Part shown: one piece after another, positions 1-64,000 of the stretch
How positions within the stretch are numbered: position 1 is the first letter of the stretch
Layout: each line of letters begins with the position of its first letter
Assembly: GCF_000378125.1 (NCBI RefSeq)
Contig: NZ_KB899241.1
Span: 1,897,652-1,961,651 of the forward strand
Length of the DNA: 64,000 nucleotides
Reading direction: 5' to 3'
Source: Rudaea cellulosilytica DSM 22992
GTDB lineage: Bacteria; Pseudomonadota; Gammaproteobacteria; Xanthomonadales; Rhodanobacteraceae
Notes under the pieces: model-generated
Database searches by the model: none
Told to the model about the DNA's origin: nothing
What the model saw: only the letters and a program-made list of their open reading frames with translations
Made by a program: the position numbers and the translations under genes

Positions 1-324
1 ACCGAATCGGGCGGCACCGCGCAGTGGCTGTCGCGTTATCGCTCGCGCGTGCCGATCTATGCGTTGTCGCGCCGCATCGGCGCGCGCCGGCGCATGATGA
101 TCTACCGCGACGTCACCCCGATCGCGTTCGACGCGCACGGCGTCGACCCCGCGCATGCGGCCAAGGCTGCGGTGCAGACGCTGTTCAACTTGAATCACCT
201 CAGCGAAGGCGACCGCGTGATCCTGACCACGGGCGATCACACCGGTCAGCACGGCGGCACCAATACGATGAAGCTGCTGCGCGTCGGCCCCGGCGGAGTT
301 GCCGAAGGCCTCGGCGATCTGTGA
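1..324 (+). CDS. pyk: Pyruvate kinase, C-terminal part (partial, cut by window start)
   Basis: The reading frame is open from base 1 and ends with TGA at 322-324. It encodes the last 107 residues of pyruvate kinase, the cytosolic enzyme that converts phosphoenolpyruvate and ADP to pyruvate and ATP. The segment ESGGTAQWLSRYRSRVPIYA, the conserved VILTTGD motif and the GGTNTMKLLRV tail are typical of the C-terminal (allosteric) domain. The active-site barrel lies outside the window. A perfect hairpin follows the stop. The aldolase gene downstream on the same strand fits a glycolytic neighbourhood, although a peptidase on the opposite strand and a small secreted-protein gene lie between them. 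Confidence 0.93.
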   Translation, partial: TESGGTAQWLSRYRSRVPIYALSRRIGARRRMMIYRDVTPIAFDAHGVDPAHAAKAAVQTLFNLNHLSEGDRVILTTGDHTGQHGGTNTMKLLRVGPGGVAEGLGDL

Positions 325-333
325 TACGAAGTA

Positions 334-359
334 CCGGAGCGCGAATCATCGCGCTCCGG
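334..359. terminator. Hairpin between convergent pyk and S9 peptidase
   Basis: A perfect 11-bp stem (CCGGAGCGCGA with its complement) closes a 4-nt loop ATCA. It sits just after the pyk stop and just before the end of the convergent peptidase gene, so it can serve both. Neither strand has a clear T-run, so termination is inferred from position and stem strength. Confidence 0.6.
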
Positions 360-379
360 CTTAGTGTAGGACGCGGTGA

Positions 380-2440
380 CTACTTCTTCTCCGCGCCCGC
401 GCGGTGCTTCTCGAACCAGCCGATCGTGTACAGCACCTGGTCGAGCATGTTCGACGGCCGCGTGTTGATCTCGTGCGAGGCGCCGGGAATGCGCAACATC
501 GCGGTGTCGACGCCGCGCAGCTTGAGCGCCTGGTAGAACTGCTCGGCCTCGCCCGACGGGGTGCGATGGTCAGCGTCGCCGGTAATCATCATCGTCGGTG
601 TCTTCACCTTGCCGACGTAGGCGATCGGTGAGCGCTTCATGTAGTGTTCGGCGTTTTCCCACGGCACGCCGGGGAACCAGTACTTGGTGAACAACTGGTA
701 GAAGTCGCTGGTCAGCACGAAGCTGTACCAGTTGATCACGGGCTTGGCGACGACGGCCGCGCGGAAGCGGTCGGTGTGGCCGACGATCCATGCGGTCAAT
801 ACGCCGCCGCCGCTGCCGCCGGTGACGAACAGGTTGCTCGTATCGATGCTGCCGCGCGCGATCACCGCGTCGACGACACTCATGAGGTCGTCGTAATCCT
901 GGCTCGGGTAGGCGTTCTCGATCAGGTTGGCGAACTCGCTGCCGTAGCTCGTGCTGCCGCGCGGGTTGGCATAGACGACGACGTAGCCCTGCGCGGCGTA
1001 GAGCTGCGTTTCCGGCGCGAAATGCGGGCCGTAGGCGGCGAACGGGCCGCCGTGGATTTCGAGCATCAGCGGATACGACTTCGCCGGATCGAAGCGTGGC
1101 GGATAGACGACCCAGGCCTGCACGCTGCGTCCATCGGCCGAGGATTTCACGTTGATCTCTTCGACCTTGCCGAGGGCCTTGTGGTCGAGCAGGTTCGCGG
1201 ACAGGTCGGTCAGCGATTTCGGGTTGCTGCCGCGCGCGACGATGCCGACATCGGCCGTGTGCGTGAGCGCATCGCGCGTGTAGGCGACGCGTCCGCCCGC
1301 GCCCGACATCGAGCCGCCCGTGTACGGCCGGCCGATCTGCGTGCCGCCAAGATCGTCGGCGACCGTTTCGACCTTGCCGCCGCCGAGGCCGACATGGCCG
1401 ATCTTGGTCACGCCGCGTTCGTCGTAGTTGAAGTACAGCGCGCCATTGCCGTCCCAGACGGGCTCGTCGACGCTGACGTCGGTATCGGCAGTCACTGCAT
1501 GTGACTTGCCGCTGGCGAGATCGAGCGCGTACAGGTGCACGGCCTGGTATGGATGCCCCTTGTCGTCGAAGCCGACGTAGGCGAGCGTGCGGCCGTCCGG
1601 CGAGATCACCGGATTGCGATCGGGGCCGCGGCGATCGGTGAGCTTGGTTAGTGCGCCGCTGTCGACGTCGACGCGATACAACTCGCTTTCCAGCGGCTGG
1701 TGTTCCCAGTCGTCGTTGAGATTGGCCGAGACGTAGACGCTCTTGCCGTCGCGCGCCCAGGCGATCGGACCGGCGAAGTCGTGCTTGCCCGTCGTCACCT
1801 CGCGTGCGGCACCGCCGTCGGCAGAGACGACGAAGACGTGCGCATAGCCCGGATCGACGTAGCCGCCGCCATCGATGCGATAGGTGAGGCGGTCGATCAG
1901 TTTGGCCGGCTCGGCCCATTCGGCGCCCTTCGGCGCGGGCGGCAGTTTTGCCAGCGGCGTGTCCTGCGCGGGCACGCGCTGGGTGAACGCGATCCAGCGG
2001 CCGTCCGGCGACCACGCAAGGTTGCCCGGGCCTTCGGTCAGATGCGTGATCGCCGAACTCGCGCCCGAGTCGAGCCAGAGCACGTGGATCTGTGTCTTGC
2101 CCTCGCTTGCGCCGATCCAGGCGATGCGCTTGCCGTCGGGCGACCATTCCGCGCCGCGCTGGTCGGCGCTGTCGGAGAGCAGCGCGCGCTGGCCGCGGCC
2201 TTCGCTGTCGACGAGCCAGAGCTGCGAGCGCTTGCGGTCCTTCATGATGTCGAATCGCATGCGCTCGTAGACGACGCGCTTGCCGTCGGGCGAGAGCTGC
2301 GGATGGTCGGCCCATTCGAGCTTGAACACGTCGAGCGGAGCGAACGTGTTTGATTGAATCGGCTGCGGATCGGGCGGTGGCGCATCGGCGGCAGCAGTCA
2401 GGTTGACGATGAGCAAGGCACCGAGCGCGATCGCACGCAT
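380..2440 (-). CDS. S9 family prolyl oligopeptidase-type peptidase, secreted
   Basis: A 686-residue peptidase of the S9 (prolyl oligopeptidase/acylaminoacyl peptidase) family, expected to cut peptides in the periplasm. A signal peptide (MRAIALGALLIVNLTAAADA) precedes a beta-propeller region with TolB/PD40-type repeats (for example LSPDGKRV, WSPDGKRIAW, ISPDGRTLAY), then a C-terminal alpha/beta-hydrolase domain. The predicted triad is Ser543 in GGSGGG, Asp624 in GDADHRTP and His656 in GASHE. The frame stays open upstream to 2908, but the start at 2440 is chosen because it opens a signal peptide and has a GGAG ribosome site 8-9 bases upstream. It is flanked by a convergent glycolytic gene and an intergenic repeat, so it is probably transcribed alone. 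Confidence 0.9.
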   Translation of the reverse strand: MRAIALGALLIVNLTAAADAPPPDPQPIQSNTFAPLDVFKLEWADHPQLSPDGKRVVYERMRFDIMKDRKRSQLWLVDSEGRGQRALLSDSADQRGAEWSPDGKRIAWIGASEGKTQIHVLWLDSGASSAITHLTEGPGNLAWSPDGRWIAFTQRVPAQDTPLAKLPPAPKGAEWAEPAKLIDRLTYRIDGGGYVDPGYAHVFVVSADGGAAREVTTGKHDFAGPIAWARDGKSVYVSANLNDDWEHQPLESELYRVDVDSGALTKLTDRRGPDRNPVISPDGRTLAYVGFDDKGHPYQAVHLYALDLASGKSHAVTADTDVSVDEPVWDGNGALYFNYDERGVTKIGHVGLGGGKVETVADDLGGTQIGRPYTGGSMSGAGGRVAYTRDALTHTADVGIVARGSNPKSLTDLSANLLDHKALGKVEEINVKSSADGRSVQAWVVYPPRFDPAKSYPLMLEIHGGPFAAYGPHFAPETQLYAAQGYVVVYANPRGSTSYGSEFANLIENAYPSQDYDDLMSVVDAVIARGSIDTSNLFVTGGSGGGVLTAWIVGHTDRFRAAVVAKPVINWYSFVLTSDFYQLFTKYWFPGVPWENAEHYMKRSPIAYVGKVKTPTMMITGDADHRTPSGEAEQFYQALKLRGVDTAMLRIPGASHEINTRPSNMLDQVLYTIGWFEKHRAGAEKK

Positions 2441-2507
2441 GAGTTTTCTCCGCGGAAAGAGCTGGCATTCTGCCATGCGCACGTGCGCCGACAATGTGCC
2501 ATTGGGC

Positions 2508-2730
2508 ACCTCGAAAAACCTACTGCGCTCGACAATTTGCGCGCCGGCGGTGCTCGGACTGCGGAGGCAGGAGGCCGAAGCGAACAGCGAAGCTGGCCCG
2601 CAGGGCATGCCGCAGGAGCGGCATGTAATCCTCATGTACTCGACAGTACACTCCGGTTCCGTCGCTGCGGCGACGCGCCCGATTCTAGTTGAGATCGGCT
2701 CTTCGCTCGTGACGGTTTTCGAGGTGCTCT
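2508..2730. repeat. Long inverted-repeat intergenic element, copy A
   Basis: The outer arms are an inverted repeat: GGCACCTCGAAAA near 2507-2519 is mirrored by TTTTCGAGGTGCTC near 2716-2729. Inside is a perfect 8-bp hairpin at 2606-2625 (CATGCCGC, loop AGGA) and a core AATCCTCATGTACT at 2627-2640 followed by a GTACACTCCGGTTCC-like half. The same core and the motif CTACTGCGCTCG occur at 61112-61262, again bounded by inverted arms. Copy A carries about 70 extra bases before the core, including the 2606-2625 hairpin. This resembles a non-coding REP/MITE-like repeat family; other genome copies are expected but not seen here. Confidence 0.7.
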
Positions 2731-2770
2731 GTTGTGCATGGATGAACACGATGGAAACACGACGCCGGAT

Positions 2771-2799
2771 TTCGCGAACGACTTCGGCTTGCGTATGAT
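2771..2799 (+). promoter_or_regulatory. Candidate sigma70 promoter for small secreted protein gene
   Basis: TATGAT at 2794-2799 is a good -10 element with a poor -35 (TTCGCG, 2771-2776) at 17-bp spacing. It lies about 45 bases before the start codon at 2845 and just downstream of the inverted-repeat element. Confidence 0.35.
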
Positions 2800-2844
2800 C
2801 CAAGTTCCACAGCGTCGTTTCGGCGCGTGCCACAGGAGATCGAT

Positions 2845-3300
2845 ATGAAACCGGTGTTTCGGGTTCTCGCCTTGACCCTGCTCGCCGCCAGCGGCAGCGC
2901 ATTCGCACTCGAGCGTGCGCATCTGGTGCAGCCTGCGGAACTTTCGAACTGGTGGCTCGTGTCGGGCACGGGCGATCCCAAGGTACCTTCGTACGGCAAG
3001 GGCCTGACGACGCCGACCTGCGTGGCGGTGTCCTACCGCATCGAACGCGGCGGCACCACGAGCCAGGTCAAGCTCGAGAAAATCGTGCCCGAGGGCGACC
3101 TCGGCGCGGTCGCGGTGGACATCGTCAAGGGCCTGCAGTACACCGCTGCGCAGAAGAACATCGGCAAGGATCCGGTCTACACCTATGTGGTCATGCCGTT
3201 CAACGCGCCCGACGTGAACAAGGGGCCGAGCGCGGTAACGGAGCGCCAACGCATCCTCGATGCGTGCAAGCTAGAAGACTTCAAGCTTCCGGCCGCCTAA
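2845..3300 (+). CDS. Small secreted protein of unknown function
   Basis: A 151-residue protein I do not recognise with certainty. The start at 2845 is chosen because an AGGAG ribosome site lies 6 bases upstream and the product then begins with a signal peptide (MKPVFRVLALTLLAASGSAFA). The mature part begins LERAHLVQPAELSNWW, has no membrane segment and no obvious catalytic motif, and carries two cysteines (at TPTCVAV and DACKLED) that could form a disulfide. It is probably periplasmic. It sits between a repeat element and the aldolase gene on the same strand, but the aldolase appears to have its own promoter. Function is unknown. Confidence 0.75.
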   Translation: MKPVFRVLALTLLAASGSAFALERAHLVQPAELSNWWLVSGTGDPKVPSYGKGLTTPTCVAVSYRIERGGTTSQVKLEKIVPEGDLGAVAVDIVKGLQYTAAQKNIGKDPVYTYVVMPFNAPDVNKGPSAVTERQRILDACKLEDFKLPAA

Positions 3301-3364
3301 CGAAAAGTTCATGCACCGGCGTCGCGTCGGCGTTCAGCTCGCAGCAGCGGAATCCGAATCGGCC

Positions 3365-3370
3365 TATAAT
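3365..3370 (+). promoter_or_regulatory. -10 element of aldolase gene
   Basis: A perfect TATAAT lies 69 bases before the aldolase start codon in the 139-base gap after the preceding gene. No convincing -35 hexamer is seen at 16-18 bp upstream, so the element is called on the -10 alone. Confidence 0.5.
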
Positions 3371-3439
3371 GCTGACCCCCGCGATTTGCGAATCGCGGCA
3401 GCGCGCACGCGCACGAATTCAAACGTTACGGAGTCATCC

Positions 3440-4456
3440 ATGAGCATCGAAGAACTGGAAAGCATCGCCCAGGCGATGGTAGCGCCGGGCAAAGGGATCA
3501 TCGCCATCGACGAGTCGACGAGCACGATCAAGAAGCGCTTCGACTCGGTCAAGATCGAGAACACCGAAGACAATCGCCGCGCCTATCGTGAAATGCTGCT
3601 GACCGCGCCGAAGCTCGGCGACTACATCTCCGGCGCGATCCTCTACGACGAAACGATCCGCCAGTCGACCAAGGCCGGCGTGCCGTTCACCAAGGTCATG
3701 CTCGACAATGGCATCCTGCCGGGCATCAAGGTCGACAAGGGCCCGCATCCGCTGGCCGGTTTCCCCGGCGAAGTCGTCACCGAAGGCCTCGACGGCCTGC
3801 GCGAGCGCCTCGCCGAATACGCCAAGCTTGGCGCCAAGTTCGCCAAGTGGCGCGCGGTGATCAACATCGCCGACGACGCGCCGAGCGGCACCTGCATCGA
3901 GGCGAACTGCCACGCGCTCGCGCGCTACGCGGCGCTGTGTCAGGAAGCGGGCATTGTGCCGATGGTCGAGCCCGAAGTGCTGATGGACGGCAACCATGAC
4001 ATCGACATCTGCTACGAGGTGACCGAAGCGACGCTGCGTTCGCTGTTCGGCGCGCTGTACGAGCAGAACGTCATGCTCGAAGGCACGATCCTGAAAGCGA
4101 GCATGGTGATCCCAGGCAAGGATTGTCCGGACCAGGCTTCCGTCGACGAAGTCGCCGAAGCGACCGTGCGCTGCCTCAAGGCGACCGTGCCGGCCTCGCT
4201 GCCGGGCATCGTCTTCCTCTCGGGCGGCCAGACCGACGAGCAGTCGACCGCGCACCTCAACGCGATGAACCAGATGGGCCCGCACCCGTGGCCGCTGTCC
4301 TTCAGCTACGGTCGCGCGATGCAGTCGGCCGCGCTGAAATACTGGTCGAAGGACCTGGTCAAGAACTTCGCCGAGGCACAGAAGATCGTCGTGTCGCGCG
4401 CGCGAGAAAACGGTCTGGCCGCGCTGGGCCAGTGGACGAAGGCCAAGGCCGCTTAG
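3440..4456 (+). CDS. fba: Class I fructose-bisphosphate aldolase
   Basis: A 338-residue cytosolic aldolase that splits fructose 1,6-bisphosphate into dihydroxyacetone phosphate and glyceraldehyde 3-phosphate. It is the Schiff-base (class I, eukaryote-like) type: the N-terminal GKGIIAIDESTSTIKKRF, the VEPEVLMDG strand and LKASMVIPG with the predicted Schiff-base lysine at residue 219 are all present, as is the phosphate-binding FLSGGQTDEQS region. The start at 3440 has an ACGGAG site 6-11 bases upstream; the longer upstream frame is ignored. A TATAAT box and a downstream palindrome suggest a single-gene transcript. Confidence 0.96.
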   Translation: MSIEELESIAQAMVAPGKGIIAIDESTSTIKKRFDSVKIENTEDNRRAYREMLLTAPKLGDYISGAILYDETIRQSTKAGVPFTKVMLDNGILPGIKVDKGPHPLAGFPGEVVTEGLDGLRERLAEYAKLGAKFAKWRAVINIADDAPSGTCIEANCHALARYAALCQEAGIVPMVEPEVLMDGNHDIDICYEVTEATLRSLFGALYEQNVMLEGTILKASMVIPGKDCPDQASVDEVAEATVRCLKATVPASLPGIVFLSGGQTDEQSTAHLNAMNQMGPHPWPLSFSYGRAMQSAALKYWSKDLVKNFAEAQKIVVSRARENGLAALGQWTKAKAA

Positions 4457-4493
4457 TCGGGACGCATACGTCCTGCTGACTTAGTCGCGTCGT

Positions 4494-4517
4494 TTGAGCG
4501 GCCATGCGGCCGCTCAA
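4494..4517. terminator. Palindromic hairpin after aldolase gene
   Basis: A perfect 10-bp stem (TTGAGCGGCC) with a 4-nt loop ATGC, located between the convergent aldolase and YHS-like genes. Neither flank has a T-run, so it may be a weak or Rho-assisted terminator, or a REP-like palindrome. Confidence 0.5.
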
Positions 4518-4598
4518 CGCCGTGCGGGAAACGAAAATGGCGGGGGTGGCATACGTGCCGACGTTCCCGCAAAGGGAAGGCCGGCACCTTGTCGGCGC

Positions 4599-5621
4599 TC
4601 AGGGAACAACCTTGGATTCGCCCAGATCCTTCCAACTGTAGCGCGGCACCTGGATCCACTGTCCGCCTTTGAGTTCGGGCACCTTGTGCACGCGCACCTG
4701 GTCCACGCTCATCTTGCCGTCCTTTTCGCTGAGCCAGAAATCGATGTCGTAGATTTCGCCCTTGCTGCCGGCGGTGCGGAAATCGGTACAGGCGAAAAAG
4801 TGCCCATCGTCGAGCTGGCGAATCGGTTGATGCGTGTCGACGAATTCCAGGTTAAGGTCCTTGCCGGTCTTGTCGTCCTTGAGTTTGAATACGCCGCCAT
4901 TCTTCGCGGCCTGAGCGAGCGCATTCTGCTCGACCACTGACATCACTTCCCAACTGCGCTTCTGCGCCATGTGGCCGGGATGCTCGGACGCCGGTATCCA
5001 CCACCACGGAATCGGCTGGCGCGTGACTGCCGTCCATTTGCCGTCCTGCTGCTTCGGCGCCTGATAGATGCGGGTCTCGACGATCTGCAGCTGGCCGTTC
5101 GCCGGCGCCACCCAGAAGTCGACGAGGTAGTTCTTCTGCGCGTCCTTGCTGTCGTGGAACTTGACGTCGGGGAAGAAGCCGTAGCCGTCGATCGTGCGCG
5201 TGAAATCGATGCCGTCGAAGGCGAGCTTGAGTGCCGAGCCGTCGAGCGGATCGGTCAGCGCGAAGACGCCGCCGTTGGCCTTGGTCTGCGCCGCGACGTG
5301 CGCCTTGACCACCGTTTCCGCATCGTTGCTGTCGAAATTCTGCATCGCCTCTTCGGTCGACTGCACCATGCTCGCCGCGATGAACGCGCGCGCGCGTTCG
5401 AGATTCTGCTGGGGATCCTTGAGGAACGCAGTCTTCGACGCGGCGTCGTGGAAGCAGTAGACCTTGCCGTCCTTATCGGTCCAGGTGAGGCTGCAGTCGG
5501 TCATCACGTGGCGACCGGCTGCGAGACCCTCGGCGCACTGGCCGCCGAATTCCGGCTGCGGGCCGGCGGCGGCGACAACGGAGATCTGCAGCAGCAGTGC
5601 CATGGCAATTGCGCGGATCAT
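4599..5621 (-). CDS. Secreted YHS-like protein with a duplicated C-terminal domain
   Basis: A 340-residue exported protein. A signal peptide (MIRAIAMALLLQISVVAAA) is followed by a YHS-like segment, roughly residues 35-75 (CSLTWTDKDGKVYCFHDAASKTAFLKDP), of a kind often linked to metal binding. Then come two clearly related repeats of about 95 residues. Both contain NGGVF, a hydrophobic strand, DGxxFF, (V/I)DFW and a final Q(I/V)xxxRxxxxP...GxWxxVxR pattern. The start at 5621 has GGAG 8-11 bases upstream; an alternative start 10 codons earlier also has a purine-rich site. The repeats resemble a ligand-binding fold, but I cannot name a partner. Function unknown. Confidence 0.75.
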   Translation of the reverse strand: MIRAIAMALLLQISVVAAAGPQPEFGGQCAEGLAAGRHVMTDCSLTWTDKDGKVYCFHDAASKTAFLKDPQQNLERARAFIAASMVQSTEEAMQNFDSNDAETVVKAHVAAQTKANGGVFALTDPLDGSALKLAFDGIDFTRTIDGYGFFPDVKFHDSKDAQKNYLVDFWVAPANGQLQIVETRIYQAPKQQDGKWTAVTRQPIPWWWIPASEHPGHMAQKRSWEVMSVVEQNALAQAAKNGGVFKLKDDKTGKDLNLEFVDTHQPIRQLDDGHFFACTDFRTAGSKGEIYDIDFWLSEKDGKMSVDQVRVHKVPELKGGQWIQVPRYSWKDLGESKVVP

Positions 5622-5674
5622 GGCGGGACTCCAGAAGCTTTTCCTCATCATACTCCGAAGCCGCGCGGCTGAAG

Positions 5675-6193
5675 TCATGCTCCGAGCTCGTCGCGGTAGG
5701 CACGCACGGCGTCGCCGCCGAAGCAGCAGAACACGATGCGCTGCGGCGAAATTCCGCCCCAGGCGCGCACCTCGCGTATCGCGATGCGCGCCGCCTGCTC
5801 GAACGGATAGCCGAATACGCCGCAGCTGATCGCCGGGAACGCGACGCTGCGGGCGCCGTGCTCGAACGCCAGGCGCAACGATTCGCGGTAGCACTTCGCC
5901 AGCTTTTCCGCTTCGCCTTCCTTGCCGCCGTGCCAGATCGGCCCCACGGTGTGGATGATGTGGCGCGCGGGCAGGTCGAAGCCGGGCGTGATGCGCGCCT
6001 CGCCAGTCGGGCAGCGCACGTATGGACGCACCAGCTGGATGGCCTTGCATGCGGCCGACAGGCGCGGACCGGCGGCGCGGTGGATCGCGCCGTCGACGCC
6101 GCCTCCGCCCGACAGTGCCTCGTTCGCCGCGTTGACGATCGCGTCCACGCGCAGCGTCGTGATATCGGCTTCGACCACTTCGATCTTCAGCAT
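5675..6193 (-). CDS. Macro-domain protein, probable O-acetyl-ADP-ribose deacetylase
   Basis: A 172-residue single macro domain of the MacroD/YmdB type. Key motifs are present: the ADP-ribose-binding [25 protein letters not shown], the [13 protein letters not shown] strand, and [13 protein letters not shown]. Family members remove acetyl or ADP-ribosyl groups from ADP-ribose derivatives in the cytosol. It is divergent from the RNA methyltransferase gene, with only 38 bases between the start codons. That gap holds a 19-bp dyad containing a TAGCAT -10-like element on each strand, so the two promoters probably overlap. Confidence 0.9.
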
Positions 6194-6206
6194 ATCGGCA
6201 CCATCG

Positions 6207-6225
6207 ATGCTAATGCGGTTAGCAT
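6207..6225. promoter_or_regulatory. 19-bp dyad between divergent macro-domain and TrmH genes
   Basis: ATGCTAA (6207-6213) and TTAGCAT (6219-6225) form a perfect inverted repeat with a 5-nt spacer. Each arm contains TAGCAT, a plausible -10 element for the gene on its side. For the plus-strand gene, TAGCAT ends 6 bases before the ATG, which would give a leaderless or nearly leaderless mRNA. The dyad could equally be a repressor operator. Confidence 0.45.
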
Positions 6226-6231
6226 AAGCAC

Positions 6232-7101
6232 ATGCAACGTAAAGATTTCCATTCGAACGACCCCTGGCGCAACGCCAGGGTCAAGCCGGCTGCGCCTGCG
6301 CCACGCGCCGCGCCGCCGCAGGCCGAGCGCACGACGCCCGAATCCGCCAAACGGCCCGCGGCGCAGCGCCGCGGCGAGGAAGTCCGCGTCTACGGCCGCA
6401 ACGCCTGCCTCGCCCTGTTCGCGAAACGGCCGAACGACGTACGCAAAATCTATCTCACCGAAGCGCGTATCGCTGAGTTCAAGCCCGTGCTGGCCTGGTG
6501 CGTAAAGCAGCGCATCGGCTATCGCGTGGTTGAAAACGACGACCTGGATCGACTGACGGAAAGCCAGCACCACGAGGGCGTCTGCTTCGAGGTGCGCAGG
6601 ACGCCGCTGCTGTCGCTGCGCGAGCTGCTGCATGAGATTCCGCGAGAGCAGCCTGCGCTGCTGATCTGGCTGGACGGCGTCGGCAATCCGCACAACGTCG
6701 GCGCCCTGTTGCGCAGCGCGGCCAATTTCGGCGCGCGTGGAGCGATCCTGCCGGCGGGTGCGCCCGCGCTTTCGGGCGCGGCGCTGCGCGTCGCCGAGGG
6801 CGGTGCCGAAGCGCTGCCGCTCGCGCAGGCGGCCGCGGGCGAGGACGTCTTCGAATCGCTGCACGATGCGGGTTTCGGGGTAGCCGCGACCGTGCCGCGT
6901 GACGGCTGGGACTTGTACAAGAACAAGCTGCCGGCACGGCTCGCATTGATCCTCGGCGCGGAAGGCGAAGGCATGTCTGCGCGGTTGATTGCGGACGCCG
7001 ACCTGCGCCTGACGATTCCCGGCACTGGCGCGGTCGAAAGCCTCAATGTGTCGGCGAGCGCAGCCGTCCTCTTCGCCGAATACTGGCGCCAGCACCGATA
7101 G
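6232..7101 (+). CDS. TrmH/SpoU-family RNA 2'-O-methyltransferase
   Basis: A 289-residue SPOUT-class methyltransferase, resembling E. coli YfiF/RlmB, that would methylate a ribose in tRNA or rRNA using S-adenosylmethionine. An N-terminal basic, proline/alanine-rich stretch (residues 1-50) leads into a substrate-binding region ([14 protein letters not shown]) and the knotted catalytic domain. Its three family motifs are [28 protein letters not shown] and [19 protein letters not shown]. The exact RNA target cannot be told from sequence. The glycosidase gene starts only 4 bases after the stop codon, so the two are probably cotranscribed although they have no obvious functional link. Confidence 0.88.
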
Positions 7102-7105
7102 TCGC

Positions 7106-9292
7106 ATGCGCCTCGTCGTCGCGCTGCTGCTGCTCGCGTTCGGCATCCCGCTCGGCGCGGCGACACCGGGCCAGGCGCCGAGCTTCGATCTGCGGCCGGC
7201 ACAGGCCGTCGTGCAGCGCGTTCTCGGACCACACGCCGGGCAAATCGAGCTGGGAACTCTGGATGCCGGCGACGACGGCGAGCGCTTTCGTATCGCGCGC
7301 GACGGCAAGCGTGTGAAAGTCGAAGGTACGACCGCGAGCGCGTTGCTGTTCGGCGTCAACTGGTACCTTAAATACATCGCGCACCGCCAGGTCTCGACCA
7401 ACGGCGATCGTCTCGGCGACGAGGCGCTGCCGCCGCCGGACGAGACAATCGAACGCGCCGCGCGCTACCCCTGGCGCTACGCGCTCAACCAGAACACCGA
7501 CGGCTACACGATGCCGTACTGGGATTGGCCGCGCTGGGAGCGCGAGATCGATCTCTACGCACTCAGCGGCATCAACGCGATGATCGTCGAACGCGGTATG
7601 GATTCGGTGCTTTACCAAACCTTCCGCGATTTCGGTTACTCCGACCGCGAATTGCGCGCGTGGATCACCCAGCCCGCGCACCAGAACTGGCAGCTCATGG
7701 GCAACCTCTGCTGCTTCGACGGCCCGATCAGCCGCGAATTGATGGCCAAGCGCGCGAAGTCGGCACGGCAGATCCTCGCGCACCTGCGCGAACTCGGTAT
7801 CACGCCCGTGCTGCCGGGATTCTACGGCATCGTGCCCGCGGATTTCACGAAGAAATTCCCGCAGGCGCACGTGATCGCGCAGGGCGACTGGGCCGGCTTC
7901 ACGCGGCCCGGTTGGCTCGATCCGCGCGATCCGATGTTCGCGAAGATCGCGGCGAGCTTCTACCGCCACCAGCGCGAGCTGTTCGGCGATTCGGCAATTT
8001 ATGACCTGGAAATTTTCCAGGAGGGCGGCAGCTCGGGCGACGTGCCCGTGCGTGAGGGCGCACATCTTGTCCAGGCCGCGCTCGAGGCGGCGCATCCCGG
8101 TGCGAAATGGATGATGCTTGCCTGGCAGGGCAATCCGCAGCCGGAACTGCTCGCCGGCGTCGACCGCGACAAACTCTTCATCATCGACATCGATCACGAC
8201 AAGGTCGCGCGCGACGATCGCATGACCGACTTCAAGGGCGCGCCGTTCTTGTTCGGCGGCATCTGGGCATTCGGCGGGCGTACGACGCTCGGCGCCAACA
8301 TCCGCAACTACACCGAACGGCTGCCGCGGATCGCCGCTGCGAACCCGAACATGATCGGCACGGCGGTGTTTGCCGAAGGCATGGATACTAATCCATTCGC
8401 CTTCGATTTGTTCACCGAGATGGCCTGGCGCGACGGCGAAGTCGATGCCGCGCAGTGGACGGCGAATTATGTGCAGCGCCGCTACGGCGCCGCCGATGCG
8501 CACGCGCTGGCGGCCTGGAAGGCCTTGCGCGAGACGGCGTACAGCATTGCGCCTGACGCGGTCGAATTCAACAGCGAACGCGAAGCCGGGCAGGAATCGC
8601 TGTTCGCCGCGCAGCCAAGCCTTGACGCCTTCCAGGCCTCGCACTGGTCGCCCGTCGCGCTGCGTTATGACGCGAAAGCGTTTGCCGTCGCGCTGCCGGA
8701 GTTGCTGCGAGTGGCGCCGCAGTTGCGCACGAGCGAGACCTATCGCTACGACCTCGTCGACGTCGCGCGCCAGACGCTGGCGAACGAAAGCCGCATCCTG
8801 TTGCCTCGAATCAAGAGCGCATTCGTGACAAAGGATCGCACGCAGTTCTCTTCGCTGACGCAGCGTTGGCTCGCGCTGATGGACTTGCAGGATCGCCTGC
8901 TCTCGACACAGCGAGATTTTCTCGTCGGCGTCTGGCTCGAGCGCGTTCGCGGTTGGGCTTCGACACCCGAGGAACTGCGCCGCCTCGACTACGATGCGCG
9001 TTCGATCCTGACCACCTGGGGCGAGCGCAAGGCGAGCGAAGGCGCCGAACTGCACGACTACGGCAACAAGGACTGGGCCGGCCTCACCCGCGACTACTAC
9101 ATGCAGCGCTGGAAAGTATACTTTGCCGCACTCGACGACGAATTGCGCACCGGCGAAGCGGCAAAGCCGATCGACTGGTTCGCGCTCGGCGAGCAGTGGA
9201 ATCGCGGCAAGCAGCGCTATGCGACGCGGCCGCAGGGCGATTCTTACGCGCTCGCTGCGGAAACCGCCGAGACGCTCGGATTGGCCGACTGA
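7106..9292 (+). CDS. GH89 family alpha-N-acetylglucosaminidase, secreted
   Basis: A 728-residue protein matching the NAGLU family (glycoside hydrolase 89), which removes terminal alpha-linked N-acetylglucosamine. A signal peptide (MRLVVALLLLAFGIPLGAA) precedes a small alpha/beta domain with ASALLFGVNWYLKY and the catalytic barrel. Family hallmarks are YPWRYALNQNT, YWDWPRWEREIDLYALSGIN, a predicted catalytic Glu306 in FQEGG and Glu424 in FAEGMDTNPF. These sit in the same order as the two catalytic glutamates of human NAGLU. The start at 7106 is chosen for the signal peptide; no strong ribosome site is present, so translation may be coupled to the preceding gene. The natural substrate in bacteria is uncertain. 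Confidence 0.88.
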   Translation: MRLVVALLLLAFGIPLGAATPGQAPSFDLRPAQAVVQRVLGPHAGQIELGTLDAGDDGERFRIARDGKRVKVEGTTASALLFGVNWYLKYIAHRQVSTNGDRLGDEALPPPDETIERAARYPWRYALNQNTDGYTMPYWDWPRWEREIDLYALSGINAMIVERGMDSVLYQTFRDFGYSDRELRAWITQPAHQNWQLMGNLCCFDGPISRELMAKRAKSARQILAHLRELGITPVLPGFYGIVPADFTKKFPQAHVIAQGDWAGFTRPGWLDPRDPMFAKIAASFYRHQRELFGDSAIYDLEIFQEGGSSGDVPVREGAHLVQAALEAAHPGAKWMMLAWQGNPQPELLAGVDRDKLFIIDIDHDKVARDDRMTDFKGAPFLFGGIWAFGGRTTLGANIRNYTERLPRIAAANPNMIGTAVFAEGMDTNPFAFDLFTEMAWRDGEVDAAQWTANYVQRRYGAADAHALAAWKALRETAYSIAPDAVEFNSEREAGQESLFAAQPSLDAFQASHWSPVALRYDAKAFAVALPELLRVAPQLRTSETYRYDLVDVARQTLANESRILLPRIKSAFVTKDRTQFSSLTQRWLALMDLQDRLLSTQRDFLVGVWLERVRGWASTPEELRRLDYDARSILTTWGERKASEGAELHDYGNKDWAGLTRDYYMQRWKVYFAALDDELRTGEAAKPIDWFALGEQWNRGKQRYATRPQGDSYALAAETAETLGLAD

Positions 9293-9296
9293 CGGT

Positions 9297-10526
9297 TCAA
9301 CCGCCGAGCGCGGCGATCCGCCGCGAAAGCCAGCGTCGCTCCGGTTCGAGCTTCGCCGCGGCGAGAGCGATGCGGTATTGACTCAGCGCTTCGTCGCGGC
9401 GGTCGAGCCGCTGCAGCAAGTTCGCACGCGCCGCGGCGAACAGATGACTGTGTTCGGTATCACTGCGCGCGATCAGCGCGGTGAGCAAGTCGAGCGCGTG
9501 CGCCGGGCCGTCGACCATCGAGATCGCAGCGATACGGTTGAGTTCGACGATCGGTGTCGGCTGCAGCCGCGCGAGCACCTCGTAAAGTCCGGCGATCTGC
9601 CGCCAGTCGGTATCGGCGTGATGCGGCGCGCGTGCGTGCAGCGCGGCGATCGCGGCCTGCACGACGTAGGGGCCGATAAGCTCCTTCGTGCGCAACGCGC
9701 GATCGAGCAAGGCGGTGCCGGCGTCGATCTGTACGCCGTTCCAGAGCGAGCGGTCTTGGTCCTCGAGCAGCACGATGTCGCCCGCCGGAGTCGTACGTGC
9801 CGCACTGCGTGCATCGTGCAGCAACATCAATGCATTGAGGCCTTGCACCTCGGAGCGTTGCGGCAGCAGTTCGTCGAGCAGGCGGCCGAGGCGGATCGCT
9901 TCGCGGCACAGGTCGCGGCGGATCAGCGTATCGCCTGCGGTCGCCGCATAGCCTTCGCTGAAGATCAGGTAGATCGTCGCGAGTACGCTGGCGAGGCGTT
10001 GTTCCAGTTGCGCGGGCGCCGGCGTTTCGAACGGAATACCGGCATCGCGGATCTTCTTCTTCGCGCGTACCAGGCGCTGCGCCATTGTCTCCTCGCCGAC
10101 GAGGAAGGCGCGCGCGATCGCCTGCGTGTCTAGGTCGCAGACCGTGCGCAGGGTCAGGGCGACCTGGGCTTCGATGTTCAACGCCGGATGGCAGCAGGTG
10201 AAGATCAGGCGCAGACGGTCGTCGTCGAAGTGCGCTTCGTCGATTTGTTCTGCGTCGAAGTGAACGGTGCCGGCCGAAAATTCCGGAGCGATGCGCATGT
10301 CGAAGAAGGTGCGCCGGCGCTGCGTATCGATGGTCTTGTTGCGTCCGACCTGGACCAGCCATGCGGCGGGATTGGTCGGCACGCCCGCAGCCGGCCACTG
10401 CTCGATTGCGGCGGTGAACGCGTCCTGGCGCGCCTCCTCGGCCAGGTCGAAATCGCCGAGAAGGCGGATCAGCGTGGCAAGCACGCGACCCGCTTCCCGT
10501 TGCAGGACGGCTTCGATCTTCGGCAC
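9297..10526 (-). CDS. ECF-type RNA polymerase sigma factor, ECF42-like
   Basis: A 409-residue sigma factor with GTG start. The sigma2 region ([20 protein letters not shown], then [10 protein letters not shown]) and the sigma4 region ([38 protein letters not shown]) occupy about the first 175 residues. The rest is a long helical extension with TPR-like repeats ([46 protein letters not shown]). This layout, and its position 5 bases after a DGPF/YCII gene, is the signature of the ECF42 group. Those sigma factors lack a classical anti-sigma factor, and their extension is thought to control activity. The target promoters are not identifiable here. Confidence 0.88.
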
Positions 10527-10531
10527 GAAGA

Positions 10532-10882
10532 TCAGCTGTACTTGTGGATCGCCCGCACCTCGATGCTGCCGAGGCGCGCGCTCGGGATGCGCGCGGCGAT
10601 CGCCACGGCCTCATCGAGATCCGTCGCTTCGACCAGATAGTAACCGCCGAGTTGCTCGCGCGTTTCCGCGAAGGGGCCGTCGGTAATCGCAGTCTTGCCA
10701 TCGCGTACGCGCACCGTCGTCGCCGTCGTCGTTGGCTTGAGCGCATCGCCGGCCTTGAACTGGCCGCCTTCGATGATCGACTGGGTGAAGGCCGTGTACT
10801 CTTCGTGCAGTTTGCCTCGATCGGCTTCGTTCATCTTGCCGAAGCGGACTTCGTTGTCGTAGATCAGCAACAGGTATTGCAT
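10532..10882 (-). CDS. YCII/DGPF-domain protein
   Basis: A 116-residue protein with the YCII-related fold: [12 protein letters not shown] at the N-terminus, the diagnostic [19 protein letters not shown] and a terminal EVRAI. Members form small alpha/beta dimers of uncertain biochemistry. The start at 10882 has AGGAAA upstream and removes a spurious extension. The ECF42-like sigma gene follows after 5 bases, so the two form an operon; the sigma factor may control this gene and be coexpressed with it. Confidence 0.9.
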
Positions 10883-10998
10883 GGTCGTTTCCTGGGAACG
10901 TGGCGGGATTGCCATGATCTGGTCGAACGGGAGATGATCGGATCGACAGCGCGGGAGCAAAATTTTCCGCTAGCGAAATGGGCCAGTCGAATCGACCG

Positions 10999-11430
10999 CT
11001 ACTTTTTCAGCGCGAGCACGAGGACGCCGGCACCGACCATTGCGATGCCGAACCACTCGCGCAATGAGGGTCGCTCGCCGAGGAAGGCGAACGCGAACAC
11101 CGCGACGAGGACGAGGCTGAACTTGTCGACCGGCGCGACCTGCGATGCATCGCCGATCTTGAGTGCACGGAAATAGCAGACCCACGACGCGCCCGTGGCG
11201 AGGCCGGACAGCACGAGGAAGATCCAGGTACGCGCCGACAGTTCGAGCGGATTGCTCCATTTTCCCGCCGCGCCGACGAAGGCGGCGAGGACGACGATGA
11301 TGACCGCGGTGCGGATCAATGTGGCGAGATCGGAATCCACGCCCTTGATGCCGATCTTGGCGAAGATCGCGGTCAGCGCGGCGAAGCCGGCCGAGCCCAA
11401 TGCCCAGAAAAACCAGTTCGATGCGGCCAT
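10999..11430 (-). CDS. Small EamA/DMT-family membrane protein
   Basis: A 143-residue integral membrane protein, half the size of a normal drug/metabolite transporter. It has about five hydrophobic segments (FWALGSAGFAALTAIFA, LIRTAVIIVVLAAFVGA, WIFLVLSGLATGASWVCYF, FSLVLVAVFAFAFLG, WFGIAMVGAGVLVLAL) and the EamA-like motif YFRALKIGDASQVAPVDKFS. Single-domain DMT proteins usually work as dimers. The substrate is unknown. It ends with LKK just before a short gap to the YCII gene on the same strand. Confidence 0.8.
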   Translation of the reverse strand: MAASNWFFWALGSAGFAALTAIFAKIGIKGVDSDLATLIRTAVIIVVLAAFVGAAGKWSNPLELSARTWIFLVLSGLATGASWVCYFRALKIGDASQVAPVDKFSLVLVAVFAFAFLGERPSLREWFGIAMVGAGVLVLALKK

Positions 11431-11467
11431 GCGATCCGCGCCTCGCGCTCGTGGAATCGGATTCAGT

Positions 11468-11944
11468 TTAGCGCAGCGACGGCGGATGTGATTCCGCGTC
11501 CTGGTTCACTCCGATTTGCACTATGCGAACATCGGGCACCCAGAGTTCGCGCCAGCGCGTGGTTTTCTGTTCCGCGTCGAGCTTTTGCGGCGAAACGGTG
11601 AGGGTGGCGCCGAATCCCGGATTGCCATCGAGGCACGCCGCATTGACAGCAGCGTAGATGCGCGCAGCGTGCGCATAGGTTGTCGCGACGAGCACGCCAC
11701 AGCGCCGGCACAGAAGGAACTGTGCCGCGCCCGACCCTTGCCGGTACTCGAGTGGCGGCTCCCCGCGCAGCTCGAGCTTGAGTCGTCCGGCGGGATCGGA
11801 AATCCATGACGCGCCGTGCTTGCGGCAGAACGAGCAGTCGCAGGCGCGCGGGGCGATGGCGGCGGGCGTGAGTAGCGTCGAAAGTTCAAGACTCAGGCAG
11901 CCGCAATGGCAGCCCCCGCGCAGCGTGGCTGCGTCGTGCGTCAC
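11468..11944 (-). CDS. GFA-family zinc-binding protein
   Basis: A 158-residue member of the GFA family (named after glutathione-dependent formaldehyde-activating enzyme). It carries the family zinc cysteines in the usual spacing: GGCHCGCLSLEL, CDCSFCRKHGASW and LLCRRCGVL. Most members are not proven formaldehyde enzymes, so the reaction is open. The start is a GTG at 11944 that overlaps the TGA of the upstream M28 peptidase by GTGA, indicating translational coupling. The larger open frame running back to 13159 is an antisense-like shadow of the peptidase gene and is not used. Confidence 0.85.
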   Translation of the reverse strand: MTHDAATLRGGCHCGCLSLELSTLLTPAAIAPRACDCSFCRKHGASWISDPAGRLKLELRGEPPLEYRQGSGAAQFLLCRRCGVLVATTYAHAARIYAAVNAACLDGNPGFGATLTVSPQKLDAEQKTTRWRELWVPDVRIVQIGVNQDAESHPPSLR

Positions 11945-13380
11945 TCCTCGTCCTTGTCCTTGGCGAACGCAGCCGGCGCCGAACCGAAGTCGCCTTCGGC
12001 CTGCGCGGCCAGGTAGGTCCACGCGGCGTACACGGCGACGTTTTGCGCGAGTTCCTTGGGATCGATCTTGTCGAGCGTGTCGTTCGCGGTGTGGTGGATG
12101 TCGAAGTAGTGCGTGCCGTCCTGCAGCAGCGTCAGTGCGGCCATGCCCTTGGCGTGCATCTGCGAAAGATCGGAGCCGCCGCCGCCGGGTTTCTTGTCGT
12201 CGTAGTCGACACCGATGGGCTTTAGCACGGCGGCGATTTGCGCGATCGCCGCACGCGCTTCGGGTTTCACGCTCGCGCTCATGCGCCAGATCGGGCCGGC
12301 GCCGAAATCGGATTCGGTGCCGAGCACATGCTTGCCGATTTCCGCTGCGTGTTTGTCTGCATAGGCCTTGCCGCCGTAGAGGCCGGCTTCCTCGTTGGCG
12401 AACGCGATGACGCGGATCGTGCGGTCGGGACGCTGCGGCATTTGCTTGACCAGGTGCGCGGCGGCCGCGGCGATGGCGACGCCGGCGGCGTCGTCGATCG
12501 CGCCGGTGCCCGGATCCCAGGAATCGAGATGGCCGCCGATATCGATGATCTGGTCGGGATGCTTCTTGCCGGTGACTTCGCCGATCACGTTGGCGCCGGT
12601 GTAGTCGCCGTCGAAGCCGACGTCGAGGTCGAGCTTGAGCGTCACCGGCTTGGCGTACGCGAGCACGCGCTCGAGCTGGTCGGCATCGGGATTGGACAGC
12701 GCGGCGGCAGGAATGCCGTTGGCCTTCGCGTCGGCGAAACCGGTCACGCCGGTATGCGCCATGCGGTCCTTGGCATCGGTGCCGGCCGAGCGCAGCAAGA
12801 ATCCACTTGCACCCTTGCTCGCTGCGAGCGGCGGGCCGCCGACGCGGATCGACGAGCCCGTGCCGTAGTCGTGGCCATCCTTGTGCGGCTGCATCTTGAA
12901 GCCGATGTAGACGATCTTGCCTTTCACCTTGGCCGGATCGGCGGCCTTGAGCGCGTCGAGATTCTCGAAGCGCACGACTTCGGCGGTGAGGCCGCCTGCC
13001 GGCGTCGGGAAACTGTGGCCGAGCGCGGCCAGTACGAGGTTCTGCGCAAACGGTGCGACGATCGCGCCGGCCTCGTGGCGGCGCACCCACTTCGGATAAC
13101 TCACCGGCTCTTCGTAAACCTTGTCGAAGCCGAGCGCCTTGAATTTCGCGATCACCCACGCGCGCGCCTTGGCGTCGTTATCGCCGGCAGCGAGGCGCGG
13201 GCCGACTTCGGTGGTCAGGCCTTCGACGAACCTGTACGCGGTGTCGTCATTCATCGCGCGGTCGCGCAATTGCTCGGCGGCGCGCACGGCGGCGTCGGGA
13301 ATATGCGTGTCGGCGGCGTGGGCGGCGCCCAGGGCAAACACGGAAGCGGCGGTGAGGCTCAGGGCGGAAAACAGTTTCAC
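11941..13380 (-). CDS. M28 family zinc aminopeptidase, secreted
   Basis: A 479-residue exported metallopeptidase. A GTG start at 13380 is chosen because CGGAG lies about 7 bases upstream and the product begins with a signal peptide (MKLFSALSLTAASVFALGAAHA). A PA-like insert (roughly 130-250, with GKIVYIGF and KGASGFLLRSAG) interrupts the peptidase fold. The two-zinc site is seen as GGHLDSWDPGTGAIDDAAG, FANEEAGLYG and the late FDIHHTANDT. These are typical of M28 carboxypeptidase-Q/aminopeptidase enzymes. It overlaps the GFA gene downstream by 4 bases. Confidence 0.92.
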   Translation of the reverse strand: MKLFSALSLTAASVFALGAAHAADTHIPDAAVRAAEQLRDRAMNDDTAYRFVEGLTTEVGPRLAAGDNDAKARAWVIAKFKALGFDKVYEEPVSYPKWVRRHEAGAIVAPFAQNLVLAALGHSFPTPAGGLTAEVVRFENLDALKAADPAKVKGKIVYIGFKMQPHKDGHDYGTGSSIRVGGPPLAASKGASGFLLRSAGTDAKDRMAHTGVTGFADAKANGIPAAALSNPDADQLERVLAYAKPVTLKLDLDVGFDGDYTGANVIGEVTGKKHPDQIIDIGGHLDSWDPGTGAIDDAAGVAIAAAAAHLVKQMPQRPDRTIRVIAFANEEAGLYGGKAYADKHAAEIGKHVLGTESDFGAGPIWRMSASVKPEARAAIAQIAAVLKPIGVDYDDKKPGGGGSDLSQMHAKGMAALTLLQDGTHYFDIHHTANDTLDKIDPKELAQNVAVYAAWTYLAAQAEGDFGSAPAAFAKDKDEE

Positions 13381-13540
13381 GATGGACTCCGAATCTGGCG
13401 AGGAACGATGGGGCATGGCGCGGGTTCGCGACAATGTCGAGCGTCGCAAAATCGGCCTTCATGCAGAAGGGCCACTTGGCGCGCGAACGAGGCAACCAAG
13501 TTTTGCTGCTACTGCTCGAGAGCGCAAAGCTTCGCAAACG

Positions 13541-13569
13541 AAAAGGGCGCAGCATGGTCGCTGCGCCCT
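13541..13569 (-). terminator. Rho-independent terminator of mscL
   Basis: On the minus strand a perfect 10-bp stem (AGGGCGCAGC) with a 6-nt loop is followed by a short T-run. It starts 24 bases after the mscL stop codon. Confidence 0.75.
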
Positions 13570-13593
13570 CCGCTCATTGCCCGGATCACACGA

Positions 13594-13995
13594 CTACTTC
13601 TTCAGCGCGTCGCGGATCTCGGTCAGCAGTTTCTCGGTCGGCGTCGGCTCGGGCGGTGCGGCGGGCGCTTCCTCGGCCTTCTTGGACATGCTGTTGATGA
13701 TCTTGACCACGATGAAGATCGCTGCGGCGATGATGACGAACTGGATGACCGTGTTGAGGAACACGCCGATCTGGATCGCAACCTCGCCCTTGCCGTCCGC
13801 GCCGGCGGCCTTGAGCACCCATTTCCATGCCGAGAAATCGACGCCCCCGATCAGCAGCCCGATCGGCGGCATGATGACGTTGTCGACGAGCGCGGAAACG
13901 ATCTTGCCGAATGCTGCGCCGATGACGACGCCGACGGCGAGGTCGACGACATTGCCGCGCAACACGAAAGCCTTGAATTCGGTGGCCAAGCTCAT
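13594..13995 (-). CDS. mscL: Large-conductance mechanosensitive channel
   Basis: A 133-residue inner-membrane channel that opens under membrane tension to relieve osmotic downshock. The N-terminus ([33 protein letters not shown]) contains the conserved amphipathic helix and first membrane helix. [12 protein letters not shown] follows, then the second helix ([23 protein letters not shown]) and the cytoplasmic helix bundle ending [11 protein letters not shown]. The length is normal for MscL. A good terminator follows and a 112-base gap separates it from the upstream DUF3052 gene. Confidence 0.97.
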
Positions 13996-14107
13996 GGCGG
14001 GTTCTCTCCTGAAGATAGGGGTTTGAACTGCATGGTGCGACGCAGACGCAAATCTACACCAAGATTCGTTAAAGGAAACCCCTTTGTCGGATCGGGCCGG
14101 GTTCGGA

Positions 14108-14554
14108 TCAAGCTGTCTTGGCGCTGGCCGTGCGGCGCACGAATTTGAGTGCGGACCAGATCGCATCGACCGCGCAAACCTTGACATCGACCAGGCCGAG
14201 CGGCAATACGATTTCTCGCAGGGTGTCCTCGGTAACGTCGGTGGCGATCTTGGCCGATTTCTTCGGCCACGAGATCCACAACACGCCCTTGTCGGCCAGA
14301 CTCGCAATCAGGCCGGGCAGCTCGCGTTCCAGCTGCGTCCGTTTCGTCGCGAAGACGTGGGTGAAGTCGCTGCTGCCGGTTTTGCGCGCAACCAGTGCAA
14401 CCTGCGTGGCGTCGAAACCGCATAGACTGAAATAGTCGTCCGGCGCGTGCACGAGACGTACGCGCAACCCCGGTTTCAACCCCAGCTTCGACCACAGCGG
14501 CTTGCCGGAATAGCCGGCAGGGGCAGGCTGGGATTTTTTGTGTATGGCCGGCAT
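14108..14554 (-). CDS. DUF3052 family protein
   Basis: A 148-residue soluble protein of the DUF3052 type, recognisable by the N-terminal [17 protein letters not shown], a central strand-rich region ([20 protein letters not shown]) and [25 protein letters not shown]. No function is established for the family. The start at 14554 removes a 25-residue extension with no homology features. It precedes mscL on the same strand and is divergent from the ABC export operon. Confidence 0.8.
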
Positions 14555-14753
14555 GGCGACTCCATGTGTGTCGAAATGCGTGCTGCCCATTCGTCGTATG
14601 CGAGGACGAATTGCGAAACTGCGTGCCACTCATCACCCGCGCGGCGATCTGACAGTTGTCATTCCGCATTCGTGAGGATAGTCCCTGTCGCGCGAATCGT
14701 GGTATCGGCAGTCTATGGCACACTTGGGAAGTAGCAAAACTCGCATGGGCATC

Positions 14754-15995
14754 ATGGACAAATCGGATCTGCTGAACGAATTGCGCATCGGCAAGGAGCA
14801 GCGCGACGATCACACGGGCGGCGGTTCGCGCCTGCCATGGATCGTTGCCGCCGCGATCGCCGTGGCCGTCGCCATCGGTGCGGCGAGGTGGTATTTCGTC
14901 GCGGGCGGCGCCAAGGCCTTCGAGGTCGAGGCTGCCACCGCCGCCGCGCCGAGTGCGGGCGGCGCCGACACCTCGGTGCTGCAGGCGACCGGTTATGCGA
15001 CCGCGCGGCGCTCGGCGACCGTGTCCGCGCAGATCACCGGCACGCTGACCGAAGTGCTGATCGAGGAAGGCGATCGCGTCGAGAAAGGCCAGGTGCTCGC
15101 GCGCCTCGAATCGACGCAGCAGCAGGCCTACCTCGCCCAGGCGCAGGCCGGCGCGCGCGCGGCGCAGGCGCAGCTCGTGCAGTACCAGGCGCAGCTTGCG
15201 CAGAACCAGCGTGATCTGAAACGCCAGCAGGACATCGTCGCGCGCAAGCTCGCCTCGCAGCAGTCGCTCGAACTCGCCCAGACCCAGGTCGACACGCAGG
15301 CCTCCGCAGTGACCGCGCAGCGCCGTCAGGTCGATGTCGCCCAGGCGAACGTGCAGGCCGCGCAGGTGCAGCTCGACTACACCACGGTGCGCGCGCCGTT
15401 CAGCGGCATGATCACGGCCAAGGCCGCGCAGGTCGGCGAAATCGTCTCGCCGCTGTCGGCCGGTGGCGGTTTCACGCGCACCGGCGTCGGCACGATCGTC
15501 GACATGGATTCGCTCGAGATCGAGGTCGACGTCAGCGAATCGTACATCGCGCGCGTCGTGCCGAAGCAGCCTGCGCAGGCGACGCTCGATGCCTATCCCG
15601 ATTGGAAGATTCCTGCGCACGTGATCGCGATCATCCCGACCGCCGACCGCGGCAAGGCCACGGTCAAGGTGCGCATCGGCATCGACGCGAAGGACCCACG
15701 CATCCTGCCGGACATGGGGGCGCGCGTGTCGTTCTTCGAAGATGCACCGAAGGCCGCGAATGCGCCGCCGCCGAAGGGCGTGCTCGTGCCGGGCTCGGCG
15801 ATCGTCAAGCGCGACGGCAAGGACATCGTCTTTGCGATCGACGCCGATCACGCGCGGGCAAAACCCGTGACACCCGGACAGACGTACAACGATCTGCGCC
15901 TGGCCGAGGGCATCGGCGCGGGCACGCGCGTAGTCAAACAACCGCCGGCGGAAATGGCCGACGGGGCCAAAGTGGAAATCAAGTCGGCGAAATAG
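14754..15995 (+). CDS. Periplasmic adaptor (membrane fusion) subunit of ABC exporter
   Basis: A 413-residue HlyD/MacA-type adaptor. One membrane anchor (WIVAAAIAVAVAIGAARWYFV, about residues 27-48) is followed by a biotinyl-lipoyl half, a long glutamine/alanine-rich coiled coil (residues 110-205, QQQAYLAQAQAGARAAQAQL and similar), the second lipoyl half (TTVRAPFSGMITAKAAQVGE) and beta-barrel domains. It would bridge the ABC permeases to an outer-membrane channel. Starts at 14715, 14745 and 14754 are all possible; none has a strong ribosome site. First gene of a four-gene operon with the ATPase and two permeases. Confidence 0.9.
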   Translation: MDKSDLLNELRIGKEQRDDHTGGGSRLPWIVAAAIAVAVAIGAARWYFVAGGAKAFEVEAATAAAPSAGGADTSVLQATGYATARRSATVSAQITGTLTEVLIEEGDRVEKGQVLARLESTQQQAYLAQAQAGARAAQAQLVQYQAQLAQNQRDLKRQQDIVARKLASQQSLELAQTQVDTQASAVTAQRRQVDVAQANVQAAQVQLDYTTVRAPFSGMITAKAAQVGEIVSPLSAGGGFTRTGVGTIVDMDSLEIEVDVSESYIARVVPKQPAQATLDAYPDWKIPAHVIAIIPTADRGKATVKVRIGIDAKDPRILPDMGARVSFFEDAPKAANAPPPKGVLVPGSAIVKRDGKDIVFAIDADHARAKPVTPGQTYNDLRLAEGIGAGTRVVKQPPAEMADGAKVEIKSAK

Positions 15996-16060
15996 CTTCG
16001 CCGCTGTCGAATTCGGCGTCTTTCGCACGTCGTCACAAAGAATCATCGAGGAGTTCAGGC

Positions 16061-16750
16061 ATGGGTACGCTGGTCGAAATCCGCAATGTCAGCAAGGTGT
16101 ACGAACGCGGCAAGCAGAAGGTCGAGGTGCTGCGTCACATCGACCTCGATATCGCGCAGGGCGATTTCCTCGCGCTGATGGGGCCGTCCGGTTCGGGCAA
16201 GACGACGCTGCTTAACCTGATCGGTGGCCTCGACTCGCCGACGCAAGGTCAGATCAGCGTCGGCGGCACGCGCATCGACAATCTCAACCAGGGTGCACTC
16301 GCAAAGTGGAGAGCATCCAATGTCGGCTTCATCTTCCAGTTCTACAACCTGCTGCCGATGCTGTCGGCGCAGAAGAACGTCGAGCTGCCGCTGCTGCTGA
16401 CCAAGCTCGGCGCTGCGCAGCGCAAGAAGAACGCGGCGATCGCGCTGCAGCTCGTCGGCCTCGCCGACCGCGCCGGGCACAAGCCGACCGAGCTCTCGGG
16501 CGGCCAGCAGCAGCGCGTCGCGATCGCACGCGCGATCGTGTCCGATCCGACCCTGTTGGTCTGCGACGAGCCGACCGGCGATCTCGACCGCCAGTCCGCC
16601 GAAGACGTGCTCGGCCTGTTGCAGACGCTCAACCGCCAGCACGGCAAGACCATCGTCATGGTCACCCACGATCCGAAGGCGGCCGAGTACGCGAGCCATA
16701 CGCTGCATCTCGACAAGGGCACGCTCGTCGAACAAGCCGCGCACGCATAA
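16061..16750 (+). CDS. ABC transporter ATP-binding subunit (MacB/LolD type)
   Basis: A 229-residue ATPase with Walker A (GPSGSGKTT), Q-loop ([10 protein letters not shown]), signature LSGGQQQR, Walker B ([12 protein letters not shown]) and the H-loop (VTHDP). The FQFYNLLP and DEPTGDLD sequences are typical of the MacB/LolD/FtsE branch. GAGGAG lies 9-14 bases before the start at 16061. It drives the exporter formed with the adaptor upstream and the two permeases downstream, 12 bases away. Confidence 0.95.
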
Positions 16751-16762
16751 CGGAGCGCCGCC

Positions 16763-17923
16763 ATGAAATATCTGCATCTCATCTGGGCGGCCTTGTTCCG
16801 CCGCAAGACGCGCACGATTCTCACCCTCGTGTCGATCGTCGCCGCATTCCTGCTGTTCGGCCTGCTCGACGCCGTGCGCGTGTCGTTCGCTGAGGCCGGG
16901 CAGTCGGCGAACGGTGCCGAACGCCTGCAGACCGGGGCGAAGCTGTCGTTCATCCAGCCGCTGCCGCAGTCGCTGATGACGCGCATCGCAACGATCGACG
17001 GAGTCAAGGAAGTCGCGCACGCGAACTGGTTCGGCGGCGCCTACCAGGATCCGCACAACCAGATTTTCACCTTCGCGGTCAGCGACAACTATCTCGACAT
17101 CTATCCCGAGGTCAGTGTCGATGCCGGCGAAATGAAGGCTTACAACGACGACCTCAACGGCATCCTCGCCGGCGAGGTGCTGATCAAGAAGTACGGCTGG
17201 AAGATCGGCGACAAGATTCCGCTGCAGTCACAGATCTTTCCGAACAAGGAAGGCTCGAAGAACTGGAGCTTCAACCTGCGCGGCGTGATGAAGGCGAAGG
17301 ACGACAAGGCCTTCCAGAGCCAGATGATCATCCTGCACTGGAAGAATTTCGACGAGACCACGCCATACAACCGCGGCAACGTCGGTTGGTATATAAGTCG
17401 CGTGAAGGACGTCAACGACGCCGACCGCGTGGCCAAGGCGATCGACGCGCTGTCGGCCAATTCCGACCACGAAACCAAGACGCAGACCGAGCAGGCGGCG
17501 ACGCGCAACTGGATCAAGCAGCTCGCCAATATCGGCCTCATCGTCACCTCGATCATGGGTGCGGTGTTCTTCACGCTCATTCTGCTCACCGGAAACACGA
17601 TGATGCAGGCGGTGCGCGAACGCACCTCGGAGCTGGCCGTACTCAAGACGATCGGCTTCTCCAACGGCAGCGTGCTCGGCATGGTGCTCGCCGAGTCGGT
17701 GTTGCTGCTCCTGCTCGGCGGCGTCATCGGCCTCGGCCTCGTCGCGGTGATCAGCGCTGGGTTGCCGGCGATGAGCGGCGGCATGATCACGACCGCGGCG
17801 GTGAGCTGGAAGAGCTGGGTGCTCGGCGTGGTCCTGGCGCTCGCCATCGGCATCGTCATCGGCGCATTGCCCGCGCTGCGTGCGATGCGCCTGAATATCG
17901 TCGATGCGCTGGCCGGACGTTGA
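16763..17923 (+). CDS. ABC transporter permease, MacB/FtsX family (first)
   Basis: A 386-residue permease with the MacB layout: one N-terminal membrane helix ([21 protein letters not shown]), a large periplasmic domain (about residues 50-250), and three C-terminal helices around [40 protein letters not shown] and [20 protein letters not shown]. The FtsX-type motif [20 protein letters not shown] is present. It pairs with the second permease to form a heterodimeric transporter. The cargo is not evident. Confidence 0.9.
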
Positions 17924-17936
17924 GGAGAAACACGCC

Positions 17937-19262
17937 ATGAAATTTTTGATCGGACTTCTGACCCTCGTCGTCGTCATCGCCGGTGTGTGCGTGTTCCTGA
18001 GCCTGCCGTGGCAGGGGCTGGTCGTGCTGCTGGTCTTGCTCGGCGCATGGATGCTGCTCACGCGCCGCGGCCAGCAGGCGGCGCAGGTGACCGGCATCGG
18101 CGTGAGCACGCTCGGCCAGCGCCTCGGCTCTTCCGCAGTCATCGTCGTCGGCATCGCCGGCGTCGTCGGCGTGCTCGTCGCGATGTTGGCGATGGCGAAC
18201 GGCTACAGCGAAACCCTGCGCCGCAGTGGTGGCAACGACACCGCGATCGTAATGCGCGGTGCGTCGGCATCCGAGGTGTCCTCGGTGCTCGGTCACGACG
18301 CGACCGTGGTCATCGAGCAGGCGCCCGGCATCGCCAAGGACGAGGCCGGCAAGCCGATTTCCTCGCCCGAGCTCGTGGTCGCGGCGAACCTGCCGATGAA
18401 AGGCGGCGATCCGGAGCAGGACGTCGGCAGCGTTACCGTGCGCGGCGTCAGCGACATGGCGTGGAAGCTGCGCACGAACGCCAAGATCATCGCCGGACGC
18501 AAATTCACGCCCGGTCTGCGCGAGCTCGTCGTCGGCAAGGGCGCGCAGCGCCAGTACGAAGGCATCGATGTCGATCGCGAACTCAAGCTCGGCAACCAGA
18601 CCTGGAAGGTCGTCGGCATCTTCGAATCGAACGACGCGATGGAATCCGAACTGTGGGGCGATGCCGACGTGGTCGGTTCGACCTATCGCCCGAACGGTAG
18701 CAACAGCCGCAGCTCGGTGTTCGTGCGCCTGACCGGTGCCGACGCATTCGAGCCGTTCAAGGCGTCGCTGAGTTCCGATCCGCGCTTGCAGGTCGACGTC
18801 GACACCACCGCAAACTACTTCGGCAAGCAGAGCGAAGGCACGACCAAGATGATCACCGTAATCGGCATCGTCGTCGGCGCGATCATGGCGATCGGCGCGG
18901 TGTTCGGCGCGCTCAACACCATGTTCGCCGCGGTCGCGACGCGTGCGCGCGAGATCGCCACGCTGCGCGCGATCGGTTTCCGTGGTGTGCCGGTCGTGGT
19001 CGCGATCATGCTCGAGACGATGCTGCTCGCGCTGATCGGCGGTGCGCTCGGCGGCCTCGTCGCCTGGCTGATCTTCAACGGCTACACCGCATCGACGATG
19101 ACTGCGGGCACCACGGGCCAGTTGATGTTCACCTTTAACGTGGCGCCGTCGGTGCTGTGGACCGGCATCAAGTGGGCGCTCGCGATCGGCTTTATCGGCG
19201 GCCTCTATCCGGCATTGCGCGCAGCGCGCCTGCCGGTGACGACCGCGTTGCGCGAATCCTGA
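17937..19262 (+). CDS. ABC transporter permease, MacB/FtsX family (second)
   Basis: A 441-residue permease starting at 17937 after a GAGGAG site. Unlike its neighbour it begins with two extra hydrophobic helices (FLIGLLTLVVVIAGVCVFLSL and GLVVLLVLLGAWMLL) before the MacB-type helix, periplasmic domain and three C-terminal helices. The conserved RAREIATLRAIGFRGVPVV and the terminal YPALRAARLPVTTALRES are family features. It is the last gene of the export operon and is followed by a strong terminator. Confidence 0.9.
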   Translation: MKFLIGLLTLVVVIAGVCVFLSLPWQGLVVLLVLLGAWMLLTRRGQQAAQVTGIGVSTLGQRLGSSAVIVVGIAGVVGVLVAMLAMANGYSETLRRSGGNDTAIVMRGASASEVSSVLGHDATVVIEQAPGIAKDEAGKPISSPELVVAANLPMKGGDPEQDVGSVTVRGVSDMAWKLRTNAKIIAGRKFTPGLRELVVGKGAQRQYEGIDVDRELKLGNQTWKVVGIFESNDAMESELWGDADVVGSTYRPNGSNSRSSVFVRLTGADAFEPFKASLSSDPRLQVDVDTTANYFGKQSEGTTKMITVIGIVVGAIMAIGAVFGALNTMFAAVATRAREIATLRAIGFRGVPVVVAIMLETMLLALIGGALGGLVAWLIFNGYTASTMTAGTTGQLMFTFNVAPSVLWTGIKWALAIGFIGGLYPALRAARLPVTTALRES

Positions 19263-19284
19263 GGAAACGTCGATGCGGCGAAGA

Positions 19285-19309
19285 ACGGGGCGCGAAGGCG
19301 CCCCGTTTT
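19285..19309 (+). terminator. Terminator of the ABC export operon
   Basis: A perfect 9-bp stem (ACGGGGCGC) with a GAAG loop is followed by TTT and a further T-rich stretch. It lies 23 bases after the last permease gene and before the end of the convergent transporter gene. Confidence 0.85.
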
Positions 19310-19316
19310 CGTTTGC

Positions 19317-20750
19317 TCACGGCGCGGCGGGAACCACCGGCGGGTGATATCCGAGCGTCGTGCCGAGCGCCCACAACAGGAACAACACCAGCGGCACGTG
19401 CACGACGAGCTGAATCACGGTGAAGCCGATCAGATCGCGCGCCTTGAGGCCGAGCACGCCGAGCAGCGGCAGCATGAAGAACGGATTGATCAGGTTTGGC
19501 ATCGCCTCGGCGGCATTGTAGATCTGCACGGCCCAGCCGAGGTGATAGTGCAGATCGTTCGCAGCCTGCATGACGTAGGGCGCCTCGATCAACCACTTGC
19601 CGCCGCCCGAAGGCACGAAGAAGCCGAGGATCGCCGAGTACGTGCCGATCACGAGCGCGTACGTGTCGTGCGACGCGAGCGCGACGAACACCGACGACAG
19701 CTTTTCCGCGACCGTGTGCCCGTCGCTGCCCTTGGCCACGGTCAGGATCGCCGCGATGCCGCCGTAGAGCGGGAACTGGATCAGCACGCCCGTCGTGCTC
19801 GGCACCGCGCGCTTGACCGCATCGAGGAAGCTGCGCGGCCGCCAGTGCAGCAGCAGGCCGGCCATGACGAACAGGAAGTTGTAGGTGTTGAGGTTGGAGA
19901 TCGCGAGGTACCAGACTTTGCTCGCGAACTCGTGCACCACCCAGCCGAGTGCGAGCAAGGCGACGAGGATGGTCAGCAGTGGGCTGCGCTCCAGCCATTC
20001 GCCTGGCACGCGCCCGGTGCTGTCCACTTCCGTACTTCTGTCACTCTGCACGTTGGTGAAATGCTCCGCGCCCTGCGCCTCGGCCGCGCCAGGCGCCGAC
20101 CACCATGCGATCAGCGCGGAAACCGCGATCAGGATCAGTGTGAGCAGCATCGACTGCCAGAGAAAAATCGTCTCGGTGAACGGGATCACGCCGGTGATCG
20201 GCAGCAGCGTCTTTGGAATGCTCGCAGGATTGGCCTGCAGCTGCGCGGCCGATGACGACAGGCCCATCGCCCACGAGGCGCCGAGACCGAGGTACGCGGC
20301 TGCGCCCGCGGCGCGGTAGTCCATCGCGAGATTGGTGCGCCGCGCGAGCGCGCGCACGAGCAGGCCGCCGAAGACGAGGCTGAAGCCCCAGTTGATCAGC
20401 GAGGCGAGCATGCTGACGATGGCGACGAACGCGATCGCGTTGCGCGCGTTCTTCGGTATCGCCGCGAGCGCGTCGATCAGGCGTGCGACCGGCGGCGACG
20501 AGGCGACGACGTAACCGCCGACGACAATGAACACCATCTGCATCGTGAACGGGATCAGGCTCCAGAAGCCGTCGCCGAACGCGACCGCGGTGGCGGTCGG
20601 TCCCGCGCCGATCGCGAGCGCGGCGAGGGCGACGATGACCACGCCGAGTGCGGCGAAGACATAGGCATCGGGAAACCAGCGCTCGGCCCAGTTGGAGACG
20701 CGCAAGGCGGTGTGCGCGAGGCCGCTGCTGGCGGCGGGTGTGCTGCTCAT
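19317..20750 (-). CDS. atoE: Short-chain fatty acid transporter
   Basis: A 477-residue membrane protein of the AtoE family, which imports short-chain acids such as acetoacetate or butyrate. About ten to twelve hydrophobic segments are present. Family motifs include WAERWFPDAYVFA, INWGFSLVFGGLL, QFPLYGGIAAILT and FFVPSGGGKWLIEAPYV. The start at 20750 has GGGAGGAAAC upstream. It follows the 3-hydroxybutyrate oligomer hydrolase gene on the same strand by 69 bases, which suggests a role in using hydroxybutyrate-type acids. Confidence 0.9.
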   Translation of the reverse strand: MSSTPAASSGLAHTALRVSNWAERWFPDAYVFAALGVVIVALAALAIGAGPTATAVAFGDGFWSLIPFTMQMVFIVVGGYVVASSPPVARLIDALAAIPKNARNAIAFVAIVSMLASLINWGFSLVFGGLLVRALARRTNLAMDYRAAGAAAYLGLGASWAMGLSSSAAQLQANPASIPKTLLPITGVIPFTETIFLWQSMLLTLILIAVSALIAWWSAPGAAEAQGAEHFTNVQSDRSTEVDSTGRVPGEWLERSPLLTILVALLALGWVVHEFASKVWYLAISNLNTYNFLFVMAGLLLHWRPRSFLDAVKRAVPSTTGVLIQFPLYGGIAAILTVAKGSDGHTVAEKLSSVFVALASHDTYALVIGTYSAILGFFVPSGGGKWLIEAPYVMQAANDLHYHLGWAVQIYNAAEAMPNLINPFFMLPLLGVLGLKARDLIGFTVIQLVVHVPLVLFLLWALGTTLGYHPPVVPAAP

Positions 20751-20819
20751 GTTTCCTCCCGTTGGTGAGTGGTTCTGTATTGGTGTCGGTGTTGTTTGTT
20801 TCACGATCGAGCGCACAAG

Positions 20820-22577
20820 CTAGAGCGGCAATGCGAGATGCTTTGTTTCCAGCTTGCCTACGCCGCGCGGCTGTGCGGCAGGCGTCGTGCCCGCATCGAG
20901 TGGCTTGCCGTGCACGACATGCGCATACATTTTTTCGAGCGCTGCATAGGCATACGCGAGCATTGGCACGTAGCGCTCACCGAATCCGGGCCAGGCGAGG
21001 AAGGAGTCGAAGTGTTGCGCATGCGGGACGCGCCAATACGCGGCATCGCGCGCGTTCGCGTGCAGCCAGGCAAGGTAGGCGTCGGAGGAGAACACCGCGG
21101 GAATCAAACCGTCTTCGGCACCGTGGACGAGGAAGATCGGCAACTCTGCGCGCGGCAGTCGTGCCAGCGTAGTCTGCACGGATGCGCGCAGGCGTTGCGC
21201 CGCGTCGTCGCTGCCGCTCCACAGTCCGCGCAAGCCGGCGAGACCTTTCCAGTGCGGATCGGCGCCGTTACCCGGTGTGGTCTCGGTGATGAACACGCCG
21301 TTGCCGGGTGGGATGCCACTTGCGTCGCTCCACCATGCGGCGCGCTCCGTTGCCGTGGCGGCGCGTGGTTTGAAGTCGGTGCCGAGTGCGGAGAAGCGAA
21401 ATCCGCCGGGCATCGCACCGACCGCGCTGCGCGTGTATGCGCTCGCGTAGGTTGCGCCGAACGCGCGCCACATATCGTAGGCGGTCGTACTTGCTGCGGT
21501 CGCGAGTGCGGCGTCTTCCCAGCCGCCGGCATGCAGGCGCGCGAGCGCGTCTCGTGGATCGCCCGTATCGAGGATGCCTGCCTCACGCAAGGTCGCAGCG
21601 CGCGTCGCCCAGGTCGCGATGTTGTTGCCGGGCAGCTTCGCCAGCGCGCCGCGCACGGCATCGAAGCGCGCATCGAGCAGTGCGCACGGCGCGAGCAGCG
21701 CGGCTTCGCTTGCGTAGTCGTAGAGCGGGCGCGCATGACTGCCTTCGACCTTGGATGCGTAGACGTTCGGCTCGACCGCGACGGCGCCGGCCAGCCAGCC
21801 GGCAGCGTCGATGCCCGCCGCCTGCAGCACCGCAGCGCCGCCGTTCGACAGACCGGCCGCGATGATCCTCGTGTTCTGCGGCGTGAACGGTGCCTGTTGC
21901 GGAAACGCGCGGTCGAGCATGGCCAGTCCGAACTGGGCCGCCTGCAGTAAGTGCTCACCCCAGTGCGCCTCCGGATTGTCGGTCGAGTGCGCATGCTTGA
22001 TCGCGATGCCGGCATCTCCGCAATAGCCGGCCGGTTCGAACTCGAGCTCGACCGCGCCGCGCTCGGCGCGCGTGCCGTCGAGGGCGACGCCGCTATCGCT
22101 CGGCGTGTCGAAGTATCCAGAGCCTGCGCCCTTGTCCGTGTAGGCGACTGCGCAGCGGTGGGCGAGTCCCCACGCGCCGGCAAACGCGATCGCACCGTAG
22201 ATGCCGCGCGATCCCGACGAGGCGGTCACGATCAGGCAACGCGTGCTCGCATCGAAGCCGTCGGGTATCTGCGCGAGCACGCGATGCGGCTGGGTCGCGC
22301 CGGCGATGCGCGCGAAGGCCTGGTATTCGCGGCCGTCGACCTTCGGCACGGCGCCGTAGATTGAGCCGTAGCCGCCGAGTGGGCCCAGGTCGGCGATGCC
22401 GAGCCACGCCGTCTGGATTGCGCGCCGGCGCATTTCGGCCGGCGTCGGCCTGGCCGCATCGGCGAATGGCGCAGGCAGCGCGCGCAGTCCCGCGAGGCCG
22501 AGTCCGGCGCTGAGCAGATCGTCTTCGCCGCGGTGCGCGGTTTCGCGAATGACGCCGAGCGGGAAGGATATCGACAT
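20820..22577 (-). CDS. 3-hydroxybutyrate oligomer hydrolase-like protein
   Basis: A 585-residue alpha/beta hydrolase matching the D-(-)-3-hydroxybutyrate oligomer hydrolase family. It has the nucleophile elbow GLSNGGAAVLQAAG, preceded by TASSGSRGIYGAIAF, YTDKGAGSGYF and DPHWKGLAGLRGLW, and a late VPHAQHFDSF that likely holds the catalytic histidine. Known members cut short oligomers of 3-hydroxybutyrate left by polyhydroxybutyrate breakdown. This protein lacks an obvious signal peptide, so it is probably cytosolic. An AGGAGG ribosome site supports the start. It is followed by atoE and divergent from a response regulator gene. Confidence 0.8.
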   Translation of the reverse strand: MSISFPLGVIRETAHRGEDDLLSAGLGLAGLRALPAPFADAARPTPAEMRRRAIQTAWLGIADLGPLGGYGSIYGAVPKVDGREYQAFARIAGATQPHRVLAQIPDGFDASTRCLIVTASSGSRGIYGAIAFAGAWGLAHRCAVAYTDKGAGSGYFDTPSDSGVALDGTRAERGAVELEFEPAGYCGDAGIAIKHAHSTDNPEAHWGEHLLQAAQFGLAMLDRAFPQQAPFTPQNTRIIAAGLSNGGAAVLQAAGIDAAGWLAGAVAVEPNVYASKVEGSHARPLYDYASEAALLAPCALLDARFDAVRGALAKLPGNNIATWATRAATLREAGILDTGDPRDALARLHAGGWEDAALATAASTTAYDMWRAFGATYASAYTRSAVGAMPGGFRFSALGTDFKPRAATATERAAWWSDASGIPPGNGVFITETTPGNGADPHWKGLAGLRGLWSGSDDAAQRLRASVQTTLARLPRAELPIFLVHGAEDGLIPAVFSSDAYLAWLHANARDAAYWRVPHAQHFDSFLAWPGFGERYVPMLAYAYAALEKMYAHVVHGKPLDAGTTPAAQPRGVGKLETKHLALPL

Positions 22578-22637
22578 CGCTGCCTCCTATGGCAACGATA
22601 CCACGCGTGCGCTAGCGACTCGTCGTCGCCGAACTGC

Positions 22638-22643
22638 TACAGT
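22638..22643 (+). promoter_or_regulatory. -10 element directly upstream of response regulator start
   Basis: TGCTACAGT gives an extended -10 (TG, one base, TACAGT) ending 8 bases before the ATG at 22652. A start site 6-8 bases downstream would leave almost no leader. No ribosome site is visible. Confidence 0.4.
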
Positions 22644-22651
22644 GCGCGCCG

Positions 22652-23302
22652 ATGAGCACGCGCATCCTGATTGCCGACGATCATCCCTTGTTCCGCGCCG
22701 CTCTGCGCAGCGCGGTGGTGCAGGTCGAACCCGAAGCGGCGATCGCCGAGGTCGATGACCTGGCCGGGGTGATGGCGCGACTCGAGGCCGAACCCGACAC
22801 CGACCTCGTTCTGCTCGATCTGCACATGCGCGACAGCCATGGCCTGACCGGCCTTGCCGCGCTGCGTGCGCAGCATCCGGCGGTCGCCGCGCTCGTCGTC
22901 TCCGGCACCGAGGAAGCGAGCGTCGTGCGCCGCGCGCTCGACCATGGCGCGGTCGGCTTCGTGCCGAAGAGCACGCCGCCGGCCGATATCATCATTGCGA
23001 TCCGCGCCGTGCTCGGCGGCCAGCGCTGGCTGCCGCCGGCACTGGTGCAGGCGCTCGAGTCGGCGCAGAGCGACCCCGCCGACGCCGCGCTCGCAACCCG
23101 TCTCGCGCGCCTGACCGGGCAGCAGTTCCGCGTGCTCGCGCAGATCGGCGAGGGCCGCCTCAACAAGCAGATCGCCGACTCGCTCGGCATCCAGGAACGC
23201 ACCGTCAAGGCCCACGTCAGCGCGATCTTCGAGAAGCTCGGCGTGCGCAACCGCACGCAGGCGAGCGTCCTCCTGCAGCGGCTGCGGCTGCAGCAGAAAT
23301 AG
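22652..23302 (+). CDS. LuxR/FixJ-type response regulator (CrbR/ErdR-like)
   Basis: A 216-residue regulator. The receiver domain (residues 1-120) has the acidic pair ADD at 8-10, the phospho-acceptor Asp56 in VLLDLHMRDSHG, and the conserved lysine in VPKST. The C-terminal LuxR helix-turn-helix (about 150-210) reads LTGQQFRVLAQIGEGRLNKQ then ERTVKAHVSAIFEKLGVRNR. It converges with a hybrid kinase whose sensor is a sodium/solute symporter domain. That pairing matches the CrbS/CrbR (MxtR/ErdR) systems known to control acetate use, so the kinase next door is its likely partner. Confidence 0.88.
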   Translation: MSTRILIADDHPLFRAALRSAVVQVEPEAAIAEVDDLAGVMARLEAEPDTDLVLLDLHMRDSHGLTGLAALRAQHPAVAALVVSGTEEASVVRRALDHGAVGFVPKSTPPADIIIAIRAVLGGQRWLPPALVQALESAQSDPADAALATRLARLTGQQFRVLAQIGEGRLNKQIADSLGIQERTVKAHVSAIFEKLGVRNRTQASVLLQRLRLQQK

Positions 23303-23325
23303 CTGCAGCTCAGGATGGGATTCGA

Positions 23326-26300
23326 CTAGTCCTGCGGCGTCAGCGTCGAAGCGACGAAACGCACCCCCGCGCCTTCGCTCTTGCGCAATACCTGTTTCAG
23401 CGCCAGCGGCTTGAGCGGCTTGTACAGCAGCATGAGGCCGAGTTCGAGCGTGCGCTTGCGCAAGGCCGCGTCGCGATCGGCGGTAAGGATGGCGGCCGGG
23501 ATATCGCCGAGGATGTTCTGCAGCTTTGTATACAAATCGAGGCCGTTGTCGCCGCCGGCCAGATGGTAGTCGAGGATGGCGATGTCGGGTCGCTCGTTGC
23601 GCGTTCGCTCGAGCGCGTTCGCCGCATCCGATGCCGTGAGCACGCGCCAGCCCCATTGTTCGAGCAGGGTGCGCAGTGCGGTCAGCGCCTGTGGCTCGTT
23701 GTCCACGATCAGCGCCGTGCCTTTGGGCATGTCCGCCGGCAATGCCGACTCCGCCACCGGCGTCGAGGCGGCGATCGCCGCATACGCGGCCGCACTGCGC
23801 GGCACACTCACCGCGAACACGCTGCCGTGGCCGACCCAGGAGCGCAGGCTCAGATCGTGGCCGAGCAGTCGGGCCATGCGCTGGGCGATGGCCAGTCCGA
23901 GGCCCAGGCCCTGGTTGCTGGCAGCGCTGCCGCGGCGGAATTCCTCGAAGATCAGCTGGGTCTCGCTCTCGGCAATGCCCGGACCGGTGTCCCAGACCTC
24001 AATGCGCAACTCCGCGCCCACGCGTCGACAGCCGAGCAGGACGCGCCCCGATTCGACGTGGCGCAGCGCGTTGGAAAGGAAGTTCTGCAGCACGCGGCGC
24101 AACAGGTGCGGATCCGAGCGCACCCAGGCGCGCGTCGGCACGTGGTGCAGGCTCAGACCCTTTTCGTTCGCGAGCACGGCGAACTCGGCGGCGAGCGCGC
24201 CGAGCAGGTCGTTGAGCGCGAACGCGCGCGGGCGCGGTACGAGCTTGCCGGCATCGAGCCGCGCCATGTCGAGCAGGCCGCCAAGCAACGATTCGGTCGC
24301 GGTCAGCGAGGAGTGCAGGTGGCGCGCGGTGACGCGGCCGTCGTCGTCGGTGCGTGCTGCCAGACTGTGCGCAAACAGTTGCGCGGCGTGCAGCGGTTGC
24401 ATGAGGTCGTGGCTGACCGCGGCGAGGAAACGCGTCTTGGTTTCGTTCGCGGTTTCAGCGGCGTGCGTGGCGTGTTCAAGTTCGGCGGTGCGCTCGGCGA
24501 CGCGCAGTTCGAGCGTCTCGTTCGCGCGCTCGAGCGCAAGCGCGGCACGGCGGAATTCGGTGACATCGGTGAACGTGGCGACGAAGCCACCGCCGGGCAT
24601 CGGGTTGCCGCGGATCTCGACCACGCTGCCGTCGGGGAAACGCCGTTCGGACAGATGCGGCGTGCCGGAGCGCATGTGCGCGAGGCGCCGCTGCACCGCC
24701 GCTTCGAGCGTCGCCGGGTCGCGCGCATCGGTGCCGATCATGCCCTCGCCGATGCTGTAACGCGCGAGTTCCTCGACCGGCCGACCGACGCGCAGCAAGC
24801 CTGGCGGGTAGAGGAAAAGCTCGGCGTAGCGCCGGTTCCAGGCGACGACGTTGAGCTCGGCGTCGACTACGCAGATGCCTTGAGACATGTTCTCGAGCGC
24901 GGCGAGCAGCACGCGTTGATTGAAGCGCAGATCGGCCGAAGCCTCGTCGACGATCGCCGCGACCGTGTCGAGCTGCATGCGCCGTTCGCGTCGTGCGATA
25001 TCGAGCAGCAGGCGCGCGCTCGATGCACCGATCACCGCGGACAGCTCGTGTTCGACGGCGGCGAGCGTGGCCGCGTCGGCCGGTCGGTGCGCGACATTGC
25101 TGCCGATCAGCACATGTGCGCGTTCTTCGGAAAGGAAGCGCGATGCCAGCGCACGCAACTGCTGATTGTAGAGCTGCGTGCCGACCGCAGGCGCGTCCTC
25201 GCGCTTGCCGAACAATTCGACAAGGGCGATGACGATGAGGTTGGTGGCGATGCCGAGAACGACCGCGCGCGTGAGCGGGCCGACGCCATTGAGGCCGAAC
25301 AGGTGCATAGGCGCCAGCGCGCCGAATCCGAATGGCCCGGTGGACAGCCACGCTGCATGCGGAGCGATCACGCCCGGCAGCAGCGTGTACATCCACACCA
25401 GCGTGCCTGCGGCGAGTCCGGCGAATACCGCGCGCGGCCCGAGTTGCGGGCGATAGAGTGCCGCCCAGGTCGTCGGCGCGAGCCCGCCGAGCGCCGAGAA
25501 CGACAGCGCACCGATGTCGGCCAGCGCGGCATCGTCGAAGATCACGCGGCTGTAGGCCCAGGCCAGGGCGATGATGACGATGATCGCCGCTCTCCGCTGC
25601 CATATTACCTCACCGCGCAGGTCGTTCTCCGCCTCGTTCTGGCCCCAGCCGGCACGCAGACGCAAGGGCGCGATGAAGTGGTTGGCGACCATCAGGCTCA
25701 GCGCGAGCGTGGCCACGACGACCATGCAGGTCGAGGCCGACAGGCTGCCGAGGAAGGCGGTCAGTGCGAGCGCGTGTTCGCCGTGCGCGAGCGGCAGCGC
25801 GAGCAGGTACTGGTCCGATGGCACGCCTTGCGCGGCGAGTTGCGCGTCGCCGAGCCGCGCAAGCGGCAGTGCCGGTACCGAAATCAGCACCATGTAGACC
25901 GGAAACAGCCAGCGTGCCGTCTTCAAGTGACGCACGTCGCGGCATTCGACCACGCCGGCGTGGAACTGGTGCGGCAGGGTGAACATCGCCAGCGCGCCGA
26001 GCACGATCAGGCTCGGAAAGCCGGTGAGGTCGTGCGCAGGCGGCGGCGCGGCTTGGCCTGGGATCGGCGCCATGAACAGCAGGCTGGTCAATGCAAGCAT
26101 CGCCACGAGCTTGAACAGCGACTCGAAAGCGATCGCCAGCACGAGGCCGCGGTTGTGCGCCACCGCAGACGATCTGCGCGTGCCGAACACGATCGCGAAC
26201 AGCGCCATCGACAAGGCCACCCAGAGCGCACCGTCGCGCCAGGCAGTCAAGCCGCGCGGATCGCCGAGGATCGTGGTGAAACTCATCGCGACGGCTTTGA

Positions 26301-26700
26301 GCTGCAGCGCGATGTAGGGCAGCATGCCAAGCAGCATCACCGCGGTGACCAGCGCACTCAGCGCCGGGCTCCTGCCGAGGCGTGTGGAAATCAGGTCGGC
26401 GAGCGAGCTCGAATTGTGTTCGCGCGCGAGGCGCACGAGACGAAAAAGTATACCGATGCCGAGGACGTACATCGCAATCGCGCCGACGAAATTCGGCGGC
26501 ACCCACCAGCCCGAACGGCTGGCCTGGGTCGTGTTGCCGAGAAATGTCCACGAGGTGCAATGCACGGCGAGCGAGAGCGCATAGACGATCGCCCAGCGTT
26601 TTTCGAGCACGCGCGGATGGCGCTCGCCGTAAACCGCAACGGCGAACAGCACGCCGAGCCAGACGATGCCCGAGACGATGACGAGAGCGACGCTCAACAT
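23326..26700 (-). CDS. Hybrid histidine kinase with sodium/solute symporter sensor domain (CrbS/MxtR-like)
   Basis: A 1124-residue inner-membrane sensor. The first half (residues 1 to about 490) is a sodium:solute symporter domain with around 13 membrane helices (for example SWTFLGNTTQASRSGWWVPP and LPHQFHAGVVECRDVRHL). A PAS domain follows (GICVVDAELNVVAWNRRYAE), then HisKA with FLAAVSHDLMQPLH, an ATPase domain (DTGPGIAESETQLIFEEF and GLGLAIAQRMA), and a C-terminal receiver domain with phospho-acceptor Asp in IAILDYHLAGG. This order is that of CrbS/MxtR/NahK kinases. It converges on the response regulator gene and lies near fatty-acid transport genes. Confidence 0.93.
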   Translation of the reverse strand: MLSVALVIVSGIVWLGVLFAVAVYGERHPRVLEKRWAIVYALSLAVHCTSWTFLGNTTQASRSGWWVPPNFVGAIAMYVLGIGILFRLVRLAREHNSSSLADLISTRLGRSPALSALVTAVMLLGMLPYIALQLKAVAMSFTTILGDPRGLTAWRDGALWVALSMALFAIVFGTRRSSAVAHNRGLVLAIAFESLFKLVAMLALTSLLFMAPIPGQAAPPPAHDLTGFPSLIVLGALAMFTLPHQFHAGVVECRDVRHLKTARWLFPVYMVLISVPALPLARLGDAQLAAQGVPSDQYLLALPLAHGEHALALTAFLGSLSASTCMVVVATLALSLMVANHFIAPLRLRAGWGQNEAENDLRGEVIWQRRAAIIVIIALAWAYSRVIFDDAALADIGALSFSALGGLAPTTWAALYRPQLGPRAVFAGLAAGTLVWMYTLLPGVIAPHAAWLSTGPFGFGALAPMHLFGLNGVGPLTRAVVLGIATNLIVIALVELFGKREDAPAVGTQLYNQQLRALASRFLSEERAHVLIGSNVAHRPADAATLAAVEHELSAVIGASSARLLLDIARRERRMQLDTVAAIVDEASADLRFNQRVLLAALENMSQGICVVDAELNVVAWNRRYAELFLYPPGLLRVGRPVEELARYSIGEGMIGTDARDPATLEAAVQRRLAHMRSGTPHLSERRFPDGSVVEIRGNPMPGGGFVATFTDVTEFRRAALALERANETLELRVAERTAELEHATHAAETANETKTRFLAAVSHDLMQPLHAAQLFAHSLAARTDDDGRVTARHLHSSLTATESLLGGLLDMARLDAGKLVPRPRAFALNDLLGALAAEFAVLANEKGLSLHHVPTRAWVRSDPHLLRRVLQNFLSNALRHVESGRVLLGCRRVGAELRIEVWDTGPGIAESETQLIFEEFRRGSAASNQGLGLGLAIAQRMARLLGHDLSLRSWVGHGSVFAVSVPRSAAAYAAIAASTPVAESALPADMPKGTALIVDNEPQALTALRTLLEQWGWRVLTASDAANALERTRNERPDIAILDYHLAGGDNGLDLYTKLQNILGDIPAAILTADRDAALRKRTLELGLMLLYKPLKPLALKQVLRKSEGAGVRFVASTLTPQD

Positions 26701-26875
26701 CGCACAAGCATAGCGCAGCGGTCACGAAAGGACGTGCGGCGAAAGGGCATGATGCAGCGCAGCGCGAGGGATGCGAAAATGGGTGGTATCTCGGTAATCC
26801 TCCATGATTGCGAGGATCAACAAGCGGCCATCCTTGGCTGCACTTTTCAATGAAAATCAGCCTCCGCCCTACGCC

Positions 26876-28390
26876 ATGAGCACGATCAAACAAGCCGACC
26901 TCATCCAGTCCATTGCCGACGCGTTGCAGTACATCAGCTATTACCATCCGGTCGACTACATCAAGAACCTCGCTGCAGCCTACGAGCGTGAGGAGTCGCC
27001 CGCGGCCAAGGATGCGATCGCGCAGATATTGATCAACTCGCGCCTGTGCGCCGAGGGCCACCGGCCGATCTGCCAGGACACCGGCATCGTCACCGTGTTT
27101 CTCAAGATCGGCATGAACGTGCGCTGGGACGCGACGATGTCGCTTGAGGATATGGTCAACGAAGGCGTGCGCCGCGCCTACAACGATCCGGACAACAAGC
27201 TGCGTGCCTCGATCCTCGCCGATCCCGCGGGCAAGCGTACGAACACGAAGGACAACACGCCGGCGGTGATCAACGTCAGCATCGTGCCGGGCGACAAGCT
27301 CGACGTGATCGTCGCGGCCAAGGGTGGTGGCTCGGAGGCGAAATCGAAGTTCGCGATGTTGAATCCCTCCGACTCGATCGTCGACTGGGTGCTCAAGACC
27401 GTGCCGACGATGGGCGCGGGCTGGTGTCCGCCCGGCATGCTCGGCATCGGCATCGGCGGCACCGCGGAGAAGGCGATGCTGCTGGCGAAGGAATCATTGA
27501 TGGATCCGATCGACATCACCGACTTGCAGGCGCGTGGACCGTCGAATCGCGCCGAGGAACTGCGCCTGGAGCTGTACGAGAAGGTCAACGCGCTCGGCAT
27601 CGGCGCGCAGGGCCTCGGTGGTTTGACCACGGTACTCGACATCAAGGTACGCGATTATCCGACCCACGCGGCCAACCTGCCGATCGCAATGATCCCGAAC
27701 TGCGCGGCGACGCGGCATGCGCACTTCGTCCTCGACGGCTCGGGCCCGGTCGCGCTCGAGCCGCCTTCGCTCGAAGACTGGCCGAAGCTGACCTACAGCC
27801 CGACCGGAGCGCGCCGTGTCGATCTCGACACGATCACGCCTGAGCTCGTCGCTACGTTCAAGCCGGGCGAGGTGCTGCTGCTCAACGGCAAGCTGCTGAC
27901 CGGCCGCGATGCCGCGCACAAGCGCATCGTCGACATGCTCAACAAAGGCGAGAAGCTGCCGGTCGATTTCAAGGGACGCTTCATCTATTACGTCGGCCCG
28001 GTCGATCCGGTGCGCGACGAAGTCGTCGGACCTGCCGGCCCGACCACGGCGACGCGCATGGACAAGTTCACCGAACAGGTGCTCGCCCAGACCGGCCTGC
28101 TCGGCATGGTCGGCAAGGCCGAGCGCGGCCCGGCCGCGATCGAGGCGATCAGGAAGCACAGGTCGGTCTATCTGATGGCGGTCGGCGGCGCGGCCTATCT
28201 GGTGTCGAAGGCGATCCGCTCGTCCAGGGTTGTCGGCTTCGCCGACCTCGGCATGGAGGCGATCTACGAGTTCGAGGTCAAGGACATGCCGGTCACCGTC
28301 GCGGTCGATTCCAGCGGCACGAGCGTACACCAGACCGGCCCGCGCGAATGGCAGGCAAAGATCGGCAAGATTCCCGTGGTCGTCGCCTGA
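26876..28390 (+). CDS. fumA: Class I (iron-sulfur) fumarate hydratase
   Basis: A 504-residue cytosolic enzyme interconverting fumarate and malate in the citric acid cycle. It is the oxygen-sensitive [4Fe-4S] class: cluster cysteines are expected in HRPICQDTG, in GWCPPGMLG and in MIPNCAATRHAHF. The C-terminal beta half has VGPAGPTTATRMDKF and GKAERGPAAIEAIRKH with VGGAAYLVSKAI. The start at 26876 gives the standard N-terminus; the longer frame back to 26804 lacks support. It is divergent from the sensor kinase and convergent with the following DMT exporter. Confidence 0.95.
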   Translation: MSTIKQADLIQSIADALQYISYYHPVDYIKNLAAAYEREESPAAKDAIAQILINSRLCAEGHRPICQDTGIVTVFLKIGMNVRWDATMSLEDMVNEGVRRAYNDPDNKLRASILADPAGKRTNTKDNTPAVINVSIVPGDKLDVIVAAKGGGSEAKSKFAMLNPSDSIVDWVLKTVPTMGAGWCPPGMLGIGIGGTAEKAMLLAKESLMDPIDITDLQARGPSNRAEELRLELYEKVNALGIGAQGLGGLTTVLDIKVRDYPTHAANLPIAMIPNCAATRHAHFVLDGSGPVALEPPSLEDWPKLTYSPTGARRVDLDTITPELVATFKPGEVLLLNGKLLTGRDAAHKRIVDMLNKGEKLPVDFKGRFIYYVGPVDPVRDEVVGPAGPTTATRMDKFTEQVLAQTGLLGMVGKAERGPAAIEAIRKHRSVYLMAVGGAAYLVSKAIRSSRVVGFADLGMEAIYEFEVKDMPVTVAVDSSGTSVHQTGPREWQAKIGKIPVVVA

Positions 28391-28413
28391 AGCAGGAATC
28401 CGCTCGCGAAGAC

Positions 28414-29319
28414 TTATTTCTTGGTCTTCGCCAGCGTGATCGCCGCTACGCCCGCGACGATGACGATCGTGCCGACGATGTCCAGGCGCGAAACCACCTC
28501 GCCGCCGAGCAGCACGCCGACGAGCACGGCGACCGGCGGGTTGACGTAGGCGTAGCTCGAGGCGAGCGCCGGGCGCGTGTGGTGCAGAAGGTAGATGTAG
28601 GCGCTGAAGCCGAGCAGCGAGCCGAACACGATGAGATAGGCCATCGCCGCCATCGACGTCGCATCCGGCATGCCGGTGAAATGCTCGCCGCTGGCGACCG
28701 AAACGATGGCCAGCGGCACGCTGCCGGCGAGCATCTGCGCGGCCGCGCTCATCATCGGCTCGGGCATGTCCTGGTGCTTGCTCCAGACCGAGCCGAACGC
28801 CCAGGCCACTGGCGAGAGGACGAGCGCGATCGCGCCGGCCGGCGAGCCACGCAACTCGCCGCCGAGATTGAGCACGACGATGCCGGCGAAGCCGATGACC
28901 AGGCCGACCCATTCCATGCGATTCGGCCATTGCCCATACCATCCCGCGAAAATCGCCATGAACAGCGCGGCGCTGGCGACAGCGACCGCAGTAATGCCCG
29001 AGGCGACCGTCTGCTCGGCATAGCAGACGCCGCCGTTGCCGATGCCGAGCAGCAGCGTACCGGTGACGAGGCAGTTGAGCCATTGGCGCCAAGTCGGCGC
29101 TGCGCCGCCGCGCCAACGCAGCAGCGCGTAGAGCAGGCCGCCGGCGATCACGAAGCGGATCGCCGCGAGTGCGAACGGCGGGAAGCCGCCGAGGGCGACG
29201 CGCAGACCGTAGTAGGTCGAACCCCAGATCACGTAGACGCCGAACAGCGCGAGCGGGACCAGGACGTCAGGCGAGAGAGACCGGGCCGGAGCGGCGACGG
29301 CGGGGGGGTGGTCATTCAT
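28414..29319 (-). CDS. EamA-family (DMT) exporter, YedA-like
   Basis: A 301-residue membrane protein with ten predicted helices in two EamA repeats. FGVYVIWGSTYYGLRVALGG, PPFALAAIRFVIAGGLLYAL and GVCYAEQTVASGITAVAVAS mark the first repeat, and PVAWAFGSVWSKHQ to SSYAYVNPPVAVLVGVLLGGE the second. YedA-type proteins export small metabolites, often amino acids; the substrate is unknown here. A seven-G run lies within the first codons (29302-29308) and could be a slippage-prone site. Confidence 0.88.
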   Translation of the reverse strand: MNDHPPAVAAPARSLSPDVLVPLALFGVYVIWGSTYYGLRVALGGFPPFALAAIRFVIAGGLLYALLRWRGGAAPTWRQWLNCLVTGTLLLGIGNGGVCYAEQTVASGITAVAVASAALFMAIFAGWYGQWPNRMEWVGLVIGFAGIVVLNLGGELRGSPAGAIALVLSPVAWAFGSVWSKHQDMPEPMMSAAAQMLAGSVPLAIVSVASGEHFTGMPDATSMAAMAYLIVFGSLLGFSAYIYLLHHTRPALASSYAYVNPPVAVLVGVLLGGEVVSRLDIVGTIVIVAGVAAITLAKTKK

Positions 29320-29405
29320 CGTCGGATTCTATCGGCCGACATGAATCCGTGACAGCGCCGCTTGTACGGCGCCCTGGGGTACCGGCGATCCGGCTGAGAG
29401 GCCGA

Positions 29406-29669
29406 TCAGTGCTTGAACGACGCCGTGCGGCTGGGCAGCACGACGAATTCCCCTTCGATCACGTTCGGTTTGCGCTGCGCAACAGGATGTGGCGTTGCGG
29501 CGCGGGAAAGCGCGCGCACGATCGCGACGATGGCGCCGATTACGGCAAACGCGACGAGCGCAAGGAATCCCAAGGCGAGTACAGCAGCCAGCAACGCCAT
29601 CCCGAGCACGCCGATCAGGACGCGTGCGAAAGGATGGTGAGGGCGGTTGAACCAGCGCCAGTAGGACAT
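29406..29669 (-). CDS. Small membrane protein of unknown function
   Basis: An 87-residue protein with one or two membrane helices (FARVLIGVLGMALLAAVLALGFLALVAFAVIGAIVAIVRAL) and a short polar tail ending FVVLPSRTASFKH. The start at 29669 has GGAG 10 bases upstream; a start 10 codons earlier is also possible. It matches no family I recognise. The DMT exporter gene lies 86 bases downstream on the same strand, but no functional link is evident. Confidence 0.6.
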   Translation of the reverse strand: MSYWRWFNRPHHPFARVLIGVLGMALLAAVLALGFLALVAFAVIGAIVAIVRALSRAATPHPVAQRKPNVIEGEFVVLPSRTASFKH

Positions 29670-29741
29670 GTCGGCGACGCTCCGTGGCAAAATGGACAAA
29701 ACGGCATCCCCTATGCCGCGAACGAGAGCAATTAGATACCG

Positions 29742-30086
29742 ATGACCGTTACGAAAGCGTTATGTCGCGTTGACGATATCCCCGATGGCGGTGCGTTTGA
29801 AGCGGGATACGTGGACGAACGTGACGGAATTCGCGATTCATTGATGCTGACGCGCCACGGCGATGCGGTGCGCGCGTACCGCAACATCTGTCCGCACGCG
29901 GGTCGACGCCTCGATTGGGCCCCGGGCCAGTTTCTCGTCGAAGAAGGCCACGTGATCTGCACTGCGCATGGCGCGATGTTCCGACTCGCCTCGGGCGAGT
30001 GCGTTTCGGGTCCGTGCCGCGGCACCGGGCTGACCGAAGTGCCGGTCGAATCGCGCGGCGGCGAGGTGATGTTGCGCGAAGCCTGA
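29742..30086 (+). CDS. Rieske [2Fe-2S] domain protein
   Basis: A 114-residue stand-alone Rieske protein. The cluster ligands are seen as CPHAGRRL and CTAHGAMF, the CxH and CxxH patterns separated by about 20 residues. Such small ferredoxin-like proteins serve as electron carriers to oxygenases or as NirD-like subunits. No oxygenase or reductase partner is adjacent. It has no signal peptide, so it is cytosolic. It converges with the SLC13-type permease and the two stop codons lie within a shared hairpin. Confidence 0.85.
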   Translation: MTVTKALCRVDDIPDGGAFEAGYVDERDGIRDSLMLTRHGDAVRAYRNICPHAGRRLDWAPGQFLVEEGHVICTAHGAMFRLASGECVSGPCRGTGLTEVPVESRGGEVMLREA

Positions 30087-30106
30087 TCCGCTATCGCGCG
30101 GATCAG
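30083..30106. terminator. Bidirectional hairpin at convergent gene ends
   Basis: An 8-bp perfect stem (CTGATCCG with CGGATCAG) with an 8-nt loop covers the stop codons of both the Rieske gene and the convergent permease. There is no T-run, so efficiency is uncertain. Confidence 0.45.
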
Positions 30107-31947
30107 TGGAATACGAGATTCACCGCGGCCAGCATGACCACGAGCATCAGCAGCGTCAGCGGCAGGCCGACGCGCAGGAAGTCGCGAGCACGGTAGCCGC
30201 CGGGGCCGGCGATGAGGGTGAGCACCGGATTGGCGCTTGCGATCAGGAAGCTGTTCGAGGTCGAGATCGCGACGATCAGCGCATAGATTGCCGGATTGCC
30301 GTTTGAGGCGAGCGCGACGTTGATCGCCATCGGCACCATCATCACCGTCGCGCCGACATTGGAGACGATCTGGGCGAAGAACAGGGTGAGTACCGCGACG
30401 ACCGCTTGCAGCGCCCATTGCGGCCACGCGCCGAGATAGCGCAGCACCTCCTGCGCGAGCCATGCGGCGGCGCCGGTCGCATCCATCGCCCAGCCGAGCG
30501 GGATCAGGCAGGCGAGGGTGAAGATCGTCTTCCAGTTGATCGCACCGTAGGCCTCTTCCATCTTGAGCACGCCGGCGAGGAGCATGCCGACCGCGCCGGT
30601 AAGCATCGCGATCGACAGCTTCAGGTCGGTGAACAGGCCAAGGCCCATGGCGAGTGCGAAAAAGGCGACGGCGTGCCAGATCTTGCTTGGCCGGCCTTCC
30701 TCTTTCGGGTAGTCGGTGACGACGACGAAGTCGTGATCCTCGGCGGCGACGGCGAGATCGCGCCAGAGCCCGTGCAGCACGAGCGTGTCGCCGGCACGCA
30801 GCGCGATGCCGCGCACGTCCTCGCGGTGGATCTCCTCGCCGCGGTTGACTGCGAGCACGCTGATGCCATAGCGCTTGCGCAGATGCAGTGCGCCGACGCT
30901 TTGCTTGACGAATTCCGAGTTCGGCGGGATCACCGCCTCAGCGATGCCGGCGCGGGTCGGATTGAACATGTCGCGGAACCAGCGCAGGCGCGTCTGCGCG
31001 AGCAGCAGGTTGAGATTCGCGAAGTGGTCAATCTCGGCGCGCTTGCCGAGCGTGCCCAATACCGTGCCTACCCAGATCATCGTATCGGCCGGCGGCGCAA
31101 GGCGGACTTCATCGCCGTTCTTGATCGCAAGAATCATCGGCGCGCCGCGTAACGCCTCGGCCTCGAGCACGCTCATGCCGACCAGCGGGCTCTCGGCGGT
31201 GACGGTCAGCTCGAATACTTCACCGGAAATACCGTAGGTTTCGGCGAAATAGGTGTCGGTGCGGCCCGGGGTGACGCCCTGGCTTTCCTCGTCGGACGGC
31301 AGCAGTTTGCGCGTGAATGCGGCGAAGAAGGCCAGGCCGGCGAGCAGTAAGGGGAAACCGACCGGCGCGATCGAGAACAGCGAAAAAGTCTGGATCGTCT
31401 GCGCACCCTGCGGCAGGTTGCGGTTTGCGCTTGCGATCAGGTCGTTGAGCATGATCAGCGGCGAATTCGAGATCATCGTCATGTTCGTGCCGCAGAGAAT
31501 GCAGAACGCCATCGGCATCAGCAGGCGAGATAACGGTACGCCGGTGCGTGAGCTGACGCGGCTGACTACGGGCAGGAATAATGCAGCCAAAGCCTGGCTC
31601 TGCATGATCGACGACAGGCCGCCTACCATCGAGTTTATGGCGAAGGAAAGCCGTGACTCGACGCCACGTGACATGCGCAGGATGAACGAAGCCGCTTTGT
31701 TGAGCACGCCGGTGCGGTCGAGCCCAGCGCCCATGATCATGACCCCGAGCAGCGAGATCACCGCGTTGCCGGCGAAGCCGTCGAACAGCTGCTCGACCGG
31801 AACCAGGCGCGTGATGCCGATCACGACGATGACGAGCAGGGCAATCAGATCCCCGCGTATCCATTCGAGCACGAGCATGAGCACGGTGAAGGCGAGCAGG
31901 CCGAACACTAGCAGCATGTCGTGGGTGAGGAGGAGTCCTTGATTCAT
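30103..31947 (-). CDS. SLC13/DASS-type permease with central TrkA-C domains
   Basis: A 614-residue inner-membrane transporter of the type found in sulfur-compound and dicarboxylate transporters. N-terminal helices (LLVFGLLAFTVLMLVLEWIRG and onward) and C-terminal helices flank a soluble middle (about 215-410) with two TrkA-C domains (FELTVTAESPLVGMSVLEAE and RYGISVLAVNRGEEIHREDV). Family signatures include FLPVVSRVSSRTGVPLSRLLMPMAFC and, near the end, TSNSFLIASANPV. The start at 31947 has a weak GATGAG site; a 75-base upstream extension would run into a repeat element. The substrate cannot be fixed from sequence. Confidence 0.88.
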   Translation of the reverse strand: MNQGLLLTHDMLLVFGLLAFTVLMLVLEWIRGDLIALLVIVVIGITRLVPVEQLFDGFAGNAVISLLGVMIMGAGLDRTGVLNKAASFILRMSRGVESRLSFAINSMVGGLSSIMQSQALAALFLPVVSRVSSRTGVPLSRLLMPMAFCILCGTNMTMISNSPLIMLNDLIASANRNLPQGAQTIQTFSLFSIAPVGFPLLLAGLAFFAAFTRKLLPSDEESQGVTPGRTDTYFAETYGISGEVFELTVTAESPLVGMSVLEAEALRGAPMILAIKNGDEVRLAPPADTMIWVGTVLGTLGKRAEIDHFANLNLLLAQTRLRWFRDMFNPTRAGIAEAVIPPNSEFVKQSVGALHLRKRYGISVLAVNRGEEIHREDVRGIALRAGDTLVLHGLWRDLAVAAEDHDFVVVTDYPKEEGRPSKIWHAVAFFALAMGLGLFTDLKLSIAMLTGAVGMLLAGVLKMEEAYGAINWKTIFTLACLIPLGWAMDATGAAAWLAQEVLRYLGAWPQWALQAVVAVLTLFFAQIVSNVGATVMMVPMAINVALASNGNPAIYALIVAISTSNSFLIASANPVLTLIAGPGGYRARDFLRVGLPLTLLMLVVMLAAVNLVFH

Positions 31948-32029
31948 CTCATCGGGCGCTGCGCTCGTTCTTCTCTTGCTCGGTTTTACTGTAACCGCAT
32001 CCATTCGCCTTTCCGCCCGCATCCTGCGA

Positions 32030-32245
32030 GCGGGTCACTTTTCTTTGTTTGCCCAAAGAAAAGTAACCAAAAGAAATGCACCCCGGATGCCGCGCCCGTC
32101 GCGCCGCGCGCTCCGGGTTCGCGAGGTCATGCCGGGGTTCGTTGAACGCACGTCCCTGATGCGTACAACGAACTCGCGCGCATCGTGCGCGCGACCTTTC
32201 AGGCATTTCCGTCATGCCCTCGCCGCGGCAAACGGGGACCTGAAA
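32030..32245. repeat. Multi-hairpin intergenic repeat element
   Basis: Four stem-loops are packed into about 215 bases. H1 (32037-32064) has a perfect 11-bp stem ACTTTTCTTTG. H2 (32137-32173) has GTTCGTTG and ACGCA paired around an A/A mismatch. H3 (32174-32194) has a perfect 9-bp stem TCGCGCGCA. H4 (32197-32245) has TTTCAGG enclosing a nested GGCAT/ATGCC. The H1 sequence and the following AAGTAACCAAAAGAAA resemble a repeat I recall from Xanthomonadales genomes. It fills most of the 335-base gap between the permease start and the end of trmB. Confidence 0.7.
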
Positions 32246-32282
32246 ATCAAAATCAAAAACGCGGTGCTTTGCGGCGATATTC

Positions 32283-32966
32283 TCAAACTCGTTCGTAGAT
32301 GAAATCCCAGACTCCGTGCCCCAGACGCAGGCCGCGCTTCTCGAAGTGCGTTTCGATGCGCCAGTCGGGTCGCGCCACGCCTTGACCTTTGCCGGCGACG
32401 TTGCGCCATTCGGGCGCGGCATCGAGCACTTCAAGCATGTGCGTGGCATAGTCGGCCCAGTCGGTAGCCAAATGCAAGCGTCCGCCGCGGGCGACTCGGC
32501 TCGCGAGTAGTGCGACGAATTCCGATTGGATCAGGCGACGCTTCTGCTGGCGCTTCTTCGGCCACGGGTCGGGGAAGTAGATGCGCGCCTCGGCCAGCGA
32601 TTCCGGCGCGATCGCGTTACGCAGAATCTCGACGGCGTCATGGTTGTACAGACGCACGTTCTTCACCTCATGCGCGGCGAGTGCATTCATGAGGCGGCCG
32701 ACACCGGGGCGATGCACCTCGATGCCGAGGAAATTCTTCTCCGGCTCGTGCAGGCCCGCGTGCAGCAGTTGCTCGCCGTTGCCGAAGCCGATTTCGAGAG
32801 CCAGCGGTGCGGCGCGACCGAATATCTGCGCGTAGTCCGGCGGCGTCGCCGCAGGTTCGAGACCGAAACGAGCCCAGTGCTGCTCGAACGCGCGCTGCTG
32901 CGCTGGAGTGAAGCGGCCCTGGCGCAGGACGAAGCTGCGGATATGGCGCTGCTGCGGGATGCTCAT
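32283..32966 (-). CDS. trmB: tRNA (guanine-46-N7)-methyltransferase
   Basis: A 227-residue enzyme that methylates N7 of G46 in the variable loop of many tRNAs. Hallmarks are IRSFVLRQGRFT at the N-terminus, the SAM-binding LALEIGFGNGEQL, GIEVHRPGVGRLM, the YFPDPWPKKRQQKRRLI motif and a C-terminal ETHFEKRG. The start at 32966 gives the usual N-terminus (MSIPQQRHIRSF) although no clear ribosome site is seen. It lies downstream of thiG on the same strand, separated by a small hairpin repeat. Confidence 0.95.
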   Translation of the reverse strand: MSIPQQRHIRSFVLRQGRFTPAQQRAFEQHWARFGLEPAATPPDYAQIFGRAAPLALEIGFGNGEQLLHAGLHEPEKNFLGIEVHRPGVGRLMNALAAHEVKNVRLYNHDAVEILRNAIAPESLAEARIYFPDPWPKKRQQKRRLIQSEFVALLASRVARGGRLHLATDWADYATHMLEVLDAAPEWRNVAGKGQGVARPDWRIETHFEKRGLRLGHGVWDFIYERV

Positions 32967-32986
32967 GCCGTGGGCGGTAGGCTGCT

Positions 32987-33042
32987 CTTGTTGAGAAGTG
33001 CGGCCGAGGATGGCCGTTTTTTGATTTTTGCGAGCAGGGACG
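32987..33042 (+). repeat. Covarying hairpin repeat, copy 1
   Basis: The sequence begins TTGTTGAGA, forms a 5-bp stem CGGCC/GGCCG (33001-33016) and continues TTTTTTGA. A second copy at 45228-45280 matches at 36 of 44 aligned bases. One stem pair changes from G-C to A-T between copies, so pairing is maintained. On the plus strand it looks like an intrinsic terminator. Confidence 0.7.
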
Positions 33043-33048
33043 ATTGCA

Positions 33049-33861
33049 CTAAACCAGTCCGTCGATCGGGCTCGATGCGCTGGCAAAGCGCTTGCGCGGA
33101 ATGCGTCCGGCGAGGAAAGCCTCACGCCCAGCCTCGACCGCCTTCTTCATCGCGCTCGCCATGAGCACGGGATTCTTCGCGCCGGCGATCGCGGTATTCA
33201 TGAGCACACCATCGCAGCCGAGTTCCATTGCGATCGCCGCGTCCGAAGCGGTGCCGACGCCGGCGTCAACGATGATCGGAACCTTGGCGTTTTCGACGAT
33301 CTCGAGCAGGTTCCAGCGGTTCTGGATGCCGAGGCCCGAACCGATCGGCGCAGCCAGCGGCATGACCGCAACGCAGCCGATCTCCTCGAGGCGGCGCGCT
33401 AGGATCGGATCGTCGCTCGTATAGACCATGACCTCGAACTTGTCGGCGACGAGTTGCTCGGCGGCCTTCAAGGTCTGCACCACGTCGGGGAACAAGGTCT
33501 TCTGGTCGCCGAGCACTTCGAGCTTGACCAGGTTGTGACCGTCGAGCAGTTCACGCGCGAGGCGACAGGTACGCACCGCGTCTTCGGCGGTGTAGCAGCC
33601 GGCGGTGTTCGGCAGGATCGTGTAGCGATCAGGCGGCAGCACGTCGAGCAGGTTGGGCTGGTTCTTGTCCTGGCCGATGTTCGTGCGGCGGATCGCGACG
33701 GTGACGATCTCGGCGCCGGCGGCGTCGGTCGCGCGGCGCGTTTCGTCGAGATCCTTGAACTTGCCGGTGCCGGTCAGCAGGCGCGAGCGGTAGGTTTTGC
33801 CGGCGATGATGAGGACGTCGTTGTCGGGCATAGGAGGGGCGGGGCGGATTTGGGCGTTCAT
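33049..33861 (-). CDS. thiG: Thiazole synthase
   Basis: A 270-residue TIM-barrel enzyme that forms the thiazole ring of thiamine from deoxyxylulose phosphate, dehydroglycine and the thiocarboxylate of ThiS. Motifs include [48 protein letters not shown], the Schiff-base lysine (about residue 113) in LVKLEVLGD, and [23 protein letters not shown]. Two starts are possible: 33861 ([10 protein letters not shown], chosen by likeness to relatives) and 33831 (MPDNDVL). It lies downstream of thiS, with a 244-base palindrome-rich gap in between. Confidence 0.95.
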
Positions 33862-33930
33862 TTTTGCTTTATACGGAACTCTTGAGTTGCAACGTGTGCG
33901 CTCGACTTTGTCGCGCTGACCGTTGCTAAG

Positions 33931-34099
33931 CTCGGCCATCCAGGCCTCGCCAAGCAACCCGTCCCTACGCATCCTGCTCCGGGCCGTCGGCTTCGCGCGA
34001 TATGCGCTTACTCGCATCGTCCCTGATGCTCGCCCTTCGGGCCATTCGCTACGCGAATGTTCGGGCGCGCTCCAAGCGCGCCTCGTCAACGCATATCGC
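33931..34099. repeat. Nested palindromes in the thiS-thiG spacer
   Basis: An outer inverted repeat (GCGATATGCG at 33997-34006 and CGCATATCGC at 34090-34099) encloses CGCCC/GGGCG and CATTCGC-TAC-GCGAATG (34043-34059). A further stem around GGCC-ATCCA-GGCC lies at 33934-33946, inside TTGCT/AGCAA arms. The string CGTCCCTGATGC also occurs in hairpin H2 of the element at 32030-32245, so the two may belong to one repeat family. No ORF of note is present. Confidence 0.6.
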
Positions 34100-34105
34100 A
34101 AGCGC

Positions 34106-34309
34106 TCAGCCTCCGCCAAGCGCATGCACAATTTCCACGCGGTCACCGTCCGACAGCACGCGTTCGCGATGCAGGCTCCTCGGCACGATTTCGCGATTGA
34201 TCTCGACGGCGACCCGGCGTTCGGCGTAACCCGCGGCTTCGAGCAGCGCGGCGACGCTGGTCGACGCCTGCACCTGTTTCGCTTCGCCGTTGAGTTGGAT
34301 CGTGAGCAT
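34106..34309 (-). CDS. thiS: Sulfur carrier protein ThiS
   Basis: A 67-residue ubiquitin-like protein whose C-terminal glycine becomes a thiocarboxylate and donates sulfur to Thi[14 protein letters not shown], a central [13 protein letters not shown] and the required C-terminal tail (VHALGGG) are all present. The start at 34309 is right downstream of a TACAAT box (34316-34321, minus strand), with only 6 bases between, so the mRNA may be leaderless. It is first in a thiS-thiG operon. Confidence 0.95.
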
Positions 34310-34315
34310 AGGCGC

Positions 34316-34321
34316 ATTGTA
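34316..34321 (-). promoter_or_regulatory. -10 box of thiS, likely leaderless transcript
   Basis: TACAAT on the minus strand, 6 bases before the thiS ATG. A usual start site 6-8 bases downstream would coincide with the start codon. No ribosome site is seen between them. Confidence 0.45.
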
Positions 34322-34357
34322 ACGCCTCGCGCGGGGGCAGGAGCGCGCGCAAAAGAA

Positions 34358-34380
34358 AACGCCCGGCATTGCCGGGCGTT
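34358..34380 (-). terminator. Terminator of the DUF6600-like gene
   Basis: A perfect 10-bp stem (AACGCCCGGC) with a 3-nt loop; on the minus strand it is followed by TTTTCTTTT. It lies 23 bases after the stop codon. Confidence 0.9.
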
Positions 34381-34403
34381 TCTTCGTTGTTGCTGCGTGG
34401 GGG

Positions 34404-36827
34404 TCAGCGCTGGCCGCGATCGTTCTTGCGGTCGTTCTTGTCGTCGTGCTGAACGCGGCCACGTCCTTGCGGTTGCTCGGCTTGCTGTTTCGGCTGTTGC
34501 TGTGGCTGCACGCGCATAGTTTCGGTTCGTGGCTGGACCTGCTGCTGCGTGCGCATCTGCATCTCCTGACGCTGCTGGATCTGCTGTTGCTGTTGCTGCG
34601 CTTGGATCTGCATTTCCTGGCGCTGCGGGACCTCACGCTGCTGGCGCTGCTGCACCTCGAAGTTCTGCTGGCGGCGCATCTGCATTTCCTGACGTTGCTG
34701 CATCTGCTGTTGCTGCTGAACCTGCAATTGCTGACGCTGCTGCACCTGCTGTTGCTGCTGAACCTGCATTTCCTGCTGATGCTGCTGGACATCGGCGCGC
34801 GGCGCGCGTTCGACCGTCGTCGAACGGTATTCCTGGCGATTGTCGCGCTGCACGCGTTCGTCCTTGCGGCCAGTGTCGACCGTGGCGTTGTTGTTGTCGC
34901 CGCGCAGCACGCGTTGGTTGTTGTCCGCCGCGTTTGGATTGACGTAGCGACTCGACGGCAGTGCGCGACGTTCGTCCATCTGGGTGCGGCCGTTCGGTGA
35001 CCCGGTCACGGTGCGGCTCTCGACCGAGGGGTTGCCCGTCCTCTGGTCGCGCAGTACCTGCGGGTTGTTTTGTATGCGTGCGGCGTTGTCGATCGCGCGG
35101 CGATCGTTCTGGCCGCCATTGTTGAGCACGCGTGCGTCGGTCTGAATCGGACCGCCCGTGCGTGACTGGATCGCCGGTGCGATCGAGCGCGCCGGAATGC
35201 CGTCGCGAGTGACGACATTGACATTCGGACGTGCCGTGAGCGTCGCGCGCTGCGCTGCCTGACCGTTGCCGATCACGGTCGGCGCGCTGCGCATCTGCGC
35301 GACCGGCAGAGCGCGGCCCGGATCGCGCTGCAGCAGGTTTTCGCGCTGCGCGAACGAGGCCATCGGCGCCGGCGGGCGCGTAGCGGCGATGATGTTGCGC
35401 GTCTGCGCGGCCTGCGGCGGCGCAGCAGCGCGGACACCGCCGTTGAAAGCGAGGCTCTGGCGCGTCGGCGCAATCGCGGCGAAGCCGGCCACATGCGCGT
35501 TGGCGAACGTCTCGCGGTTGACCGGGATCACCGAGCCGCGCACCTCGCGCGAACCAGTGAACACGTCGCCACGCACCGCGGTGATCGCGTTGGTGACGTT
35601 GCGGTTGGCGTAATTGATGCGGCTGTAGTCGAGGTTGCCGCGCTGGTAGCCGCCGTAGAAATTGTTGATCGTGACGTTGTTGATCGTCGTGTTATGGATG
35701 TTGACGTTGGTGAAGTAATTGCGGCTCACGCGATAGCTCGGCACGTACACGTCGCGCGGGCCGAGCGGGAACCAGCCGACCGGGCCGCCGACGCTGAACG
35801 ACAGGCGTGCACCGCCGCCACCGACGAAGGCGACCAGCGCCGGTGCGTAGTACGGACGCTCGCGCGCCGGACCCGGGCACCAGCCCCAGCGGTTGCCGAT
35901 GTAGGCCCAGCGGCCGTAGTGGAACGGCGCGAAGCCCCAAGGCGAAGAGTCGACCCAGGTCCAGCCATAGGCGCCGACCCAGGTCCAGCGGCCGTAGCTG
36001 TACGGCGTCCAGCCGACCGCGACCTGGCTCGGATACCAGACGTTGCCGTAGTCGGGCGAGGTATCCCAAGAGCCGTTGCTGTCGAGGTCGTCGTAGCCGA
36101 TCACGTCTTCGGAGACGAACTGGCGCGAGCGCGAGTTGTCCCAGCGCCCGTCACGCTCGAAGCAGAAGCGGTCGAAGTCGTCCGGATTCGGCACGCCATT
36201 GCTGGCGTAGTCGCGCAACTGCGGGTCATTGAAGCGGATCGACTGACCTTCCTCGATGCGGAAGCGCGCGCCGGCCTCGCCGTAGGCGTCGCCGCCGCCG
36301 TGGAATGCGGTGACGATGGTGCCGTTGCCATCCGGGGCGACGTCGATGCGGTATTCGCCGACACGGTTGATGACGAAGGCGAGCGTCGGCGTGTCTACCT
36401 CGTAGGTCTGGCCGTCGTAAATACGGCGCACGCGCAGGTTGAGCGTACCTTCGGTCAGCTCGATCTGCGCCATGTTGTCGTCGAGGTTGAGGAAGTGGAA
36501 ATTCGACTGGCTGTCGACGCGGATCGCCGAGGAACCGATCTGCAGTTCGGCGCGTGCGCCGCGGTCTGTCCACAGCTTGTCGCCCGAGATCAGCGGGCGG
36601 TTGATTTCGGCCTGGACCCAGTTGTCCTCGCCGGCCGGCGAAAAACTCACCGCGCCGTTGACGAGCGACAGGCGCGCGACGCGCGTGGGCGGGTCGACCG
36701 CGGCGCTGGAGGCGTCGTTGTCGTAGCTCGGGCCGTCGTTGGCGTAGTCCGGCGCCGGCTGGGCGAAACCCGTGCCGGCGATCAGCAATCCAGCGAGCAA
36801 CACGACAGCAGGTTTGTACATGGTCAT
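34404..36827 (-). CDS. Secreted FecR-like/DUF6600 protein with glutamine-rich C-terminus
   Basis: An 807-residue exported protein. A signal peptide ([22 protein letters not shown]) is followed by a FecR-like beta domain (about 45-190: [40 protein letters not shown]). A tryptophan/tyrosine-rich region follows ([33 protein letters not shown]), then an asparagine/arginine-rich linker. The final 120 residues are dominated by Q, M and R in patterns like QQRQEMQMR and probably form a coiled coil. GGAG sits 8 bases before the start at 36827. Known relatives have no assigned role. A strong terminator suggests a single-gene unit. Confidence 0.85.
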
Positions 36828-37173
36828 GGCGAACGCTCCTTTGCGTTGCGCGAGAAATGGAAGGACGGGATCACAAATCGGTTCGGGAGCGGCGCGGCGG
36901 TTCTCATGGCTCTGCGACGGTCCCCTCCCCTGATACTGCAACCCTGCGTGCATAGTTAAGCGTAACCAAGCTGAATGCGGACTTTCGATTCTCGTCGCGC
37001 GCGGTTGGGAATCCGGGTTGTTTATCCTGTACTTAGCGTGGATGCGGCCGCTAACGAAAAGTCAACGGGTCGACGCGCAAAGTCGCCCGGGCGATAAGCA
37101 TATGCGGTCGTGCGTATTGCGGCGCAATGAAGTTCCGTTACGCTGTCCGGCAGTCATTCAGATTGGGGTTGTC
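36828..37173. other. Intergenic region between divergent DUF6600-like and sbp genes
   Basis: 346 bases holding the ribosome site of the left gene and presumably promoters for both. No RNA gene, met-box-like array or convincing -35/-10 pair was seen. Confidence 0.5.
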
Positions 37174-38163
37174 ATGAGGCGATATGTCCTGGGCCTGGCC
37201 ATGCTGGGCGCGTTCGTTGGGAATGCGTCGGCAGCGGAATTGCTCAACGTGTCCTACGACCCCACGCGTGAGCTGTACACCCAGCTCAACGAGAAGTTCG
37301 CCGCTGACTGGAAGGCGAAGAACGGCGGCGAGGAGGTGACGATCAAGCAGTCGCACGGCGGCTCTTCCGCGCAGTCGCGCAAGATCATCGACGGACTCGA
37401 GGCCGACGTGGCCACACTCGGCATCGCCTCCGACATCGACGTGCTCGCCGACAAGGGCCTGTTGGCCGCGGACTGGCAGCAGCGTCTGCCGGGAGATTCG
37501 ACGCCGTACAACTCGACGATCGTGCTGCTCGTGCGCAAGGGCAATCCCAAGGGCATCAAGGACTGGAGCGACCTGGTCAAGCCAGGTATCGCGGTAATCA
37601 CGCCGAATCCGAAGACCTCGGCCGGCGCGCGTTGGAATTTCCTCGCGGCCTATGCGTATGCGCTCAAGCAGAACGGCAACGACGACGCCAAGGCGCGTGC
37701 ATGGATCGGCCAGCTCTACAAGAACGTACCTGTGCTCGATACCGGCGCGCGCGGCTCGACCGTCACCTTCGCCCAGCGCGGCCTCGGTGACGTGCTGATC
37801 GCATGGGAGAACGAGGCCTACCTTGCCTCGGCCGAGTTCGGCGCGGACAAGTTCGACATCGTCGTGCCGTCGAGTTCGATCCTGGCCCAGCCGCCAGTTG
37901 CGGTGGTCGAGAAGAACGCGAAGAAACACGGCACCGAGAAGCTCGCCGAGGCTTACTTGAAGTTCCTATACACGCCCGAGGCGCAGGAGATCGTCGCGAA
38001 AAACCATTATCGTCCGCTCGATCCAACCGTTGCGGCGAAGTACGCATCGAGCTTTCCGAAGATCGATCTGACCACGATCGCGCAGTTCGGCGGTTGGAAG
38101 GCTGCGCAGCCGAAATTCTTCGGCGAGGGCGGCATCTTCGATCAGATCTACGACAAGAAGTAA
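37174..38163 (+). CDS. sbp: Sulfate ABC transporter, periplasmic binding protein
   Basis: A 329-residue sulfate/thiosulfate-binding protein. After a signal peptide ([20 protein letters not shown]) come family motifs [55 protein letters not shown] and [19 protein letters not shown]. It delivers sulfate to the CysT/CysW permease. The start at 37174 (GTCATGAGG) has a weak GGGG site; the longer upstream frame is ignored. First gene of the sbp-cysT-cysW-cysA operon. Confidence 0.95.
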
Positions 38164-38170
38164 GGTCGGC

Positions 38171-39055
38171 ATGGGCACGATCGCGATCCCGCATCTGACC
38201 CGCGCGCCCTCGCGCCGGCGCGCGATGCCGGGCTTTGGCTTGACGCTCGGTTTCACCCTGAGCTATCTGTCGCTGATCGTGCTGATTCCGCTCGCCGCGC
38301 TCGCGTTCAACGCGGCCGGACTCGGCGTCGGCGGTATCTGGAAGGTGCTCAACACCTCGCAGGTGATCAACGCACTCAAGCTCAGCTTCGGCGGCGCACT
38401 GGTCGCGGCGGCGATCAATGCCGTGTTCGGCAGCCTAATAGCCTGGACCTTCGTGCGCTACGACTTCCCCGGCAAGCGCGCGTTGCAGGCGATGATCGAT
38501 TTGCCGTTCGCGCTGCCGACCGCGGTGGCCGGCATTGCGCTGACCGCGCTGTATTCGGTGCCGACCGTGCCGAGTCCCGCGCAGGGCTGGCTCGGCGTGC
38601 CGCTCGAGGCGCTCGGCGTCAAGGTCGCCTACACCCAGCTCGGCGTGATCGTGGCGATGACCTTCATCAGCCTGCCGTTCGTCGTGCGCACGCTCGAACC
38701 CGTGCTCGAACAGATCGACAGGCAATACGAGGAGGCTGCGGCGACGCTCGGGGCGACGCGCTGGCAAGCGGTATCGCGGATCGTCTTCCCGGCGCTGCAG
38801 CCGGCGCTGTTGACCGGCACGGCGCTCGCGTTCGCGCGCGCGGTCGGCGAGTACGGCTCGATCATCTTCATCGCCGGCAACCTGCCCAACCTGACCCAGA
38901 TCGCGCCGTTGCTGATCGCGATCAATCTCGATCAGCACGAAATCGGCGCGGCGACGGCGATTGCAGCTGCCATGCTCGCGCTGTCGTTCGCCATCCTGTT
39001 CGCCATCAATCTGCTGCAGGCCTGGGTGCGGCGTTCGGAAAGGAAGTCGGCATGA
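38171..39055 (+). CDS. cysT: Sulfate ABC transporter permease CysT (CysU)
   Basis: A 294-residue inner-membrane permease with six helices, starting with LSYLSLIVLIPLAALAFN. The cytoplasmic coupling loop is EEAAATLGATRWQAVSRIVFPAL, and RAVGEYGSIIFIAGN is a CysT/ModB-type signature. It begins 8 bases after the sbp stop and overlaps cysW by ATGA, so expression is tightly coupled. An alternative start at 38225 is possible. Confidence 0.94.
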   Translation: MGTIAIPHLTRAPSRRRAMPGFGLTLGFTLSYLSLIVLIPLAALAFNAAGLGVGGIWKVLNTSQVINALKLSFGGALVAAAINAVFGSLIAWTFVRYDFPGKRALQAMIDLPFALPTAVAGIALTALYSVPTVPSPAQGWLGVPLEALGVKVAYTQLGVIVAMTFISLPFVVRTLEPVLEQIDRQYEEAAATLGATRWQAVSRIVFPALQPALLTGTALAFARAVGEYGSIIFIAGNLPNLTQIAPLLIAINLDQHEIGAATAIAAAMLALSFAILFAINLLQAWVRRSERKSA

Positions 39056-39921
39056 GCACGATGGCGACCACGCATCGTCCGTTCCGCTCCGCCACTGCCG
39101 AGCCATTGTCGGTGCGCTGGCTGCTGATCGGTTTCACTTTCGCGTTTCTGATCGTGTTCCTGCTGTTGCCGCTGATCGTCGTGTTCGTGCAGGCATTTGC
39201 TGGCGGAATCAAGGCCTACTTCGCCGCACTTGCCGATCCGGATTCGCTTTCGGCGATCTGGCTGACGCTGAAGACCGCGGCGATCGCGGTGTTGCTCAAC
39301 ACGCTGTTCGGCGTTGCCGCGGCCTGGCTCGTGGCCAAGTTCGAATTCCGCGGCAAGGATTTCCTCATCACCCTGATCGACCTGCCGTTTTCGGTGTCAC
39401 CGGTCATTTCGGGCATGGTCTTCGTACTGATCTTCGGTGCGCAGACCTGGCTCGGCGGATGGCTGATCGACCACGACATCCGCATCATCTTCGCCCAGAC
39501 CGGCCTCGTCCTCGCCACGGTGTTCGTCACGTTCCCGTTCGTCGCGCGCGAGCTGATTCCGTTGATGCAGGCGCAGGGCAGCGACGAGGAATACGCAGCG
39601 CTGAGCCTCGGCGCAAGCGGCTGGCAGACGTTCTGGCTCGTGACCCTGCCGAACATTCGCTGGGGCCTGCTTTATGGCATCCTGCTGTGCAATGCGCGTG
39701 CGATGGGCGAGTTCGGCGCAGTGTCGGTGGTTTCGGGCAAGATCCGCGGCGCGAGCAACACGATGCCGCTGCACGTCGAAGTGCTGTACCAGGACAACAA
39801 GATGGTCGCGGCGTTCGCGGTGGCCTCGCTACTCGCCTTGCTCGCCCTGCTGACGCTCGGCTTGAAGACTTTTCTCGAATGGCGCCACGGCGACGAACTC
39901 GCTGCACTGCGCGGGAGATGA
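39052..39921 (+). CDS. cysW: Sulfate ABC transporter permease CysW
   Basis: A 289-residue permease, partner of CysT. Helices begin at [21 protein letters not shown]; the coupling loop is [24 protein letters not shown] and [19 protein letters not shown] matches CysW. The start overlaps the cysT stop by 4 bases, and cysA follows after 1 base. Confidence 0.94.
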
Positions 39922-39922
39922 C

Positions 39923-40726
39923 ATGCAAATATCGATACGCCAGTTGAGTAAGAGCTACGGCAGCGTTGCCGCGTTGAACGCGATCGATCTCGACATCGCC
40001 TCGGGCGAATTGCTCGCGCTGCTCGGCCCGTCGGGATCGGGCAAGACCACGCTGTTGCGCGCGATCGCGGGGCTGGAGCCGATCAACGGCGGGCGCATCC
40101 AGTTCGGCGACATCGACGCGACCGAGCTTTCGGTGCAGGAACGCCGCGTCGGTTTTGTCTTCCAGCACTACGCGTTGTTCAAGCACATGAGCGTGCTCGA
40201 CAACATCACGTTCGGCCTGCGCGTGCGCAAGCGCAAATATCGGCCCGCACGCGAGGAGATCCGCCGGCGCGGCGAAGAACTGCTCAAGCTCGTCCAGCTC
40301 GGCGGGCTCGAGGCGCGCTATCCGAATCAGCTGTCCGGTGGCCAGCGTCAGCGCGTTGCGCTGGCGCGCGCCCTTGCGATCGAGCCGCGGGTGCTGTTGC
40401 TCGACGAGCCGTTCGGCGCGCTCGATGCGAAAGTGCGCAAGGAGTTGCGCGTTTGGCTGCGCCAGCTGCATGACGAGACCGGTTACACCACGGTGTTCGT
40501 CACCCACGACCAGGAGGAGGCGCTCGAACTCGCCGATCGCGTCGTCGTGATGAACGCGGGTTCGATCGAGCAGGTCGACACGCCCGAGGCGATTCTGCGT
40601 CGCCCGGCGACCCGTTTCGTCGCCGAGTTCGTCGAGCGTGACGCGGCCGGGCACTACACTGCCGCGCATCCGCCGCATCCGCGCACGGTGCATGAGCGCG
40701 TCGCGCACGCGGTGCGTGTGGGCTAG
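39923..40726 (+). CDS. cysA: Sulfate ABC transporter ATPase CysA, short form
   Basis: A 267-residue ATPase with Walker A (GPSGSGKTT), Q-loop [12 protein letters not shown], signature LSGGQRQR, Walker [12 protein letters not shown] and H-loop [28 protein letters not shown] is typical of CysA. E. coli CysA has about 365 residues with a C-terminal regulatory TOBE-like domain. This protein stops soon after [12 protein letters not shown], so that domain is missing. The ending is a normal stop codon with no obvious frameshifted remnant downstream. Confidence 0.92.
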
Positions 40727-40819
40727 TGTCCGCGTCTGTGCGAATGAAGAATCCTTAATTTCGCGGGAAGACGCCGGTCGGGGGCTAGAATGCCGCCTCG
40801 CTCGCATTCCCCGATTCGC

Positions 40820-41710
40820 ATGTCCTTCGCGCACCTGCTGCTTGCCCTTGCGGTCATCATCGTCTGGGGCACGAATTTCGTCATCATCAAGCTCGGTCTC
40901 GGCGAGTTGCCGCCGTTGCTGTTCGCGACGCTGCGCTTCGTCTTCTCCTGCATGCCGTGGCTGATTTTCGTGCGTCGGCCCGCGGTGCCATGGCGGCTCC
41001 TTATCGCGAACGGCTTCTTTCTCGGCTTCGGCTTGTTCGGCGTGCTGTTCATCGCGATGCGCAGCGACATTGCACCCGGCGTCGCCTCGCTCCTCGTGCA
41101 GACGCAGGCGTTCTTCACGATCGTGCTCGCGATGCTGCTGCTCGGCGAACGCATGCGTGCATTTCAGGCGACGGGACTGGCGGCGTGCGTCGCCGGTCTT
41201 GCGATGTTCTTCTTCCATGTCGACGCGAGTACGACGATTCTCGGTTTGGTGCTGACTCTTGCCTGCGGTCTGTCGTGGGCGATCGCGAATCTGGTGGCAA
41301 AGAAGGCCGCACAGATCGCTCCATCGCTGAACATGCTCGGCTTCATGGTCTGGTCGAGCTTGTTCGCAGTGCCGCCGCTGCTGCTCGCGAGCCTGTTCTT
41401 CGAAGGCCCGCAGCGCATCGCCGACGGCCTGGCGCACGCCAGTGCATTCGGCTGGGCTGCGTCGGTATGGCAGGGCGTCGCCAACACGCTGTTCGGCTAC
41501 GGCGCATGGAACTGGCTGCTCGCGCGCTACCCGGCGGCGACGATCTCGCCGCTGTCGTTGCTCGTGCCGGTGGTCGGCATGGCGAGTGCGGCGATCTGGT
41601 TCGGCGAGCCGCTGCCGGCGTGGAAGCTTGAAGCGGGCGCGCTGGTCCTGCTCGGCCTGATGACGATCACGCTATGGCCGCGGCTGCGCGCGCGTTTCAT
41701 CTCAGCCTGA
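40820..41710 (+). CDS. eamA: EamA-type O-acetylserine/cysteine exporter
   Basis: A 296-residue, ten-helix DMT protein. Its N-terminus (LAVIIVWGTNFVIIKLGLGELPPLLFATLRF), LVQTQAFFTIVLAMLLLGER and SPLSLLVPVVGMASAAIWFGE match E. coli EamA (YdeD) closely, including the order of motifs. EamA removes cysteine and O-acetylserine. The start at 40820 is preferred to 40790, which would add ten residues without support. It sits between the sulfate transporter and the cysteine synthase genes, which strengthens the assignment. Confidence 0.75.
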   Translation: MSFAHLLLALAVIIVWGTNFVIIKLGLGELPPLLFATLRFVFSCMPWLIFVRRPAVPWRLLIANGFFLGFGLFGVLFIAMRSDIAPGVASLLVQTQAFFTIVLAMLLLGERMRAFQATGLAACVAGLAMFFFHVDASTTILGLVLTLACGLSWAIANLVAKKAAQIAPSLNMLGFMVWSSLFAVPPLLLASLFFEGPQRIADGLAHASAFGWAASVWQGVANTLFGYGAWNWLLARYPAATISPLSLLVPVVGMASAAIWFGEPLPAWKLEAGALVLLGLMTITLWPRLRARFISA

Positions 41711-42727
41711 TACGGGCGGGAAAGCGCGATCGAGCCACGCCGGCACTGGCAGATTTTTCGCGCGCAGGAATTCCGGATTGAAGATCTTCGCCTGGTAGCG
41801 CGCGCCCGAATCGGCAAGCACGGTGACGATGGTATGGCCCGGGCCGAGCGTGCGCGCGAGGTGGATCGCGCCGGCGACGTTGACGCCACTCGATCCACCG
41901 ACGCTGAGGCCTTCCTCGGCCATCAGCGCATGTACGAGCGGCATCGATTCGTCGTCGGCAATCGACCAGGCCAGATCGACCGGCGCGTCCCTGAAGTTCG
42001 CGGTGACGCGGCTGTAACCGATGCCTTCGGTGATCGAGCTGCCTTCGGTTTTCAACTCGCCGGTATTGACGTAGCTCGCGAGCGCGGAGCCAGCCGGGTC
42101 GGACAGCGCGATCGTGACGCCGGGTTTGTTTGCCTTGAGAAAACGGCCAACGCCGGCGAGCGTGCCGCCCGTGCCGGCAGCGCAGACGAAGCCGTCGACG
42201 CCGCCGCCGGTCTGCACGAAAATTTCCGGCCCGGTCGTCGCTTCATGCACTTCGCGGTTCGCGATGTTGTCGAACTGGTTGGCGAACCAGGCGCCGCCGG
42301 GATCACGCGCATTGAGTTCCTGCGCGCGGCGCTGCGCGGTGTGCGAGTAGTGTCCGGGATCGCTATAGAGGGCGGGTGGGACGAGCTGCACCTCGGCGCC
42401 GGTCAAGCGCAACGCGTCGATCTTCTCGCGGCTCATCGTATTTGGCATGACGATGATCGTGCGGTAGCCGCGGCTCGCGCCGAGTAGAGCGAGGCCGATG
42501 CCGGTATTGCCCGCGGTGCCCTCGACGATGATGCCGCCGGGACGCAGCGCGCCGATTTTCTCGGCGTCGAGCAGCAGGCCGAGCGCGGTGCGGTCCTTGA
42601 TCGAGCCGCCCGGATTGGCGAATTCGCACTTGGCCAGAATCTCGCAGCCGGTGAGTTCCGAGGCGCGGCGCAGGCGGATCAGCGGAGTGCGGCCGATCGT
42701 ATCGGCAAAGTCTTTGCGGATGTCCAT
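41702..42727 (-). CDS. Cysteine synthase family PLP enzyme
   Basis: A 341-residue pyridoxal-phosphate enzyme of the CysK/cystathionine beta-synthase catalytic family. The cofactor lysine is in NPGGSIKDRTALG; EGTAGNTGIGLALLG binds the substrate carboxylate and VCAAGTGGTLAGVGRFLK the phosphate. It most likely makes cysteine from O-acetylserine and sulfide. The sequence is longer at the C-terminus than classical CysK. It overlaps the exporter gene tail by 9 bases (convergent) and is divergent from cysB. No strong ribosome site is seen at 42727. Confidence 0.88.
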   Translation of the reverse strand: MDIRKDFADTIGRTPLIRLRRASELTGCEILAKCEFANPGGSIKDRTALGLLLDAEKIGALRPGGIIVEGTAGNTGIGLALLGASRGYRTIIVMPNTMSREKIDALRLTGAEVQLVPPALYSDPGHYSHTAQRRAQELNARDPGGAWFANQFDNIANREVHEATTGPEIFVQTGGGVDGFVCAAGTGGTLAGVGRFLKANKPGVTIALSDPAGSALASYVNTGELKTEGSSITEGIGYSRVTANFRDAPVDLAWSIADDESMPLVHALMAEEGLSVGGSSGVNVAGAIHLARTLGPGHTIVTVLADSGARYQAKIFNPEFLRAKNLPVPAWLDRAFPPVSG

Positions 42728-42866
42728 GCGCGAAAGGGTATTGGGAAAGGGCGGTCTTGAGAAGGAAGGCCCGGCGGGCGGCAGCCTTGAATCCCGGGCC
42801 AAAGAACACCATGCATCAGCATATTACCCGGGGTTATTAGGCAGAAACTGCCACAGAAATGGCGTA

Positions 42867-42897
42867 TTTGGCCGTCTAAACGTCTGGACGCCCAAAT
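42867..42897 (+). promoter_or_regulatory. Tandem met-box-like operator at cysB promoter
   Basis: TTTGG at 42867 leads into consecutive 8-mers GGCCGTCT (42870), AAACGTCT (42878) and GGACGCCC (42886), then AAAT. The met box bound by MetJ is AGACGTCT repeated in tandem. A TATGCT -10 lies at 42908-42913, exactly 17 bp downstream of TGGACG (42885-42890), the same geometry as at metX. The site would therefore cover the -35 of cysB. Confidence 0.65.
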
Positions 42898-43033
42898 AAC
42901 CAACAGTTATGCTGCAGAACGTCAATCGGGAGAATTCCATGGTGTTTTCGCATTCCGCTCGCTGTTGTCGCCGCCAATCCGCTGTTTCGCGCCTAGCCGA
43001 ATCCCGATTGCGACCCCCTTCGAGTACCTCGTC

Positions 43034-44029
43034 ATGACCCTGACCCAGCTCCGCTACCTCGTCGCCATTTCCGACGCCGGCCTCAACATCACCCAGGCCG
43101 CCGATCAGGTCCACGCCACCCAGCCTGGCCTGTCCAAGCAGCTCAAGCAGCTCGAGGACGAACTCGGCTTCCAGCTCTTCGCGCGCAAGGGTAAAAGTCT
43201 TTCCGCGATCACGCCCGCAGGCCAGCAGGTCATCGACCGCGCCCGCATCATCCTCGCCGAGGCGCGCAACATCCGCGCGCTGGCCGCCAACCTGCGTGGC
43301 GACGACAAGGGCGAACTGACGATCACGACCACGCACACCCAGGCGCGCTTCGTTCTGCCCCATGCGATCGCCACGCTCAAGCAGCGCTATCCGGCGGTAA
43401 ACGTGCACCTGAAGCCGCTCGGCGATGCGCAGGTCATGGGTCTGTTCGAGCGCGGCCAGGCCGACCTTGCTCTCATCTCGACCACTGGTGCCCTGCCCAG
43501 CGACGGCCTCGCCGTGCCGCTGTTCCGTTGGCGCCGCGCCGTCGTCGTACCGAATGGACACGCGCTCGCCGAATTGAAGCGGCCGCTGAAGCTGTCCGAT
43601 CTCGACGGCGAGCCGCTGGTCAGCTACGAGTCTTCGCTGCGCCCCGAGTCCTCGTTGCGCCGCGCGTTCGCCGCGGCCGGCGTCGTGCCGCGCTTCTCTT
43701 GCACCTCGCGTGACGCCGACCTGATCAAGACCTATGTGCGCGCCGGCCTTGGCGTCGGCATCTTCGCCGACCTGGCATTCACCGCGGACGATGCGCGCGA
43801 TCTGCATCAGATCGACGCCGAGGGCTTGTTCCCCGAGTGCACCACATGGCTCGTGTTGCGCCGCGACCGCGTGTTGCGCGCCTATGCGGGCACGCTGGCC
43901 GAACTGATCGCGCCGCAGATCGACCCACGCGACTTGCAGCGCGCGCTCGCCGGCGAGGAGCCGGCGCAGTGGCCGCTGCCGCCGTACTGGAGCGAGCTGC
44001 AGAAGAAGCTCGTCGCTCGCGCTGCCTGA
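43034..44029 (+). CDS. cysB: LysR-type regulator CysB
   Basis: A 331-residue LysR-family regulator. The helix-turn-helix is in the first 60 residues (MTLTQLRYLVAISDAGLNIT, ATQPGLSKQLKQLEDELGFQ). The inducer domain has TTTHTQARFVLPHAI and SCTSRDADLIKTYVRAGLGVG, signatures of CysB/Cbl. It activates sulfate uptake and reduction genes with N-acetylserine as inducer. The start at 43034 is the first ATG giving the standard N-terminus. The transcript probably has a leader of about 115 bases from the TATGCT promoter, which is overlapped by the met-box-like array. Confidence 0.95.
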   Translation: MTLTQLRYLVAISDAGLNITQAADQVHATQPGLSKQLKQLEDELGFQLFARKGKSLSAITPAGQQVIDRARIILAEARNIRALAANLRGDDKGELTITTTHTQARFVLPHAIATLKQRYPAVNVHLKPLGDAQVMGLFERGQADLALISTTGALPSDGLAVPLFRWRRAVVVPNGHALAELKRPLKLSDLDGEPLVSYESSLRPESSLRRAFAAAGVVPRFSCTSRDADLIKTYVRAGLGVGIFADLAFTADDARDLHQIDAEGLFPECTTWLVLRRDRVLRAYAGTLAELIAPQIDPRDLQRALAGEEPAQWPLPPYWSELQKKLVARAA

Positions 44030-44085
44030 CTTTGTGCTGCGGCTGGGCTAACCTGCGGACATTCCGGTCTGCAGGAGTCCAGGCG

Positions 44086-44433
44086 ATGAAGTACCTAGGC
44101 AGCTGCCATTGCGGGCAAGTCGCGTTCGAGGTCGAAGGCAATCTCGAAGGCGCGATGAGTTGCAACTGCTCGATGTGCCAGCGCAAAGGCGCGCTGATGT
44201 GGTTCGTGCCGCGAGAGAATCTGCGCGTCACGCGCGGCGACCGCGCCATGGCGAGCTATACGTTCAACAAACACGTCATCCAGCACAAGTTCTGTCCAAC
44301 CTGTGGCATCCATCCATTCGGCGAAGGCACCGATTCGTCGGGCAAGGCGATGGCGGCGATCAACGCGCGTTGTCTCGAAAACGTCGACCTGGCTGTGCTC
44401 AACATCACCCAGTACGACGGACGTTCGCGCTGA
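44086..44433 (+). CDS. GFA-family zinc-binding protein
   Basis: A 115-residue GFA-fold protein with the zinc cysteines in GSCHCGQVAFEVE, CNCSMCQRKGALMW and KFCPTCGIHPFGEG. A CAGGAG site lies 9-14 bases before the start at 44086. It is shorter than, and unrelated by position to, the other GFA protein at 11.5 kb. It follows cysB on the same strand but a link to sulfur metabolism is not shown. Confidence 0.88.
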   Translation: MKYLGSCHCGQVAFEVEGNLEGAMSCNCSMCQRKGALMWFVPRENLRVTRGDRAMASYTFNKHVIQHKFCPTCGIHPFGEGTDSSGKAMAAINARCLENVDLAVLNITQYDGRSR

Positions 44434-44436
44434 CAA

Positions 44437-45156
44437 TCAGTCGAAGTGCAGCCCGCATTCGCGCTTGAGGCCGAAGAAGCGCGTGTCTTCCTCACGCATG
44501 CCTTCGCCCAGCGCGCGCGTCGTGTGCACGTCGCCGATCGAGACGTAGCCCTGTTCCCAGAGCGGGTGATAAGGCAGGCCGTGTTGCTGCATGTACTGCC
44601 AGATGTCGCGATCGCTCCAGTCGACCAGCGGGTGCAGCTTCCAGCGGCCGTCGCGCACTTCGAGCACATTCGAGTGGCGGCGGGTGGTCGATTGCGCTCG
44701 ACGCAGGCCGGCAATCCAGGTGTGGGCACCCAGTTCGGTCAGCGCACGGCGCATCGGCTCGACCTTGCGCAGCGCGTTGTATTCGCTGATGCCGTCGACG
44801 CCGTTCTCCCAGAGCTTGCCGTGGCGCGCTTCCATCCAGGCGATGCCGATCTGCGGGCGGTAGACCTTGAGGTTGAGCGAAAGCTTCTCGGTGAGCTGGT
44901 CGGCGAAGCGGTAGGTTTCGGGGAAGAGGTAGCCGGTGTCGATCAGAACGACCGGAATGTCGGTGCGCTCGCGCGTGGCCAGATGCAGCAGCACGGCTGA
45001 TTGGGCGCCGAAACTCGATGACAGCACGTGCTCGCCGGGCAGATTCTCCAGTGCCCAAGCGATGCGCTGATGCGCGTTGCGGGTTTCCAGCCAGGTATTG
45101 AGTTCGACGAGGGCGGTCGGGTCCTCGGCGACGGTCTTGATGTCGGGCAGTTTCAT
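44437..45156 (-). CDS. cysH: Phosphoadenylylsulfate (PAPS) reductase
   Basis: A 239-residue enzyme reducing PAPS to sulfite with thioredoxin. [16 protein letters not shown] is the PP-loop, followed by [18 protein letters not shown], and the redox cysteine is Cys234 in ECGLH. The [13 protein letters not shown] segment lacks the paired cysteines of the iron-sulfur APS reductases, so this is the E. coli-like PAPS type. It lies downstream of cysI with a 178-base gap containing a hairpin repeat. The ATP sulfurylase and APS kinase genes are not in the window. Confidence 0.95.
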
Positions 45157-45227
45157 GGCGCGCTCTCCGGCGCTGTGGTCTTTGATGCGGTTGCGACGGG
45201 TTTCAAAGCGTCTTTTTGTTCGACGCT

Positions 45228-45280
45228 GTTGTTGAGAGGTGCAGCCGTGGCTGGCTGCTTTTTGACTTATGCCCTCGTGG
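45228..45280 (+). repeat. Covarying hairpin repeat, copy 2
   Basis: TTGTTGAGA, then stem GCAGCC/GGCTGC (45241-45258) and TTTTTGA. It pairs with copy 1 at 32987-33042. It falls in the cysI-cysH gap, antisense to those genes, and on its own strand looks like a terminator. Confidence 0.7.
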
Positions 45281-45334
45281 ACGGGGGCTGAAATACTGGT
45301 CGTACAGTGCAGCATGGGATCTTCGCTCCTGGGC

Positions 45335-47074
45335 TCACGCCGCCGCGGCCGACGGCTCGAGCAGCGTGACCGGAATGACTTTGTAATGGGCCTCGGCGAG
45401 AACGCCGGCGCGCACGAGGAAATCGCCGAACGCTTGCGCATCAGCGCGCTCGGCCGCATAGCGCGCGAGCAGTTCGTCCAGTGTCGCGAGAATTTGCGCC
45501 TCGTCGACGTTCTCGCGATGCAGGCGGTTGAGCCGCTGCCCGCGTACGTCGGCGCCGAGCATGAGGTTGTAGCGCCCAGGTGCCTTGCCGATCAGCGCGA
45601 TCTCACCAAGATACGGACGCGAGCAACCGTTCGGGCAGCCCGAGAGGCGCAGGTGGATGCGGGCGTCACGCAGGCCGTGCTTGTCGAGCAGCGCTTCCAC
45701 CTTGGTGGTGAAATCGGGCAGATAGCGCTCGGCTTCAGCCATCGCCAGCGCGCAGGTCGGCAGCGCGACGCAGGCAAGCGCATTGAGTCGCAGCGGCGTT
45801 GCGGTGCGATAGAGGTCGAGATGGTGCTCGGCCACGATCTCGTCGATCTCGGCGCGATCCTCGCTCGGCACGTTCGCGATCAGCAGGTTCTGGTTCGGCG
45901 TCAGACGGAATTCGAGGCCGGAATCTTCGTTCGCATGAAGTTGCGCGATCTTGCGCAGGGCCGACAGATGCCGCTGTTCGCCACGGTCGGCGACGCGGCC
46001 GGCCTCGATGCGCAAGGTCAGGTGGGCGCGACCGTTGCGGCCTTCGACCCAGCCGAAACGGTCGCCGTTGTGCTCGAAGCGGAACGGTCGTGCAGGGCGC
46101 AGCGGCGCGCCGAAGCGGCGTTCGACCTCACTCTTGAACCAGTCGAGACCGCGGTCGTCGATCGTGTACTTCAGGCGCGCGTGCTTGCGGTCGGCACGGC
46201 CGCCGAAATCGCGTTGCGTCGTGATCACGGCCTCGGCGATCGCGTTGACGCGGTCGGCAGCGACGAAACCAAGCACATCGGCCAGGCGCGGATAGGTCGC
46301 GGGCTCGCCGTGCGTCGCGCCGAGTCCGCCGCCAACGACGACGTTGTAGCCGAGCAGCTGGCCGTTCTCGATGACGGCAATGAAACCGAGGTCATTGGCG
46401 AACACATCGACATCGTTGAGTGGCGGCACGGCGAATGCGACCTTGAACTTGCGCGGCAGGTAGACCGCGCCGTAGATCGGCTCGTACTCCTCGCCGGAAC
46501 CCGCGACCTTTTCCTCGTCGAGCCAGATTTCGTAGTAGGCGCGTGTCTTCGGCTTGAGGAATTCCGACAGATTCGCCGCATCGGCGTAGACCTGCGCGTG
46601 CAAGTCCGAGACCAGTGGATTCGCCGCGACCATCACGTTGCGGTTGACGTCGCCGCAGGCCGCGATCGTGTCGATCAGCGCGGCGTTGATCGCCTGCAGC
46701 GTGCTTTTGAGTTCGCGCTTGATCACGCCGTGGAACTGGAACGCCTGGCGCGTGGTGAGGCGCAGCGTGCCATTGGCGTAGCGCTGCGCGATCGCGTCGA
46801 GCTTGAGCCATTGCTCGGGCGTGACCACGCCGCCCGGCAAGCGCGTGCGGATCATGAAACTGTAGTCGGGTTCGAGCTTGGCCGCACGGCGCTCCTCGCG
46901 CAGGTCGCGGTCGTCCTGCATGTAGCTGCCATGGAACTTGATCAGCTGCGTGTCGTCGTCCGCGATTGCGCCGGTAACCTCGTTCGCAAGGCTTTCCAGC
47001 AACGTGCCGCGCAGGCGCCGGCTGCGGGTCTTGATGCCTTCGACGGGAGAGAGAACGGGCGCGGTTACGGACAT
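45335..47074 (-). CDS. cysI: Sulfite reductase hemoprotein subunit
   Basis: A 579-residue subunit that reduces sulfite to sulfide. It binds siroheme and a [4Fe-4S] cluster through [18 protein letters not shown] and [34 protein letters not shown] and [13 protein letters not shown] are also diagnostic. The start at 47074 is one base after the cysJ stop, which indicates translational coupling. It works with CysJ as the NADPH-sulfite reductase. Confidence 0.96.
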
Positions 47075-47075
47075 G

Positions 47076-48935
47076 TCAGTAGACGTCGCGAGCATAGCGG
47101 CGCTCGGCCGCGAGCTGGTTGAGGAAATCACGCGCATCTTCATCGGACTTGCCGCCGTGCTCGATCACGATGTCGCGCAGTGCCGCATCGACGTCGGCGG
47201 CCATGCGCGTGGCGTCGCCGCAAACGTAGACATGCGCGCCGTTTGCGATCCAGTCGTAGAGTTCCTTGCCGCGGCGGCGCAACGAGTGCTGCACATAGAC
47301 CTTCTCCGACTGGTCGCGCGAAAACGCGAGGTCGAGCTTGTGCAGCGTGCCGTCCTTGAGCGCCTTCTGCCATTCGACCTGGTAGAGGAAGTCGGTGCGG
47401 AAATGCGGATTGCCGAAGAACAGCCAGTTGCGGCCGCTCGCGCTGGTTTCGGCGCGTTCCTGGATGAAACCGCGGAACGGCGCTACGCCGGTGCCGGGGC
47501 CGATCATGATCACGTCGCGCGATGTGTCGGCCGGCAGGCGGAAGCGATCGTTTTCTTCGATAAAGACCGGCACGCCGGCGTCTTCCGGGAGAGTGGCCAG
47601 AAACTGTGACGCCGCGCCGACGTGCCGGGTCCCGAACTTTTCGTAGTCGAGCACTGCGACGGTGAGGTGGACTTCATCGCCGACCGCCTTCTGGCTCGAC
47701 GCGATCGAATACATGCGCGGCGCAAGCGGACGCAACGCGGCGACGAATTCGTCGGCACTCCAATCCGCAGGGAAGGCGCGCAGCACATCGATGAGCTGGT
47801 AATCGCCGAGCAGTTCGCGCAGCACGTCCCTGCCTTCGGGCAAGAGCGCGCGGTCGAGCGCTTCGCTTTTCGCGCGTTTCGCATGCTCGACGAGGAATGG
47901 CTTCGACAGCGTCGTGATCTCGCGTTTGCGCAGCAGCCATTCGCGCAGCGAATGCGATTCGGCCTGCAGGCTTACCGCGCGCTCGCCATCGAACTTCAGC
48001 AACGCCAGCAGGGCGTCGACCAGAGAGGGCGGATTCGTCGCGACCACGCCGAGCGCATCGCCCGGGTGATAGCTCAAACCCGAGCTCTCGAGCGAAAGCT
48101 CGACATGGCGGATGTCCTTGCCGCCGTCGCGTGCGCTGATACGCTGGTTCGCGAGCAGCGGCGCCGTGAACGGTTTCTCGCGCGTCCAAGCCGACGCATG
48201 CACGTGCACCGCACTGCGCAGCGGGGTGACCGTGGCCGCGCGCGGTGCGGGCGAATCGGATTTGAGCAGCTCGCGTGCTTGGTCCAGCGCCTGTTTCGAC
48301 CACGGCGCTGCGACGCTGGCGATGTCGAGATCGGCCTCGCCGCGTGCAAACAAACGGGTCGCGCCGAGTTCGGCGAGGCGCGCGTCGATCTTCGTTCCGA
48401 TCGCGCAGAACTGCGGATAGCTCGAATCGCCCAGGCCGAGCACGGCGAACTTGAGCTGCGGCAACTTCGGCGCGCGCTTGCCGGCGAGGAATTCGACGAA
48501 GCCGCGGGCGTCGTCCGGAGGATCGCCGTCGCCCTGGGTCGAAATCACGACGTAGAGCAGGCGTTCACCGGCCAGCTCGCGCGTCGCGTAGGTGTCGGCG
48601 CGGACAAGGCGGACGTTGAGTCCCGCGCCTTCGGCTTCGCGCGCGAGCGCCTCGGCCTGGCGCTTGGCGTTGCCGGTCTGGCTGCCGTAGACGATGGTCA
48701 GACGGGTTGAAACCTGCGCTTCGGCGGCCGGCGCGACGCTCGCCGGCAAGGGCACGGCCAGGTTGGCCGCGACGGCGGCGCTCAGCGGCACGTGGCGGGA
48801 GGAGGCGGCCACGCCGGCGACATAACCGGACAGCCAGTACAGCGAGTCGGTGTCCAGCCCCTCGGTCAGGCGCGCGAGCAACGCGAGCTTGTCCTCGGAA
48901 AATGGCGACAGAATGCGATTCGGTTGGGCAGACAC
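47076..48935 (-). CDS. cysJ: Sulfite reductase flavoprotein subunit
   Basis: A 619-residue diflavin reductase. An FMN flavodoxin domain ([37 protein letters not shown]) is followed by an FAD/NADPH ferredoxin-reductase domain ([44 protein letters not shown]) ending RYARDVY. It passes electrons from NADPH to CysI. First gene of cysJ-cysI-cysH. Its promoter region contains a met-box-like array 18-52 bases upstream of the start. Confidence 0.96.
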
Positions 48936-48952
48936 GGCGGCACTCGCTTCGG

Positions 48953-48987
48953 TTTGGACGGCTAGACGTCTGAATATCCAGACGCGA
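48953..48987 (-). promoter_or_regulatory. Tandem met-box-like operator upstream of cysJ
   Basis: Read on the plus strand: TTTGG, then 8-mers GGACGGCT (48956), AGACGTCT (48964, a perfect match to the met-box consensus), GAATATCC (48972) and AGACGCGA (48980). It is 18-52 bases upstream of the cysJ ATG and resembles the arrays at cysB and metX. Confidence 0.6.
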
Positions 48988-49250
48988 TGGGGCGATCCTA
49001 GTCCTCCTGGGCGGGTGCCAGAACGTACCTTTTGTTATAGGGACATGCGCGGCAGTTATCACTTCGGGTGATATGGCCGGTCCGCGGCAGGCTGCGGGCC
49101 CGGTGCCACGCGGTTCGCGATGCCGCACCGCCGCATTGCTGCAGGCATATCCACATCACCGCGGGGACTTTCGATTTAGCGAACTCCTAACAGTCGTTGT
49201 GCTTCCATTCAGCCATCGCCGCTTCGACGCGGCTGCCGAACAAACTCAAT

Positions 49251-50702
49251 ATGCAGCGACTTATCGTGATCGGCGGGGGAGCCGCGGGCTCTGCTGTCGT
49301 GGGCGAGCTCCTGCGCCGTGGCCAGCCTGGCGAGTTCGACCTAACTTGGCTCGTCGGCCGTCAGGCACCGGGCCGTGGCGTCGCCTACTCGACCACGGCC
49401 GAGCACCACCTGCTCAACGTGCGCGCAGCCAACATGGGCCTGTTTGCCGACGATGTCGGCGGATTCATCGCCCATGGGCAGGCGCAGGGCTGGCCGGTCA
49501 AGGGCCTCGATTTCGTGCCGCGCGCCTGGTACGGCGACTATGTCGAGGCCGTACTTGCGCGCGAGATATCCGCTGCGCGCGAACGCGGCCTGGCGTTACG
49601 CGTGCTTTCGACGGATGCGACCAGTGTACGCGGCGACGATGCAAACGGTTACGTCGTCGGCACCGCCGATGGCGAGGACTTCGACGCCGACGGCGTGGTG
49701 CTCGCGATCGGCGCACTGCCCTCCACGCCGCTGGCCGAAGTCACCGAAGCGGCGCGCGCCAGCCATGCCTATACGGCCGATCCCTGGCATTGGCCATTGC
49801 CGCGTCGGGCGCCCGAGCGCGTCGTCGTGCTCGGCACCGGCCTGACTGCGGTCGATGCGCTGCAGAGCGCGGCGCGCCTGTGGCCAAATGCGCAACTCAC
49901 CGCGATTTCGCGCCATGGCCGTCTGCCGCGCAACCATAATCCCGCGCCCGGCCAGCCTTACGAACACCAGGCGTCGTTGGTCGACGCATTACGCGCGCGG
50001 CCGCAGGTCGTGCATTGGCTGCGCGAGATCCGCGCGGCGATGGACGACGAGGACGTCGAATGGCGCTCTGTCATCGATGGCCTGCGCGCGGAAACGCAGG
50101 GCCTCTGGCGCCTGCTCGATACTGCCGAACGCGCCCGCTTCCTGCGCCATCTGCGCTGGTTGTGGGAGTCCGCGCGCCATCGCCTGCCGCAGCAGACGAC
50201 GAACGAACTCGCGCGCCTGCGCACGCAGGGCCGGCTTAAGATTCTCGCCGCGCACATCCGCTCGATCGACGTGCGCGCCGGCGAACGCGACCAGCTCGAA
50301 GTGCGCGTACAGCCGCGCGGTGCCGAGAGCGTGCGCAGCTTCGCCGCCGACCTCGTCATCCAGGCCACGGGCTTCAACATCTCGGTGAACGCGACCGATC
50401 ACCCGTTGATCCAGCAGATGGTGCAAGAAGGCGTCGCCCACCCCGACGAACTCGATCTCGGTCTCGCGACCGATGCCGAAGGCCGTCTGCTGCGCGCCGA
50501 TAGCACACCGCGGCACGGCCTGCGCTGCCTCGGCACGCTGCTGCGCGGATCGATGTGGGAGTGCAGCAGCTTGCCCGAAATCCGCGCGCTGGCCAAGGCC
50601 ATCGCCTGCGAGCTGCCGGCGGAATTGCGCCGCGTCGCCAAGCCCGTGTCCGCACGTTCGTCGACATCACGCAACGCCGCGTTCGTCTCCGCCGTGGCCT
50701 GA
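49251..50702 (+). CDS. FAD/NAD(P)-binding protein (NAD_binding_9-like)
   Basis: A 483-residue flavoprotein-like enzyme. The N-terminal dinucleotide motif is LIVIGGGAAGSAVVGELLRRG, and a second Rossmann motif occurs at RVVVLGTGLTAVDALQSAA. GVAYSTTAEHHLLNVRAANMGLF resembles proteins related to N-hydroxylases whose substrates are unknown. The start at 49251 directly precedes MQRLIVIGG. It is divergent from cysJ across a 315-base gap that also contains the met-box-like array, so a role in sulfur metabolism is possible but unproven. Confidence 0.8.
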   Translation: MQRLIVIGGGAAGSAVVGELLRRGQPGEFDLTWLVGRQAPGRGVAYSTTAEHHLLNVRAANMGLFADDVGGFIAHGQAQGWPVKGLDFVPRAWYGDYVEAVLAREISAARERGLALRVLSTDATSVRGDDANGYVVGTADGEDFDADGVVLAIGALPSTPLAEVTEAARASHAYTADPWHWPLPRRAPERVVVLGTGLTAVDALQSAARLWPNAQLTAISRHGRLPRNHNPAPGQPYEHQASLVDALRARPQVVHWLREIRAAMDDEDVEWRSVIDGLRAETQGLWRLLDTAERARFLRHLRWLWESARHRLPQQTTNELARLRTQGRLKILAAHIRSIDVRAGERDQLEVRVQPRGAESVRSFAADLVIQATGFNISVNATDHPLIQQMVQEGVAHPDELDLGLATDAEGRLLRADSTPRHGLRCLGTLLRGSMWECSSLPEIRALAKAIACELPAELRRVAKPVSARSSTSRNAAFVSAVA

Positions 50703-50722
50703 AACCGATTGGCGGCCGATTC

Positions 50723-50750
50723 TTGCTTTCCGCGCGGCGGGGCCGATAAG
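50723..50750 (+). promoter_or_regulatory. Candidate promoter for tRNA-Gly
   Basis: TTGCTT at 50723-50728 and GATAAG at 50745-50750 with a 16-bp spacer, about 26 bases before the tRNA. The start site would be near 50757. Confidence 0.4.
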
Positions 50751-50776
50751 CTTTGCCGCAGGCAGTTGTTCGCCAA

Positions 50777-50850
50777 GCGGGTGTAGTTCAATGGTAGAAC
50801 TGCAGCTTCCCAAGCTGCTAACGTGGGTTCGATTCCCATCACCCGCTCCA
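50777..50850 (+). tRNA. tRNA-Gly (anticodon CCC)
   Basis: A complete 74-base cloverleaf. Acceptor stem GCGGGTG pairs with CACCCGC. The D arm is GTTC/GAAC, the anticodon stem GCAGC/GCTGC holds loop TTCCCAA with anticodon CCC, and the T arm is GTGGG-TTCGATT-CCCAT. The 3' CCA is encoded. It decodes GGG glycine codons. Confidence 0.97.
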
Positions 50851-51197
50851 TGTTTCGGCCGTACGCAGCTAAGTGACTGCAGCGGTTGCAGATGCGAGTC
50901 CTCCTTACACCGGAAGCAAATTTTCTCTGGCGCAAATGGAGCCAATGCCAACGCCACGTTGCTCGTGCATCGATCAATGTTTCGCTGCCCAGAAGATTGC
51001 GCACGCGCCGAATGTTGGGCGCGGTTGGACCGGTCGATGTTAGAAACGACGACGGTAGGCCTGGAACGGTGAAGGAATCGGGGACGGCGGGCGTCCGGCA
51101 TGGCCGAACGCGTCGCCGAGGATCCCCCCTTATTTCCTCAACGAATGTCCAAGCAGTTTATCGGTTTGCCGCGGTTTCGCTTCCTCGACCGCGCGCA
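50851..51197. other. Intergenic region with no recognisable feature
   Basis: About 350 bases between tRNA-Gly and the convergent hydrolase gene. Short overlapping open frames exist on both strands, but none has a ribosome site or a familiar protein motif. No second tRNA and no strong hairpin were seen. Confidence 0.5.
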
Positions 51198-52106
51198 TCA
51201 GTTCGATAGGAAAGCCGTCATCATCGCGACGGTAGCGCCCGGGTTCTCCTCCATGATCCAGTGACCGGAATCGGGAATCACGTCCGCGGTGACGTGGGTC
51301 GCGACGAGGGCGAGAATGTCCGCCTGCCTCTTGCCGGCCGATTTTTCTCCACCCACGGCAAGCACCGGCATTGCGAGTTTGCCTTTTTCGGCCAGCAGCG
51401 CTTTATTGTCGAGCGCGTCCTGATTGAAGGCGCCGAATTGCTCGAACGCATCGTGAATGGCATGCGGGCGTGCATACAACGCGGCGTAGTGTTGGCGTGT
51501 CGCCTCGTCGATCTTTTTCGGATCGGCGGACAACTCGTTGTAAAAACGGTCGAGGTAGATCCGTTCGCGTCCGGCGACCAGCCGCTCTTCGTCGGGACCG
51601 CGAAAATTGAAATGCCAGAGCAGCGGACTTTGCTTGATCTCCTCCCAGTTGCCGATGCCCGGTAACGGTGCGTCGATCACCATCCATTTCGTGATTCGAT
51701 CCGGATATTGCACCGCCAGCGCATAACCCACCATGTTGCCGATGTCGTGCGTGACCAAAGCCGCTTTCTGGATCTTCAGAGCGTCCATCACGCCTGCGAT
51801 GTCGACGGCCTGATTCTTCTTGGTGTAGCCCGTGTCCGGATGCGCGGATAATCCCATGCCGCGCAGATCGGGAACGATCACGGTATGGTCATGCATGAGC
51901 GCCGCCGCGGCAGTGGCCCACATGTCGCCGGTGTCGGCGAAACCGTGCAGCAGGACCACAGCCGGACCGCTGCCACCTGTGCGCACATGCAGCGTGGTGC
52001 CGTTGGTCGCTATTTCGCTGGTGTGAAAACCGGATGGAAACGGTTCGATCGCTAAAACGGAACCTGCAAACAGGAGTGCAAGGAGCGAAATGACCACGCG
52101 CGGCAT
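51198..52106 (-). CDS. Secreted alpha/beta hydrolase, epoxide hydrolase-like
   Basis: A 302-residue protein with a signal peptide (MPRVVISLLALLFAGSVLA) and an alpha/beta-hydrolase fold. The oxyanion-hole motif is LLHGFADTGDMW, the nucleophile is the Asp in VTHDIGNMVGYA, and the catalytic His is in DSGHWIMEENP. An aspartate nucleophile points to epoxide hydrolase or haloalkane dehalogenase relatives rather than an esterase. A GGGAGA site supports the start at 52106. The substrate is unknown. Confidence 0.85.
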   Translation of the reverse strand: MPRVVISLLALLFAGSVLAIEPFPSGFHTSEIATNGTTLHVRTGGSGPAVVLLHGFADTGDMWATAAAALMHDHTVIVPDLRGMGLSAHPDTGYTKKNQAVDIAGVMDALKIQKAALVTHDIGNMVGYALAVQYPDRITKWMVIDAPLPGIGNWEEIKQSPLLWHFNFRGPDEERLVAGRERIYLDRFYNELSADPKKIDEATRQHYAALYARPHAIHDAFEQFGAFNQDALDNKALLAEKGKLAMPVLAVGGEKSAGKRQADILALVATHVTADVIPDSGHWIMEENPGATVAMMTAFLSN

Positions 52107-52316
52107 CAGCGTTCTCCCAACGGACAGCGGCAACGATAACCCGGACGCGTCGCCCGCGCTAGGCGCATGCCCATGTTATAGCTGGAACCGCCTACCCGCT
52201 CCAATCTCGTTTAACCACGCGTCGTACCGTACGGCCAAATCGAACAACCGTACTCGCCGCGTGGGCGACGAGCACGGATGCGATGATGTCAGATCAGAAA
52301 CCCGCCTGGCGCATGC

Positions 52317-53573
52317 TCACGGCGAAGGCACGAATGTGATCGACGTCGGATAGTAGTCGCCGTTGCTCGCGTTGTACGCGCCGCCGAACCGTGTCTGGAA
52401 CGGCCCCATATTCAGCACGACGTTATTGCTGCCGACATTAAGGGTGACGTTGCTGAACACCTGCGCCTGAATCGGCGTGCCGGGGTTGCTCGTTGTCGGG
52501 TTGGGGACGCCCGGGTTCGCCGCCGTGGTGCGCACGGGCGTAGCCGGGCACCAGTTTCTCGGATTGGACGGGTGGCTGCCGGTGGTGTTTCCTTCCAACG
52601 ACGTGTTCAGCGGATTGATCGTGCTGCTTGCGTACGGCGCGCAGTCCGCCTGCGTGCTGAACGAACTGCCCACCTGCGTGCCGTTGATGACCAGCGTATT
52701 GCCGGTGTTGAAGCCGTATTCCGAATCGCTGCCATGGCTGGTGACGATCACGATCACGGTGCCGGTGACGGTCGTTCCGCTTCCGGGGCTCGGCACGATC
52801 ATCGTTCCGGCGATGGAAAGGGTGACGGTTCTCGAGCCGACCACGGTGGGCGCATTCAACACCGCGGCCACGACATCGGTCGATGCGGGCGTGCCGGCGG
52901 ATTGCGAGGAGACGAAATCAAGCGCGAAACTGAAGCCGACGTACGGCGCCTGCGCTTCGGTGATGTTCGGTGGAAACGTGGTGAGCGGGATGTTCGTGCT
53001 CGGATTGCCGTTGCTGTCCCAGCACTTCTGGTAGCCCTGCGAGGGCGGGAAGGTCGGGTTCGAGCCGCCGGCGATGCCCACCCAGATGTCCTGCGCGCCG
53101 TTCGCGAGAAAGCGCTGGTACGAGCCGATGTTCATGTATGGGTAGACGTAGATCGGCGCAGCCTGGTCGTAGTAGTTGAACGACGACATGAAGCGCGCCA
53201 TCTCGATAGCGTTGGGCAGATCGTTGCTCGTCGGCTGCACGCCGGGCGGCATCGCCAGATACACCACGGACTCGATGCGGTCGTAGGAATCGCAGCCGCC
53301 GTAGTAGGTGACTTTCGCCTTGAGGTCGGAGCCGAGCTGCTGTTGCTGCGATGCTGTCAGCTTGGTGAGCGTGTACCAGGATTGGTTTCCGCGCAGCACG
53401 ATAACGCCTTGCGGCGGCGTGTAGTTCGTCGGCAGGGTGCTGCTGTAGATGCCGAATTGCGGCGCCTCGGCGAGTACGTTGACCGTGGTCTGCGCAGCGG
53501 CAGCGAACGGCAGGCCAAAGAGCACGAGGCAGCCGAGTTGCTTGATGTGGTTCATCCATTTCGCGAATTGCAT
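52317..53573 (-). CDS. Secreted protein, possibly PNGase F-like
   Basis: A 418-residue exported protein with an AGGAGT site before the start at 53573 and a signal peptide ending near LPFAAAAQ. Segments such as YGGCDSYDRIESVVYL, IEMARFMSSFNYYDQ and a late NPRNWCPATPV recall the two jelly-roll domains of peptide-N-glycosidase F, an enzyme that removes N-linked glycans. The middle is rich in threonine, serine, asparagine and valine. I could not locate the catalytic triad with confidence, so the assignment is tentative. It appears to be a single-gene unit. Confidence 0.5.
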   Translation of the reverse strand: MQFAKWMNHIKQLGCLVLFGLPFAAAAQTTVNVLAEAPQFGIYSSTLPTNYTPPQGVIVLRGNQSWYTLTKLTASQQQQLGSDLKAKVTYYGGCDSYDRIESVVYLAMPPGVQPTSNDLPNAIEMARFMSSFNYYDQAAPIYVYPYMNIGSYQRFLANGAQDIWVGIAGGSNPTFPPSQGYQKCWDSNGNPSTNIPLTTFPPNITEAQAPYVGFSFALDFVSSQSAGTPASTDVVAAVLNAPTVVGSRTVTLSIAGTMIVPSPGSGTTVTGTVIVIVTSHGSDSEYGFNTGNTLVINGTQVGSSFSTQADCAPYASSTINPLNTSLEGNTTGSHPSNPRNWCPATPVRTTAANPGVPNPTTSNPGTPIQAQVFSNVTLNVGSNNVVLNMGPFQTRFGGAYNASNGDYYPTSITFVPSP

Positions 53574-54096
53574 AGCTCACTCCTGTTGCGTTGGTAGACA
53601 GGGACTGAAATGCGTCTTGCGGCGAAGCGTGGGCATTGCGATGTGTCTGTACGTCATCGAAAAAAAAGAAGTTGTATTCGCTTCCATGCGATGTGGGAGG
53701 GCAGCATGTCGAGGATTTTTTGTCGGGATCGAGGCTGTGATTCGGAGTGGCCTTCTACTCGGACCGAAGATCGTTGGCGGCCGAACGTTGCATTCGCGCA
53801 GCAACGAGAAGGCTTAAGCGGCTCGCGCAGGATTCGCGTGCTTGTGTCGAGGAGCGAACGGTGCGGAAAGGGGAGGCCCAAGCAGAGATCGTTCATTGCT
53901 GCGGCAGCGCATGCGGCGTTCCCTCGAGGCGAGCGGGCGGCGTTCGAATGATTTTTAGATCGATTTAAAAGCAAAAATACAGCAAGAGGATGTTGCTTGC
54001 ATTCTGCGCCGCAGCATCATATATAAAATTGCAATTTATACTCAGAACGCAGTCGAGCGTTCTGCTGCGCCAACATGCGCAGCCAGGACCGTGCGC
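53574..54096. other. Long AT-richer intergenic region
   Basis: About 520 bases between the secreted protein gene and the deaminase gene, both on the minus strand. It includes an A-run near 53658-53666 and a markedly AT-rich stretch at 53948-54040. Small open frames lack ribosome sites and familiar motifs. A promoter for the secreted protein is presumably here but no convincing hexamer pair was found. Confidence 0.45.
54043..54064 (-). terminator. Hairpin after nucleoside deaminase gene
   Basis: A perfect 8-bp stem (CAGAACGC) with a 6-nt loop, 33 bases after the deaminase stop codon. On the minus strand it is followed by AT-rich sequence rather than a pure T-run. Confidence 0.5.
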
Positions 54097-54678
54097 TCAG
54101 TAGCTTGTGCCGCCCGCTTCGCGATAGCGCAGGAACACTTCACGCGCGGCGTCGCGCAGGATGTCACGCTTGACCCGCACGCCGCGTTTTTCCAGTTCGC
54201 CGATCCAGTCCGCGGGCAGCGGGCCTTCGTCAAACTCGCTCAATTCCTCGACGTCTTCGGAGCGTGCACCGATCAGCAGTTCGTCGACGCCGGCCCAGAC
54301 GGTCGCGCCGTAACACTGGCAGCAGGGCTGCGCGCTCGTGGCGAGCACGAATTCCTCGCGCGCTTCGCCCGGCGCGGGTTCGTTGAGACGGAAACGACGC
54401 AATTTGGCCTGCGCGAGCATATAAGCCACCATCTCCGCGTGCGCGACCGAGCAGCTGTGCGGCACGACGCGATTGACGCCGGCGGAGACCAGCTTGCCCG
54501 TGCGTGTAAATACGGCCGCGCCGAACGGGCCGCCGGTCTTCTCCTCGACATTGCGATTGGCGAGGCGAATCGCCAGTGCGACGCGCTCCTCATCGCTGGC
54601 GTAGATCTTCGCGGCATCGACTTCGCGGAACACCCAGTCGGGCAGGGACAGTTCCACGAACGAGGGCAGGACGTTCAT
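54097..54678 (-). CDS. Nucleoside/cytidine deaminase-family protein
   Basis: A 193-residue zinc deaminase. Zinc ligands are His80 in VAHAEM with Glu82 as proton shuttle, and Cys119 and Cys122 in QPCCQCYGA. The NVEEKTGGPFGAAVF segment is typical of guanine deaminase/tRNA-adenosine deaminase relatives. Which base or nucleoside it uses cannot be told. The start overlaps the glnS stop by ATGA, so the two are translationally coupled. Confidence 0.88.
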   Translation of the reverse strand: MNVLPSFVELSLPDWVFREVDAAKIYASDEERVALAIRLANRNVEEKTGGPFGAAVFTRTGKLVSAGVNRVVPHSCSVAHAEMVAYMLAQAKLRRFRLNEPAPGEAREEFVLATSAQPCCQCYGATVWAGVDELLIGARSEDVEELSEFDEGPLPADWIGELEKRGVRVKRDILRDAAREVFLRYREAGGTSY

Positions 54679-56405
54679 TTCGTAGCCTTGGCGAACGAAT
54701 CGCGCAGCGTGACGATGCGGTTGAACACGGGATGGCCCGGCGCATGGTCGCGGCTGTCGGCGACGAAGTAGCCAAGACGCTCGAACTGGAGCGCGGTGCC
54801 GGCTTGCGCGTCGCCGAGTGAAGACTCGACGAAGCCGCGCACGACCCGGCGCGAGTTCGAATTGATGTAGTCGCGGTAGGTTTTGCCGTCCGTGTCATCA
54901 TCGGGATCGGCGACGGTGAACAGGCGCTCGTACAGACGCACCTCGGCCTCGATCGCATGGCGCGCGCTGACCCAGTGGATCGTGCCTTTGACTTTGCGTT
55001 CGGCGCCTTCCTGTCCCGCGCGTGATGTCGCGTCGAGCGTGCAAAGCACTTCGCTCAGCTTTCCGCTCGTATCCTTTTTCACGTCGACGCATTTGACGAT
55101 GCCGACGCCGCGCAGGCGTACTTCGCCGCCGGGCACGAGGCGATGGAAGCCTTTCACCGGTTCTTCGAGGAAGTCCTCGCGTTCGATCCACAATTCGCCC
55201 GAGAACGGCACGGCACGCGTGCCGAAGGCCTCGTTCTTCGGGTGGTTCGGAAATGTCAGCGTCTCGGCGTGGCCATCCGGAAGGTTGGTGATGACGAGTT
55301 TGAGCGGATCGATCACGCCAAGGCGTCGCGGCGCCGCCGCGTCGAGTTCCTCGCGCACGCAGGCTTCGAGCACGGAGTATTCGATCGTCGACACCTGCTT
55401 CGACACGCCCGCGCGTTCCCAGAAATTGCGGATCGCCGCGGCCGGGTAGCCGCGCCGACGCACGCCGGCGAGCGTGGGCATGCGCGGATCGTCCCAGCCG
55501 TCGACGAGGCCGTCCTCGACCAGCGCGGCGAGCTTGCGCTTGCTCGTCACCGTGTAGTCGAGGTTGCCGCGTGCGAATTCGATCTGCTGCGGCGTGCTCA
55601 CGGGCATGCCCAAGCCTGCATCGACCAGCGGCTGGGTCAGTTCGGGATGATTGGGCAGATCGATCTGCTGCAGGCACCAGTCGTAGAGCGGACGATGGTC
55701 CTCGAACTCGAGCGTGCACAGCGAATGGGTGATGCCTTCGACCGCGTCGGAAATGCAGTGCGCGTAGTCGTACATCGGATAGATCGGCCAGGCGTCGCCG
55801 GTGTTCTGGTGCGTGGTCTTGCGGATGCGGTACAGCGCCGGGTCACGCAGGTTGATATTGCCCGAGGCCATGTCGATCTTCGCGCGCAGCGTCTTCGCGC
55901 CGTCGGGAAATTCGCCCGCGCGCATGCGCTGGAACAGATCGAGGTTCTCGGCGACGCTGCGCTCGCGGTACGGCGAGTTGCGCCCAGGCTCGGTCAGCGT
56001 GCCGCGGTATTCGCGCACCTCGTCTGCCGACAGGTCGCAGACGAAGGCCTTGCCGTCGCGAATGAGCTTCAGCGCGCAGAGATAGATGACCTCGAAATAG
56101 TCCGAGGCGTGGCGTAGCGCATCCCACTCGAAACCGAGCCAGTGCACGTCGGCCTTGATCGCCTCGACGAATTCGGGGTCTTCGCGGATCGGATTGGTGT
56201 CGTCCAGACGCAGGTGGCAGACGCCGCCGTAATCGCTGGCGACGCCGAAATTGAGGCAGATGGACTTGGCATGGCCGAGGTGCAGATAGCCGTTCGGTTC
56301 GGGCGGAAAGCGCGTGACGATGCGGCCGCCGTGCTTGCCGGTGTCCTGGTCGCCATTGATGATCTGGCGGATGAAGTTGTTGACGATCGGGGGATTGCTG
56401 CTCAT
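54675..56405 (-). CDS. glnS: Glutaminyl-tRNA synthetase
   Basis: A 576-residue class I aminoacyl-tRNA synthetase that charges tRNA-Gln. The HIGH-type motif is PNGYLHLGH (residues 37-45), the KMSKS-type motif is VTSKRKL, and LRLDDTNPIREDPEFVEAIK with YDYAHCISDAVEGITHSL are GlnRS signatures. The C-terminal beta-barrel anticodon domain is complete. The start at 56405 follows the common N-terminus NNFIRQIINGDQ. It forms an overlapping pair with the deaminase. Confidence 0.97.
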   Translation of the reverse strand: MSSNPPIVNNFIRQIINGDQDTGKHGGRIVTRFPPEPNGYLHLGHAKSICLNFGVASDYGGVCHLRLDDTNPIREDPEFVEAIKADVHWLGFEWDALRHASDYFEVIYLCALKLIRDGKAFVCDLSADEVREYRGTLTEPGRNSPYRERSVAENLDLFQRMRAGEFPDGAKTLRAKIDMASGNINLRDPALYRIRKTTHQNTGDAWPIYPMYDYAHCISDAVEGITHSLCTLEFEDHRPLYDWCLQQIDLPNHPELTQPLVDAGLGMPVSTPQQIEFARGNLDYTVTSKRKLAALVEDGLVDGWDDPRMPTLAGVRRRGYPAAAIRNFWERAGVSKQVSTIEYSVLEACVREELDAAAPRRLGVIDPLKLVITNLPDGHAETLTFPNHPKNEAFGTRAVPFSGELWIEREDFLEEPVKGFHRLVPGGEVRLRGVGIVKCVDVKKDTSGKLSEVLCTLDATSRAGQEGAERKVKGTIHWVSARHAIEAEVRLYERLFTVADPDDDTDGKTYRDYINSNSRRVVRGFVESSLGDAQAGTALQFERLGYFVADSRDHAPGHPVFNRIVTLRDSFAKATK

Positions 56406-56556
56406 TTTTGGTATGCGCGCGGCTCTGTGGCCGTTGTTGTTCGGGTTTTTCCGACGGGATTCCGGAGTATACCGATCCGGCGCCGGAATTCGACAGGCTT
56501 TGCCCGGGCGAGCGGATGCGTTAGCGTGCGAGAAGCGGAATGCGAACGGGGCGGAC

Positions 56557-56823
56557 ATGAAGATCGTCTACCGGGCCGAAAACATCATCGACGCGAACCT
56601 CGTCAAGAACGCGCTCGAGAACGAGGGCATCGTCGCGTTCGTCGGCGGCTATTACCTGACCAGCGCCGCGGGCCGGTTGCCGTGCAACGATCTGGTCAAT
56701 GTCATGGTGGCGGACTACGACTGGCCGCGAGCGCGCATAATCGCCGAGTGTATCGACGCGGCGTTGGCCGAGCGCCGCTCGGATCCGGCGTACGACGACG
56801 ACTGGGCGGTCGATCCGGTCTGA
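56557..56823 (+). CDS. DUF2007 family protein
   Basis: An 88-residue soluble protein with the DUF2007 pattern: MKIVYRAENIIDANLVKNAL, EGIVAFVGGYYLTSAAGRLP, and VMVADYDWPRARIIAEC. The family has a PII-like fold and is described as putative signal transducing, with no proven role. It lies divergent from glnS and 65 bases upstream of a glutathione S-transferase on the same strand. Confidence 0.85.
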   Translation: MKIVYRAENIIDANLVKNALENEGIVAFVGGYYLTSAAGRLPCNDLVNVMVADYDWPRARIIAECIDAALAERRSDPAYDDDWAVDPV

Positions 56824-56888
56824 AAGCGGCACTTCATCGCGCCACGTCGGTGTGGTGGAATTCGTGCCCCTTCACCTGATGCCCGTCC

Positions 56889-57551
56889 ATGAGCGCGAAA
56901 CCCATCCTCGTCATCGGCAACAAGAACTATTCTTCTTGGTCGCTGCGCCCATGGCTGCTGCTGCGCCAGTTTGGCGTGGCTTTCGACGAGGTCAAGCTGC
57001 CGCTCGATACGCCGGAGTTTTACGCGCGCATCAAGGACTACTCGCCGGCCGGGCGCGTACCGGTACTGATCGACGGCGACGCACACATCTGGGATTCGCT
57101 GGCGATCTGCGAATACGCGAATGACTATTTTCTCGACGGTGGCGGCTGGCCGGCGGAGCGCACGGCTTGCGGCCATGCGCGCGCGATCAGTGCGGAGATG
57201 CATTCCGGGTTTTCCTCGTTGCGCACTCATCTGCCGATGAACACGCGCCGGCAGGGGCCTTCGCCCGCGATCGGTGCCGATACGGCCGCCGACATTGCGC
57301 GTATTCGCATGATCTGGCGCGAAGCACGCGAGCGCCATGCGGCGCGCGGACCGTTCCTGTTCGGCGCATTCTCGATTGCCGATGCGATGTATGCGCCGGT
57401 GGCGTCGCGTTTCGCCAGCTATGCGGTCGAACTCGGCGCGCCGGAGCGCGACTATGTCGATGCGTTGTTCGCACTGCCCGCGTTGCAAGAGTGGCTGGCC
57501 GAGGCCCGGACCGAGCCGCTTGCAGTGGAGCACGAGAAGACGACGCCGTGA
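56889..57551 (+). CDS. Glutathione S-transferase family protein
   Basis: A 220-residue GST. The thioredoxin-like N-terminal domain has GNKNYSSWSLRPWLLLRQ, with a serine pair at the usual activating position, and GRVPVLIDGDAHIWDSLAICEY contains the cis-proline and glutathione-binding residues. The helical C-terminal domain has FGAFSIADAMYAPV. It conjugates or isomerises small electrophiles in the cytosol; the substrate is unknown. Its TGA overlaps the GTG start of the following exporter. Confidence 0.9.
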   Translation: MSAKPILVIGNKNYSSWSLRPWLLLRQFGVAFDEVKLPLDTPEFYARIKDYSPAGRVPVLIDGDAHIWDSLAICEYANDYFLDGGGWPAERTACGHARAISAEMHSGFSSLRTHLPMNTRRQGPSPAIGADTAADIARIRMIWREARERHAARGPFLFGAFSIADAMYAPVASRFASYAVELGAPERDYVDALFALPALQEWLAEARTEPLAVEHEKTTP

Positions 57552-58447
57552 ACGCCACCGCCACGGCCGGCAGCGTGGCCTATCGCAGCGCCTTCCTGAA
57601 GATGCTCGCGGGCGCGGCGCTGATCTCGACGACCAGCATCTTCGTGCGCTACGCCCACGTCGCGCCGACCGTATCGGCGTTCTATCGCCTCGCCTTCGGT
57701 GGCGCGATGCTGCTCGGCCTGCTCATCGTGCGCGGCGAGTGGAAGCGTTTCGGTCCGCGCGACGCGCTGTGGCTGGCGGTGCCCGCGCTGGCCTTCGCCG
57801 TCGATCTGATCATGTGGCACCGGAGCATCCACTACATCGGGCCGGGCCTGGCGACGTTGATCGGCAACTTCCAGGTGTTCGTCATGGCCTTGGCCGGCGT
57901 CGTCTTCTATCGCGAGAAGCTCGGCTGGCGCTTCGCGCTCGGGCTCGCGCTGGCTGTTCTCGGCCTGTGGCTGATCGTGGGACAGGGCTGGTCGGCGCTG
58001 AGCGCGGACTATCGCCTCGGCGTTCTCCTCGGCGTGCTTACCGGCATCGCCTACGCGATCTACATGCTGACCCAGCGCCGCGCGCAACTGCGCCGGCCGG
58101 CGCTGACGCCGCAGCTGGCCCTGTGCGGAGTCAGCCTGATCTGCGCGGCGATGCTCGCCGTGGCCGTGGTCGCCGAAGGCCAGAGCTTTGCGATTCCCGA
58201 TGGCCAATCTTGGGCAGCGCTGCTCGCGCTAGCCTTCTTCGGTCAGGTGCTCGGCTGGGTGTTGATCTCGCAGGCGATGCCGGTACTGCCGGCGTCGCTG
58301 GTCGGCCTGCTCCTGCTGCTGCAACCGGGGTTGTCGTTCGTGCTCGACGTGATCCTGTTCGCGCGGCCGACGGCGTTGACGGACTGGATCGGACTCGCGC
58401 TTTCGCTGCTCGGCATCTTCGTCGCCAGCCAGCGCAGCCGCGGATAG
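57548..58447 (+). CDS. EamA-family (DMT) exporter
   Basis: A 299-residue membrane protein with ten helices in two EamA repeats (ALISTTSIFVRYAHVAPTVS, GPGLATLIGNFQVFVMALAG, then GVLTGIAYAIYMLTQRR and PVLPASLVGLLLLLQP). The GTG start at 57548 overlaps the GST stop codon by 4 bases and is preferred for that reason. The substrate is unknown. It is followed directly by the metX regulatory region. Confidence 0.85.
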   Translation: MNATATAGSVAYRSAFLKMLAGAALISTTSIFVRYAHVAPTVSAFYRLAFGGAMLLGLLIVRGEWKRFGPRDALWLAVPALAFAVDLIMWHRSIHYIGPGLATLIGNFQVFVMALAGVVFYREKLGWRFALGLALAVLGLWLIVGQGWSALSADYRLGVLLGVLTGIAYAIYMLTQRRAQLRRPALTPQLALCGVSLICAAMLAVAVVAEGQSFAIPDGQSWAALLALAFFGQVLGWVLISQAMPVLPASLVGLLLLLQPGLSFVLDVILFARPTALTDWIGLALSLLGIFVASQRSRG

Positions 58448-58458
58448 GCGTTCCAAAA

Positions 58459-58497
58459 TTTGGACGTCTAAACGCCTAAACGTCTTGACATCCAAAA
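58459..58497 (+). promoter_or_regulatory. Four-box met-box-like operator of metX
   Basis: TTTGG precedes four consecutive 8-mers GGACGTCT (58462), AAACGCCT (58470), AAACGTCT (58478) and TGACATCC (58486), then AAAA. Spacing and sequence follow the tandem AGACGTCT boxes bound by MetJ. The last box overlaps the -35 element TTGACA of metX. Confidence 0.75.
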
Positions 58498-58513
58498 TAC
58501 ACGTCCGTAGCAT
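58485..58513 (+). promoter_or_regulatory. Promoter of metX-metB
   Basis: A consensus -35 TTGACA (58485-58490) and a -10 TAGCAT (58508-58513) with the optimal 17-bp spacer. The start site would be near 58520, just before the riboswitch. Confidence 0.75.
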
Positions 58514-58522
58514 ACGCCTGTA

Positions 58523-58658
58523 CTCATCAAGACCGGCTGAGGGACAGGCCCAGCGACGCCGGGGCAACCGTCACGAAACCTGACAAGGTTCGCGATTGGT
58601 GCCAAATCCTGCGAGGTCCGCGGAAGTTTCAAGCCGCGGTGGACCCCGTAAAGATGAG
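58523..58658 (+). promoter_or_regulatory. SAM-I (S box) riboswitch in the metX leader
   Basis: The closing helix P1 pairs CTCATC (58523-58528) with GATGAG (58653-58658). The conserved core appears as CTGAGGGACAGGCCC, GCCGGGGCAACCG and GGTGCCAAATCCTGC. This matches the class I S-adenosylmethionine riboswitch. The 3' side of P1 (GAGGCGA) could instead pair with TCGTCTC at about 58685-58691, just before the metX ribosome site, which would suit a translational switch; that part is inference. Confidence 0.88.
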
Positions 58659-58702
58659 GCGAGCGCAAGATTTCCGCTGCATTCGTCTCGTTGGGGCTGT
58701 AG

Positions 58703-59731
58703 ATGAAAGACGAGACCGAAATGGGCGCCGAACCGCAAATCCACTATCACGCCGAGGCGGTCGCGCCAGCCGTGCAATGGCTGGAAGGCGAGCTCGCGCT
58801 GCCGCAATCCTTCACGCTCGAATCGGGCGCCACGCTCAGCGATGCCAAGCTGGCCTGGGCCTGCGTCGGCCCTGCCGATGCGCCGGTGATCGTCGTGCTC
58901 GGCGGCATTTCAGCACATCGGCGCCCGGTCGCGCGCGACGGCCGCGGCTGGTGGGAATCGCAGTGCGGCGCGGGCAAGGCGCTCGACACAAACCGCTATC
59001 GTATCGTCGGCATTGACTGGCTCGGCGGCTGCGATGCCTCGACCGGGCCGAAGTCGTCCGACCTTGAAGATTTTCCGGCCATCTCCACGGCCGACCAGGC
59101 TCGTGCCGTGCTCCTGCTGCTCAACCGCCTCGGCCTGCGCCGCGTGCATCTGGTCGTTGGCGCATCCTATGGCGGCAACGTCGCCCAGCAACTCGCCGCG
59201 CTGCTCGGCGAGCGCCTGCGCCATCTCGTCCTGCTCAGCGCGGCGCACAAGGCCGCGCAGTTCGGCCTCGCGCTGCGCCATGTGCAGCGCGCGATCCTCG
59301 ATCTCGGCAGCGATTCGACCGAAGCGCTCGCGTTGGCTCGCTCGCTCGCGGTGCTCGGCTATCGCACGGCGGAAGGCGTCGAGCAGCGTTTCGGCAGCGA
59401 GGCGACGCGCGATGCGCATGCCGATGGCGTGCTCGGCTGGATCGATCATCATGGCAAGAAGTTTGTGCGTCGCTTCGATGCCGACGCCTACCGTTGCCTC
59501 GGCCGCTCGCTCGACGCACACGACATCGACCCGGCCGCGGTGCGCGTGGCGACCACGTTGTTCGCCGTGCGCGAAGACCTGACCGTTCCGCTGTCGCTGC
59601 TGCGCGAATACCAGACTCGCGCCGGCGCCGCCTGCGAACTGGTCGAAATTTCCTCGGACTACGGCCACGACGCCTTCCTCAAGGAAGAGGCGATCGTGGG
59701 CGCGCTGTTCGAACGCTGTGTGCAAGTCTGA
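58703..59731 (+). CDS. metX: Homoserine O-acyltransferase (MetX family)
   Basis: A 342-residue alpha/beta-hydrolase-fold enzyme that acylates homoserine in methionine synthesis. The triad is Ser155 in VVGASYGGNVAQQ, Asp292 in VREDLTVPL and His322 in SSDYGHDAFL. MetX proteins in this group may use succinyl-CoA rather than acetyl-CoA; sequence alone does not settle it here. The start at 58703 has a weak GGGG site; 58721 is an alternative. Expression is governed by the met-box-like operator and SAM riboswitch upstream, and metB follows. Confidence 0.92.
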   Translation: MKDETEMGAEPQIHYHAEAVAPAVQWLEGELALPQSFTLESGATLSDAKLAWACVGPADAPVIVVLGGISAHRRPVARDGRGWWESQCGAGKALDTNRYRIVGIDWLGGCDASTGPKSSDLEDFPAISTADQARAVLLLLNRLGLRRVHLVVGASYGGNVAQQLAALLGERLRHLVLLSAAHKAAQFGLALRHVQRAILDLGSDSTEALALARSLAVLGYRTAEGVEQRFGSEATRDAHADGVLGWIDHHGKKFVRRFDADAYRCLGRSLDAHDIDPAAVRVATTLFAVREDLTVPLSLLREYQTRAGAACELVEISSDYGHDAFLKEEAIVGALFERCVQV

Positions 59732-59872
59732 GGAAACTTTGCACATGTGCAGAGTTTCCTTGAGGCCAAGGATGGCCTGACGCGAATCGAGCACGCAAGT
59801 GCTTGATTTGGCGTAGCCGAGTTCGAATTCACTTCGAACTCGGCGCGGGCTGCCAACCTCAGGATGAGGTTG
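59732..59872. repeat. Five consecutive stem-loops between metX and metB
   Basis: H1 59732-59759 (GGAAACT arms plus inner TGCACA/TGTGCA), H2 59763-59778 (AGGCCA/TGGCCT), H3 59785-59808 (10-bp stem with one G-T pair, loop GCAA), H4 59816-59844 (perfect 12-bp stem GCCGAGTTCGAA), H5 59854-59872 (perfect 8-bp stem CAACCTCA, loop GGA). They occupy nearly the whole 175-base gap. Confidence 0.8.
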
Positions 59873-59906
59873 TGCAGACCTTCCCTGAAATCTCCGGAGA
59901 AGCAAA

Positions 59907-61115
59907 GTGAGTCACGTCGCCCAGAAGCCAGCCCGCCAAGCCGCCACGATCGCCGCCCGCGCCGGCGTCGACCAGGATGCCGCGCACGGCGCCGTGATGC
60001 CGCCACTGTATCTGTCGACGAACTACAGCTTCGAAGGTTTCGGCAAGAAGCGCGAGTACGACTATTCGCGCTCGGGCAACCCGACCCGCGACGTGCTCGC
60101 CGGCGCGCTGGCCGAACTCGAGGGCGGTGTCGGTGCGGTCGTCACTGCGACCGGCATGGCCGCGATCACGCTCGTCACTTCGCAGCTTTCGCCGGATGAT
60201 CTCATCATCGTGCCGCACGACTGCTACGGCGGCAGCTATCGCCTGTTCGTCAATCAGGCCAAGCGCGGTCTGTATCGTTGCGCAGTCGTCGATTTCAACG
60301 ACACGGTGGCGCTCGCGACTGCGCTCGCGTGCAAGCCGAAGCTCGTCTGGATCGAGACGCCGAGCAACCCGCTGCTGCGCATCGTCGACATCGCCGCGGT
60401 GTCGCGCCTCGCCCATCAGGTCGATGCGCTGGTCGTGGTCGACAACACCTTCCTGTCGCCGGCGCTGCAGCAGCCGATCGCGCTCGGTGCCGACATCGTC
60501 GTGCATTCGACGACGAAGTATCTCAACGGTCATTCCGACGTCGTCGGCGGCGCGGTGATCTGGAAGGACGCCGCGGTCGGCGAGCAGCTCGCCTGGTGGT
60601 GCAACTGCCTCGGCGTGTCGGGCGGCGCGTTCGACAGCTATCTCACCTTGCGCGGCCTGCGCACGCTGCAGCCACGCCTGCGCGCACATCAGGAAAACGC
60701 CGCGGCGATCGTCGAGATTCTCGACGCGCATGCGGCCGTGGAAAAAGTCTACTTCCCGGGGTTGGCCAGCCACCCGCAGCACGCGCTCGCCGCGCGCCAG
60801 CAGCGCGGTTTCGGCGCGATGCTGAGCTTCGACCTGGTTGGCGGCGTGCCGGCGGTCGAGGCCTTCGTCAACGGCTTGCAGTCGTTCACGCTGGCCGAGT
60901 CGCTCGGCGGCGTCGAAAGCCTGGTCGCACACCCGGCGACGATGACGCATGCGGCCATGGATGCCGAGGCGCGCCGTGTCGCCGGTCTCGGCGACGGCCT
61001 GCTGCGTCTGTCGGTTGGCATCGAAGCGGTGGAGGATCTGGTTGCGGATATTGATGCGGCGTTGGATCGCGCTGCGTCCTTTCTGCCCTCACGCGCCGTA
61101 GCCAACGCGCGCTGA
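59907..61115 (+). CDS. metB: Cystathionine gamma-synthase
   Basis: A 402-residue PLP enzyme that joins acylated homoserine with cysteine to make cystathionine. The PLP lysine is Lys204 in STTKYLNGHSDVVGG; YDYSRSGNPTRDVL, ATGMAAITLV and ETPSNPLLRIVDI are family motifs. The GTG start at 59907 has GGAGA 6-10 bases upstream. A homocysteine-forming O-acylhomoserine sulfhydrylase role is a possible alternative. It is second in the metX-metB unit. Confidence 0.92.
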   Translation: MSHVAQKPARQAATIAARAGVDQDAAHGAVMPPLYLSTNYSFEGFGKKREYDYSRSGNPTRDVLAGALAELEGGVGAVVTATGMAAITLVTSQLSPDDLIIVPHDCYGGSYRLFVNQAKRGLYRCAVVDFNDTVALATALACKPKLVWIETPSNPLLRIVDIAAVSRLAHQVDALVVVDNTFLSPALQQPIALGADIVVHSTTKYLNGHSDVVGGAVIWKDAAVGEQLAWWCNCLGVSGGAFDSYLTLRGLRTLQPRLRAHQENAAAIVEILDAHAAVEKVYFPGLASHPQHALAARQQRGFGAMLSFDLVGGVPAVEAFVNGLQSFTLAESLGGVESLVAHPATMTHAAMDAEARRVAGLGDGLLRLSVGIEAVEDLVADIDAALDRAASFLPSRAVANAR

Positions 61116-61262
61116 GAAGCCATTTCCAAATCTACTGCGCTCGGTATTTTGGCCGCGTGCGGTGCTCGGAATCCTCATGTACTGCCATGTACACTCCGGT
61201 TCCTGCGCTCCGCGCGCGACCAAACTGCCTTCGCTCGCTACGATTTGAAAACAGCTTCTGAG
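61112..61262. repeat. Long inverted-repeat intergenic element, copy B
   Basis: Arms CTGAGAAGC at 61112 and GCTTCTGAG at 61254-61262 are inverted copies with one mismatch. Inside are CTACTGCGCTCG and the core AATCCTCATGTACT (61170-61183), shared with copy A at 2508-2730. The left arm overlaps the metB stop codon. Confidence 0.7.
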
Positions 61263-61275
61263 TCTGACGAAAACG

Positions 61276-61307
61276 AAAACGCCGCAGATTTGCGTCTGCG
61301 GCGTTTT
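61276..61307. terminator. Bidirectional terminator between metB and metalloprotease
   Basis: A perfect 13-bp stem (AAAACGCCGCAGA with its complement) and a 6-nt loop, followed by TTTT, G and TTTTT on the plus strand. The minus strand also has a T-run, so it can serve the convergent protease gene. Confidence 0.92.
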
Positions 61308-61327
61308 GTTTTTGCAGCGGGTCGAAC

Positions 61328-62752
61328 TTACCAGCCGATATCCTTCATGAATGGCAGGGTCAGGTCGTACGGCGCATCGAGGTGCTGGGTCAGATCGCTG
61401 TTGATCGCCGGCTCCATAAGCAGGTTATGGAACGCGCTCGTGTCCCAATGCGACACGGACGAGCCGCTCTGGAACGGACTGGGCGTGTACAGCATGACGT
61501 GACCGGCTTTGTCCGCGCCGGCGAGTTGCGCCGGATCGATGCCGATGCGTGCGACCACGCCGGAACTGCGATTGCCGGGCGTCAGATTCATGCCGCTGAG
61601 CAAGGTCACGCCGTCTGCGAGGCTGATGCGCACCGCCGGAATCGTGACGTTGGGATCGGCGCCACCGAGATCGGGCGGCGGCGAGCCGGCGACGTTGTCG
61701 ACGACGATGACGCCGAGTGCTCCCGCATTCTGCGCATTCAGCACCTTGACCGTGAACGCACAGGTGCCACGCAGCACGAGTGCGATGCGATTCTTCACCG
61801 CACCGGCGTTTTCCGCGTCGAACGCATTGCAGGCAAGCCCGAGGTTGCCGTTCTCGACTACCGGCATCACCTGCTTGTTGACGCCGGGATAGCCAAGCGC
61901 GGGCCCGAATTGAGCGCGACCGGCGAGGTAGGTGCCGGCGATAGCCGCGGGCGCGTTGATCTGCAACTGTGGCGTGCCGCCGACGAGCACCGACGGCGCG
62001 CCGGCGGTCACGTTCGCACCGATCCAGACGAGCTGGCGCGGATTGACCGCCGAGAACTGGCGTTCGGCGTTGGTCATCTGCACCCAGGTCTTGCCCAGCG
62101 TGTTGTCGTAGGCAAGCGTGTCGTAGATCGAAGGATAGCCACCGAGGTAGGCGCCGGTCGTGCCGCTGGTCACGGTCGAGAAACCCAGGCCGTGCGCGAA
62201 TTCGTGCAGCAGCACCTCAACGAGATTGACCTTGCTGCCGGCGTTGCCGTCGAGACCGAGGTAGAACGGCGATCCGGTAAGGCATCCGGTGTTGCCGAGG
62301 TTGCTGTTGAAGCGCGCGCGAATTTCGGCGGTCGAAGGATCCGCGACGTCCCCGTAAAGCTTGTTCGTGAGCGCGGCGTGGTACCAAACGCCAGGCACCA
62401 GGGCGCCGGGAAAATCTCTGAATATCTCGGTCGGGCCAGCCGAGCCGAGAACCGCACTGGTCGCGTTGCAGCTCAACGGCTCGAATGTGGACAGCACCCG
62501 GATGGCAGCGGCGCTGTCGAGCGTGGCGCCCCATATGCTCGCGGCGTACTGGAAAGCGTTGAGTCGCTGCTGGCCCAAGGTCGTGCCGGGATTGCCGCCA
62601 ACGGGGGCGACCGGGGTGGGATCGTTGAAGCCGACGCCGGCGGCATTGCCGTTGACGATCGTGATCGTCATCGCCGCGTACGCGGCGCTACCGCCACCGA
62701 GCAACCCGAAGGCGAGCACGCCGGCGAGGATCTTGCGCAGATTATTTTTCAT
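61328..62752 (-). CDS. Secreted zinc metalloprotease with PA domain
   Basis: A 474-residue exported protein. A signal peptide (MKNNLRKILAGVLAFGLLGGGSAAYA) is followed by a protease region with the zinc motif HEFAHGLGFS (HExxHxxG, about residue 200), then a PA (protease-associated) domain (about 300-400: VKNRIALVLRGTCAFTVKVL, AGALGVIVVDNVAG). It ends LTLPFMKDIGW, a tail common in such proteases. The start codon lies inside the end of the upstream small gene (11-base overlap), so translation is coupled. The protein substrate is unknown. Confidence 0.85.
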   Translation of the reverse strand: MKNNLRKILAGVLAFGLLGGGSAAYAAMTITIVNGNAAGVGFNDPTPVAPVGGNPGTTLGQQRLNAFQYAASIWGATLDSAAAIRVLSTFEPLSCNATSAVLGSAGPTEIFRDFPGALVPGVWYHAALTNKLYGDVADPSTAEIRARFNSNLGNTGCLTGSPFYLGLDGNAGSKVNLVEVLLHEFAHGLGFSTVTSGTTGAYLGGYPSIYDTLAYDNTLGKTWVQMTNAERQFSAVNPRQLVWIGANVTAGAPSVLVGGTPQLQINAPAAIAGTYLAGRAQFGPALGYPGVNKQVMPVVENGNLGLACNAFDAENAGAVKNRIALVLRGTCAFTVKVLNAQNAGALGVIVVDNVAGSPPPDLGGADPNVTIPAVRISLADGVTLLSGMNLTPGNRSSGVVARIGIDPAQLAGADKAGHVMLYTPSPFQSGSSVSHWDTSAFHNLLMEPAINSDLTQHLDAPYDLTLPFMKDIGW

Positions 62753-63242
62753 TCGCGGTCTCCTGCTTCGTCGTCGAGACGAGTGCGCGCTTGGCGGCAC
62801 CATCGCCGGTCACGCATTGCTCCTCGAACTTGCCGTCGGCAGTTTTGTGTACGACGAGATCGGACATGAAGGAGTCGTTGAGCACAGCCACTTGTCCGCC
62901 CAACGGGCTGCTGTGCACTTCGACCGTGGAAGCATCGTTCGAGCGAGCGGCGGCTACGGCTTCGTCGAGCAGTTCCTCGGGGTTGGCCTTGCGCAGTTGC
63001 CCCGTGTCCTTGTCCTTGTACGCCCTCAGGCCGTTTTCACGATGACCCGGAGCCTTGGCCAAGCTATCGGCTTGCGCCGACGTGACTGCAGCGATCTTGA
63101 CGTTGGGCAGCACGAGCAGCCCGTCTTTTGATGCCAGTTGCGGCGTCGCTGCGCCGGCGAGCGATGATGCGGTGGCGAGAGCGATGGCTGATGCCGCCCC
63201 CAGAACTGCCGCACGACGCGGCAATCGATTTCTCGATGTCAT
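62742..63242 (-). CDS. Small secreted protein coupled to metalloprotease
   Basis: A 166-residue exported protein with a basic start and signal peptide (MTSRNRLPRRAAVLGAASAI onward, cleavage near LAGAA). The mature part has NGLRAYKDKDTGQLRKANPE followed by an acidic helix. That stretch recalls small periplasmic proteins I have seen described in PEP-CTERM contexts, but no sorting tag is present, so this is weak. The stop overlaps the start of the protease gene by 11 bases. It could be a chaperone or inhibitor for the protease; this is inference. Confidence 0.65.
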   Translation of the reverse strand: MTSRNRLPRRAAVLGAASAIALATASSLAGAATPQLASKDGLLVLPNVKIAAVTSAQADSLAKAPGHRENGLRAYKDKDTGQLRKANPEELLDEAVAAARSNDASTVEVHSSPLGGQVAVLNDSFMSDLVVHKTADGKFEEQCVTGDGAAKRALVSTTKQETANEK

Positions 63243-63410
63243 GTTGAACTCCCGGAAGTTACCCCGTAAAGCGCGGCGCTGGTTACCCCTTTGAACCCGT
63301 CACTTTGGGGAGTGTGACGAAGGCCGCAATTTGATTGCAGCACATTTCCGGCGGCGGTGCAGCTTGCACCACGGCAAATCGCCGGGAGGCCAGACGGGGC
63401 TTACGAAGGC

Positions 63411-64000
63411 CTACAGCAGCGTCGGCGGCGAGTGTGCCGAGATGACCTTGGCCATCGCCGCGGCGACGAAGTGGTTGCCAGCGATGAGATTGCCGTTCTC
63501 GGGCATACCGGCCCTGCCGGCGAAATCGCTGCACTGACCGCCCGCCTCGCGCACGAGCAATACGCCCGCGGCCATGTCCCACGGATTCAGACCGGTCTCA
63601 AAATAGCCGTCCAGACGACCCGCGGCGACATAGGCGAGATCGAGTGCGGCGGAGCCGGTGCGGCGGATATCCTCGGCTTCGCCGAGCAGGGCGCGGGTCA
63701 TGTCGAGCTGGGCGCCGAGATGGCGGCGCTGGCGGTACGGGAATCCCGTGGCGAGCAGTGCACCGGCAAGGCTTTCGCGCTTGGTCACGCGCATGCGGCG
63801 ATCGTTGAGGAAGGCGCCATCGCCCTTGCTCGCGGTGAACATCTCGTCGCGCAGCGGATCGTAGACCACGCCGTAGACGAGGTCACCGTGGTCGCGGAAG
63901 CCGATCGAAACGCAGAAATGCGGGAAGCCACGTAGATAATTGTGCGTGCCGTCGAGCGGGTCGATGATCCAGACCTTCTCGGTCCTGCCTTTCTGCCCCG
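63411..64000 (-). CDS. suhB: Inositol-1-monophosphatase, C-terminal part (partial, cut by window end)
   Basis: The frame is open from the window edge to a TAG at 63411-63413. It encodes the magnesium-dependent inositol phosphatase fold: the metal-binding IDPLDGT motif near the edge, FPHFCVSIGF, then GSAALDLAYVAAGRLDGYFE and NPWDMAAGVLLVREAGG. In E. coli SuhB also takes part in rRNA transcription and processing. About the first 75 residues are missing. Confidence 0.93.
   Translation of the reverse strand, partial: GQKGRTEKVWIIDPLDGTHNYLRGFPHFCVSIGFRDHGDLVYGVVYDPLRDEMFTASKGDGAFLNDRRMRVTKRESLAGALLATGFPYRQRRHLGAQLDMTRALLGEAEDIRRTGSAALDLAYVAAGRLDGYFETGLNPWDMAAGVLLVREAGGQCSDFAGRAGMPENGNLIAGNHFVAAAMAKVISAHSPPTLL

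Follow-up and report, generated by a model that had tools for sequence, protein, structure and literature searches.

A predicted MetJ operator and a SAM-I riboswitch at the metX promoter of Rudaea cellulosilytica and other Rhodanobacteraceae

The metX promoter and its leader

The window, i.e., the whole 64-kb stretch of Rudaea cellulosilytica DSM 22992 DNA that was analyzed, contains metX followed by metB and, upstream of both, a predicted MetJ operator, a promoter match, and a SAM-I riboswitch. The features of the locus are:

58462..58493, + strand: predicted MetJ operator (published MetJ matrix) of four contiguous 8-bp met boxes, GGACGTCT AAACGCCT AAACGTCT TGACATCC
58485..58490, + strand: -35 element TTGACA, overlapped by the last met box
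58508..58513, + strand: candidate -10 element TAGCAT at 17-bp spacing (consensus match only)
58521..58660, + strand: SAM-I riboswitch aptamer (RF00162), full-length Rfam match, with P1 formed by 58523-58528 and 58653-58658
58653..58692, + strand: candidate anti-P1 hairpin of the expression platform, folding as an 11-bp stem
58684..58716, + strand: candidate sequestering hairpin GUCUCGU/ACGAGAC enclosing a GGGG motif and the AUG (-9.8 kcal/mol)
58703..59731, + strand: metX, encoding a MetX-type homoserine O-acyltransferase (closest model: homoserine O-succinyltransferase MetX)
59907..61115, + strand: metB, cystathionine gamma-synthase, the next gene after metX in the same direction (TIGR02080, 608 bits, cutoff 504.6)

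The best-model score of MetX (275.7 bits) was slightly below the cutoff of 296. An earlier note on this DNA had described four adjacent 8-mers resembling met boxes and a TTGACA/TAGCAT promoter with its -35 in the last of them; both the sequence and the contiguity of the 8-mers were borne out, as was the promoter at 58485-58513, which was the sole sigma-70-like match on either strand of the 1.4 kb from 57800 to 59200. The met-box reading agreed with the MetJ information matrix (PMC3228920 Table 3), as boxes 1 to 4 scored 10.35, 5.99, 10.73, and 5.48 bits and summed to 32.6 bits. A MetJ site was defined as at least two adjacent 8-bp boxes, each scoring at least one quarter of the matrix consensus score (12.58 bits) and together at least that score, such that the metX array, with four boxes and 32.6 against 12.58 bits, was classed as a predicted MetJ operator.

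Chance, or a repeat unrelated to MetJ that merely resembles met boxes, is a very improbable source of the array. The weakest boxes (5.5-6 bits) are unremarkable singly and a 16-base pattern with one mismatch matched 22 times compared to 18 with its reversed control, but the 24-base pattern gave 10 matches in the genome and 79 strand hits in eight relatives, compared to none in either case when reversed. The metX array differs from that pattern by one mismatch, arrays sit at met and cys genes of a genome that encodes MetJ, and MetJ-free families lack them. Three arrays above 19 bits were present in the window, compared to zero in 30 first-order Markov windows of equal composition.

The SAM riboswitch that the earlier note had placed in the metX leader was confirmed with the Rfam SAM-I model, scoring 65.2 bits (gathering threshold 44.4, E 6e-13) over model positions 1-108 of 108. 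It was the only SAM-I match in the R. cellulosilytica genome and ends 42 nt upstream of metX, itself followed by metB, in the leader of a methionine gene. No intrinsic terminator was found behind the metX aptamer. The candidate anti-P1 hairpin uses the 3' strand of P1 and would thereby exclude P1, and was kept (by eye) in the Rudaea-like relatives L190-L193 and L196. The candidate sequestering hairpin can form only when the anti-P1 hairpin is open, and both partner strands of the alternative hairpins were likewise retained, by eye, in Rudaea-like relatives. Family-wide, the predicted accessibility of the start region did not differ between P1 formed and P1 open (0.373 against 0.370; higher when open in 15 of 35 cases), so that folding lent no support to a sequestering hairpin shared by the family or to translational control there, in a comparison for which the automatic choice of start codon was unreliable in several genomes. 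The whole metX leader folded no better than shuffled sequences (z 0.11), which is unsurprising in a GC-rich leader that can fold in alternative ways.

MetJ and its predicted regulon

A bona fide MetJ, the repressor invoked in the earlier note, was encoded once in the R. cellulosilytica genome (L001:1396-1758, - strand) and scored 133.2 bits with PF01340 (cutoff 25), 136.6 bits with the NCBIfam equivalog NF003622 (cutoff 110), and 119 bits against the crystallized Escherichia coli repressor. Met-box sites were then sought by pattern search of the 4.34 Mb genome and of selected stretches. The 24-base pattern with three mismatches occurred at five distinct places in the genome and its reversed form at none; four of the five precede sulfur genes, namely metX, cysK/cysB-like (42870), cysJ (48956), and metE (C1:223236). 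The remaining match, at C2:860031, falls within a long, unrelated open reading frame and was put down to chance. Besides metX, the sites within the window and their genes are:

41801-42802, - strand: cysK, adjoining the array at 42870
42870..42893, + strand: second met-box array, between cysK and the cysB-like LysR gene (21.4 bits)
42965-44029, + strand: cysB-like LysR gene, adjoining the array at 42870
47802-48935, - strand: cysJ-like sulfite reductase flavoprotein gene, downstream of the array at 48956
48956..48979, + strand: third met-box array, upstream of the cysJ-like gene (23.3 bits)

The placement of arrays at cysK/cysB-like and cysJ points to MetJ control of sulfate assimilation as well in R. 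cellulosilytica. A met-box array was also observed immediately upstream of a cysB relative in genome G145 (L185). Two lower-scoring arrays, one of 18.0 bits upstream of metK and one of 15.2 bits at 165 nt upstream of metJ, were assigned by position, as the 16-base pattern that detected them does not exceed its reversed control. An array 160-200 nt upstream of metJ was found in at least 19 of 33 family genomes, supporting MetJ autoregulation. Together, these sites outline a coherent predicted MetJ regulon comprising metX, cysK/cysB, cysJ, metE, metK, and metJ itself. A further stack was observed ahead of metE (L284:337-562, from C1:223236 on), where met boxes overlap the start of a cobalamin riboswitch (108 bits).

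Across 33 MetJ proteins of the family (including those of loci L022-L037 and L108-L124; the protein of genome G198 was left out), residues K23 and T25 of the ribbon-helix-helix core, together with E59, A60, H63, and F65 (E. coli numbering), were retained without exception and the repressor cores formed one clade. The C-terminal region is unlike that of E. coli MetJ: the match of the R. cellulosilytica protein stops at profile position 83 of 97, and all 33 proteins carry in its place a Lys/Ala-rich, acid-free tail of 40-182 residues with 36-47% K+R, which was absent from the MetJ proteins of other families that were read. The tail lies outside the conserved domain, and the C-terminal region is not a defining feature of the MetJ repressor core. 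E39 and R42, the latter presumably a SAM contact, were jointly replaced, by L at 39 and by H, Y, or E at 42, in 10 of the 33 proteins from three genera (genomes G053, G074, G100, G110, G125, G140, G159, G164, G169, and G174).

These changes bear on whether the two devices at metX answer different signals, the riboswitch reading SAM (perhaps also uncharged initiator tRNA) and MetJ reading something else or depending less on SAM. The basic tail throughout the family, the 39/42 replacements, and the met leader of Xanthomonas campestris, which binds SAM, acts mainly on translation, and also senses uncharged tRNA-fMet (PMC7270179), lend this reading some weight, but it is unlikely given that the remaining core is near-identical to that of E. 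coli, including E59, A60, H63, and F65, that the tail is outside the repressor domain, and that R. cellulosilytica MetJ itself retains both E39 and R42.

Distribution in the order and operator exchange

Separate searches for MetJ and for SAM-I covered 200 genomes of the order. All 34 sampled Rhodanobacteraceae genomes encoded both, and in each of them an array of two to four boxes above the site threshold lies immediately at the -35 of the SAM-I promoter and is followed by TTGAC[AGT]. Outside the family, no met-box array was found at the SAM-I promoters of 31 readable loci (14 from Xanthomonadaceae and 17 from other families; locus G079 was left out of the promoter counts due to its ambiguous orientation). 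The earlier note had named absence of the array from close relatives as evidence against its reading, and the array was present in the whole family sample and at 8/8 close Rudaea-like and Dokdonella loci with an intact leader. Identity of metX to that of R. cellulosilytica was 82% in Rudaea sp., up to 88% in Rudaea-like MAGs, and 49% in Dokdonella immobilis. As a result of shared descent, the counts are not independent and the agreement over 34 genomes amounts to approximately one evolutionary event and not 34.

The operator (26 nt before the -35) was 74% identical between Rhodanobacteraceae genomes, compared to 27-30%, i.e., chance level, for both the 52 nt upstream of it and the -35/-10 spacer. 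This conservation argues against feedback by the riboswitch alone, with the met boxes as a weak or relict operator. The X. campestris met promoter gave no methionine response, which came from the 5'UTR in a species missing metJ (PMC6230763); that promoter has the SamR-type operator. Such an arrangement could be imagined here but is improbable at metX, where no promoter stretch other than the operator and the -35 is conserved and every family member has boxes over the site threshold. Judged from sequence, the pairing of a predicted MetJ operator with SAM-I is a trait of the Rhodanobacteraceae that is kept by selection.

In a class-wide sample of 369 genomes, MetJ was found in five, SAM-I in 10, and both in two, each of them Rhodanobacteraceae. 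A single genome from another family of the order (G113) encodes both, and no met boxes were seen before its two SAM-I riboswitches (L286 and L287), so co-presence alone does not give a stack. In genus g37 of family f9, certain genomes had only MetJ and others only SAM-I of the two, as though one had taken the place of the other.

The Xanthomonadaceae (f2; Arenimonas, Vulcaniibacterium, and Lysobacter) lack MetJ, and 13 of their 14 SAM-I promoters carried a 24-bp palindrome, ATC...GAT, the fourteenth bearing a close variant. The palindrome matches the SamR motif published by Leyn et al. (PMC4239095) and overlaps the first base of TTGACA, the same place that met boxes occupy in Rhodanobacteraceae. 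It was also found at the SAM-I promoter in single members of three further families (f4, f5, and f6) and ahead of metE in two genomes that have it at the SAM-I promoter, and was absent from the metX promoter in all 34 Rhodanobacteraceae. The samR product is an ArsR-type protein with a methyltransferase-like domain, and its gene adjoins metH. Loss of SamR had been expected in MetJ-bearing genomes and was ruled out by a homologue (61-65% identity) encoded in 34/34 Rhodanobacteraceae. The predicted metX operator shares its position relative to the -35 of the same riboswitch promoter with the SamR operator of Xanthomonadales met genes (PMC4239095), yet consists of met boxes instead of the 24-bp palindrome although samR was kept. 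The occurrence of MetJ and SamR operators at one place implies that the operator was exchanged, in either direction, while the riboswitch and the -35 stayed. The palindrome occurs more widely across the order, which suggests, without proving it, that the SamR type was the older state at the SAM-I promoter. The SamR palindrome over the -35 of SAM-I promoters represents a second repressor-plus-riboswitch stack, the halves of which are known and the combination of which is undescribed in the literature compared.

Probable two-layer control of metX

MetJ-type repressors and SAM-I-type RNAs are both established sensors of SAM. Control of the metX(-metB) promoter probably operates at two levels, each of them reading S-adenosylmethionine, the double control proposed in the earlier note being supported by the MetJ gene, the fit of the operator to the matrix, and the presence of the array at 34 of 34 family loci compared to none of 31 elsewhere. 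MetJ-SAM would polymerize on the met boxes at 58462-58493, cover the -35, and block transcription initiation. Transcripts that escape would start at approximately 58519-58521 with the SAM-I riboswitch, where SAM binding may stabilize P1 such that the metX ribosome-binding site is sequestered and translation falls. Since no intrinsic terminator follows the aptamer, the RNA most likely acts on translation, Rho or decay being possible as well; the homologous X. campestris leader, with its SAM binding and mainly translational action (PMC7270179), provides a precedent for this half of the control. With both controls acting, shut-off would be steeper and deeper than with a single device, and a quick post-initiation response would be added to a slower transcriptional one.

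This arrangement resembles several known systems in part. The X. campestris met operon likewise has a SAM-I leader on a metX-type/metB operon in the same order, with no intrinsic terminator and a -35 close upstream; it differs from that of R. cellulosilytica in the missing metJ and the methionine-unresponsive promoter, and the Xanthomonadaceae carry the SamR-type palindrome in place of met boxes. A previous study (PMC4239095) reported MetJ in six other gammaproteobacterial groups but in none of its four Xanthomonadales genomes. Tandem 8-bp met boxes and metX, metE, metK, and metJ as targets are shared with the enterobacterial MetJ regulon (PMC3228920, PMC4239095), whereas in R. cellulosilytica the predicted targets include cys genes, MetJ is basic-tailed, and metX is also a SAM-I transcript.

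In Yersinia and other bacteria, btuB has been described with met boxes upstream of a cobalamin riboswitch, and the authors inferred it to be the only gene in their set in which met boxes precede a riboswitch (PMC3228920). At metX, as at btuB, the met boxes sit where transcription starts and the riboswitch follows them in a single transcript, an architecture similar to that at R. cellulosilytica metE, but the repressor and riboswitch of btuB read different ligands and both devices at metX are expected to read SAM. Sensing of one ligand by both a protein and an RNA is known from E. coli mntP, where MntR and the yybP-ykoY riboswitch respond to Mn (PMC11647493); there both activate an exporter, in contrast to the expected repression of a biosynthetic gene at metX, and neither regulator family is shared. 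The earlier statement that no description of the combination was known holds for MetJ with SAM-I, since no account of a MetJ operator and a SAM-I riboswitch on one transcript was found in open-access full text, but not for the general stacking of a repressor on a riboswitch. As judged from the predicted sites, the novelty would be the pairing of MetJ and SAM-I for one ligand, MetJ with a cobalamin riboswitch and a protein plus riboswitch for the same ligand being known separately.

A wider scenario, which is tentative and would seem somewhat less likely than not to hold in full, is that of a family-wide, same-ligand, two-layer shut-off that arose once MetJ had supplanted the SamR operator at a riboswitch promoter of ancestral origin. 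MetJ, with its histone-H1-like basic tail, and SAM-I could then be set to different SAM ranges, or MetJ may have drifted from SAM where positions 39 and 42 changed.

For the Rhodanobacteraceae, these results extend the known range of MetJ to the family, in a form with an unusual tail. The metX transcript would constitute a natural, family-wide case of SAM-sensing protein and RNA types on one transcript, with a sister family that keeps the RNA under another operator. Paired strains make testable both what is gained from sensing one metabolite twice and how a repressor may change while the riboswitch stays.
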